Source: an uncultured Prevotellaceae bacterium (GTDB lineage Bacteria > Bacteroidota > Bacteroidia > Bacteroidales > Muribaculaceae). Taken from it: DNA of 36,021 nt. How positions within the stretch are numbered: position 1 is the first letter of the stretch; every line of letters starts with the position of its first letter. Under the pieces are notes generated by a model that had not been told where the DNA came from, ran no database searches, and worked only from the letters and a program-made list of their open reading frames with translations. The translations under genes were made by a program, and so were the position numbers. This document shows positions 1 through 36,021 of this stretch, in pieces. The stretch spans positions 1 through 36,021 of the forward strand of contig ONIY01000036.1 in the NCBI GenBank assembly GCA_900318065.1. Direction: 5' to 3'.

Positions 1-277
1 TGTTGCCCACCTTGCGCACGTAGTGGACACCCATCATCACTCGCTCGTCGCCAATGAACTCACGGAACACTTCGCCATCTACAAGTTCAAACAATGATGT
101 CCTCTCGGGAATCTCTACGTTCTTCATTAGGTACAGCGCCTTCACAATATACTCCAGTGCCTTTCTCGCACTGATAGCACTAAACTCGGGATTGCTGACT
201 TGCAATTCCTCGGCCGACGAACAGAACCTGTGAAGGTCGGTCAAGCCTAATTCCTGTAGATAGTCGAAGTTGCGCAT
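1..277 (-). CDS. hsdR: Type I restriction enzyme R subunit, N-terminal fragment (runs off left edge)
   Basis: The reverse strand is open from an ATG at 277 to the window edge, giving 92 codons that begin MRNFDYLQEL. The residues include ARKALEYIVKALYL and, near the edge, HYVRKVGN. This pattern matches the DUF4145-type N-terminal region found on many HsdR proteins. The helicase and nuclease domains expected downstream lie outside the window. HsdR is the motor and nuclease subunit that cleaves DNA lacking the HsdM/HsdS methyl mark. It is the last gene of the leftward hsd operon and begins 31 bp after the RhuM stop codon. The fragment alone could belong to another DUF4145 protein, but the position behind hsdM and hsdS makes HsdR much the likeliest. 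Confidence 0.75.
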   Translation of the reverse strand, partial: MRNFDYLQELGLTDLHRFCSSAEELQVSNPEFSAISARKALEYIVKALYLMKNVEIPERTSLFELVDGEVFREFIGDERVMMGVHYVRKVGN

Positions 278-307
278 AGTTTGTGTTTTTAATTCAATAA
301 AGAATTG

Positions 308-1345
308 TTATTTGTTCTTATCCTTATTGTCTTTGCCCTTTTTCCCCAGTTTTTTGATGGTTTCAAAATAGGCCTGTTCCACTGGTGATAGAGTGTGGTC
401 GCGCCACTGGTCATATTCTGCCTTGGCCTTTGCCATTGCTTCGTTGTGACTCACACTGCCAGCACCTTGAAGAAGTTCCTGTCCTGTTGTGGAAAGGATG
501 TTGTCAAGTTGTTGAACATAGTCGGCCATATACATTGGCTGGTGTCGCATAGCTTGGATTTCGGCAAAATCAAAATATCCCGAGACGAGGTTATTGAGCA
601 CTTTCAGCTCGTCTTGAGAAAGATAGTTCTTAGCAACGCGAGCGTCCTGCAATGTGGGCCACTCACCACTGAATGTTGTCATCCCCATGAAGGGTTTAGT
701 GTTATCGGCACGCTCATAAATAACCTCAGCAGCTGTGTGTCCATGTGCTGCATAGTGCAGTTTGTTTTGAACTATTTTGAAGAATGCCACTGATATACTG
801 CTGCGTGGGTCATAGTCAACAGCAGTGGCGTACAGGTCGAGTACCTGGCGGTAGAGAACACGTTCCGATGAACGGATGTCGCGGATGCGGTCAAGTAGTT
901 CTTTCCAATAGTTTCCGCCACCCAGTTGCTTGAGACGCTCATCATCCATCGTGAAACCTTTGATAATGTATTCTTTGAGACGCTCGGTTGCCCAGCGGCG
1001 GAAATGAGTCGCAACTATTGAACGGACACGATATCCCAATGAGATGATCATGTCGAGATTGTAGAACGTAACTTCATGAGACTGTGTTTTACCTGCAATA
1101 GCGCCATGTTGAGTGGTTGTTCGGAATTTCCGAACTACCACTTCTTGGTCAAGCTCGCCTTCCTCAAAAATGTGCTTAATGTGCTCACTCACATTAGATT
1201 TGCTTGTCTGATATAGTTCACACAATTGGTTTTGTGTGAGCCATACGGTCTCTTGTTCAATGCGAACCTCAATGTGAGTCTGTCCATCTTCACTTTGATA
1301 TATTATGATGTCGCCATTATTCATTGGCATTATCTTGTCTTCCAT
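308..1345 (-). CDS. RhuM family protein
   Basis: This 345-residue protein starts MEDKIMPMNN. The open frame extends further upstream, but that part overlaps hsdS, and the ATG at 1345 lies just beyond the hsdS stop. The N-terminal region carries the family hallmarks: WLTQNQLCELYQTSKSNVSEH (winged-helix-like), then FYNLDMIISLGYRVRS and FRRWATERLKEYIIKGF. The C-terminal half is helical and ends in a lysine-rich tail. RhuM was first named in a Salmonella pathogenicity island. Its biochemical role is unclear, though it is often found inside type I restriction operons. Here it sits between hsdS and hsdR, 19 bp after hsdS, so co-transcription is likely. A regulatory or DNA-binding accessory role is inference. 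Confidence 0.85.
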   Translation of the reverse strand: MEDKIMPMNNGDIIIYQSEDGQTHIEVRIEQETVWLTQNQLCELYQTSKSNVSEHIKHIFEEGELDQEVVVRKFRTTTQHGAIAGKTQSHEVTFYNLDMIISLGYRVRSIVATHFRRWATERLKEYIIKGFTMDDERLKQLGGGNYWKELLDRIRDIRSSERVLYRQVLDLYATAVDYDPRSSISVAFFKIVQNKLHYAAHGHTAAEVIYERADNTKPFMGMTTFSGEWPTLQDARVAKNYLSQDELKVLNNLVSGYFDFAEIQAMRHQPMYMADYVQQLDNILSTTGQELLQGAGSVSHNEAMAKAKAEYDQWRDHTLSPVEQAYFETIKKLGKKGKDNKDKNK

Positions 1346-1364
1346 TTTTGTTGATGTTTCTTTA

Positions 1365-2543
1365 TTAACCAAACCAGTAATCCATGCGGCTGTCAAAGAG
1401 CGTTTGCACCTCGTCAATGGATTGTTGAATTAGTGACTTTTGTCGCTCTATCGCCTCAACCTTTGAGGCAAACTCCTGCTGGAGAGGGAGAGGGGGAAGA
1501 ATTACTTTATAATTTCTTATGGCTTTTAACCCCACATTTTTTATAGTACTTTTTGACGAATTACTCTCAAGGAAACATTTGAAAGTATTCGTGTTCATAA
1601 GCGACAACACAAAATCCACATTAAGCTTGTTTGTAAGTTTACAATAGCAAGCACTTTTTCCAAGAACTACTTTTTCGTTATTATAAACTGCAGTTTTGCC
1701 CAATGTTCCATTGATTGAAAGAAGAATTGTATTGGTGTCCAACTCTATGTGAATCTTCTGTGCTTCAGAATTATTCACATATAAAGTTTTAGGGGTAATA
1801 GTTATTTTGCCATCTATTAAATTGTTGCCGTTAATAAATGCTATTGTTCCATTTGCGTCATACTGTGGTGTGCCATGCAATCCATCGCCAATTGCCCTAC
1901 ACACCTCTCCCAATTTCTTCACTTCCCATCCTTTTTCATTGGTGATGGGGTCGCCAAACATATCATAGAATATGGATTGAGCAAGTTGGTCAAGTTCTTT
2001 GAGTTGTGCCTTTTTCTTCTCGATAATGCTGCTCAACAAGTCCAATTCCGCAACTATCCGCTCTTGCTCAGCAAGGGGTGGAATGGGGATGAGGATTGTT
2101 TTTAGATTAGTTCCGTTTATACCCCCTTGTGCAGCACCTGTAATTCGAGCTTTTAATTCAGATTGACCAATAGGAGAAAATAAGAAATTGAATAAATATG
2201 GTTGGTATAATAAGTCTGTTCTAATTATAAAAACATGCTCATTAACCATAGCAGAATTGTTCTGTAATTCCTCCCTTACCAATGCAACTTTTCCTGATAA
2301 TGCACCATCCTTACATAACAATATATCCCCATTTTTCAAATGACCTTTGGTATTGTCTTTGAAGTATTGTTCAGAAACATATTTGGGTGTTGACAAATCA
2401 ATGTATCCATTCCTCCCAATATGCTCTCCACCTAATGATAAAACACCTTGTGTAATTAACCGAACCCCTCCCGAAGGACGGCTTCCCGAGGCAAATGAGG
2501 CGATTTCTCCTAATTTCTTATATGTCCAGTTGTTCTTATTCAT
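1365..2543 (-). CDS. hsdS: Type I restriction-modification specificity subunit S
   Basis: The protein has 392 residues if it starts at MNKNNWTYKKLGEIASFASG. That ATG overlaps the stop of the preceding nuclease gene by 8 bp (2536-2543), which suggests translational coupling. Upstream codons in this frame lie inside the nuclease gene. There are two target-recognition domains, each opening with the KLGEI/KLGEV motif (residues about 9 and 205) and closing with a P-P-L-x-x-Q-E/Q motif. Each is followed by a helical conserved region (RIVAELDLLSSIIEKKKAQL; then FASKVEAIERQKSLIQQS). HsdS binds the bipartite DNA target and bridges HsdM and HsdR. I see no second partial hsdS or inverted repeat in the window that would allow specificity shuffling. 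With hsdM frameshifted, its partner may be absent. Confidence 0.93.
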   Translation of the reverse strand: MNKNNWTYKKLGEIASFASGSRPSGGVRLITQGVLSLGGEHIGRNGYIDLSTPKYVSEQYFKDNTKGHLKNGDILLCKDGALSGKVALVREELQNNSAMVNEHVFIIRTDLLYQPYLFNFLFSPIGQSELKARITGAAQGGINGTNLKTILIPIPPLAEQERIVAELDLLSSIIEKKKAQLKELDQLAQSIFYDMFGDPITNEKGWEVKKLGEVCRAIGDGLHGTPQYDANGTIAFINGNNLIDGKITITPKTLYVNNSEAQKIHIELDTNTILLSINGTLGKTAVYNNEKVVLGKSACYCKLTNKLNVDFVLSLMNTNTFKCFLESNSSKSTIKNVGLKAIRNYKVILPPLPLQQEFASKVEAIERQKSLIQQSIDEVQTLFDSRMDYWFG

Positions 2544-3681
2544 CACTGTCGGAATTATTTTCATTAAACTCGTCAATCCATTGTCGCAGCTTGCTTTGAA
2601 GGGTTTCCTTATCGGGCAAGTAGAGTTGATATTGCGAGGCATAGATGTTAGCATCCGTGGGCAGTGTGAGTTCTACCAAAGCATCACTTTTGCTTTCACA
2701 GAGCAGTATGCCAATCGTTGGCTTTTCATATTCCTGCCGCACATGTCTATCATAAAAGTTGACATACATCTGCATCTGTCCCAGGTCTTGGTGAGTGAGC
2801 TTTCCTGTTTTCAAGTCGATTAAAACGTAACATTGAAGCAAACGGTTATAGAAAACAAGATCCACATAGAAATGTTGTTCATCAAAGGTGAAACGTTTTT
2901 GCCTTGCCTCAAAAAGAAAACCTTTTCCCAATTCAAGCAAGAACGTCTGCATCTTGCTAATAATGGCGTTCTCAAGTTTCGACTCACTATAAGCCACATC
3001 GGGTTTTAATCCCAGAAATTCAAGCGTTATAGGATCCTTGATGATATCGGCTGGCTTCTCTACGGTTTGCCCTTCTTGCGCCAGGCGCATCACCTCATCC
3101 TTGTCCCGGCTCAAAGCTAATCGCTCATAGAGGCTGCTTCCCACTTGTCGACTCAGCTGGCGTTTAGACCATTGTTGCTGAGCGCACTCAATCTCATAGA
3201 ATCTTCTGGCATCAGGATTCTCTACGCGCATCAAAATAACATAATGTGACCATGACAGTGTAAATGATGGTCTTTCTGATATCTTTGGTGATGATGGGGC
3301 AGTAATAACATTGGAGTGAGATTTGGGTAACCGCTGGTTACCAATTTTATCTTGAATTGGGTAACCACTGGTTACCGAATTGGAGTAAACCAAATAAAAC
3401 CTTCTAAAGAGTTTGAGATTCTCAACCGACCAACCACTATCTCCAAAATGATTGGTGAGCCTTTGTGACAACTCCTTCAGTACTTTTTTCCCATATTGTG
3501 CCCTTATAGAACCACCTTGCTCGTCTTCAATAATATACCGCCCTATCTCATATTTTGTGTAGACTTCTGCCACATTCACAGCAGTAACGACTCTTGCCCT
3601 TGATGTTTCTATCAGGCTGGCAATTCTCGAGAACAAGTCGTCGACTCGCTGTTTTTCTTGTATGGTCAATCTTGTTTCCAT
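2536..3681 (-). CDS. DUF1016 family protein with PD-(D/E)XK nuclease domain (YhcG-like)
   Basis: This 381-residue protein has an N-terminal DUF1016 region containing IVEDEQ-like IIEDEQGG, VLKELSQRLTNHFG and GWSVENLKLFRRFY. A family-typical WSHYVILMRV and RFYEIEC segment lies in the middle. The C-terminal nuclease domain shows FYVDLVFYNRLLQCYVLIDL followed by K, that is D-x10+-D-L-K, the expected PD-(D/E)XK pair. Length agrees with the YhcG family (about 350-380). DUF1016 genes are frequent passengers in type I restriction operons. Their function is not settled, and a nuclease role is predicted from fold assignment. It lies 24 bp after hsdM and overlaps hsdS by 8 bp, so it is part of the operon. 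No damage is seen. Confidence 0.88.
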   Translation of the reverse strand: METRLTIQEKQRVDDLFSRIASLIETSRARVVTAVNVAEVYTKYEIGRYIIEDEQGGSIRAQYGKKVLKELSQRLTNHFGDSGWSVENLKLFRRFYLVYSNSVTSGYPIQDKIGNQRLPKSHSNVITAPSSPKISERPSFTLSWSHYVILMRVENPDARRFYEIECAQQQWSKRQLSRQVGSSLYERLALSRDKDEVMRLAQEGQTVEKPADIIKDPITLEFLGLKPDVAYSESKLENAIISKMQTFLLELGKGFLFEARQKRFTFDEQHFYVDLVFYNRLLQCYVLIDLKTGKLTHQDLGQMQMYVNFYDRHVRQEYEKPTIGILLCESKSDALVELTLPTDANIYASQYQLYLPDKETLQSKLRQWIDEFNENNSDSDE

Positions 3682-3705
3682 ATTATAAGGCTCCTGTGAT
3701 TATTA

Positions 3706-5179
3706 TCAGAGATATTTCTCTTTAAACTCAGCAATTGCGTTGTTTATTTCTTCTTGCAGTGCAGCGATTTTGCCATATATGACTTCGGGTGCTTCGTATT
3801 CAACCTTTACACGCTCCACTTCTTTGTATTTGTTGATAGAGAGGTCATATTCGTTGTCTCTGATATCCTTGACGGGAACGAGGAACGACTGTTCCTTGCG
3901 GGTTCTTGTAGCCTCAGCCTCCAGGTTCCTGAAGCGGGCAATCACGTCGGGGATGTCGTTCTCGGCACACTCGGTGCGCTTCTGGTCGAGGGTGTAGCCA
4001 TCGGCTTTCATGTCGTAGAACCACACTTTGTCGGTTCCTCCTGCGTTGGTCTTGGTGAAGATGAGGATTGCGGTCGAGACCCCTGAGTAGGGTTGGAACA
4101 CTCCACTTGGCATTGAGATTACGGCTTGCAGACGCTGCTTGTCGACAAGCTCTTTCCTCAACGCTTTGTGGGCAGTGCTGTTGCCAAAGAGCACCCCGTC
4201 GGGGACAATCGAAGCACAGCGACCTCCCATTTGCAGCATACGGATGAACAGACTCACAAACAGCAACTCGGTCTTCTTGGTCTTGGTGATGGCAAGCAGC
4301 GACTTGCTAACCGCCTCATTGTCGAGGCTTCCTGTGAATGGTGGATTGGCAAGGCACAGGGTGTAGCGGTTCTCGTCGGTGTTGTCGGTCGAGAGGCTGT
4401 CGCGATACTCCGTGCAGCATCAGGTTCATGGCACCAATGCGCAGCATGGTGAAATCGGTGTCGAAGCCGTGAAGCATGTGGTTCTTGTAGTGGTCGGCAT
4501 TCTCGCGCTTGAGCAGTTCGCTCTTGTAATGCTCTTGCACATACTTGGCACTCTCTACAATGAATCCTGCGCTGCCCATAGCAGGGTCGCAAATGGTGTC
4601 TTTCAATGTGGGCTGCATCAACTCGACCATCATGCGGATGATGTGCCTGGGTGTGCGGAACTGGCCATTGTTGCCCGAGGCTGCCATCTTGCTGAGCACA
4701 TACTCATACACGTCGCCCATAGTGTCACGGTTGTTCATGTCGAGGTGGTCGATCCCCTCAACTATCTTGGTCAACGTGCGAGGACTCTGGATAAGGAAAG
4801 TGGCATTCTCCATAAAGCGGCTGTAGGCACTCTCCTTGCCCTCGTTGAGCGTCTTGATATAGACAAACACATCCTTGCTCACGAGCCGATACATCGTCTC
4901 GGGGTCTTTGTTCTTGAACACGCTCCACCGCAAGTCGTTGAAAGGCACATCACGGTCGGTCTCGGGATTGTGCCACGAGCCATACTTGAATGTTGGCTCG
5001 CTCACCTCAACACCAAAGGCATTGGCATTAGCCTCACGAGTGCGCTGGGCATCGTCGAGCATTTTCATGAAGAACAGATAGGTCATCTGCTCGAGAATGG
5101 TTATCGAATTGGTGATACCGCCAGTCCAAAAGGTATCCCAAATGCTGTCAATACGGTTTTTTATTTCGCCTGTAATCAT
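3706..5179 (-). pseudogene. hsdM: Type I restriction-modification methyltransferase subunit M, frameshifted
   Basis: Two frames together make one HsdM. The 5' part (5179 down to about 4410) starts MITGEIKNRIDSIWDTFWTG, holds the HsdM N-terminal helical domain and the SAM-binding motif DPAMGSAGF, and reaches RIGAMNLMLHG. From about 4410 the homology continues in the next frame (EYRDSLS, then the catalytic motif NPPFTGSL, then GGRCASIVPDGVLFG) to the stop at 3706. At the switch (4405-4413) family members normally have about six more residues between LHG and EYRDS. The fault is therefore a deletion of roughly 20 nt, not a single-base slip. The SAM site and NPPF end up in different frames, so no active N6-adenine methylase is made unless the frame is rescued. 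The first frame ends in about 23 foreign residues. An assembly error is the main alternative. Confidence 0.85.
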
Positions 5180-5213
5180 GGGTAAGTCTTTTTATTCTTT
5201 TTAGTTCCAACTA

Positions 5214-5240
5214 CAAAGATACACATTTTTTGAATACAAG
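5214..5240 (-). promoter_or_regulatory. Probable promoter of the hsd operon
   Basis: On the reverse strand TATCTTTG (5214-5221) matches the Bacteroidetes -7 box TAnnTTTG, with CTTG about 15 bp upstream (5237-5240). The spacing is shorter than the usual 19-20 bp, so the -33 assignment is weak. It lies about 35 bp before the hsdM start. Confidence 0.5.
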
Positions 5241-5343
5241 CGGTCTATCAGATAATAAATTATTAGTGTCCGATAAAAAATGGCGAACTCTAAGGCAAGT
5301 CATGGATATTGCAAGTTGGCCGTTTTGTGGTTGCGGTTATTGT

Positions 5344-5660
5344 GTGATGCTGGCTGTAGGCCAGAGCGTCCCCGAAGGGGGCGAAGTGGGCAGCCCCACG
5401 GCGCGTACCCCAGAGGGGTGCGTGGCGTGGGGTATCCGTGACCCTTCCCTTATTCCGAGCCTCGAAGAGGGTCAACAACATCCATCATGTGAGAGCGTTA
5501 CTCTACTGTGGATACATGCCAGCAAGTGTTGGCCCCCTTCGGGGCCCATCAGGTGAATGGATGTGCTCAAACCTCACGCCACGCACCCCTTCGGGGTACG
5601 CGCCGTGAGGTTAACTCACTTCGTCCCCGCTGGGGACGTCCTGGCCTACGGCCAGCCACC
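5344..5660. repeat. Pair of about 84-bp GC-rich inverted repeats
   Basis: Positions 5344-5427 read on the reverse strand align with 5577-5660 on the forward strand with one small gap and roughly 80 percent identity. Both contain CGCCACGCACCCCT, GGGGTACGCGCCGTG, CACTTCG, GGGGACG and CTGGCCTAC. The 149-bp spacer holds another short palindrome of the same type (GGCCCCCTTCGGGGCC, 5531-5546). The region is much richer in GC than the neighbouring intergenic DNA. No convincing gene is present; frames through it change composition abruptly and match no family. Confidence 0.75.
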
Positions 5661-5704
5661 CTCGCAACGGCCTCTTGGGACGTCCTGGCCTACGGCCAGC
5701 CACC
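5635..5704. repeat. 26-bp exact direct repeat at the end of the inverted-repeat block
   Basis: The 26-bp unit beginning GACGTCCTGGCCTACGG occurs at 5635-5660 and again at 5679-5704 without mismatch. The first copy is the distal end of the right inverted-repeat arm. It looks like a partial tandem duplication of that arm. Confidence 0.8.
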
Positions 5705-5783
5705 CCATGGGGCTACTTTTTTGGGGGGCTCTCTACACAGGGGTTCCGTGCTTTGCACTCCACCACCTGCCTAAGCCCTTATC

Positions 5784-5922
5784 AGTCCACTTGAAAATGT
5801 GAAAACCACTAATTTTCAATATTTTCGCCAAATATATTTTGTTGATATTCAATAGTTATTAATCGTACTTAATCGTTTGACATCTTAAGTAGGCAAAAAA
5901 ATACGACTTTTTCAAGTGGACT
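5784..5922. mobile_element. MITE-like AT-rich segment with 14-bp perfect terminal inverted repeats
   Basis: AGTCCACTTGAAAA at 5784-5797 is repeated as its exact reverse complement at 5909-5922. The 139-bp segment is AT-rich and non-coding, unlike the GC-rich block to its left. Its right end supplies the last base of the TGA stop of the TrmH-family gene. No clear target-site duplication is seen. It may be a miniature element, an IS remnant, or simply an inverted repeat. Confidence 0.5.
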
Positions 5923-6452
5923 CAGTTCTTTATTGAGTTGAAAAACTGCCACATGACGATGGCGGCCGAGCAGGCGATGTTGAGCGAGTGCTTGGTGCCA
6001 TGTTGAGGTATCTCGATGCAACAGTCGCTGGCGTCGACCACGGCCTGGCTCACGCCCTTAACCTCGTTGCCAAAGACGAGGGCATACTTCTTGCCAGGCT
6101 CGACAGCAAATTGCTCCAGGCTCACGCTACCGTGCACCTGCTCGATGGAGCAGATGGTGTAGCCCTCGCTGCGCAGCTGCTCAACGGCCTCGAGAGCGGT
6201 GCTATAGTGGGTCCACTCCACGCTGTCCTCGGCACCCAGGGCGGTCTTGTGAATCTCATGACTTGGCGGCGTGCCGGTGATGCCACACAGGGCAATGCGC
6301 TCAATGACAAACGCGTCGGCAGTGCGCATCACGCTGCCCACGTTCATCTCGCTGCGCACGTCATCAAGCACCACAGCCACCGGTATCTTCTCCACGGTCT
6401 TATATTGTTCTACATCAACACGATGCAAGTCGAGCATTGATTTCTTTTGCAT
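5922..6452 (-). CDS. TrmH-family RNA 2'-O-methyltransferase (SpoU type)
   Basis: The protein has 176 residues. All three SPOUT motifs are present: motif 1 NVGSVMRTADAF (residues about 37-48, with the conserved N and R), motif 2 LVFGNEVKGV (about 129), and motif 3 IEIPQHGTKHSLNIACSAAI (about 147-166). These form the trefoil-knot SAM site. The protein lacks the extra N-terminal domain of RlmB, so it is a short TrmH-like enzyme that probably methylates a ribose 2'-OH in tRNA or rRNA. The exact target cannot be read from the sequence. The ATG at 6452 is the only sensible start. The gene stands alone between two repeat islands, and its stop codon overlaps the tip of an inverted-repeat element. Confidence 0.9.
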   Translation of the reverse strand: MQKKSMLDLHRVDVEQYKTVEKIPVAVVLDDVRSEMNVGSVMRTADAFVIERIALCGITGTPPSHEIHKTALGAEDSVEWTHYSTALEAVEQLRSEGYTICSIEQVHGSVSLEQFAVEPGKKYALVFGNEVKGVSQAVVDASDCCIEIPQHGTKHSLNIACSAAIVMWQFFNSIKN

Positions 6453-6510
6453 AGATAAAAAGTAATTATATAATAACGAAATCTTAATTTGGAATATTTT
6501 TGTCTTATCT

Positions 6511-6617
6511 TTGGCGGAATATGGTCAAAAATAAGCATGTTCCGCCAATTACGCTAATTATAATTGGCGGTAAAGTTACAAAAAAGTTCCTGTTCCGCCA
6601 ATTATAAAATGACCGCC
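6511..6617. promoter_or_regulatory. Cluster of CCGCCAA sites around a 10-bp inverted repeat
   Basis: CCGCCAATTA (6542-6551) and its reverse complement (6561-6570) form a perfect inverted repeat with a 9-bp gap. Further copies of CCGCCAA or its complement occur at 6511-6517, 6595-6601 and 6612-6618. Five half-sites in about 110 bp look like an operator or structured repeat. No known regulator is assigned. Confidence 0.45.
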
Positions 6618-6775
6618 AAATAGATAATTCGCTCAATATTAGCCAATAACGGCATCGTTATCAATATGCACACTGTTTTTGCACCAGATTAAAAAAGTAG
6701 ACACTGAAAATGCACCAGGTGATAGGAAGTTTTCGTTGCCGTATGAATCCATCAAGGCCAGTGTTTCTCGCAACT

Positions 6776-6796
6776 CCCCCTCTAAGATAGAGGGGG
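6776..6796. repeat. 21-bp palindrome, second exact copy at 35343
   Basis: CCCCCTCT-AAGAT-AGAGGGGG forms a perfect 8-bp stem. The identical palindrome, in the other orientation, occurs at 35343-35363. It lies in a 689-bp region (6453-7141) with no supportable gene, only repeats. Confidence 0.75.
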
Positions 6797-6903
6797 TAGG
6801 GGGGAGTATGACAAACGACAATGCGACTGTCTCTGCCGAAGTTCCTCTTCGAGGTAGCCTCTCGGAGTTTTTGCAACAGCCTTTCATCTGTGCATAACAT
6901 TTA

Positions 6904-6929
6904 CCGCCACTCTGCAATCAGGGTGGCGG
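6904..6929. terminator. Terminator-like hairpin CCGCCAC/GTGGCGG
   Basis: CCGCCAC (6904-6910) pairs with GTGGCGG (6923-6929), and CTG/CAG extend the stem inward. A T-rich tract follows on the plus strand (6933-6948). No rightward gene precedes it, so it may terminate an unseen transcript or be another palindromic repeat. Confidence 0.35.
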
Positions 6930-6978
6930 CAATTTTATGGTTTTTTTATAATTCCCTAAAAATTAGCGAATTATCTTT

Positions 6979-7098
6979 TCGTGGCAAAATTATGGGGCGT
7001 TTTTTTGCCACGAAATGGTATTTTAGGTCGTTCGTGGCAAAATTTTGGGGTCATTTTTCTGCCACGAAATGGTATTTTGGGTCGTTCGTGGCAGAATA
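6979..7098. repeat. Tandem 53/54-bp repeat with internal hairpins
   Basis: Two full units (6979-7031, 7032-7085) and a partial third (from 7086) begin TCGTGGCA and contain TGCCACGA, so each unit can fold as a hairpin. Both then share a 13-bp run, AATGGTATTTT plus two bases. Units differ by one base in length, so the array does not preserve a reading frame and is non-coding. Confidence 0.8.
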
Positions 7099-7141
7099 AA
7101 AGGGCTTTTGCAACACCATCTTATGAATTATGCATTATGAA

Positions 7142-8446
7142 TTATGCATTGATTAGAGTCTCTTTGCCAGTGCGGCGCTTTGCTCTTCGTAGCCGGGCTT
7201 GTTGAGCAGGGCAAACATGTTTTTCCTGGTTGAATGGGTTCACGCCCAGCATGTAGCCGCTCATGCCGCAGGCTTTCTCAAAGAAGTAGATGAGTTGACC
7301 CAAGTACTTCTCGTTGAGTGCTGGCAGGGTGATGAGCATGCATGGCACGCCACCGTCCACATGAGCCAGGCGGGTGCCGAGTTCTGCCATCTTGTTCACC
7401 TCGTCAACACGACGGCCGGCGATGTAGTTGAGGCCGTCAAGGTCGGCATCGTCGGTGGGGATTACCACCTCGTTGCGCTGGTGCTCAACGGTGATAACGG
7501 TCTCAAAGATAGTGCGCTCGCCTTCCTGAATCCACTGTCCCATCGAGTGCAGGTCGGTAGTGAAGTCAACGCTGGCAGGGAAGATGCCCTTGCCGTCCTT
7601 GCCCTCGCTCTCGCCGTAGAGCTGTTTCCACCACTCGGCAAGGTAGTGCAAGCTGGGGTTGAAGTTCACCAGAATCTCAATCTTCTTGCCTGCCTGGTAG
7701 AGGGCGTTGCGTGTGGCGGCATAGCAGGTCATCATGTCGGCGGGAGCCTTCTCCATCTCAACGGCACCAGCCACGAGGGCGTTGATGTCGAAACCGGCGA
7801 TAGCCACTGGCAGCAGGCCCACGGGAGTGAGCACCGAGAAGCGACCGCCCACGTTGTCGGCAATGACGTAGGTCTTGTAGCCCTCTTGAGTAGCGAGGCT
7901 GCGCAGCGCGCCACGACGGGCGTCGGTGATAGCCACGATGCGCTTGGCTGCCTCGGCCTTGCCCACCTGCTTCTCGAGCATGTTCTTCAACAGACGGAAG
8001 GCGATGGCTGGCTCGGTGGTAGTTCCCGACTTAGAGATCACCACGATGCCAAAGCGCTTGCCCTCGAGCAGACGCATCAAGTCGTAGAGATAGTCCTCGC
8101 CAATGTTGTTGCCGGCAAAAACCACCTTGGCGCCCTCGCCTTGCTTATAGGCAGCGAAGTTGTCGCTCAAAGCCTCAATCACCGCCTTGGCACCCAGATA
8201 ACTGCCACCAATGCCTATTACCACCACATAGTCGCACTCCTGGCGCAGCTGGCGGGCTGTGGCGTTGATGTCGTCGAGCTCGGCAGCGGTTATCTCACTG
8301 GGCAGGTGCAGCCATCCCAGGAAGTCGTTGCCAGCGCCGTCGCCCTTCTCAAGAGTCTCGGCAGCGGCAAGCGCCTGAGGTTTCAACACTTCAATATCTT
8401 TCTCACTGATGGTCCCGAGGACCGACTTGTTGCTGATGCTTATCAT
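7142..8446 (-). CDS. pgi: Glucose-6-phosphate isomerase, 3' end frameshifted
   Basis: The enzyme interconverts glucose-6-phosphate and fructose-6-phosphate in glycolysis. Signatures seen are GIGGSYLGA (about residue 77), [27 protein letters not shown], the [11 protein letters not shown] region and [11 protein letters not shown] near the end. After NPFNQ the frame becomes a basic, unfamiliar tail ([14 protein letters not shown]). In the next frame the expected C-terminus reappears: [20 protein letters not shown], ending at a stop at 7153-7155. The usual PGVEAYK stretch is missing, so about 20 nt are deleted near 7224-7228. The catalytic core is intact, but the last roughly 22 residues are replaced and the linker to them is lost. 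The start at 8446 is the only plausible ATG. The gene follows the GNAT-like gene by 223 bp of repeats. Confidence 0.93.
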
Positions 8447-8489
8447 TTTATTACTTAGTTTTTATTTCTTGGTTTCTAATTATGGAAGA

Positions 8490-8666
8490 CTGTGCATTAT
8501 GCATTGAAAGAAGGCGCAGCCTCGATTGTGCATTATGAATTGTGCATTGTGCATTATAAAGAGTCTTCTCCGATCTCCGATCTCCGATCCTCAATCCTCG
8601 CGCCGCAGGCGCTACTTAACCCTTTACACTTAATCTTTCTCTCCGATCCCCGATCCTCGATCCCCC
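8490..8666. repeat. Intergenic degenerate short tandem repeats
   Basis: This stretch holds TGCATTATG-type repeats (8490-8560), then repeats of CTCCGATC/CCTCAATC (8568-8600), a CGCCGCAGGCGC palindrome, an ACTTAA..TTACACTTAA tract, and again CGATCC repeats to 8664. The same order of parts recurs at 30685-30765. No gene is seen. Confidence 0.6.
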
Positions 8667-8669
8667 TGA

Positions 8670-9803
8670 CTAAAGCGGCATAGTATAGGCGCGGCGGCGC
8701 TTGTTGAGCACGGTATCAAAGTATTGCCACTGCTTCTGCACCATTTCGTTGTGCTCGAGTTCGTGGCTGCTCTCGGCCCATTTATAACCCAACTTGAAGA
8801 AGCAGGGAAGAAGGTCGGTAAAGAGCAGCGAGTTCACGCCCTTGCTCTGATATTCGGGCTTGACGGCCACGAGCAGCAGGTCGACGGTGTCGTTCTTCTT
8901 GAACGCCTTGAGCAGGTGATACCAGCCAAAGGGGAACATGCGACCGCGGTTCTTTATCAAGGCCTTAGAAAGCGATGGGATGGCGATTCCCACGCCCACC
9001 AGCTCGCGGGTGTCGTTCTTGATGATGAGCGACAGGTCGTCGAGTGGCAGGTAGGGCAGGTACATCTTGATATAGTGCTCAATCTGCTTCTCGCTCAGTT
9101 GAGAGTAGCCAAAGAGGTTCTCAAACGCCTCATTGATGAGACGGAAAATCGCCTGGCCATAGTCGGCAACGAGCTGCTTGCGGTTGGTGTACTTTATGTT
9201 GTCAACATTAAAGCGCTTCTTCACGATGTCGCTAATGCGTTGCATCTTCTCGGGTATCTCATCGGGCACCTTGATGTGGAACTCCACCCAGTCAACGTCT
9301 TTCACCATTCCCATGCGCTCAAACTGCTTGGGGTAGTAGTCATAGTTGTAGATGGTGGCATTGGTGCCCACCTCGTCATATCCCATCACTAGGCAGCCCT
9401 CAGGATCCATATCGGTGAATCCCAGCGGGCCGGTTATCTCGGTCATGCCTTTTTCCTTGAGCCATTTTTTCACGGGTTCAAAGAGAGCATCAACCACCTC
9501 GTCATCGTCGATAAAGTCGACCCAGCCAAAGCGGCCCTCCTTCTTGTTGTGAGACTCGTTAAAGCGGTGGTTGATGATGCCAGCAATGCGCCCCACGGGC
9601 TTGCCGTCGCGATAGGCCATGTAATAGACACTCTCGCAGAACTCAAACGCGGGGTTCTTCTCGGGCATCAACGTGCCCACCTCGTCGCTGATGAACGCTG
9701 GCACATAGCACTTGCTATCACGGTAAAGAACATCGATAGGATACTTCACATACTTTGTCAGTTCCTTCTTGGTAGGTTCTATTTTTCTTATTTCTACTGA
9801 CAT
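8670..9803 (-). CDS. GNAT-superfamily-like protein, 377 aa
   Basis: The protein starts MSVEIRKIEPTKKELTKYVK and has two acetyltransferase-like parts. The first (about 50-160) includes AYRDGKPVGRIAGIIN and ITGPLGFTDMDPEG. The second (about 200-370) includes LVGVGIAIPSLSKAL and VKPEYQSKGVNSLLF, the last resembling the GNAT acetyl-CoA loop (Q/R-x-x-G-x-G/N). It is a known conserved Bacteroidales family of about 375 residues whose substrate is unknown to me. No signal peptide or membrane segment is seen, so it is probably cytoplasmic. A -7 box lies 30 bp upstream. The gene may be co-transcribed with pgi, although repeats separate them. Assignment to the GNAT fold is moderately sure; function is not assigned. 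Confidence 0.75.
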   Translation of the reverse strand: MSVEIRKIEPTKKELTKYVKYPIDVLYRDSKCYVPAFISDEVGTLMPEKNPAFEFCESVYYMAYRDGKPVGRIAGIINHRFNESHNKKEGRFGWVDFIDDDEVVDALFEPVKKWLKEKGMTEITGPLGFTDMDPEGCLVMGYDEVGTNATIYNYDYYPKQFERMGMVKDVDWVEFHIKVPDEIPEKMQRISDIVKKRFNVDNIKYTNRKQLVADYGQAIFRLINEAFENLFGYSQLSEKQIEHYIKMYLPYLPLDDLSLIIKNDTRELVGVGIAIPSLSKALIKNRGRMFPFGWYHLLKAFKKNDTVDLLLVAVKPEYQSKGVNSLLFTDLLPCFFKLGYKWAESSHELEHNEMVQKQWQYFDTVLNKRRRAYTMPL

Positions 9804-9832
9804 AATTTTTTTGTTTTATTTCTTACTGACTG

Positions 9833-9840
9833 CAAAGATA
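9833..9840 (-). promoter_or_regulatory. -7 box for the GNAT-like gene
   Basis: The reverse strand reads TATCTTTG, a perfect TAnnTTTG -7 element, 30 bp upstream of the ATG at 9803. The -33 element is not clear. Confidence 0.5.
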
Positions 9841-10010
9841 CATTATTTATAGAAAACCGCCACACATTCACCTCATTATTTTATTGTGTGATGCTTGTGA
9901 CACTAGTGCAACAACAACGATTTTGATACAACATAGTTGGCTATTTTTGTCTCATTTCAGGCATTTTTTTGAAAAAAAGGAAAATTTCGCGTAAAAAATA
10001 CACAATTTTC

Positions 10011-10041
10011 TTGCACATATAAAAAGTTCTTACTACTTTTG
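10011..10041 (+). promoter_or_regulatory. Promoter of the A1S_2505/DUF1810 gene
   Basis: TTG (10011-10013), 20 bp, then TACTTTTG (10034-10041) fits the Bacteroidetes consensus. The leader to the gene is about 95 nt long and contains a possible 7-codon frame starting at ATG 10081. The rest of 9841-10142 is AT-rich with nothing else seen. Confidence 0.6.
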
Positions 10042-10148
10042 CGGTGTAAATATCACACAAACCATATAAAGAAGCAAAAATGATGAATGTCAATGTTCAT
10101 TAAAATAGAGATGGCAGAAGTCGATATAGTTACACAAAAACAATGTTT

Positions 10149-11201
10149 ATGAAGATTACAGTATTTAAGTTTGAAACAGTCAATGGCAAGAAGACAGGCA
10201 AGTCATTTGGCTTTTATTTGGACCCTAAGGAGATGGCGGCTTATAGAACAAAAGGTGCTCTTCAAAATCAGATTGATGAATATGTAGTCAAGAGCGGAAT
10301 ATTCAAGAAAGAAGAATTGAAAGACCTTAAGTACAACGGCATGAAAGAGTTCCTGGTCGAATGGAAGAAGCAACTGGAGATATCGAAAGCCGAAAAACAG
10401 GCAAAGCTCGAAGTCTCCACCAATAATCCAGAAAGCCGTATCACACCCGACAACATCACTCGCCTTGCAGCCAATGAGGTGTTCGTCTTTGGGTCAAACG
10501 AGCAAGGACTTCACTATGGCGGTGCTGCTAAAACTGCAGTAGAAAAATTTGGAGCCATTATGGGCCAAGGCAATGGACTGCAGGGAAAGAGTTATGCTAT
10601 CCCTTCCATGAGTGGCTTAGGCGTGATGAGTCAATATGTTGAGGAGTTCTGCGAGTTTGCCGAGGCTCATCCTGAGAAACATTTTCTTGTCACCGAGATA
10701 GGTTGTGGCATAGCCGGCCACACCGTTGCTGAGGTTGCTCCACTCTTTGAGATATGTCGTGATGTAGAAAACATTTCACTTCCAGCCTCCTTCTGGGCCG
10801 TCACCGGCAAGACACCCGCCAAGGAATATGATTTAGACCGATTCTTGGCGGCCCAAAGCGCAAAGTATGAAATTGCACTCGACGAAATAAGAAATGGTCG
10901 CAAATGCAGTGATTGGATTTGGTTCATCTTCCCACAGCAGAAAGGACCTGGGCATAGCCTAAACACTCTATATTATGCCCTAGATGGTGTTGATGAGGCG
11001 CGCGCCTACCTGGCGCACCCAATTCTTGGCGCGAGACTGAGGGAAATATTAGAAGCATTGCTCACCCACAAGGGCAAACGAGATATTGAAACCATAATGC
11101 CTAAAAACATCGATGTAACGAAACTCCAATCATGCTTGAATCTCTTTAAACGTGTATCACCTAACGATATCTTTCAAGAAGTGCTTGATGCCTTCTTTTA
11201 A
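10149..11201 (+). CDS. Three-part protein: unknown N-terminus, A1S_2505-like domain, DUF1810 domain
   Basis: The protein has 350 residues from MKITVFKF; an ATG two codons upstream (10143) is equally possible, and neither has a ribosome-binding site. Residues about 1-95 are charged and helical, of unknown family. Residues about 96-215 match the phage-associated A1S_2505-type family: RITPDNITRLAANEVFVFGS, then GLHYGGAAKTA, FGAIMGQGNGLQGKSYAIPS and TEIGCGIAGH. The glycine-rich loops recall macro domains, but that relation is inference. Residues about 228-350 are DUF1810: LDRFLAAQSAKYEIALDEIR, GRKCSDWIWFIFPQ, EARAYLAHPILGARLREI and LKLF-like CLNLFKRV. This is one of the few rightward genes. It has its own promoter and terminator, so it is an independent unit. 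A role in ADP-ribose or NAD metabolism, or in phage conflict, is a guess from the domain types. Confidence 0.8.
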   Translation: MKITVFKFETVNGKKTGKSFGFYLDPKEMAAYRTKGALQNQIDEYVVKSGIFKKEELKDLKYNGMKEFLVEWKKQLEISKAEKQAKLEVSTNNPESRITPDNITRLAANEVFVFGSNEQGLHYGGAAKTAVEKFGAIMGQGNGLQGKSYAIPSMSGLGVMSQYVEEFCEFAEAHPEKHFLVTEIGCGIAGHTVAEVAPLFEICRDVENISLPASFWAVTGKTPAKEYDLDRFLAAQSAKYEIALDEIRNGRKCSDWIWFIFPQQKGPGHSLNTLYYALDGVDEARAYLAHPILGARLREILEALLTHKGKRDIETIMPKNIDVTKLQSCLNLFKRVSPNDIFQEVLDAFF

Positions 11202-11223
11202 AAGACCAGTTTGTGCTAGATAA

Positions 11224-11262
11224 AAATCCCGCCACAGGACATTTTGAGCCTGGGCGGGATTT
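11224..11262. terminator. Strong bidirectional terminator
   Basis: AAATCCCGCC (11224-11233) pairs with GGCGGGATTT (11253-11262), with CAGG/CCTG extending the stem inward. T-rich tracts follow on both strands. It lies between the convergent 10149 gene and the rubrerythrin gene and can serve both. Confidence 0.85.
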
Positions 11263-11286
11263 GTTTTGAAAAGGAGAGAATACTGA

Positions 11287-11786
11287 TTAATAGTTCTCGG
11301 CCTTGATTTGGAAATAGGATTGTGGATGGTTGCACACGGGGCACACCTCAGGAGCCTTCTTGCCCACCACGATGTGACCGCAGTTGCTGCAGTGCCAAAT
11401 CACGTCGCCGTCGCGAGAGAACACCACTTCGTCCTCGATGTTCTTCAACAGCTTGCGGTAGCGCCGGCAATCTCGGTGAAGCCTTCTTCTTCGGCCTCGC
11501 GTGCCATGCGGTCATACATGTCGGTCCACTCAAAGTTCTCGCCGGCAGCGGCAGCTGCGAGGTTCTCGGTAGTGGCCTTAATAGCTCCGCCTTCCAGATA
11601 TTTGAACCACATCTTGGCGTGCTCTTTCTCGTTCTTGGCGGTCTCCTCAAAGATGGCAGCTATCTGTACATAGCCATCTTTCTTAGCCTTGCTGGCAAAG
11701 TAGTCATACTTGTTGCGAGCCATCGACTCTCCAGCAAATGCGTCGAGTAGATTTTTCTCAGTTTTGGTGCCTTTTAATTCTTTCAT
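11287..11786 (-). pseudogene. rbr: Rubrerythrin, internal deletion with frameshift
   Basis: Rubrerythrins are non-haem di-iron peroxidases that reduce hydrogen peroxide in anaerobes. The 5' frame (to about 11462) starts MKELKGTKTEKNLLDAFAGE and carries the first ferritin-like pair, including NEKEHAKMW. It then reaches EEEGFTEIA. There it should continue with a second helix bearing an EKxHE iron motif. Instead the frame shifts, and the C-terminus resumes in the next frame: RYRKLLKNIED, then a rubredoxin-like site WHCSNCGH...CPVCNHPQSYF, ending at 11287. About 15 residues are lost, by a deletion of about 44 nt. The intact frame makes only 113 residues and lacks half the di-iron ligands and the whole rubredoxin domain, so it is very unlikely to work. 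Confidence 0.88.
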
Positions 11787-11880
11787 CTTGTTGTGTTATT
11801 TTAAAGTGAATAATAAATTTTCGGGGATCGGGGATGGTGGATCGAGGATGGGAGATTGGGGATGGGAAATCGATGGCTTT

Positions 11881-11903
11881 GTAGGGACAAGGCGTGCCTT
11901 GTC
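11881..11903. repeat. GTAGGGACAA palindrome, copy 1
   Basis: GGACAAGGC-GT-GCCTTGTCC is a perfect 9-bp stem preceded by GTAG. It is related to copies at 13876 and 16160, with a paired C/G exchange in the stem. It sits amid degenerate GGGATCG/GGATGG and GTCCTTT repeats that fill 11819-11975. Confidence 0.75.
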
Positions 11904-11964
11904 CGCCCCGCGGCGCGAGCATTCGAGCAGTCGTCCTTTGTCCTTCGTCCTTTGTCCTTTGTCT

Positions 11965-13674
11965 TTAGTCCTTCCTCTTCACTCCCATGCGGGCTTCTAC
12001 CACGTTGACAACATAGTCGCCCACTGTCTCGCACTCGTCGAAGAAGTCGCTGTACATCGTGCCTATAGCATAAGAGTACTTCTGGTCGTTAACCTCGCTG
12101 AAGTTCTCGGCCTTGTTCATGTCGCGGTAGTTGTCGATCTCGTTCTCGATGTTGTAGGCTCGGTTGATATCGCTGTTTTCCCTGTAGTTGACGAGTATCT
12201 TGTTCATCTCGGTGAGGCTATCGTCCACAAGCTCCATCATGGTTTTCATGTTCTTGATCTGGTAGCCCGAGAATTGCTCCTTGCCTGAGCGGTAGCGGTT
12301 GATGATGCGCGCTATCTTGTAGCAGCTGTCGCCAATGCTCTCTATCTCAGAAATCTCGCGCAACATGGCACGCATCTTGGCCTTGGTCTCGTCGCTCAGG
12401 TGGGCATCGCTCACGTCGTGCAAGTAGTTGGCGATGTCTATCTCCATCTGGTCGCTGATTTCCTCATATTTCTCGATGCGGGAATAGAGCTTCACAAACT
12501 TGTCTTTGTCTTCCTCGTCAAGCAGGGAGCGCACCATGCCAAACATGCTCTGGATGCGTTCGCCAAAGGAGCGAATCTCCTTCTGTGCCTCGAGTACCGA
12601 GAGCTCGGGGGTCTTCATGATACCCGATGTGATGAAGTGCAGCTTGAAGTCGTCCTCTTCGTCCTGACGGCGGGGCTTGATAACGGCGCACACGAGTTTC
12701 TCAATTTGAGGAATGAACCAAATGAGGATGGCGGTGTTGGTGATATTGAATGCCGAGTGGAAACCGGCAAGCACTACCGAGATCTTGGCGAGATTGGCCT
12801 CGTAGCCGGGGTTGGCGGCTGTCATGTTCTGGTCAAAGCCTGCCAAGTCGCAAATGAGCCCAACAAACGGCTTGAGCAGGCACAGCGACCAGATGACACC
12901 TATCATGTTGTAGGTGAAGTGGGCGAGTGCTGCGCGCCGGGCTTGCACGTTGGCACCCATGGCAGCGATGTTGGCGGTAATGGTAGTTCCTATGTTCTCG
13001 CCCAGCACGAGCATGATACCTTGAGTGATGCTCATCACGCCAGTGGAGCACAATATCATGGTGATTGCCATCATGGCTGCCGACGACTGCACACACAGCG
13101 TGAGCACACTACCTATCACCAGGAAGAGCAGGTAGCTCCACATTGAGCTGCCAAACTGCGAGAAGAACGCCATGATGCTGTCGCGCATCGCGGGGTCGCT
13201 GGCAAACGAGGTGCCGGTTTCCTTCAGTGTGCCCAGTCCCAGGAACAGGAACGCCACACCAAAGAGGAAGTCGCCTATCACGCGACGCTTCTTCATGTAT
13301 ATCAAGATGATGCCTATGAAAAAGGCGGGATATACAAAGTCGGTGATGTTGAACGAGAATCCCAGACTCATAATCCACGCCGTGACGGTGGTTCCAATGT
13401 TGGCTCCCATAATAACCGAGATGGCCTGGATTAGGGTCAACAGTCCGGCGTTGACAAACGAAACGGTCATCAGCGTGGTGGCTGTAGAACTTTGTACGGC
13501 AGCCGTCACGGCAACACCAGTGAGCATTCCGGTGAAACGGTTGGTGGTCATAGCGCCAAGAACGCGGCGCAACTGCGGGCCTGCCAACTTTTGAAGGCTC
13601 TCGCTCATGGATTTCATACCAAACATGAGCAGGGCAAGCGAGCCAATTAATTTGAATACTACCCAGATAGACAT
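11965..13674 (-). CDS. Na/Pi cotransporter family protein (NptA-like) with PhoU-like tail
   Basis: This 569-residue inner-membrane protein starts MSIWVVFKLIGSLALLMFGM. Two inverted Na/Pi-cotransporter repeats are visible, each with the QSS motif: AAVQSSTATTLMTVSFVNAG (about residue 59) and CVQSSAAMMAITMIL (about 202). Each has a G-x-NIGTT signature (GANIGTTVTAW, GENIGTTITAN). Eight or nine hydrophobic segments span about 1-330. From about 345 the chain is soluble and helical, and resembles PhoU (LEAQKEIRSFGERI, EIESIGDSCYKIARI, ECETVGDYVVNVVEA). The likely role is sodium-driven phosphate uptake or efflux, with the PhoU-like tail as regulator. The gene has its own -7 box and is followed by repeats. 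No damage is seen. Confidence 0.92.
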   Translation of the reverse strand: MSIWVVFKLIGSLALLMFGMKSMSESLQKLAGPQLRRVLGAMTTNRFTGMLTGVAVTAAVQSSTATTLMTVSFVNAGLLTLIQAISVIMGANIGTTVTAWIMSLGFSFNITDFVYPAFFIGIILIYMKKRRVIGDFLFGVAFLFLGLGTLKETGTSFASDPAMRDSIMAFFSQFGSSMWSYLLFLVIGSVLTLCVQSSAAMMAITMILCSTGVMSITQGIMLVLGENIGTTITANIAAMGANVQARRAALAHFTYNMIGVIWSLCLLKPFVGLICDLAGFDQNMTAANPGYEANLAKISVVLAGFHSAFNITNTAILIWFIPQIEKLVCAVIKPRRQDEEDDFKLHFITSGIMKTPELSVLEAQKEIRSFGERIQSMFGMVRSLLDEEDKDKFVKLYSRIEKYEEISDQMEIDIANYLHDVSDAHLSDETKAKMRAMLREISEIESIGDSCYKIARIINRYRSGKEQFSGYQIKNMKTMMELVDDSLTEMNKILVNYRENSDINRAYNIENEIDNYRDMNKAENFSEVNDQKYSYAIGTMYSDFFDECETVGDYVVNVVEARMGVKRKD

Positions 13675-13719
13675 ATAATATTTGATTAAATGATTATGCG
13701 GTTAGGCGATATTGTGGTG

Positions 13720-13727
13720 CAAATATA
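13720..13727 (-). promoter_or_regulatory. -7 box for the Na/Pi cotransporter gene
   Basis: The reverse strand reads TATATTTG (TAnnTTTG), 46 bp upstream of the ATG. No good TTTG is seen at the expected -33 position. Confidence 0.45.
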
Positions 13728-13875
13728 GTAATAATTAATGACTTTTTATTAATTGTGGGAGTAATTTATTCAAACATTGATGTTTCTAAGGGTTCTAAGG
13801 GTGAGTTGGGGCTCTTGCAAAAGCGGGTTGTTCCCGCAACTGCTGGTGTTGCAAAAGGTTGTAAATGTGTCAATG

Positions 13876-13898
13876 TAGGGACAACGCGTGCGTTGTCC
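13876..13898. repeat. GTAGGGACAA palindrome, copy 2
   Basis: GGACAACGC-GT-GCGTTGTCC forms a perfect stem preceded by GTAG. The 431-bp gap 13675-14105 has no gene. It also carries GGTGTTGCAAAA repeats (13845, 13945) and an imperfect inverted repeat built from AAACCAC and CAGATTAA (13974-14072). Confidence 0.75.
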
Positions 13899-14105
13899 GA
13901 AAAGGGCAAACCAGCTGATTATCAAATGTCTGCTCACAGCTGCAGGTGTTGCAAAACTTCAACTAAAATAAAAACCACAAATTAAACAGATTAATCGGAT
14001 TTTTTAATCTTCTGAAACACAGAATAATGAAAAAATAGAAAATCTGTTTAATCTGAAAAATCGGTGGTTTATTTAGTTTTTCAACAGGTTCTTAGGGCGA
14101 GGCCC

Positions 14106-16070
14106 TTATCGTGCAATGAGGCGGTTCTCGTTCATGCGGTTCATGTATTGCTGGATGAGGGCCTTGAGCTGGCGTTCCATGGTGGCTTGCTCGGGCACGC
14201 GGCCGGCAAGGTTGGTGCGCAGCATGGGGTCGCTCTTGAAGCGGTAGACGGCCTTGACTTTCTTGCCATCGTGCTGGAGCAGGTAGTCGCCACTGATGTA
14301 CTGGTAGATGCCGTTATTGTAGTTGAAGGCCCAGGTGGCAGAGGCGGGGGTGTGGGTCATGTCGCAACCAAAGGCGAGGTAGGGCTTGTCATATCCCAGG
14401 ATTCCCATGATGGTGGGCATGATGTTTGCCTGCTGCATCACCACGTCGTCGCGCACGGCGGCTGCCACGCTGCCATCGGGGGTGAAGAAGGCGATGGGGA
14501 TGCTGTACAGGCCCAGGTCGGTCTTATACTCGGCGTGGGAGGCTTGGTTGGTGTGGTCGGCAGTTATCACAAAGAGGGTGTTCTTGTACCATGGTTGCTG
14601 TGCGGCCTTCTCAAAGAAGTGCTTGAGGGCCTGGTCGGTGTAGCGCACGCACTTGTGGATGGGGTGGCCGCCCTCCTCGGGGTACTGCTGCTCAAGCTGC
14701 TCGGGCACCTTGAACGGGTGATGGCTCGAGGCGGTGAACACGGTTGCCAGGAACGGCTCTTTGTAGCCATTGAGGTTGCTGAGCATGAACTGGAGGAATG
14801 GGTCGTCCCATATTGCCCATGTTCCGTCGTAGTCGCGGTCGCCGTTGAAGTGGGGGTCGGCGTTAAACTCGGTGCGGCCCAGGTATTGCTTGTAGCCTGT
14901 GGTGCGGGCAAAGGCCTCGAAGCCCATTGAGCCGTTTTGCGCACCATGGAAGAATGCTGTCTTATAGCCCTTGCCGTCGAGCTGGCGTGCGAGTCCGCTC
15001 AGGTCGTTCATCGACGCGGGAGTGAGGAAGAACGGCTCTATCATCATGGGGATGCCTGAGAGTATCGACGGCATGGCATCGATGCTCTTGCGCCCGTTGG
15101 CATAGCTGTACTTGAAGGTGAGCGACTGGCTGAGCAGGGAGTCGAAGAATGGGGTGTAGCCCTTGTACTTGCCGCCGTCGAGGTGGTGGTTGAAGAAGCC
15201 TGTGTATTCTTTGCCAAAGCTTTCAATGATGATCACCACCACGTTCTTGGGGGTGAAGGTGGCTGAGTCGGTGGGATGGTGTACTGGAGTGTAGATGTGT
15301 TCGAGCTGGCTCTTGTCGTCGAAGTAGTGCGGGTCGCTGTACACGTTCTTGCCCAGGGTGCGCAGCAGCGAGAATGGGGTGTTGAGCACCAGGGCGGCAT
15401 CAACGGGACGGTCGACATACTGGTTGGCATTGCTCACGGTGATGGGGCGCACGGCATGTGCCAGGCCACCACGCATGCCGCCTATCACGGCAGGAACCAT
15501 AGCCACCAGGCTCACCACCATTGCCGCATAGTAGCGCCAGTTGCGACACTCGCGTGCCTCGAGTCGTGGCATGACATAGAGTTTCCACATGAGCCACACG
15601 AGTGCTATGGCAAGCAGCACAAGATACCAGTGTCGCAGCATCTCGGTGCCAAAGATGCCAGCGAGATTGCCCTCATGGCTAAACTCGCTGAACACCGTGC
15701 TGGTGGTGCGCCGGCTGGTATACTGGAAATACACTGCGTCCATGAGGTTCAGCACCAGCGTGATGGTATTGACAATGACGAAAACCCACTTGCACACTTT
15801 TTGGTATCCACGGCGTTCCTTCCAGTGAAGCGGCAGCATCATCATCACGATGTAGAGCACGCAGGTGTACATGATTGCCGAGGAGTCGAAGAAAAGCCCT
15901 CCCTTGAAAGCGCTTGCCAGCCCGGCAGCGTCAAGGCCTTGCGAGAAGATGCTGTGGTTCTCGAGGTAATAGGCAACGCGGGCCACAAGGTACAGGGCAT
16001 AGGCGATGAGCAGGTTTGCGACAACCGCCACAAGTGGAGCAAATGGAGATTTCAGTATCTTGGATTTCAT
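14106..16070 (-). CDS. LTA-synthase-like membrane sulfatase family protein
   Basis: The protein has 654 residues. Five or six transmembrane segments occupy about residues 10-225 (for example VVANLLIAYALYLVA and YLVLLAIALVWLMW), followed by a large extracytoplasmic alkaline-phosphatase-fold domain. The domain opens with NVVVIIIESFGKEYTGFFN, which holds the metal-binding Glu and the catalytic Thr position of LtaS-type enzymes. It also has YANGRKSIDAMPSILSGIP, FFHGAQNGSMGF, and ITADHTNQA (metal-binding D-H). In Gram-negative Bacteroidales such proteins are thought to transfer phosphoglycerol or phosphoethanolamine groups onto envelope glycans or lipids. The exact substrate cannot be told here. 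The gene stands between two repeat-rich gaps, with no clear promoter consensus. Confidence 0.88.
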   Translation of the reverse strand: MKSKILKSPFAPLVAVVANLLIAYALYLVARVAYYLENHSIFSQGLDAAGLASAFKGGLFFDSSAIMYTCVLYIVMMMLPLHWKERRGYQKVCKWVFVIVNTITLVLNLMDAVYFQYTSRRTTSTVFSEFSHEGNLAGIFGTEMLRHWYLVLLAIALVWLMWKLYVMPRLEARECRNWRYYAAMVVSLVAMVPAVIGGMRGGLAHAVRPITVSNANQYVDRPVDAALVLNTPFSLLRTLGKNVYSDPHYFDDKSQLEHIYTPVHHPTDSATFTPKNVVVIIIESFGKEYTGFFNHHLDGGKYKGYTPFFDSLLSQSLTFKYSYANGRKSIDAMPSILSGIPMMIEPFFLTPASMNDLSGLARQLDGKGYKTAFFHGAQNGSMGFEAFARTTGYKQYLGRTEFNADPHFNGDRDYDGTWAIWDDPFLQFMLSNLNGYKEPFLATVFTASSHHPFKVPEQLEQQYPEEGGHPIHKCVRYTDQALKHFFEKAAQQPWYKNTLFVITADHTNQASHAEYKTDLGLYSIPIAFFTPDGSVAAAVRDDVVMQQANIMPTIMGILGYDKPYLAFGCDMTHTPASATWAFNYNNGIYQYISGDYLLQHDGKKVKAVYRFKSDPMLRTNLAGRVPEQATMERQLKALIQQYMNRMNENRLIAR

Positions 16071-16159
16071 TGTTTTATAATAGAGACGTGTAATTTAAGT
16101 TTCTACAGAGGGGTGCTCACGCAACTGAGGCTGTTGCAAAAGTCCAAAATTCTCATTTT

Positions 16160-16186
16160 GTAGGGACAACGCGCGCGATGTCCCTA
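16160..16186. repeat. GTAGGGACAA palindrome, copy 3
   Basis: TAGGGACA (16161-16168) pairs perfectly with TGTCCCTA (16179-16186), with CGCGCG in the loop. It is preceded by a GCTGTTGCAAAAG repeat at 16131-16143. The 185-bp gap contains nothing else recognised. Confidence 0.75.
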
Positions 16187-16255
16187 CTTGGCGCAATTTC
16201 AACCTTTTGAAATAGCCTCCACCAAGCGACGATTGATTCACCAAAATCGCCGTTT

Positions 16256-17113
16256 CTATCCCACGGCTCCCGAGGTGGTGCGGCTGCGGGCACGCTTGGC
16301 GCGCTTGGCTTTGCGTTGCATCTGTCGCATCTGTGCGGCCTCCTCATCGGTCATGCCCCATGGGTCGCCGTTGTTGCGCATCTGTGCGGCCTCCTCGTCG
16401 GTCATTCCCCAAGGGTCGCCGTTGTTGCGTCGTGAGTTGCGCATCTGTGCCGCTTCCTCGTCGGTCATGCCCCACGGTTCACCATTGTAGCGGTTACGTG
16501 AGGGCCTGGTGCGCGACTGGCTTTGTGGAATGCTGGGCACGTTGCGGTTGCCGCGTTGCATCTGTGCCGCTTCTTCGTCGGTCATGCCAGTGGGATCGCC
16601 ATTGTTGGCATTATCAATGCCTTGTGGGATGTCGGGCACTTCGGGGTTACCGTCGTCGCTAGTGAAACTATCGTCGTCATCCTCGCTGTCATTCTCGTTG
16701 GTTATCTCAGTGGGTTGCTCATTGGCGTCGGCATCGCTGCTGAACGATTGCGAGCCACTCTCGTCATCGCTCGTAGTGGTCGAAGTCTTCTCCATACTGG
16801 GCTTGATTACATATTTGTACAGAGCCCAGCCGCCACCGCCCAGCAAGGCAAGAGCGAGAACGATTATAAGGGCAATGATGCCACCCTTCGACTTCTTCTT
16901 GGGGAGCGTGGGTGGCTGATTGGGGTCATAGCCAGGGTAAGGCCCCACCGGCTGCTGACAGGGAGCCTGCTGGTAAGGCTGCTGCTGAACAGGCTGTTGG
17001 TACTGTTGCTGAACGGGTTGCTGCACTTGTTGTGGTGCAGGAGCGCCGCATGACGAGCAAAAATGTGCGCCATCGGGAATTGCGTTGCCGCAGTTGCTGC
17101 AATAGAGTGCCAT
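16256..17113 (-). CDS. Membrane-anchored zinc-ribbon protein with MTDEEAAQM repeats
   Basis: The protein has 285 residues. A zinc ribbon at the N-terminus has Cys5, Cys8, Cys19 and Cys22 (CSNCG..FCSSCG). A Gln/Pro-rich linker (about 27-70) follows, then a transmembrane helix at about 77-99. The rest is an acidic Ser/Asp-rich stretch, then four copies of a short unit, N-G-(D/E)-P-(W/T)-GMTDEEAAQM, ending in a basic tail with RKAKRAKRARS. The DNA of the repeats is also conserved (about 45-bp units, 16326-16610), which suggests recent expansion. The zinc ribbon should be cytoplasmic and the repeats outside the inner membrane. The zinc-ribbon head is common in bacterial membrane proteins; I do not recognise the repeat family. 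It has its own well-formed promoter. Confidence 0.75.
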   Translation of the reverse strand: MALYCSNCGNAIPDGAHFCSSCGAPAPQQVQQPVQQQYQQPVQQQPYQQAPCQQPVGPYPGYDPNQPPTLPKKKSKGGIIALIIVLALALLGGGGWALYKYVIKPSMEKTSTTTSDDESGSQSFSSDADANEQPTEITNENDSEDDDDSFTSDDGNPEVPDIPQGIDNANNGDPTGMTDEEAAQMQRGNRNVPSIPQSQSRTRPSRNRYNGEPWGMTDEEAAQMRNSRRNNGDPWGMTDEEAAQMRNNGDPWGMTDEEAAQMRQMQRKAKRAKRARSRTTSGAVG

Positions 17114-17174
17114 AATATTAATATTTAGAGGTTCCTAAAATTCAATTTCTTTGACACAGAATACATCTGAACCA

Positions 17175-17206
17175 CAAAGGTAGAAAGTATTTTCGATAAA
17201 TGCAAA
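17175..17206 (-). promoter_or_regulatory. Promoter of the zinc-ribbon gene
   Basis: On the reverse strand TTTG (17203-17206), 20 bp, then TACCTTTG (17175-17182) matches the consensus. The leader is about 60 nt. The -33 box lies directly beside the 23-bp iteron array. Confidence 0.7.
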
Positions 17207-17210
17207 CAAA

Positions 17211-17294
17211 CGCCAAACGACCGAACAAAACTGCGCCAAACGACCGAACGAATTTGCGCCAAACGACCGAACGAATTTGCGCCAAACGACCGAA
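17211..17294. repeat. Four 23-bp iterons between divergent promoters
   Basis: The 15-bp core CGCCAAACGACCGAA starts at 17211, 17234, 17257 and 17280, exactly 23 bp apart. The 8-bp linkers are similar in the last two intervals. The array fills the space between the leftward zinc-ribbon promoter and the rightward ATPase promoter. Exact phasing of about two helical turns suggests cooperative protein binding. Confidence 0.85.
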
Positions 17295-17309
17295 TTGTAT
17301 TTAAAACAT

Positions 17310-17340
17310 TTTGATTATTAAAATATTATTTATATCTTTG
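17310..17340 (+). promoter_or_regulatory. Promoter of the AAA_14/DUF4143 ATPase gene
   Basis: TTTG (17310-17313), 19 bp, TATCTTTG (17333-17340) is a perfect Bacteroidetes promoter. The predicted leader is only about 15 nt, starting just before the ATG at 17363. Confidence 0.8.
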
Positions 17341-17362
17341 CCACATCAAAATAATAAGTTTT

Positions 17363-18527
17363 ATGGAGTATAAACCAAGAATAGCAGATGCGATATTGCA
17401 ACGTAAGCTCTCAGGCAAGGGTGCCGTACTTATTGAGGGCGCTAAATGGTGTGGAAAGACAACTACTGCCGAGCAGATTGCTAAGAGCGTTCTATATATG
17501 TCGGAACCAGGCAAGTTGGAACAGAACAAGATACTTGCCAATATTAATCCCTCCTTACTGCTCAAAGGAGAGTATCCACGCTTGATAGATGAGTGGCAAA
17601 TTGCCCCAGAATTGTGGGACAGCATCAGATTTGAAGCCGATCATAGTTCATCGTTGGGGCTTTTTATTCTTACTGGCTCGTCTGTTCCGCCCGATATGAG
17701 CAGGATTCTTCACACTGGGACAGGAAGGATAGGGAGGTTGCGCATGCGCACTATGAGCCTTTGGGAGAGTGGTGAATCAACTGGCGAAGTGTCCCTTGCA
17801 GAGCTGTTCTCTTCCCCATCAAAGATTGAAGGCCGCAACAAACTTAATTTAGATGAAATTGCGTTCTTGACCTGTCGTGGAGGTTGGCCATTGGCGATAG
17901 GAATGGATAAAGAAATTGCACTTGATCAGGCTTTTGATTACATCGAGGCAGTGGAAAGAAGAGATGTGAGCAAAGTTGATGGGGTTGAGCGAAATCCTGC
18001 GAGAGTACATAGGCTCTTGCGTTCTTATGCTCGTCATCAGGGTACTCAGGCGCCTTATAGTACCATGCGTGATGACATTGCCTCAAATGAGGCCGACACA
18101 CTTGATAACGACACCATTGCTTCTTACATCAATGCATTGAAAGATATTTTTGTCATTGAAGACACCCAAGCTTGGAACCCCATTAAACACTTTTGGACTG
18201 ATATTTGAGACGCTATGCGTGCGTGACCTTCGCATCTTTGCCGATGCTCTACAAGGACAAGTATATCACTATAGAGACAAGAATGGACTCGAATGTGATG
18301 CCGTAGTTCATCTAAGAAATGGGAATTATGGCTTGATCGAGATTAAGTTAGGTGGCGACAAACTCATAGCCGAAGGGGTGGCAACACTATTAACTTTGGC
18401 CTCAAAGATTGACGATACACGCATGAAAACACCGTCGTTCCTGATGGTACTCACTGCCGTGGGAGATTACGCCTACCGCCGCACCGATGGCATTTATGTC
18501 GTTCCCATAGGGTGCCTTAAGAACTAA
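17363..18527 (+). pseudogene. AAA_14/DUF4143 ATPase (COG1373 type), frameshifted by internal deletion
   Basis: The 5' frame (281 codons, stop at 18208) starts MEYKPRIADAILQRKLSGKG and has Walker A GAKWCGKTTT (about residue 26), Walker B-like LIDEWQIAP and sensor-like FILTGSS. It reaches IEDTQAWNP. The 3' part continues from about 18183 in another frame: LNTFGLIFETLCVRDLRIFA, then GLECDAVVHLRNGNYGLIEI with K following (a D..ExK nuclease-like pair), ending CLKN at 18527. Relatives have about 35 more residues between these parts (a segment around RSDTRYFVDPS in my memory of the family), so about 100 nt are missing. Intact members have about 410-430 residues. Biological function is not established. 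Its promoter carries private iterons. Confidence 0.85.
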
Positions 18528-18572
18528 AGCTTCTGGTTTGGAGTTGTAGACAGACTGTTCTAAATGACAATA

Positions 18573-18600
18573 ACCGCGCCATAGAGGTGACGCGGTCGTT
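18573..18600. terminator. Terminator between convergent genes
   Basis: ACCGCG (18573-18578) pairs with CGCGGT (18591-18596), followed by CGTTTTGG on the plus strand. It lies between the rightward ATPase gene and the leftward lipoprotein remnant. Confidence 0.5.
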
Positions 18601-18615
18601 TTGGTATTGCTGGTG

Positions 18616-18918
18616 TTAATTCACATACTTATTGATACGACTATCGTTCACACGGGTGACTGTAAATGGGATAATAACACCTGAGGTGGGAGTCAATGTG
18701 AGTTTATTACCCTGTAATTTGAACTTAACTGCCTCGCCATCTCCTGAAATAATCTTATCGCCACTAATACGCCAGGTGTTGTATTCAACTTCAACTTCAA
18801 CATCTTCGGTCTCACCAGTGTATTGTGCACAATCATCAGTACAAATGTATGCATTGACTGTCACCATAGTGCCATCTCCATGCTTATATTTGTTCGTAAG
18901 TGTAAGTGACCTCGCCAT
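18616..18918 (-). pseudogene. C-terminal remnant of a lipocalin-like protein
   Basis: The open frame gives up to 100 residues. From TNKYKHGDGTMV onward it looks like the second half of a small lipocalin-like lipoprotein: alternating beta strands, NTWRISGDKIISGDG, FKLQGNKLTLTP and PFTVTRVND. There is no signal peptide or sensible start. The frame simply overlaps the 3' end of the lipoprotein gene before it by 35 bp. The nearest reading is that a deletion joined the 3' part of one gene to the 3' part of the previous one. A genuine small gene starting inside its neighbour is possible but less likely. Confidence 0.5.
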
Positions 18919-19366
18919 TCAATGTGCAATTGCCATATTCCACATCTTTAAATACTAAGGTAATTTTATCGCCTTTAATCGATTTCACAAGAGCTTGTCC
19001 TCCCGACTGATCGTGAGGAGTGCGGTCAAATATTGATGTGGTTATGAAGCTGAAAGTAATGTCTTTTAAGTTTACCACTCCAGTACTGCCAATGTTTCCT
19101 TTCACTGAAAACCAGAGTTCGTGATTAGGAATAAAGTCGTCGCTTTTCTCCTTAAATGTAGCCCAAAACGTAGTTTTATCTTTCCGACTATCATAGTCCC
19201 AATAAGCATTAAAACCATAATATTTTTCGACATCATATCCCGTGTATTTAATTGTTATAGTGCTACGAACTTGCCCCTGGGGTGTGGGCTCGTTGTTGTC
19301 ATCACCGCAAGCAGTGATGAAAAGCGGCAAAAAAGCCAACAACAGTAATGATATTTTCTTTGTCAT
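18884..19366 (-). CDS. Small lipoprotein of unknown function
   Basis: From the ATG at 19366 the protein has 160 residues. The signal peptide is KKISLLLLAFLPLFITAC with the lipobox cysteine at residue 20, followed by GDDNNEPTP, the acidic linker typical of surface-exported Bacteroidetes lipoproteins. The body is rich in beta strands (STITIKYTGYDVEKYY, GDKITLVFKDVEYG) and ends LNGEVTYTYEQI. The frame opens 15 codons earlier, but no signal peptide would then be at the N-terminus. The 3' end overlaps a remnant in another frame, so the last few residues may not be original. No family is recognised. Confidence 0.65.
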   Translation of the reverse strand: MTKKISLLLLAFLPLFITACGDDNNEPTPQGQVRSTITIKYTGYDVEKYYGFNAYWDYDSRKDKTTFWATFKEKSDDFIPNHELWFSVKGNIGSTGVVNLKDITFSFITTSIFDRTPHDQSGGQALVKSIKGDKITLVFKDVEYGNCTLNGEVTYTYEQI

Positions 19367-19436
19367 ATTTTCAGGAAAAAGAGACATAAGAGCATGAACA
19401 GACGTTACCACGCCCTTATGTCAAAGTTAAAACGAG

Positions 19437-19931
19437 TTAGAACTTATAAGTCAGCCCTAAAGATATGGGCAGGCGGCTGAAGTCTTTGATATATTGATAT
19501 TTAACTTCAAAGCCAGCCGTCAGGTGCTCACTAAAGTCATACTCCGCACCAAGACCTCCATTGGCGAGGAATTTGCTATCTGAACCACTGCCAAAATAGC
19601 CCCAGTCAACAGTTAATAGAGCATATCCTGCACCAAGAATAGGATAAAACTTAAATCTATCCCCAACATGAATTAGATAATGTAAGTTTGCAGATGCATG
19701 GAATAGTCCAACCCCTTGATCTTTAAAGTCATATCCTACAAGCAATTCACCACGCAAAGCATTAGTAAAACCATACTGCAATTTAGCCGAAAGACCAAAG
19801 TTGTTAAGCGAAAGCCCGCTTTCAAGACTTGGGGTGTAGTTAAAATTCAAGCCCGCACCCACTTGTCCCTTTTGAGCAAATACACACAGACCTGTGAGCG
19901 AAACCAAAATTGATAAAAATATTTTTTTCAT
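19437..19931 (-). CDS. Outer-membrane beta-barrel protein, 164 aa
   Basis: A signal peptide (MKKIFLSILVSLTGLCVFAQ, cut after about residue 19) is followed by eight or so amphipathic strands with alternating aromatic residues: VGAGLNFNYTPS, SAKLQYGFTNALRGELLVGY, YPILGAGYALL, LGAEYDFSEHLTAGFEVKYQ. The chain ends LGLTYKF, with the C-terminal aromatic expected of outer-membrane barrels. It resembles the porin-family/OmpW-like small barrels (outer membrane protein beta-barrel domain). Substrate or role is unknown. It is followed by 70 bp to the next leftward gene and preceded by a MITE-like element. Confidence 0.8.
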   Translation of the reverse strand: MKKIFLSILVSLTGLCVFAQKGQVGAGLNFNYTPSLESGLSLNNFGLSAKLQYGFTNALRGELLVGYDFKDQGVGLFHASANLHYLIHVGDRFKFYPILGAGYALLTVDWGYFGSGSDSKFLANGGLGAEYDFSEHLTAGFEVKYQYIKDFSRLPISLGLTYKF

Positions 19932-19983
19932 TGTAGTAAAGTTTTAAGATGATTATATTGAAAATAATATTGTATTTACATTA

Positions 19984-20091
19984 GGTGGGTTCTGTAAATT
20001 GCTCGAGCGGTATTTGAGGCAAAAGATGCCAGACAGAGTCCAAATACAGCCGAAACCATTCATTACAATTTTGCATTTTATAGAACCCACC
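19984..20091. mobile_element. 108-bp MITE with 19-bp terminal inverted repeats and ATTA target duplication
   Basis: GGTGGGTTCTGTAAATTGC (19984-20002) faces GCATTTTATAGAACCCACC (20073-20091): 19-bp inverted repeats with two mismatches. ATTA precedes the left end (19980-19983) and follows the right end (20092-20095), fitting a 4-bp target-site duplication. The 70-bp core is non-coding. It sits 9 bp from the stop codon of the next lipoprotein gene. Confidence 0.75.
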
Positions 20092-20100
20092 ATTAGTTAG

Positions 20101-20658
20101 TTATTTGTCGGGCATCTCTTGTTGAGGTATTTTAGAAACCACTTGCACATTTTTGTTTCCTTCCTTCAGCAATTTCAGGTCTTCTTGAGTTGCAGTGCGA
20201 AAGTTGCAATAGTATGCAGCATATCCACTGACTTTCACCGATGTTATGTGTCCATCATCGGTCTTTATTTCATATTTGGGTTCAACCATTATGTCGGCAT
20301 TACCATTGATCTTAAGCGCTTGACTGATTGCATAGTTTACAGCAGCTTTGCGGCTCATTTCATCGTCATTACCATTATAAGCGCATGAGTATTCAATCTT
20401 ATCAGGCATTACGCGTAAATCGGCAATTGTTTTAGACACTTCAAAATTGGGGGAGAGTATCACCGTCTTATCCAAAGAGTGATAGAAATAGGATTTCTTA
20501 CCATCCTGGGCAGGTAACGACTCAGGCATTTCGTTGCTCTCGTTGATGGTGATGCTTGTGTTCTGTTGCAAATCAGTACTCTTAAAAAAGTTCTTTGTGC
20601 TACGGCACGATGTGGCTAATAATAACATAGCACACATTGGAATGATTAATTGTTTCAT
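20101..20658 (-). CDS. Lipoprotein of unknown function, 185 aa
   Basis: The N-terminus MKQLIIPMCAMLLLATSC is a lipoprotein signal with the lipobox cysteine at residue 18. After a polar linker the globular part includes KTIADLRVMPDKIEYSCAYN, RKAAVNYAISQALKINGNAD and VEPKYEIKTDDGHITSVKVS. This arrangement (a strand, then a helix ending in N-G-A-D, then V-x-P-x-Y) is common to a family of small Bacteroidetes envelope lipoproteins without known function. The gene is leftward, has 125 bp to its neighbour, and its stop codon nearly touches the MITE. The assignment as lipoprotein is secure. Confidence 0.75.
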   Translation of the reverse strand: MKQLIIPMCAMLLLATSCRSTKNFFKSTDLQQNTSITINESNEMPESLPAQDGKKSYFYHSLDKTVILSPNFEVSKTIADLRVMPDKIEYSCAYNGNDDEMSRKAAVNYAISQALKINGNADIMVEPKYEIKTDDGHITSVKVSGYAAYYCNFRTATQEDLKLLKEGNKNVQVVSKIPQQEMPDK

Positions 20659-20783
20659 AATCTCTCTGTTTTAATGGTTAATACAATAAAAATGATAACT
20701 TATTTGATTTTTTATGGAAAGAGTAGTGCAGTACATTTCAATTTATGCTTCAAAACTCAAAAAAATGTGCATTTTTTGATGAG

Positions 20784-21836
20784 TTACTCATAACCAGCCG
20801 ACTTATACCCTCTCCAGGTATTTCCATCGGTATCAACAAGTTTTTCTTGATGAGGATAGACATAGAAAGTGAGGTTTCCCGATGGAATGAGGTTAACATT
20901 AATAACTGCATAGTTTTCTCTAAAGCTTTTCACGACTGGAGCAGCACCGCCATAGTTGCCATTTACCGTAAACCCATTATCGCTGAATTTTATTCTTAGA
21001 CCTTGGCATTCAAAGTAGCGGTGCTTCAAGTAGTCGATGACACTGCCTGGGTTATAGAACGAATAAGTTGAAGAAGAGCTTGAAGAGTTAGAAACGGAAC
21101 TATTGTTATTGCTCGATTTTGTATAATACAAATCGCCAGTAAATACAATCACTTGCTTGTCGGGCTTAACAGGTAGTATGTCGCGACCTTTATTGTAAGC
21201 AATAATTTTTAGATTGGCATCATAATCATAAGGTCCATCATATTCTACTGTGCCATTCCACTTGTCAATTAATCTGTTTCCCTGAATCACCAACTCCAAG
21301 TCAAGATATCTTCCTTGGTATGTCCCTTTGTATCTCCATGTGCCTTGTAGCCAGTCGGGATTAGATTGTGAGTTACCTTGACTTGATTGTAGTGACTCAT
21401 CATGCGTGCCTTGCTCAATATATTCATCGCCATCTCCCTCACCATAGTCACCATAGGCTGAACTTACATTCTCATCGTGGATATAGCCCACTATGCGACC
21501 GTCCTCAACTATCATTATCCAGTGGGGGGTGTCGGTGTATGCTCCAGTGAAGGTGGTACCATCTCGATAGACCATAAGCCTTTCGGAATCTAAAGCCGGA
21601 AGTGATTTCACATAAGCGCCATAGCCACCTTGCGACATAACCACAAAGTCATCTAATTCGTCGGGTATTGCCACTTCGGGTTCTTCTTGCACCACTTCGG
21701 CGGGTACAGCAACAGAGTCTATAGCCACAACCGATGCGCTTGAATCATTTGCCGATGAATACTTTGTAGGTCCAGAGCAAGAGCAGAACGCTGCAACTAC
21801 AACAATTGTCGTCAATAAGTTTGGAAAATAATTCAT
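20784..21836 (-). CDS. Lipoprotein with SH3-like domain, 350 aa
   Basis: The signal peptide MNYFPNLLTTIVVVAAFCSC ends in a lipobox with the likely lipidated cysteine at 18 or 20. Residues about 68-125 (GGYGAYVKSLPALDSERL, then GRIVGYIHDENV) look like a bacterial SH3 fold. Residues about 160-235 form a beta-rich domain (WLQGTWRYKGTYQGRYLDLE). A Ser/Asn-only linker (about 246-262) leads to a C-terminal domain with LKHRYFECQGLRIKFSDNG and LTFYVYPHQEKL. SH3 domains of this type often bind cell-wall peptides, but that is inference. It has a well-formed promoter. Confidence 0.75.
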   Translation of the reverse strand: MNYFPNLLTTIVVVAAFCSCSGPTKYSSANDSSASVVAIDSVAVPAEVVQEEPEVAIPDELDDFVVMSQGGYGAYVKSLPALDSERLMVYRDGTTFTGAYTDTPHWIMIVEDGRIVGYIHDENVSSAYGDYGEGDGDEYIEQGTHDESLQSSQGNSQSNPDWLQGTWRYKGTYQGRYLDLELVIQGNRLIDKWNGTVEYDGPYDYDANLKIIAYNKGRDILPVKPDKQVIVFTGDLYYTKSSNNNSSVSNSSSSSSTYSFYNPGSVIDYLKHRYFECQGLRIKFSDNGFTVNGNYGGAAPVVKSFRENYAVINVNLIPSGNLTFYVYPHQEKLVDTDGNTWRGYKSAGYE

Positions 21837-21877
21837 TCTGAGAATTGTTTTTTTAGTCAGTAAATCTATTTCGTTTT

Positions 21878-21908
21878 CAAAGTTATGTCATAGTGCTGAG
21901 TAGGCAAG
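21878..21908 (-). promoter_or_regulatory. Promoter of the SH3-domain lipoprotein gene
   Basis: On the reverse strand CTTG (21905-21908), exactly 19 bp, then TAACTTTG (21878-21885) fits the Bacteroidetes consensus. The leader is about 35 nt. Confidence 0.65.
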
Positions 21909-21984
21909 TGTCCATTTTGTCCATTTTCGTTTTTATTCAAACAATTAATCACAATTACAAACAATTTTATTAAGGACAAATTCG

Positions 21985-22303
21985 CTAATTCGCCGTTCTT
22001 TGTGGTTTGGTATAGGCACAAAAAATGTGGCGGAGCCGATGGTTCTCGCTTATCGCACCACGCGTGGGCTTGGACTCCCAGTGATACACGATGAAGTGGA
22101 ACATCAACTCCGCTTTGAGGTATATAGTAGCCCACCGCTGGTGCGGGCTATATACACGCCAAAGAAAGAGCGTCTTTCCTCTTTATACTTGTATCACTTA
22201 ATGTGCTGTAATTGTCCAAGTTACGCGCAGTAAGAATAAAGCGAAATTCGCAGTCTCTATTATGTCATGCCGTGAGCATGTTGCCCATGACAATGCAAAT
22301 ATA
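21985..22303 (-). ncRNA. Candidate structured non-coding RNA, unknown family
   Basis: The 643-bp gap 21837-22479 has no convincing gene. A -7 box TATATTTG (reverse strand, 22296-22303) is followed at once by the hairpin TGTCATG...CATGACA (22263-22292). Further hairpins follow: GAAAGA/TCTTTC (22166-22180), and a long imperfect stem GTATATAG..GCCC..GGGCTATATAC (22120-22155 region). The ends of the inner part can pair (TTCTTTG near 21996 with CAAAGAA near 22160). A short forward frame exists but matches nothing. This could be an sRNA, a 6S-like RNA or an intergenic repeat; I cannot choose from sequence alone. Confidence 0.35.
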
Positions 22304-22479
22304 GCAAATTTCTTCGGAAAAACGCTCCTGTAAGGGCAAAAAAGTTACATTCCCATTTATTTTTTTGCCTTTTGAGGGGCAAATGTAAGAAAAAAACCGC
22401 TGTAGCTGGCAATCCATATTGTCCAAAATGTTGCCTTGCGACTCTAATGTGTCCCCTCCATCAAGAAAAGATGTGCAGT

Positions 22480-23730
22480 TCAGAATGAATGTTTCTTTAG
22501 CAGGAAGTCAAGCAGATTCAGAATGAGGATGCCATCGTCGTTGCGGTAAGTGGGTTGCAGTCCTCCCACGATGACAACTTTCTGGAAATTGTCGCCAATG
22601 CTCTTGAGTGGTCTTAGTTCTTGGTTCCATTTTTCGGCCGAGGGCAGGGCAAAAGCCGATTGAATGTAAACACGGTCATACCCTTTGTTTGCAACAAAGT
22701 CCACTTCAATTTTGTTGCGTTGAGTTTTGCCATTTTCGTTATTGGTATAGTAGTCGATAGTCCCCACGTCTACCGAGAAGCCTTGCAGTCGCAGCTCATT
22801 GTAGATGAGGTTTTCCATCAGATGCGTTTGTTCACTCTGCCCGAAGTTGAGCCTCGCATTTCGCAGCCCCAAATCCTCAAAATAATACTTAGAAGGTGTA
22901 TTGATATATTTTTTGCCTTTTATGTCATATCTGATAGCGCATTCAATCAGGAAAGCGTTCTCAAGGTGGTCAAGATAGGTTTTGATGGTGTCTTGAGATA
23001 TATTGCTGTGTTTAACAGTGTGGAAGGTGTTGGCAAGTTTATGGGGATTTGTAAGCCCTCCTATTGACGAAGCCAAGATGCTGATGAGTTCTTCAAGGTC
23101 GTAGTCTGATTTTATCTTATTACGTTCCTTGATATCTCGCAGGTAGGTGTGAGTGAAGAGGTTTAGAAGATACTCTTTTCGCTGCTCGTCGTTGTCCATG
23201 GTCACCACCTGTGGCAGTCCACCAAAGAGCATAAACTCCCGCAGAGCAGTCTCTACCGGCTGATGAGGGCGCGTGGTCAGCATTTCGGTGAACGAGAGAG
23301 GCCTGATGCGAACCTCATCTCCTCTTCCACGAAACTCGGTGATAATGTCTTTGGACAAGAATTTTGCATTTGAGCCAGTGACATAGACGTCGGCATTAGG
23401 CACATGCAGAAAACTGTTGAGCACATCTTCAAAATCATCGACCAGTTGCACCTCGTCAAGCAAAATGTAATGCATCTTGTCGTCGCTAATCTTGCTATCG
23501 ATGTGGGCCAATAATGCATCGGGATTTCTCAGGGCAATGTTGCGGCGGTCTTCAAGATTGACCTTGATAATGTGCCGGTCATCAATTCCCTCGTTTCTTA
23601 GTGCATCGACAAGCAATTTGAACACCAGGTAAGACTTACCGCATCGTCTCATGCCCGTTATCACCTTAATCATTTGGTTGTGACGGCGTTTAAGCAGTTT
23701 TTGCAGATGATAGTCGCGTTTGATTTCCAT
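22480..23730 (-). CDS. AAA_14/DUF4143 ATPase (COG1373 type)
   Basis: The protein has 416 residues from MEIKRDYHLQKLLKRRHN; the frame opens earlier, but that part reads through a leader repeat. Walker A is GMRRCGKSYL (about residue 25). Walker B is YILLDEVQLVDDFED (about 88), and VYVTGSNAKFLSKDI follows. The AAA_14 part ends near 200. The DUF4143 part includes SSIGGLTNPHKLANT, TIKTYLDHLENAFLI and YYFEDLGLRNARL. It ends in a degenerate nuclease-like pair, KIEVDFVANKG and YIQSAFALPS. The family is abundant in Bacteroidales; its biological role is unknown to me. It seems undamaged, has a perfect promoter, and carries two 31-bp repeats around that promoter. Confidence 0.9.
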   Translation of the reverse strand: MEIKRDYHLQKLLKRRHNQMIKVITGMRRCGKSYLVFKLLVDALRNEGIDDRHIIKVNLEDRRNIALRNPDALLAHIDSKISDDKMHYILLDEVQLVDDFEDVLNSFLHVPNADVYVTGSNAKFLSKDIITEFRGRGDEVRIRPLSFTEMLTTRPHQPVETALREFMLFGGLPQVVTMDNDEQRKEYLLNLFTHTYLRDIKERNKIKSDYDLEELISILASSIGGLTNPHKLANTFHTVKHSNISQDTIKTYLDHLENAFLIECAIRYDIKGKKYINTPSKYYFEDLGLRNARLNFGQSEQTHLMENLIYNELRLQGFSVDVGTIDYYTNNENGKTQRNKIEVDFVANKGYDRVYIQSAFALPSAEKWNQELRPLKSIGDNFQKVVIVGGLQPTYRNDDGILILNLLDFLLKKHSF

Positions 23731-23738
23731 AGTCTGTC

Positions 23739-23844
23739 TGATTTTTTTGTGGAAAGCCACAGTTTTCTCGACCACAAAGGTAGCTAAAATAACTGAATTG
23801 GCAAGACTTTATTTGATTTTTTTGTGGAAAGCCACGGTTTTCTC
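23739..23844. repeat. Two 31-bp direct repeats around the ATPase promoter
   Basis: The unit beginning TGATTTTTTTGTGGAAAGCC occurs at 23739-23769 and 23814-23844 with a single mismatch. Each holds a GTGG-AAAG-CCAC hairpin. One copy is in the 5' leader, the other upstream of the -33 box. Confidence 0.85.
23775..23805 (-). promoter_or_regulatory. Promoter of the 22480-23730 ATPase gene
   Basis: On the reverse strand CTTG (23802-23805), 19 bp, TACCTTTG (23775-23782) matches the consensus. It lies between the two 31-bp repeats, so any protein bound there would flank the polymerase. Confidence 0.75.
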
Positions 23845-23938
23845 AGCTGCAAAAGATGGCAAAGTTGCTGTTTTTGAGGATTAGCCGTAGAAAATGTTTT
23901 TTCTAAATAAGCCCAGATTATTTGTCTTTGTCCAATTC

Positions 23939-25285
23939 CTAATAACGTTTTCGAGAATATTGTACTTTAGCATCGAGGGGGATGAGGAAAGAGTCCATGA
24001 CCTTAACAGCAATGGGATTATAATCATACTCGAGCATTCTGTTTTTATATTTTGTGTTCCAAAGGTAAAAAAACTTGTCGGCCACTTCGCTGAGATATCT
24101 ACTTTTATCGTTGCTATACTCATTGTCGTATCCATCTATTGTTTCCCAAGATTCATATTTCTTGAGATACTTGTTATAGATGGGTCGTGCTATGTCTTCA
24201 AGCTCCTGGCGCAATGCTTTCATGTCAACTGGCTTTTCTTTAGCGGCAGGAGTGGGTGTTGCCACAGGGGTGGTGACTGTGGTGGCTGGAATATCGTTTT
24301 TGGGCTTTTCTTGCTTAGTGCTTAGTGGCTCAGTGGGAATGGATATTAAAGATTTTGTGTTTTTATCTTTATTAATAGGTGCTGGAGCCATAGAGTCAGC
24401 GGGCTGATTGGAGACTGTGGTGACTGCTGTAGTGGTGTCGATTGGCTCTGGTTTCTTGTCGGTCTTATTGCCATTTCCAGTCGCTGGAATCATCCACCAT
24501 GCAGTGAGCCCTATCAGGCATGATATTGCTGTTAAGGCAACGATAATGCCCCACTTGCTACGCCGCTTGTTGATATCTCGCCTTATTTCGGCCACACTCT
24601 GGTAGCGGTCTGCCGGGCTGGACTGGGTGCATCGTGCTATAATCTTGCGATATTGGGATGCGCATGGCAGGCTGTCCATTATGCGTCCCAGGGCATAGAT
24701 ATCGCTGCGGGCATCCACCTCTCCTCGGTCTTCGAGTTGCTCGGGCGAGGCAAAGCTGTCGGTGCGGCCTGTGGTGTCGGTAAAAGCATCGGTATAGCAG
24801 AAGCCAAGGTCGGTAAGTTTCAGTTCGTTGCCCACTCTGGTGATAAGGATGTTCTCGGGCTTGAGGTCGAGATGGACAATCTGGTGGGAGTGCAGGTATT
24901 GGACTACGTCAAGCAGTTCGTCGAGCAAGCGGTTGGTGTTGGCTCTGCTCTTGAAAAACTCAGGATTGACATTGGCAAACTCCTTGAGCGTGATGCCGTC
25001 TACCCATTCGGTGAGCAAATAGTCATCGCCGCAAGCAACGTAGCGCACCAGGTGGGGGTGGTCGAGGTTGTAGCCTGTCTCAAACTCCTTGTGCATTGCC
25101 GCCACATAGCGCGGATTGGTGCGCAGTTCTGCCTTCAGCTGCTTGAGAAAATGCCACTTGCCATAGAGTTTTATCTTGAAACAGTTGCTGGTGGCACCAT
25201 TCACATCGAGAGGCTCGGCATTGCTTATGTTATATTGAGGTTTAGAGAAATGAGATGTGTCCACTTTGTTATAGTTTAAACTCAA
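23939..25285 (-). CDS. Membrane-anchored Hanks-type Ser/Thr protein kinase
   Basis: This 448-residue protein has a kinase domain at about 12-235. It shows a candidate ATP-binding Lys in KWHFLKQL, the catalytic loop HLDLKPENIL (about 140), TDLGF in place of the usual DFG, and FASPEQLEDRGEVDARSDIY, with the APE-like SPE and subdomain IX Asp. A transmembrane helix (WGIIVALTAISCLIGLTAWW, about 245-265) separates it from a Thr/Pro-rich linker and a charged C-terminal domain outside the membrane. The DLG variant keeps the Mg-binding Asp, so activity is plausible. The gene overlaps the upstream 25817-25269 gene by 17 bp, implying coupled translation and a functional pair. Targets are unknown. Confidence 0.9.
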   Translation of the reverse strand: MSLNYNKVDTSHFSKPQYNISNAEPLDVNGATSNCFKIKLYGKWHFLKQLKAELRTNPRYVAAMHKEFETGYNLDHPHLVRYVACGDDYLLTEWVDGITLKEFANVNPEFFKSRANTNRLLDELLDVVQYLHSHQIVHLDLKPENILITRVGNELKLTDLGFCYTDAFTDTTGRTDSFASPEQLEDRGEVDARSDIYALGRIMDSLPCASQYRKIIARCTQSSPADRYQSVAEIRRDINKRRSKWGIIVALTAISCLIGLTAWWMIPATGNGNKTDKKPEPIDTTTAVTTVSNQPADSMAPAPINKDKNTKSLISIPTEPLSTKQEKPKNDIPATTVTTPVATPTPAAKEKPVDMKALRQELEDIARPIYNKYLKKYESWETIDGYDNEYSNDKSRYLSEVADKFFYLWNTKYKNRMLEYDYNPIAVKVMDSFLIPLDAKVQYSRKRY

Positions 25286-25817
25286 TGCCTTGTGCCTTGC
25301 CTGCTGTGAAAGAGCCTAATGATTCACCGTCACGCACAACTTCGCTCACTAGCAGTGGATATTCTCTCACGATATGGTCAACGTCAATAATGTCGCCCAC
25401 GTGCAGCTTGCTGTTCTCGCTCTCGGTAACCAAGAAGGTGTTGTCACCTTGGAATTTGATTACCAGTCGGCGATTAGGCTGGTAAGTTATCTCAATTTCA
25501 GCGTCCGGCTCGAGCTGGGAGATGTTTATTTCATTTTCGGTTTCACCAAAAATGGAGTTTCCCTTCTCATCGTCCACCAGCTTGAGGGTGTCCCAGTCCT
25601 TGTAGCCTAAATATTGGGCAATTATGTTAAGCGTAGTAACGCGTGGTTGTCGCTCGTCGTCGATGAATCCCAGCAGCCGCTTGATGGTGTTGGCACCCAT
25701 GTGCTCTCGTGTGCGAGTCTCAATGTCGAGTGCGAGCACAGTGCAGTCGCTGGATGTGTTAAGGCCACATCCACATTGCTTTGCAAGTAAATCTTTTATA
25801 TAAGGTGACAGTTTCAT
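25269..25817 (-). CDS. Unknown protein coupled to the kinase gene
   Basis: The protein has 182 residues and starts MKLSPYIKDLLAKQCGCGLN. The N-terminal part (about 1-75) is helical, with REHMGANTIKRLLGFIDDER and TLNIIAQYLGYKDWDTL. The latter strongly resembles the short regulator-like head found on many Bacteroidetes proteins (a helix-turn-helix-like arrangement with A-x-Y-L-G-Y). The C-terminal part is beta-rich (EIEITYQPNRRLVIKFQGDN, LHVGDIIDVDHIV). There is no signal peptide. It overlaps the kinase gene by 17 bp, so it may regulate or be phosphorylated by the kinase; that is inference. No named family is recognised. Confidence 0.65.
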   Translation of the reverse strand: MKLSPYIKDLLAKQCGCGLNTSSDCTVLALDIETRTREHMGANTIKRLLGFIDDERQPRVTTLNIIAQYLGYKDWDTLKLVDDEKGNSIFGETENEINISQLEPDAEIEITYQPNRRLVIKFQGDNTFLVTESENSKLHVGDIIDVDHIVREYPLLVSEVVRDGESLGSFTAGKAQGIEFKL

Positions 25818-25874
25818 TGCTGGAGAATTGGGAAATTATGTTTGGTTCTTTAGTCGTAGCCGTTTGAAATATAG

Positions 25875-26237
25875 TCACATCTCCCTTCCCTCGAAGGTGG
25901 CGAAGCAGTCGCGCCAGTGCTGGGGGAGGGGGGCTGGGGTGCGGGTCTCGACCACGGTGAAGCTCTTGTTGCCCACGTGGTCCACCTGGGTCTTCACCAC
26001 CAGCGGCTCGTCGAAATGTGTCTCATGCAGGAAGTTTATGTTGATGTTGGCAATCACCACGTTCACGTTGTTCCAGTCCTGCCGCTCGGCAGCCGCCCGC
26101 TGGAAATAGTCGCTCTTGCCCAGGTCGAAGAGGCTCAGGTACACCGAGTTGTTGACATGTCCCAGGGTGTCGATATCGCTGAAGCGCAGCTGCACGGGCA
26201 GCGAGCAGTGGAAGGGGTGTGAGATGTTGAAGTCCAT
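25875..26237 (-). CDS. Hotdog-fold acyl-CoA thioesterase (4HBT/FcbC-like), shortened
   Basis: From the ATG at 26237 the protein has 120 residues. The 4HBT signature is clear: LRFSDIDTLGHVNNSVYLSL with the catalytic Asp, followed by the long hotdog helix (LFDLGKSDYFQRAA) and VIANININFLHETHFDEPL. After KSFTVVETR the chain jumps to TPAPLPQHWRDCFATFEGRE. Relatives normally have one or two more strands (about 20-25 residues) between these points. The deletion is in frame, so a protein is made, but the central sheet is incomplete. It probably hydrolyses acyl-CoA or acyl-ACP if functional. It lies downstream of recF-DUF721, with short TTAAGTGTTAAG repeats in the gap. Confidence 0.82.
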   Translation of the reverse strand: MDFNISHPFHCSLPVQLRFSDIDTLGHVNNSVYLSLFDLGKSDYFQRAAAERQDWNNVNVVIANININFLHETHFDEPLVVKTQVDHVGNKSFTVVETRTPAPLPQHWRDCFATFEGREM

Positions 26238-26328
26238 TTCTCTAAGTGTTAAGTGTAAAATGTTAAGTGTTAAGGTTTCATCAATCGTGCTTGGCATTTT
26301 TTGCCGTTCTGTTTAGCGTTCTGAACAG

Positions 26329-26619
26329 TTACCTGAAGATGATTTCTCTTATCACCGGCTTGCCCACGAGCTGGTTGAGCTGGTTGATGATAGCGGTGCG
26401 TGAGAGCATGAGGTCGTTGCGCAGGGCTGCCGAGGAGATTTTGACGGTGATGACTCCCTCGTCGACATATCGCTCGGTGGTGAGACGGTTCACTCCAGGC
26501 CCCACCACTTGCGCCCACATTGAGAGCGCCTTGTGCTCGAGCATGGTGGCCTCAATGTCTTCTTGCTGCATGAAGTCGCCTATTATCTCGGCTATCGACT
26601 TGGCATCGCTGCGTTTCAT
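26329..26619 (-). CDS. DUF721 (DciA-like) domain protein
   Basis: This 96-residue protein starts MKRSDAKSIAEIIGDFMQQE and has the DUF721 pattern: a helical start, W-A-Q-V-V-G (about 34), and TVKISSAALRNDLMLSRTAI with the conserved L-x-x-x-R. It closes with GKPVIREIIFR. DUF721 proteins are small KH-like domains, often next to recF. In other bacteria the related DciA loads the replicative helicase DnaB. Whether this short Bacteroidales form does so is inference. Its ATG overlaps the recF stop by 4 bp (ATGA), so the two are translationally coupled. Confidence 0.85.
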   Translation of the reverse strand: MKRSDAKSIAEIIGDFMQQEDIEATMLEHKALSMWAQVVGPGVNRLTTERYVDEGVITVKISSAALRNDLMLSRTAIINQLNQLVGKPVIREIIFR

Positions 26620-27740
26620 GGGTGTGCCTCCTCCTGGCGGCTTGCGATGGGCGTGATGGTGCCGTTGTCTACTGTCATCATGGCGTAGTCGCCACTCATG
26701 AGGGCGATGATCTCGTCGAGGTGGGTGCGATTAGTGTCGGTAATGAAGATTTGCCCAAAGTTCTGGGTGTTGCTCACCACGTTGATGATGCTCACCACGC
26801 GCGACTCGTCGAGCTTGTCGAAGATGTCGTCGAGCAGCAGGATGGGGGTGGTGCGGGTGTACTTCTTTAGGAACTCAAACTGAGCCATCCTCAGGGCGAT
26901 AGTATAGGTCTTGCACTGGCCTTGCGAACCGGTTTTACGCATCGAGTGGTCGCCAAGCCACAGGTCGATGTCGTCGCGGTGCACGCCACGCGTGGTGTAG
27001 CCCATTATCATGTCGCGGTCGCGGTTGGCGTTGAGCACTTGCTGCATCGACAGTTCGCCCACGTTGCTCTTGTAGCTCAGCCGCACCTGCTCGTTGTCGC
27101 CAGCAATGGCGTGGTAGTAGCGCATGAAGATGGGGGTGAACTCGTCGAGCCACTGCTGGCGCGCCCTGTGCAGCACGGTGGCTGTGGTCGAGAGCACTTG
27201 CTCCACGGTCTCATAGAGCAAGGGGTCGCGGTAGTCGTTTCTTATCATGGAATTGCGCTGTTCCAGGGCTTTGTTGTAGCGGATGAGCGCGTCGAGATAT
27301 TGCTTGTCGCTTTGCGATATAATCTGGTCCATGAGGCGGCGGCGCTCCTCGCTGCCGCCACGAATCAGGTCCCAGTCGAGGGGCGAGATCATTACCAGTG
27401 GCAGCAGGCCCACATGTTCGCTCAAGCGCTTGTAGTCCTTGCCGTTGCGCTTCACCGTCTTGCGCTTGCCTCGCTGGACGCTGAGCGAGATTTCCTCGCC
27501 CGAGCCACGGCGGTTGTAACGGCCCTGCAGCATCATGAACGGCGCGTCGTGCTTGATTGCCGCGCTGTGGTCGTTGCCGCTGGTGAAACTCTTGCAGTAG
27601 CTTAGGTAGAAGATGGCATCGAGCACATTAGTCTTGCCCATGCCATTGTTCCCTATCAGGCAGTTCACCTTGGGCGAGAACTCCAGCTGGGCCTCGGCAA
27701 TGTTCTTATAGTTCAATATTGATAGTTGTTCAAGAATCAT
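26616..27740 (-). CDS. recF: DNA replication/repair protein RecF
   Basis: RecF is an SMC-like ATPase that helps load RecA at gaps through RecO/RecR. From MILEQLSILNYKNI it has 374 residues, the normal length. Walker A is GNNGMGKTNVLDAI (about residue 30), the signature region is GSQGQCKTYTIALRMAQFEF, and Walker B is PILLLDDIFDKLDESR. The ATG at 27740 is chosen over a TTG five codons earlier because homologues begin M-x-L-x-x-L. A TACCTTTG -7 box lies 32 bp upstream. It leads the recF-DUF721 pair and appears intact. Confidence 0.95.
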   Translation of the reverse strand: MILEQLSILNYKNIAEAQLEFSPKVNCLIGNNGMGKTNVLDAIFYLSYCKSFTSGNDHSAAIKHDAPFMMLQGRYNRRGSGEEISLSVQRGKRKTVKRNGKDYKRLSEHVGLLPLVMISPLDWDLIRGGSEERRRLMDQIISQSDKQYLDALIRYNKALEQRNSMIRNDYRDPLLYETVEQVLSTTATVLHRARQQWLDEFTPIFMRYYHAIAGDNEQVRLSYKSNVGELSMQQVLNANRDRDMIMGYTTRGVHRDDIDLWLGDHSMRKTGSQGQCKTYTIALRMAQFEFLKKYTRTTPILLLDDIFDKLDESRVVSIINVVSNTQNFGQIFITDTNRTHLDEIIALMSGDYAMMTVDNGTITPIASRQEEAHP

Positions 27741-27771
27741 AGCATGTGGTGGCAAAAAATGAACACCTTTG

Positions 27772-27779
27772 CAAAGGTA
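27772..27779 (-). promoter_or_regulatory. -7 box for recF
   Basis: The reverse strand reads TACCTTTG 32 bp before the recF ATG. The -33 position falls in TTTCAG repeats (27784-27822) and has no good match. Confidence 0.5.
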
Positions 27780-27858
27780 GTGAAAAGTTTTCAGTTTTCA
27801 GTTATCAGTTTTCAGTTATTTTAGTGAAGAGTACACGCCAAGATAATGAACAAAACCA

Positions 27859-27997
27859 AGATTTGGTTAAATTTGAAAGAAAATCTAACCAAATGTGCCT
27901 CAAAAATCAAGATTTGGTTAAAATCGCGCGCAAATCTAACCAAATGTGCCTCAAAAAATGAGATTTGGTTAAATTTTCTTGTTTTTTTAACCAAAAG
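27859..27997. repeat. Left array of 51-bp palindromic repeats before the DUF234 ATPase gene
   Basis: AGATTTGGTTAAA starts at 27859, 27910 and 27961, exactly 51 bp apart. Each unit holds ATTTGGTTA facing TAACCAAAT, a 9-bp inverted repeat. The third unit keeps the inverted repeat but diverges between the arms, where it supplies the -33 region of the ATPase promoter. Units 1-2 (27859-27949) recur after the gene at 29472-29562 with two mismatches in 91 bp. Confidence 0.9.
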
Positions 27998-28009
27998 TAC
28001 TTATTTTTG
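27978..28009 (+). promoter_or_regulatory. Promoter of the DUF234 ATPase gene
   Basis: CTTG (27978-27981), 20 bp, TATTTTTG (28002-28009) fits the consensus. The -33 box lies in the loop of the third palindromic repeat, so binding to the repeat would block or recruit polymerase. Confidence 0.65.
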
Positions 28010-28035
28010 CGCTCAGTAATAAAAACCATACCATT

Positions 28036-29472
28036 ATGATTAATGAACCAATAATAGGCAGGAAAAGCGAGCAGGCAGAGTTGATGCGTTGCTACAATAG
28101 CACGCGTGCCGAGTTTGTAATCATTTATGGCCGTCGCCGTGTGGGTAAAACATTCTTGGTGAATCACACTCTAGGCCAACACTTATCTTTTTATTACACA
28201 GGCAGTCACAGTGCGCCCAAGCATCGCCAGCTGCTTCGCTTTGCCGAGGCATTACACAATTATGGCTTGTCACAGAAACCAGTGCTCAAGGACTGGTATG
28301 ATGCCATGGATGCATTACAACTATTGATTTCTCAGTTGCCATCCAGCTCTCGCAAGGTGATTTTTCTTGATGAGATGCCATGGATGGGAGGAAGCAATAG
28401 TGAATTTGTCTCGGCATTAGAAGACTTTTGGAACACATGGGCAATGTTGCGCAGTGACATTTGTTTTGTGGGGTGTGGGTCTTCAACATCTTGGATGGTA
28501 GATCACCTTATTGAAAATCAAGGTGGATTGCATGGGCGCATCACTTCGCGAGTGTATCTAAAACCTTTCACTCTGGGCGAGACCGAGCAGTTCCTCAGGA
28601 GCAAGAACTGTGAGTGGGATAGATATCAAGTGGCTCAATGCTACATGTGCTTTGGGGGAGTGCCTTTTTACTTGAATCTATTAGATACAAGGCTTAGCTT
28701 GGCGCAAAACATCGACATGCTTTATCTCAACCCTGGTGCAGTGTTGCATAATGAGTTCTCCGAGTTGTATGGAGCCCTTTTTGGCGGTAATGAGACTTAT
28801 AGAGAAGTTGTCAAGCTATTATCTCAGCATCACATGGGCTGTACTCGACAGGAAATATCTAGAAGCGTGAAGTGTCAAGGCGGAACTCTCACTAAAGTGC
28901 TTTCCAACCTGATAAACAGTGATTTCATTGTTGCCTATAATCAGTATGGAAATAAGAAGAAAGGAATGATATATCGCCTCACCGATATGTTCACGTTGTT
29001 TTATTTTCGGTTTGTTGAGAATCGCTCGGTGCTGGATTCCAATGTGTGGCAGCGCATGGTCAACTCTCCTAAAGTCAATGCTTGGCAAGGATTGTGCTTT
29101 GAGATAGTGGCATTAAGGCATGTCGAAAATATTAAGAGGGCATTAGGATTAAGTGCAATTGAAACTAAGTCAAGCACTTGGCGAAGTTCGGGCAAGGAAG
29201 GCTTGCAGGGGACACAAATAGATTTGATTATTGAGAGGGCCGACAGAATCATTCATCTGTGTGAGTTGAAATTCTCACTCGAACCATTATCTATTACTGC
29301 CGAATATGAAAAAAAACTTCGAAATCGCATGGCCCTGTTTCGTGCCGAGACACATACCCGAAAGTCTCTGGTTACAACGTTTGTTACAACCTATGGGGTT
29401 ATGCAAGGGAAACATTCGGGTATTGTGAACAGTCAAGTGACGTTAGACGATTTGTTTTACATTGAAAACTGA
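28036..29472 (+). CDS. ATPase with DUF234 nuclease-like C-terminus
   Basis: The protein has 478 residues and starts MINEPIIGRKSEQAELMRCY, the usual N-terminus of archaeal-type ATPases (I-G-R-x-x-E). Walker A is GRRRVGKT (residues 32-39), Walker B is KVIFLDEMPWM (about 113-121), and a sensor-like CFVGCGSSTSW follows. The middle has a winged-helix region (MGCTRQEISRSVKCQGGTLT). The C-terminal DUF234 domain has TDMFTLFYFRFVE, then QIDLIIERAD and HLCELKFS, a D...ExK pair as in PD-(D/E)XK folds. The gene is intact, rightward in a leftward block, and bracketed by 91-bp repeats; its TGA overlaps the right copy by one base. Such genes are common and their role is unknown to me. Confidence 0.88.
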   Translation: MINEPIIGRKSEQAELMRCYNSTRAEFVIIYGRRRVGKTFLVNHTLGQHLSFYYTGSHSAPKHRQLLRFAEALHNYGLSQKPVLKDWYDAMDALQLLISQLPSSSRKVIFLDEMPWMGGSNSEFVSALEDFWNTWAMLRSDICFVGCGSSTSWMVDHLIENQGGLHGRITSRVYLKPFTLGETEQFLRSKNCEWDRYQVAQCYMCFGGVPFYLNLLDTRLSLAQNIDMLYLNPGAVLHNEFSELYGALFGGNETYREVVKLLSQHHMGCTRQEISRSVKCQGGTLTKVLSNLINSDFIVAYNQYGNKKKGMIYRLTDMFTLFYFRFVENRSVLDSNVWQRMVNSPKVNAWQGLCFEIVALRHVENIKRALGLSAIETKSSTWRSSGKEGLQGTQIDLIIERADRIIHLCELKFSLEPLSITAEYEKKLRNRMALFRAETHTRKSLVTTFVTTYGVMQGKHSGIVNSQVTLDDLFYIEN

Positions 29473-29562
29473 GATTTGGTTAAATTTGAAAGCAAATCTA
29501 ACCAAATGTGCCTCAAAAATCGAGATTTGGTTAAAATCGCGCGCAAATCTAACCAAATGTGC
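29472..29562. repeat. Right copy of the 91-bp (two-unit) repeat
   Basis: Two 51-bp-spaced units (29472 and 29523) match 27859-27949 with only two mismatches and no gaps. The repeat begins at the last base of the ATPase stop codon and runs in the same orientation as the left copy. Confidence 0.9.
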
Positions 29563-29568
29563 GATTTC

Positions 29569-29650
29569 TCGACCGCTCGACTGCTCAACTATTCAACTGC
29601 TCAACTATTCAACTATTCAACTACTCAACTACTCAACTATTCAACTGCTC
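29569..29650. repeat. CTCAACTATT-type short tandem repeat
   Basis: About eight degenerate 8-10-bp units of CTCAACTATTCAACTGCT type fill the gap between the 91-bp repeat and the 3' end of the DMT transporter gene. Non-coding. Confidence 0.75.
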
Positions 29651-29658
29651 AGCTGCTT

Positions 29659-30588
29659 TTAAAACAGAAAGAACAGCGACACTCCTGTTACCGAGATGAT
29701 GGCGCCTAGCACGCTGCGGGGGGTAATAGGTTGCTTGAAGATCCACCATGCCGGCAGGATGATGATAATGGGTGTGAGCGCCATGAGGGTGCTGGCGATG
29801 CCTGCGCTGGTGTATTGCACTGCAAGCAGCGAGCATCCCACTCCCACAAAGGGCCCGAAGATGGTTGTGAGCGTTGCCACGGTCATGCTGGTGCGGTCGG
29901 TAATGTTCTTGCGCAGCGATTGAAACCCTTCCTTGAACATGAGCAGCAAGAAGAATCCCGTTATGCCAGCAAGGCAGCGGAACACGTTGGCATAGAAAGG
30001 CAATATCCATGGTTCGCAGGGAGTTGTCATCGATGCCTCATAGTGGTTCATGCCTATCTTGCTGAGCACCAGTCCCACTCCCTGGCACACTGCGGCGCCA
30101 ATGGCAAACAGCACGCCATTGAGTGGCAGCTTGAGTGAGAGACGATGCGAGTTGTCGCCGCGTCCCAGCACAGTGATGGCGATGCCAGTGAGGGTGACGA
30201 GCATGGCTATGATGCCCATGGGCTTGATCGACTGTCCCAGCGTGACCCACGCCATGATGGCGGCGGTGATGGGTGCCAGAGTCATGAACAGCTGCCCAAA
30301 CTTCGACCCAATGATGATGTAGCACTGAAAGAGGCAGAAGTCGCCTATCACATATCCCACTAGTCCCGAGAGCATCATCCACAGATAGGCTTCGCTGCTT
30401 GCGTGTGCTGGCAGCGGACTGCCTGTGACAATCCAGAACAGGATTGCCGAGAAGATGAGCGTGATGGCCATGCGAGTGAAGTTTAGCGTCACGTTGCCCA
30501 TGCGCTTGCTGCCCATCTCGCTTAGCAATGCAGTCGCAGTCCACGAGAACGCTACGCCTATCGATATGAGTTCGCCTAAGTATTGCAT
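29659..30588 (-). CDS. DMT-superfamily (EamA) transporter
   Basis: The protein has 309 residues from MQYLGELISIGVAFSWTATA; a TTG two codons earlier is less likely. About ten transmembrane helices are visible in two EamA halves (for example VTLNFTRMAITLIFSAILFW and SMTVATLTTIFGPFVGVGCS). The second half ends with TPIIIILPAWWIFKQ and a final helix SVLGAIISVTGVSLFFLF. These proteins export or import small metabolites such as amino acids or nucleosides by antiport. The substrate cannot be told. The gene is leftward, flanked at both ends by degenerate tandem repeats, and seems complete. Confidence 0.88.
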   Translation of the reverse strand: MQYLGELISIGVAFSWTATALLSEMGSKRMGNVTLNFTRMAITLIFSAILFWIVTGSPLPAHASSEAYLWMMLSGLVGYVIGDFCLFQCYIIIGSKFGQLFMTLAPITAAIMAWVTLGQSIKPMGIIAMLVTLTGIAITVLGRGDNSHRLSLKLPLNGVLFAIGAAVCQGVGLVLSKIGMNHYEASMTTPCEPWILPFYANVFRCLAGITGFFLLLMFKEGFQSLRKNITDRTSMTVATLTTIFGPFVGVGCSLLAVQYTSAGIASTLMALTPIIIILPAWWIFKQPITPRSVLGAIISVTGVSLFFLF

Positions 30589-30607
30589 ATTCAAGTCTTT
30601 AATTTAG

Positions 30608-30760
30608 GGGAGAGGGAAGAGGGAAGAGGGAAGAGGGGAGAGGGGAGAGGGCGCTCGAATGCTCGACCGCTCGAAACCCCGATTCTCTATCCTCAATCTT
30701 CGATCCTCAATCTTCAATCTCCACGCCGCAGGCGCAACTTAACACTTAACACTTAACACT
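30608..30760. repeat. Composite of degenerate short tandem repeats
   Basis: In order: GGGAAGAGGGAAGAG repeats (30608-30650), CTCGAATGCTCGACCGCTCG, CCTCAATCTTCGATC repeats (30685-30720), the palindrome CGCCGCAGGCG, then ACTTAACACTTAACACTTAA to the PPTase gene end. The last three parts recur in the same order at 8580-8635. Confidence 0.7.
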
Positions 30761-31425
30761 TAATATTTCATTGCTACTGCTGCCACGGCATCTTGCAGGT
30801 TGATGAGCCTGAAAGTGGCTGGCGGAGTGAGTCGCGACAGCGCTTTGACCTTGTTGTCACTGCCTATGGCAAAGGCGGGGAACTCATGGGTCAGTCCACG
30901 CCCAGTGGCCTTGGCATAACTCTCCTTGAGGGTCCACAACTGGGTGAAAAACAATGCCTTGTCCTCGTCGCTCTCCATTGCGTTGAGCGCGTCAATCTCC
31001 TCGCGGCTCATGGTGTACTGCACCAGGCTGTCGCGCAGCGTTACAATGTGCTGAACATCGACCCCCACAGGGCACTGCCCCAGGGCGCACGCCACAAGCG
31101 TGTCGCTGTGCGAGAGGTTGAAGTGCAGCTCGGGGTGCTCTTTGAGCGACGGTTTCCCATGCTCACCCACTTCATAACGCATGTCGCGCTCGCGCAGGCC
31201 ATAGTCATGCAGCATGTAGTCGAGCAGCAGTCCCGCGCCAGCGCTCAGCGCCTTGCCCTTGAGGTGGCGGTAACGCATCGTCTTGTCGCGCCTGGAGGGC
31301 GACAATCGTGCAAGCACAGCCTCTATCATCTCGCTGGTGTTTAGAGGTTTAACGCTGGCTACCATCACCTTGCAGCAGTCCAGTGTGAGCTGCTCAATAA
31401 TTTCTATGCCACAGTAATATTCCAT
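30760..31425 (-). CDS. 4'-phosphopantetheinyl transferase, Sfp type
   Basis: The enzyme moves phosphopantetheine from CoA onto a serine of acyl or peptidyl carrier proteins. The 221-residue protein has the Sfp-type signatures: SPSRRDKTMRYRHLKGKALS at the start, GKPSLKEHPELHFNLSHSD in the middle, GVDVQHI (the Mg-binding G-V/I-D), and LWTLKESYAKATGRGL (W-x-x-K-E-x-x-x-K). Fatty-acid synthesis needs such an enzyme; no carrier protein or synthase gene lies nearby, so this may be the general or an auxiliary copy. It is divergent from the DUF2723 gene with 186 bp between. It appears complete. Confidence 0.92.
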   Translation of the reverse strand: MEYYCGIEIIEQLTLDCCKVMVASVKPLNTSEMIEAVLARLSPSRRDKTMRYRHLKGKALSAGAGLLLDYMLHDYGLRERDMRYEVGEHGKPSLKEHPELHFNLSHSDTLVACALGQCPVGVDVQHIVTLRDSLVQYTMSREEIDALNAMESDEDKALFFTQLWTLKESYAKATGRGLTHEFPAFAIGSDNKVKALSRLTPPATFRLINLQDAVAAVAMKY

Positions 31426-31558
31426 AGAGTGCGCAAAATTACAAAAAAAACTTCATCGCCACCCCAAAAACGGTGTGCTTGAGCGATTTTATTCGTTAAT
31501 TTTAATTAAGTAGTTGCCTAAATGGTGCCCGAGTGGCGTGTTTTTAGATTTTTATACT

Positions 31559-31566
31559 TACCTTTG
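31559..31566 (+). promoter_or_regulatory. -7 box for the DUF2723 gene
   Basis: TACCTTTG matches TAnnTTTG, 45 bp before the ATG at 31612. The -33 position has GTG only. Confidence 0.5.
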
Positions 31567-31611
31567 TAGGTTTTTTAGACGCGAAATCATTAATACATCT
31601 AATTTGACAGG

Positions 31612-34600
31612 ATGAAAAAGTATAACATTATCAACAACACGCTGGGCTGGCTGGTTTTTCTGGTGGCAACAGTCACCTACATGCTTACCATCGAGCCCAC
31701 AGCAAGCTTCTGGGACTGCCCAGAATTTATCTCACAAGGTTATAAACTAGAAATAGGCCACCCACCCGGCAACCCCATGTTTATCCTGGCGGCACGCTTT
31801 GCAGCCAACTTTGCCGGCGGTGATGTGATGGCGGTTGCCAAGTGCGTCAACGCCATGTCGGCAATCTTGAGTGCGGCAACTATCCTGCTGCTCTTCTGGA
31901 CCATCACCCACCTGGTGAAGAAACTTGTGGTAAAGCGCGACGACGAGGAAATGTCGCTGGCACAGTACCTGGTGGTAATGGGCAGCGGCCTGTGTGGAGC
32001 GCTTGCCTATGCCTGGAGCGACACCTTCTGGTTCTCGGCAGTAGAGGCCGAGGTCTATGCCTTCTCGTCGTTCTGCACCGCGCTGGTGTTCTGGCTCATC
32101 CTCAAGTGGGAGAACCGCGCCTCGAGTCCCAGCAGCGACCGCTACCTGATACTGATAGCCTACGTCTTTGGCGTGTCGCTGGGAGTGCACCTGCTCAACC
32201 TGCTTGCCATCCCAGCCATTGCGTTGATATTCTACTATCGCAAGACTAAAGAGAGCACCGCTAAGGGCTCACTCATCACGTTGCTCATCTCGTTTGTGGT
32301 AATTGTTCTCATCCTCTACGGCCTGGAACCAGGTTTCATCGAGATGAGTGGTTACTTCGAGCGCTTCTTTGTCAACACCCTGCACATGAGTTACAACAGT
32401 GGTGTGCTCATCTATGCACTGCTGCTGCTTGCAATCTTTGCATGGACCCTCTTTGAGTTGCACCGCGACAAGAGCGAGACGCTCAAGAAGTTGTCGGTGT
32501 TCCTGAGCATCGTGTTCTCGGGAATGCTCATGATAGGCGATGGCCTGTTGCTGCCGTTCATCTTGATTGTGGGCGCTGCAGTGTTCCTCTTTGGCTTTGC
32601 CAAGCGTCTCTCGCCACGCCTCTACAGCAACATCATCCTGAGCATGATGATGATTTTCATTGGTTTCTCGAGCTATGCGCTCGTGCTCATTCGCAGTAGT
32701 GCCAATCTGCCTCTCGATGAGAACTCACCCAATAGCCCCTTCGCACTCACCAGCTATCTGAGCCGTGACCAGTATGGCAAGTCGCCACTCATCTATGGCA
32801 ACACCTATGCTTCGCCAGTGCTGCGTGGTCCCGACGGCAAGCCCGTCGTTAGCGAGGGCTCACACAAGTACACTCGCGTGGTGAAGACCGAGGAAGGTCA
32901 GCCCAACGAGTATGTAGACCTGGGTCCCAACGAAGATGTGAAATATGCTCCCGAGACCCAGATGCTCTTCCCACGCATCCACAGCGGTGCCCATGCCCAG
33001 GACTATGCCAGCCTGCTTGGCGAGGAAGAGGTGGGAGAGCCAGTTACTGCAACAGTTTCTGTTGATGAGGCTGGTAATACAGCGCAAACGGCCACTGTCA
33101 ACAAGCCCACAATAAACGATAACCTCACGTTCTTCTTCAGCTACCAGCTCAACTACATGTACTGGCGCTACTTCATGTGGAACTTTGCCGGACGTCAGAA
33201 CGACATCCAGAGCAATGGTCCTGGCGACGTGACACGTGGCAACTGGATTAGCGGACTCTCGTTTATCGACAATCCACGCTTGGGCGACCAGCAGTTCCTG
33301 CCCGAGGACTACGGCACTGGCAACAAGGGCCACAATGTGTTCTACATGCTGCCGCTGCTGCTTGGCATCATTGGCTTGCTGTGGCAGGCGTTCTCAGGTA
33401 AGAAGGGCATCGAGCAGTTCTGGGTAGTGTTCTTCCTGTTCTTCATGACAGGCATCGCTATTGTTCTCTACCTGAACCAAACGCCCAGCCAGCCTCGTGA
33501 GCGCGACTACGCCTACGCCGGCTCGTTCTATGCCTACGCCATCTGGATAGGCATGGGCATCGCGGCACTGTGGCGTTGCGCTATGCACTTCATTGGCAAG
33601 AAGAAAAAAGATGATAAGGAGAAAGAGGCTGTTGCCCAGGAGTCGCATGGCGCACTGGCAGTGGCTCTCGCCGGTGTGGCAGCCTTGATAGGCGTGGCCG
33701 TGCCATTGCAGATGGTGAGCCAAACCTGGGACGACCACGACCGCTCGGGACGCTACTGCGCACGCGACTTTGGTGAGAACTACCTGCAGAGCGTCGACAA
33801 GAACGCAATCATCTTCTGTAACGGTGATAACGACACCTTCCCGTTGTGGTACCTGCAAGAGGTAGAGGGAGTGCGCACCGACGTGCGTGCCGTGAACCTG
33901 AGCTACCTGGCTACCGACTGGTACATCGCCCAGATGCAGCGTGCTTCCTACGACAGCAAGCCGCTGCCCATGCATGCCGATGCCGAGACCTATGCCTACG
34001 ACAAGCGACAGTATGGTTATTTCGTGAATGAATCGGCTGCTCCCGTCTCGGCCGACCAGTTATTCAAGGACTATTATAACGACGACACCTACAGGAATAA
34101 CCAATATGGCGAACCTGTGTTTGCCGACACCAAGATTTTCATCCCCACCAACGTCGACGCAGCCATTGCAGCAGGAGTGATTCCTGAGTCGATGCGTGAG
34201 AATGCTGTCGACAGCATCAACATTAACCTGGCTCAAGCTGCTGGTGGAGGAATGAGTGCAAGTCAGACCATGATTATCGACCTCATCTCGAGCAGTATCG
34301 CTCAGGGATGGAAGCGACCAGTCTACTTTGCCACTACCATTCCCGAGAGCCTCTTCCTGGGATTCTCGCCCTACATGCTCAACACTGGTATGGCCTATCA
34401 GATTTCGCCCATCTACACTCCTGCCGACCAGGGTGGATTTGACAAGCCTTGCAACACCGACAAGATGTATGACATCGTGACCAAGAAGTTCAAGTGGGGT
34501 GGTCTCGATAAGGCCAAGGCTGGCGACATCTACCTCGACGAGACTGTCACCCGCATGGTGACAACCACTCGCAGCGCTATGCTCTCTCTTGCCGATGCCT

Positions 34601-35196
34601 TGCGTGCCGAGGGTGATGCTGCTACCGAGGCTGGCGACCAGGCTCGTGCCGCCGACCGCTACAAGAAGGCCGAGACCGTGCTCGACCTCATGGGCAAGAA
34701 ACTGCCAGTGGAGGTTTGTCCTTACCAGAGCGCTCTGGGTCTATATGTGGCACAAAGTTATGCCAACATTGGCGTCTACGGCAACAGTAAGTCGGCACTC
34801 TCTAAGGCTGCTAAAGTCATTGAGGGCGAACTTGTGAGATATGCAAAATATGCTATCTACTACGAGCAGTTGCAGAGTCAAGGTCTTGAGGACCGCATGT
34901 CTAATAACGACCTGGCAATAGTTCATCAGGTGATTCCTTCGCTCTTTGAGAGCTACCGCATTGTTAATGCCTCGGGCATTAACCAGCTTGTGAACAAGTT
35001 CAAGAGTGTTTCGGTTGCTGGCAAGACCATCTCACCCGAGTTTGTGAAAGTGCTCACCATGACCTACGACGAGCGCGACAAGATTATGGAAGCGCAGGCG
35101 CAAGCACAGGCTCAGGCACAAGCTCAAGCCGAGGCACAGGCTCTTGAAGCTCCCGACCAGGAACAAATGTTCAATATCGATAGTTTTGCTCAATAA
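31612..35196 (+). CDS. DUF2723 membrane protein (TMEM260-like, predicted protein O-glycosyltransferase)
   Basis: The protein has 1194 residues. It starts MKKYNIINNTLGWLVFLVAT, followed by LTIEPTASFWDCPEFISQGY and LEIGHPPGNPMFILAARFAA, the conserved D-x-x-E and H-P-P-G loop of DUF2723 in the glycosyltransferase GT-C layout. A dozen or so membrane helices span about 10-345 and 585-700. The C-terminal third is soluble, with ICNGDNDTFPLWYLQEVEGV-like FCNGDNDTFPLWYLQ and a helical, TPR-like part. It ends in a Gln/Ala repeat (AQAQAQAQAQAEAQA). The human homologue TMEM260 is a protein O-mannosyltransferase, and Bacteroidetes have general O-glycosylation, so a similar role is likely. A deacetylase gene follows. 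Confidence 0.9.
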   Translation: MKKYNIINNTLGWLVFLVATVTYMLTIEPTASFWDCPEFISQGYKLEIGHPPGNPMFILAARFAANFAGGDVMAVAKCVNAMSAILSAATILLLFWTITHLVKKLVVKRDDEEMSLAQYLVVMGSGLCGALAYAWSDTFWFSAVEAEVYAFSSFCTALVFWLILKWENRASSPSSDRYLILIAYVFGVSLGVHLLNLLAIPAIALIFYYRKTKESTAKGSLITLLISFVVIVLILYGLEPGFIEMSGYFERFFVNTLHMSYNSGVLIYALLLLAIFAWTLFELHRDKSETLKKLSVFLSIVFSGMLMIGDGLLLPFILIVGAAVFLFGFAKRLSPRLYSNIILSMMMIFIGFSSYALVLIRSSANLPLDENSPNSPFALTSYLSRDQYGKSPLIYGNTYASPVLRGPDGKPVVSEGSHKYTRVVKTEEGQPNEYVDLGPNEDVKYAPETQMLFPRIHSGAHAQDYASLLGEEEVGEPVTATVSVDEAGNTAQTATVNKPTINDNLTFFFSYQLNYMYWRYFMWNFAGRQNDIQSNGPGDVTRGNWISGLSFIDNPRLGDQQFLPEDYGTGNKGHNVFYMLPLLLGIIGLLWQAFSGKKGIEQFWVVFFLFFMTGIAIVLYLNQTPSQPRERDYAYAGSFYAYAIWIGMGIAALWRCAMHFIGKKKKDDKEKEAVAQESHGALAVALAGVAALIGVAVPLQMVSQTWDDHDRSGRYCARDFGENYLQSVDKNAIIFCNGDNDTFPLWYLQEVEGVRTDVRAVNLSYLATDWYIAQMQRASYDSKPLPMHADAETYAYDKRQYGYFVNESAAPVSADQLFKDYYNDDTYRNNQYGEPVFADTKIFIPTNVDAAIAAGVIPESMRENAVDSININLAQAAGGGMSASQTMIIDLISSSIAQGWKRPVYFATTIPESLFLGFSPYMLNTGMAYQISPIYTPADQGGFDKPCNTDKMYDIVTKKFKWGGLDKAKAGDIYLDETVTRMVTTTRSAMLSLADALRAEGDAATEAGDQARAADRYKKAETVLDLMGKKLPVEVCPYQSALGLYVAQSYANIGVYGNSKSALSKAAKVIEGELVRYAKYAIYYEQLQSQGLEDRMSNNDLAIVHQVIPSLFESYRIVNASGINQLVNKFKSVSVAGKTISPEFVKVLTMTYDERDKIMEAQAQAQAQAQAQAEAQALEAPDQEQMFNIDSFAQ

Positions 35197-35218
35197 CAAG
35201 GATTGACAACCTCAACAC

Positions 35219-35258
35219 AACACCACCAGTGGGCAGTGAACACTCCCGCGGTGGTGTT
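35219..35258 (+). terminator. Terminator-like hairpin after the DUF2723 gene
   Basis: AACACCACC (35219-35227) pairs with GGTGGTGTT (35250-35258), a perfect 9-bp stem 23 bp after the stop codon. The following T tract is short (GGTTTG), so termination may be partial. Confidence 0.6.
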
Positions 35259-35342
35259 GGTTTGTGAAGAAATAAAGATAATTCAAGTTTCTAATGTGAT
35301 TATGTACATCAAAACCTCTCAATATCAGGCGATAAGCTCCCC

Positions 35343-35363
35343 CCCCCTCTATCTTAGAGGGGG
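35343..35363. repeat. 21-bp palindrome, partner of 6776-6796
   Basis: CCCCCTCT-ATCTT-AGAGGGGG is the exact reverse complement of 6776-6796. It lies 62 bp upstream of the deacetylase ATG. Confidence 0.75.
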
Positions 35364-35425
35364 AATTGATACACAGCTGTTTAACTACTCTAATCATTAC
35401 AATAGAAACTTAAATAAAGATAATC

Positions 35426-36021
35426 ATGCTCATCGAACGTCCACCATTGCTTTACCGCATGTTGTTTCCTGAGACCATCTGGAGGATTCAGAAACGGCAC
35501 AAGACGGTGTATCTCACCTTTGACGACGGACCCATCCCCGAGGTCACGCCGTGGGTGCTCGACACTCTCGACCGCTATGGCGTGAAGGCAACGTTTTTCA
35601 TGGTGGGCGACAATGTGGCACGAAATCCTCAACTGCTGGAAGAGGTGAGGCGGAGAGGACACAGCGTGGGCAACCACACCATGAATCATGTGCAGGGGGC
35701 GCACACCACCACGAGGGCCTATCTGCACAATGTGTTCAAGGCTCACGAACTCATCCAGTCGCCGCTGTTCCGTCCTCCGCACGGCTTGCTGCGGTGGGCG
35801 CAGAGCAAGGTGCTCAGGGGCAGGTTCACCATCATCATGTATGACCTGGTGTCGCGCGACTACAGCAAGAAACTCAAGCCCGAGCAGGTGCTTGCCAACG
35901 TGAAGCGCTATGCCCGCAATGGCTCGATAATCGTGTTCCACGACTCGCTAAAGGCGGAGCGCAACATGAAATATGCCCTGCCGCGAGCCATTGAGTGGCT
36001 GCAGCACAAGGGATATAAGTT
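35426..36021 (+). CDS. Polysaccharide deacetylase (NodB homology), 3' end cut by the window
   Basis: The frame is open from the ATG at 35426 to the right edge, 198 codons. It begins MLIERPPLLYRMLFPETIWR. NodB motifs are all present: TFDDGP (motif 1, residues about 30-35, catalytic Asp), GHSVGNHTMNH (motif 2, the H-x3-H metal pair), RPPHG (motif 3), and IIVFHDS (motif 5 His). It has no signal peptide and matches the short cytoplasmic-like Bacteroidales family of about 205 residues, so only a few residues are missing. It probably removes acetyl groups from an N-acetylated sugar; the substrate is unknown. It follows the DUF2723 gene by 229 bp containing a terminator and a palindrome. Confidence 0.9.
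   Translation, partial: MLIERPPLLYRMLFPETIWRIQKRHKTVYLTFDDGPIPEVTPWVLDTLDRYGVKATFFMVGDNVARNPQLLEEVRRRGHSVGNHTMNHVQGAHTTTRAYLHNVFKAHELIQSPLFRPPHGLLRWAQSKVLRGRFTIIMYDLVSRDYSKKLKPEQVLANVKRYARNGSIIVFHDSLKAERNMKYALPRAIEWLQHKGYK

Follow-up and report, generated by a model that had tools for sequence, protein, structure and literature searches.

The ATPase gene and its flanking repeats

The window, by which we mean the whole 36,021-nucleotide stretch of DNA that was analysed, comes from a Prevotella-like bacterium and contains a gene that codes for a probable DNA-cutting ATPase. The gene lies between two 91-bp repeats that, as an earlier note on this DNA had claimed, are near-identical: they run on the same strand and align without gaps, with two mismatches. 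The finer details given there also held. Palindromic units are 51 bp apart in both the left and the right array, each unit has perfect 9-bp arms (which in U1 and D1 lengthen to 14-15 bp if one mismatch is allowed), a third and diverged unit of the left array spans the putative promoter, and the first base of the right repeat is the last base of the TGA stop codon (29470-29472). Used as a query, the 91-bp repeat occurs at exactly two places in the 2.99-Mb assembly, with 100% and 98% identity. The promoter assignment follows the Bacteroidota promoter consensus. The features of the locus, all on the forward strand, are listed here.

27859-27949 (+): left direct repeat, two palindromic units 51 bp apart (palindromes 27861-27894 and 27912-27945)
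27963-27995 (+): third, diverged palindrome of the left array, lying across the promoter, a proposed operator (aligned with the arrays of genomes G042, G047 and G045)
27979-28009 (+): putative promoter, TTG at 27979-27981 and TATTTTTG at 28002-28009
28036-29472 (+): 478-aa AAA+ ATPase/winged-helix/PD-(D/E)XK-like protein of the PDC-S27 family
28129-28152 (+): Walker A motif GRRRVGKT, residues 32-39, invariant except for V36 in 30 aligned proteins
28363-28374 (+): Walker B motif FLDE, residues 110-113, with D112 and E113 invariant in 30 aligned proteins
28783-28941 (+): putative winged-helix region, approximately residues 250-302 (weak MarR-type profile matches and the structural model)
29083-29271 (+): C-terminal nuclease-like domain (30 aligned proteins, conservation in 116, and the structural model)
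29472-29562 (+): right direct repeat, two palindromic units with two mismatches to the left copy (palindromes 29474-29507 and 29525-29558)

Just beyond the arrays, at 29562-29660 on the right and 27775-27820 on the left, are simple tandem repeats (CTCAACTATT-like and CAGTTTTCAGTTAT-like units), and similar runs fill the space between recF and an EamA-type gene in a related genome, G011.

The window protein matches the Pfam family ATPase_2 (PF01637) with 54.1 bits, against a curated cut-off of 33.2. The label "DUF234 ATPase" that it had been given needs one correction: DUF234 (PF03008) is not matched by the window protein at E ≤ 1; that family is matched by 17 of 30 proteins in a set that includes the window's, the best at 1e-5. 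Over nearly its whole length (residues 5-474, profile positions 3-473 of 474) the protein matches the PADLOC profile PDLC04984, PDC-S27, with an E value of 6.6e-189. Residues E356, Q394, D396, E410 and K412, invariant in all 30 aligned proteins, make up a PD-(D/E)XK-like set, and weak matches to MarR-type winged-helix profiles fall around residues 241-317 and put the winged helix itself at roughly 257-312. An AlphaFold2 model built from 10 sequences has a mean pLDDT of 83.8. Its nearest folds are the Walker-type ATPase 2qen, the NB-ARC modules of NLR proteins and Apaf-1, and Orc1/Cdc6, at TM-scores of about 0.2-0.3, which are low and indicate similarity of fold class only. L216-L218 were left out of the structure alignment.

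No known transposase or recombinase domain, and no tyrosine (Y1/HUH) transposase, is among the seven Pfam families that the window protein matches at E ≤ 1. A profile search found a weak match to VchTnsC (E 0.0026). TniB, an accessory ATPase, was matched by three of the 30 proteins (best E 0.0047, among 25 of 47 Pfam families listed).

Palindromic arrays across the family

The window's genome holds six copies of the gene including the window's own, the other five being 40-42% identical, together with two weak matches. Three of the five (L004, L005 and L006) have a repeat unlike the window's on both sides of the gene, and the other two (L007 and L008) have tandem units of 51-52 bp on the upstream side. 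At E ≤ 1e-60, 47 of 61 genomes of the genus carry between 1 and 15 copies, and the gene is present in 8 of 198 genomes across the phylum, the window's own among the eight. Our homologue set comprised 117 loci, nearly all from one genus, with L001, L002, L009 and L010 kept out of the homologue counts and L031, whose reading gave 16 aa, kept out of the protein alignment. Loci with short flanks were dropped, leaving 115 of the 117 upstream regions for the analysis of inverted repeats and 115 loci for that of upstream-downstream similarity. Some loci are orthologous or come from the same species (for example L012/L040 and L021/L022), so these counts are not counts of independent events.

Upstream inverted repeats scoring at least 10 are present at 90 of 115 homologue loci, compared with 4 of 115 dinucleotide shuffles and 1 of 28 recF promoters (a control that leaves out L122 and L125). 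Downstream of the gene the corresponding figures are 40 of 117 loci and 1 of 117 shuffles. Successive palindromes are most often spaced by 51-54 bp, about five helical turns (32 of 64 spacings), and the last one ends a median of 56 bp before the ATG. A TAnnTTTG box lies within the last 120 bp before the ATG in 111 of 117 homologues, at a median of 31 bp, a count that stands without a chance rate. Direct similarity of at least 25 between upstream and downstream regions was found at 38 of 115 loci and in 0.6% of mismatched gene pairs, which argues that flanking by repeats is more frequent than chance would give. Inverted similarity of the same strength, of the kind that terminal inverted repeats would show, occurs at 22 of 115 loci; palindromes by themselves yield such similarity. 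On the shuffle, recF and mismatched-pair controls we rejected chance as the source of the palindromes and the flanking repeats. The earlier note had stressed the bracketing repeats, but the upstream array on the promoter is the more constant feature, and the gene's own array is also found downstream at 32 of 116 loci.

The link between gene and repeats might have been accidental if, as the note itself had put it, the repeats were widespread without the gene or the homologues lacked them. With 90 of 115 homologue upstream regions palindromic, the comparison did not bear this out. A search for the window's array in the 61 genomes of the genus placed it beside orthologues of about 80% identity in G042 and G047; it also stands once without a gene, in G045, and there are five further short matches (E 0.0017-0.0073). 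A short ATPase fragment on a small contig of the window's genome (L010:1221-1883), matching residues 120-181 and lying by tandem repeats of 80 bp and 33 bp, is possibly a decayed copy.

Outside the genus, palindromes accompany the gene at seven of eight homologue loci from other families of the phylum, and those of homologues in Butyrivibrio (Bacillota) and on an Emticicia plasmid have TTTGGCGGAATAT in common. Of eight loci on plasmids and phages, six have an inverted repeat scoring at least 10 in the 300 bp upstream, the gene ends of L201 and L208 being approximate; the Haloferax and Wolbachia phage loci have no upstream inverted repeat of at least 9 within that distance, and that of the Malaciobacter locus is A-T-rich. 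When viral contigs were searched, a single protein gave no match and an alignment query gave 10 loci; four of eight viral-contig loci score at least 10. Because a strong palindrome is absent from several of these 16 plasmid, phage and viral homologues, we claim the association for the closer subfamily only. The Wolbachia phage WO record (L207), annotated as an archaeal ATPase with DUF234, has its 35% identical homologue adjoining head and portal genes, with no palindromes nearby.

We compared protein identity with palindrome similarity for the 101 of 116 proteins that have a palindrome to compare, and the two are correlated (Mantel r 0.45, p ≤ 0.001). At unrelated sites, a palindrome is common to 12 of 12 pairs whose proteins are 85-97% identical (three protein families, not 12 independent events) and to about 17 of 22 pairs (0.77) at 65-75% identity. 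Below 45% identity, at any site, 4.5% of 3622 pairs have a palindrome in common. When the protein was scanned for stretches that vary in step with the palindrome, none stood out clearly (partial r between -0.15 and 0.11). As far as these alignments go, the palindromes differ between lineages and travel with the gene.

Limits of the unit and its occupied and empty sites

Copies of the gene at unrelated sites define the extent of the unit. In 20 chosen related pairs, detectable similarity starts at -145 to -165 in 12 and between -79 and -245 in the others, and stops no more than 50 bp from the stop codon in 18, two pairs extending to about +150. The outer flanks are unrelated in 19 pairs, those of L102/L113 being slightly alike (score 34). 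Judged by these alignments, related copies at unrelated sites are alike from approximately the outer palindrome to the stop codon.

A direct duplication scoring at least 20 surrounds the gene at 42 of 116 loci; among 400 mismatched pairs the 99th percentile was 15.5 and the maximum 34.5. By inspection, the gene's own array takes part in 32 of the 42. The flanking duplication can also be of another kind: in the other 10 (L036, L050, L068, L075, L079, L095, L103, L104, L106 and L108) it involves host DNA or a foreign palindrome. In seven of these 10, representing five independent sites, the core between the duplicated segments measures 1634-1698 bp, which leaves space for little besides the ATPase reading frame. 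Longer cores occur in L050 (1916 bp), L095 (2018 bp) and L068 (1799 bp), and in L095 and L068 the duplication begins about 160 bp past the stop. Beyond the best duplication we found no second match above 15 except a simple repeat in L056 (18), with L047 and L049 only partly testable. Several short dispersed matches of the region downstream of L106 are a CCCCTCCCC-type repeat (three inspected).

Some loci have arrangements of a different kind. At L103 and L068 the flanking duplications contain palindromes of another family member (L116-type and L041-type, respectively), which suggests that palindromes serve as insertion targets across families. In L049 (1-2449), promoter-like sequence of the upstream copy recurs in the downstream copy, and the repeat runs off the end of the contig, as might be seen if two elements lay in tandem or the assembly had broken on a repeated copy. 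Within the window's genome, the array of L008 is immediately preceded (1197-1300) by two identical 52-bp units whose palindrome is of the type found at another paralogue (AGTGCTAAA..TTTAGCACT), a nested or solo array.

If the unit moves, some relatives should hold the same site without it, and we tested four loci of genome G034 against close relatives, three of which were informative. In G028 two of the sites are empty: site A, which holds L106 in G034 and L104 in G048, and site B, which holds L075 and L079. In both cases the approximately 110-145 bp that flank the gene twice are present in G028 as a single copy; at site A, gaps are needed to align the downstream flank with G028. None of five G028 loci examined has an ATPase match, and the palindromes of the element were not seen in the stretches inspected. 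At site C (L054), G034 has palindrome, gene and palindrome, and both G048 and G028 have a solo palindrome in that position, where the matches to the two flanks overlap by 76 bp in G048 and 75 bp in G028. All three sites thus have one copy of the target when empty and two when occupied. For L101, the two flanks match different contigs of the relatives and are not syntenic. When a Phocaeicola homologue was used to look for plasmids or phages that are nearly identical except for the element, the full-length matches were only 100% identical records that carry it.

The bases at site C bear weakly on the direction of change. The two palindrome copies in G034 are identical at 71 of 73 positions, with the two differing bases near one edge; the left copy differs from that of G048 by one base, at which the two G034 copies agree with each other, and the palindrome of G028 differs more. 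G048 is the closer relative of G034, at 96% compared with 91% for G028, and a single insertion into an existing palindrome is therefore simpler than two losses. Excision between the repeats would nevertheless leave a single-copy state that looks the same.

At the window's own place, recF directly adjoins the EamA-type gene in G010 and G011, with neither an ATPase gene nor an array seen between them. In G042, the array and gene are next to a different gene, X, and recF is about 3.7 kb distant; at the corresponding place G045 has a gene-less three-unit array of the window's kind and G001 has neither array nor gene. G042, G045 and G001 group together in a recF tree, in which G000 lies outside the other seven ingroup genomes (90/94), a branching that fits gain as well as loss of this copy. 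The two-unit duplication in the window would fit an insertion into an array that was already there, the route proposed for site C; the two relatives that are empty between recF and EamA show no array in that place.

A probable mobile unit, its alternatives and known systems

The earlier note had read the locus as a mobile or excisable module, or as an ATPase-nuclease that recognises its own flanks. As a statement of class this is well supported by genome comparison, which provides the anatomy and limits of the unit, related copies at different sites, three polymorphic loci where matched sites lack the gene and hold the target once, direct duplications around the gene, and joint diversification of palindrome and protein. 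The recognition of DNA by the protein, and its role as the mobilising enzyme, we infer. Our best explanation, which we hold with somewhat better than even confidence, is that the gene, together with the palindromic array upstream of it, makes up a single-gene mobile element of about 1.6 kb that its protein moves by means of private palindromes, the array probably being both operator and mobility site. Using its winged helix and AAA+ module, the protein would probably bind each private palindrome as a dyad, with units about 52 bp apart presented on the same face of the helix. Binding would repress the element's own promoter, which the last unit overlaps, and the bound array would mark the left end of the element, the right end falling on the stop codon or shortly after it. 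The nuclease domain would probably cut the target with a wide stagger and so leave a direct duplication of about 50-400 bp. Where the target is an existing cognate palindrome, the gene would come to be bracketed by two copies of it, as may have happened in the window; where it is ordinary host DNA, host DNA would be duplicated instead.

The strongest rival to a mobile element is that the gene serves defence, has operators of its own and is carried about passively. PDC-S27 would then act as a single-gene phage defence, the palindromes would be its operators, host recombination between repeats would account for gain and loss of the gene, and the protein would not be a mobility enzyme. The full-length PADLOC match, the patchy distribution in genus and phylum, the STAND/NLR-like fold neighbours (Avs3 and Avs4 among them) and the last palindrome on the promoter all fit such a system, and PMC12988326, in the part of its text available, tallies 3503 archaeal and 4562 bacterial copies as candidate defence. 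The same text terms such candidates unvalidated, many of them having no association with known defence islands. We consider this reading unlikely, since the host DNA that is duplicated at sites A and B is present once in the relative, which suggests that something was inserted and not that a cassette was lost, and the unit has little space beyond the gene. A distinct proposal is that the arrays are regulatory, the right-hand copies arose by local duplication, and the "empty" sites are deletions between direct repeats. Near-identical repeats 1.5 kb apart are recombinogenic, the few base differences among the copies at site C are compatible with deletion, and the solo array of G045 is an array without a gene. 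However, two separate losses would be needed at site C, in G048 and in the more distant G028; the base common to both G034 copies and absent from G048 counts weakly against deletion; and both the duplicated ends of host genes at A and B and the related copies at unrelated sites would be left unexplained. We give this proposal a low probability.

Two further possibilities concern the palindromes themselves. If the protein spread palindromes as solo units, in the manner of REP sequences and their transposases, the copies flanking the gene would merely be local ones. Solo or foreign palindromes do exist, in G045, in G028 and G048 at site C, and beside L006, L008, L068 and L103, but copies are few where tested: the window repeat is at two places in its genome, the arrays of L008 match only their own locus at E < 0.005, and foreign palindromes occur at three loci (L006, L068 and L103) in 163 kb of flanks. 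Such an account is improbable. That the palindromes are RNA hairpins or terminators instead of protein-binding DNA sites is scarcely credible. Several of them are T-rich on one side and resemble terminators, for example at site C, but mismatches in the arms have no wobble preference (34 G-T and 29 A-C among 2521 positions), which argues for a double-stranded site and led us to reject the hairpin reading; moreover, most of the array lies upstream of the putative promoter and hence outside the gene's transcript. A homing endonuclease gene interrupts its own recognition site, and in the window and at site C the palindromes are intact on both sides, so this candidate was rejected as well, if the palindromes are taken as the recognition site.

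A mobile element remains our preferred reading. Against it, we know of no enzyme of AAA+/winged-helix/PD-(D/E)XK architecture that moves DNA, and empty counterparts are identified for only a minority of the flanking duplications. More tentatively, and at slightly less than even confidence, we suggest that the family constitutes a new class of autonomous transposable element. In such an element an Orc1/NLR-like AAA+ winged-helix ATPase, fused to a PD-(D/E)XK nuclease, would move itself via a private palindromic array, produce target duplications of 50-400 bp and prefer palindromic or cognate sites, with protein and palindrome re-specified together. This raises a testable question: is a PD-(D/E)XK nuclease that is coupled to an Orc-like ATPase able to insert DNA with long staggered duplications?

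Several known systems share parts of this design. The archaeal Walker-type ATPases 2qen and 2fna, which are solved folds, and Orc1/Cdc6, replication initiators that bind origin repeats, combine an AAA+ module with a winged helix and are among the best fold and profile matches, but no mobility is described for them in the literature searched. Tn7 pairs an AAA+ regulator, TnsC, with a restriction-endonuclease-like nuclease, TnsA; here the two functions are fused in one protein, the unit has no TnsB, and there is no short fixed duplication. IS1634 and IS1549 are single-gene units with direct duplications of tens to hundreds of base pairs, DDE transposases and terminal inverted repeats. The present unit resembles them in its single gene and long direct duplications and differs from them in that Pfam finds no DDE transposase domain in the window protein.

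The family itself is already catalogued: the window protein belongs at full length to PDC-S27, a single-gene phage defence candidate in PADLOC-DB, and the accessible text of PMC12988326 describes PDC-S27 as an ATPase fused to a PD-(D/E)XK-superfamily domain. The claim that no such system had been described therefore fails for the protein family. As for repeats and mobility, neither PMC12988326 nor PMC13356809 mentions private palindromic arrays, flanking duplications or mobility of PDC-S27 in the parts seen, and the open-licence literature searched yielded no palindromic arrays or mobility for the family in the text it makes available. These features are what set the present description apart from the candidate defence gene of the catalogue. 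If the element reading is true, thousands of genes now counted as PDC-S27 phage defence are mobile elements, and surveys of defence genes need correction. A common family, by the tally of PMC12988326 noted above, would be a transposable element with no recognised transposase, its patchy multi-copy distribution in the genus would be accounted for, and its matched protein-palindrome pairs would form a large natural set for learning how AAA+ winged-helix proteins recognise DNA.

The REP-associated tyrosine transposases with their REPINs are similar in that one gene is tied to palindromes of its own type, as far as the part of PMC3116915 available describes them. They differ in that the protein here is AAA+/winged-helix/PD-(D/E)XK-like, the flanking copies are in direct orientation, and solo copies are few where tested. 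We conclude that the nearest analogues are RAYT/REPIN and the few insertion sequences with long duplications, and that the enzyme is unlike both.
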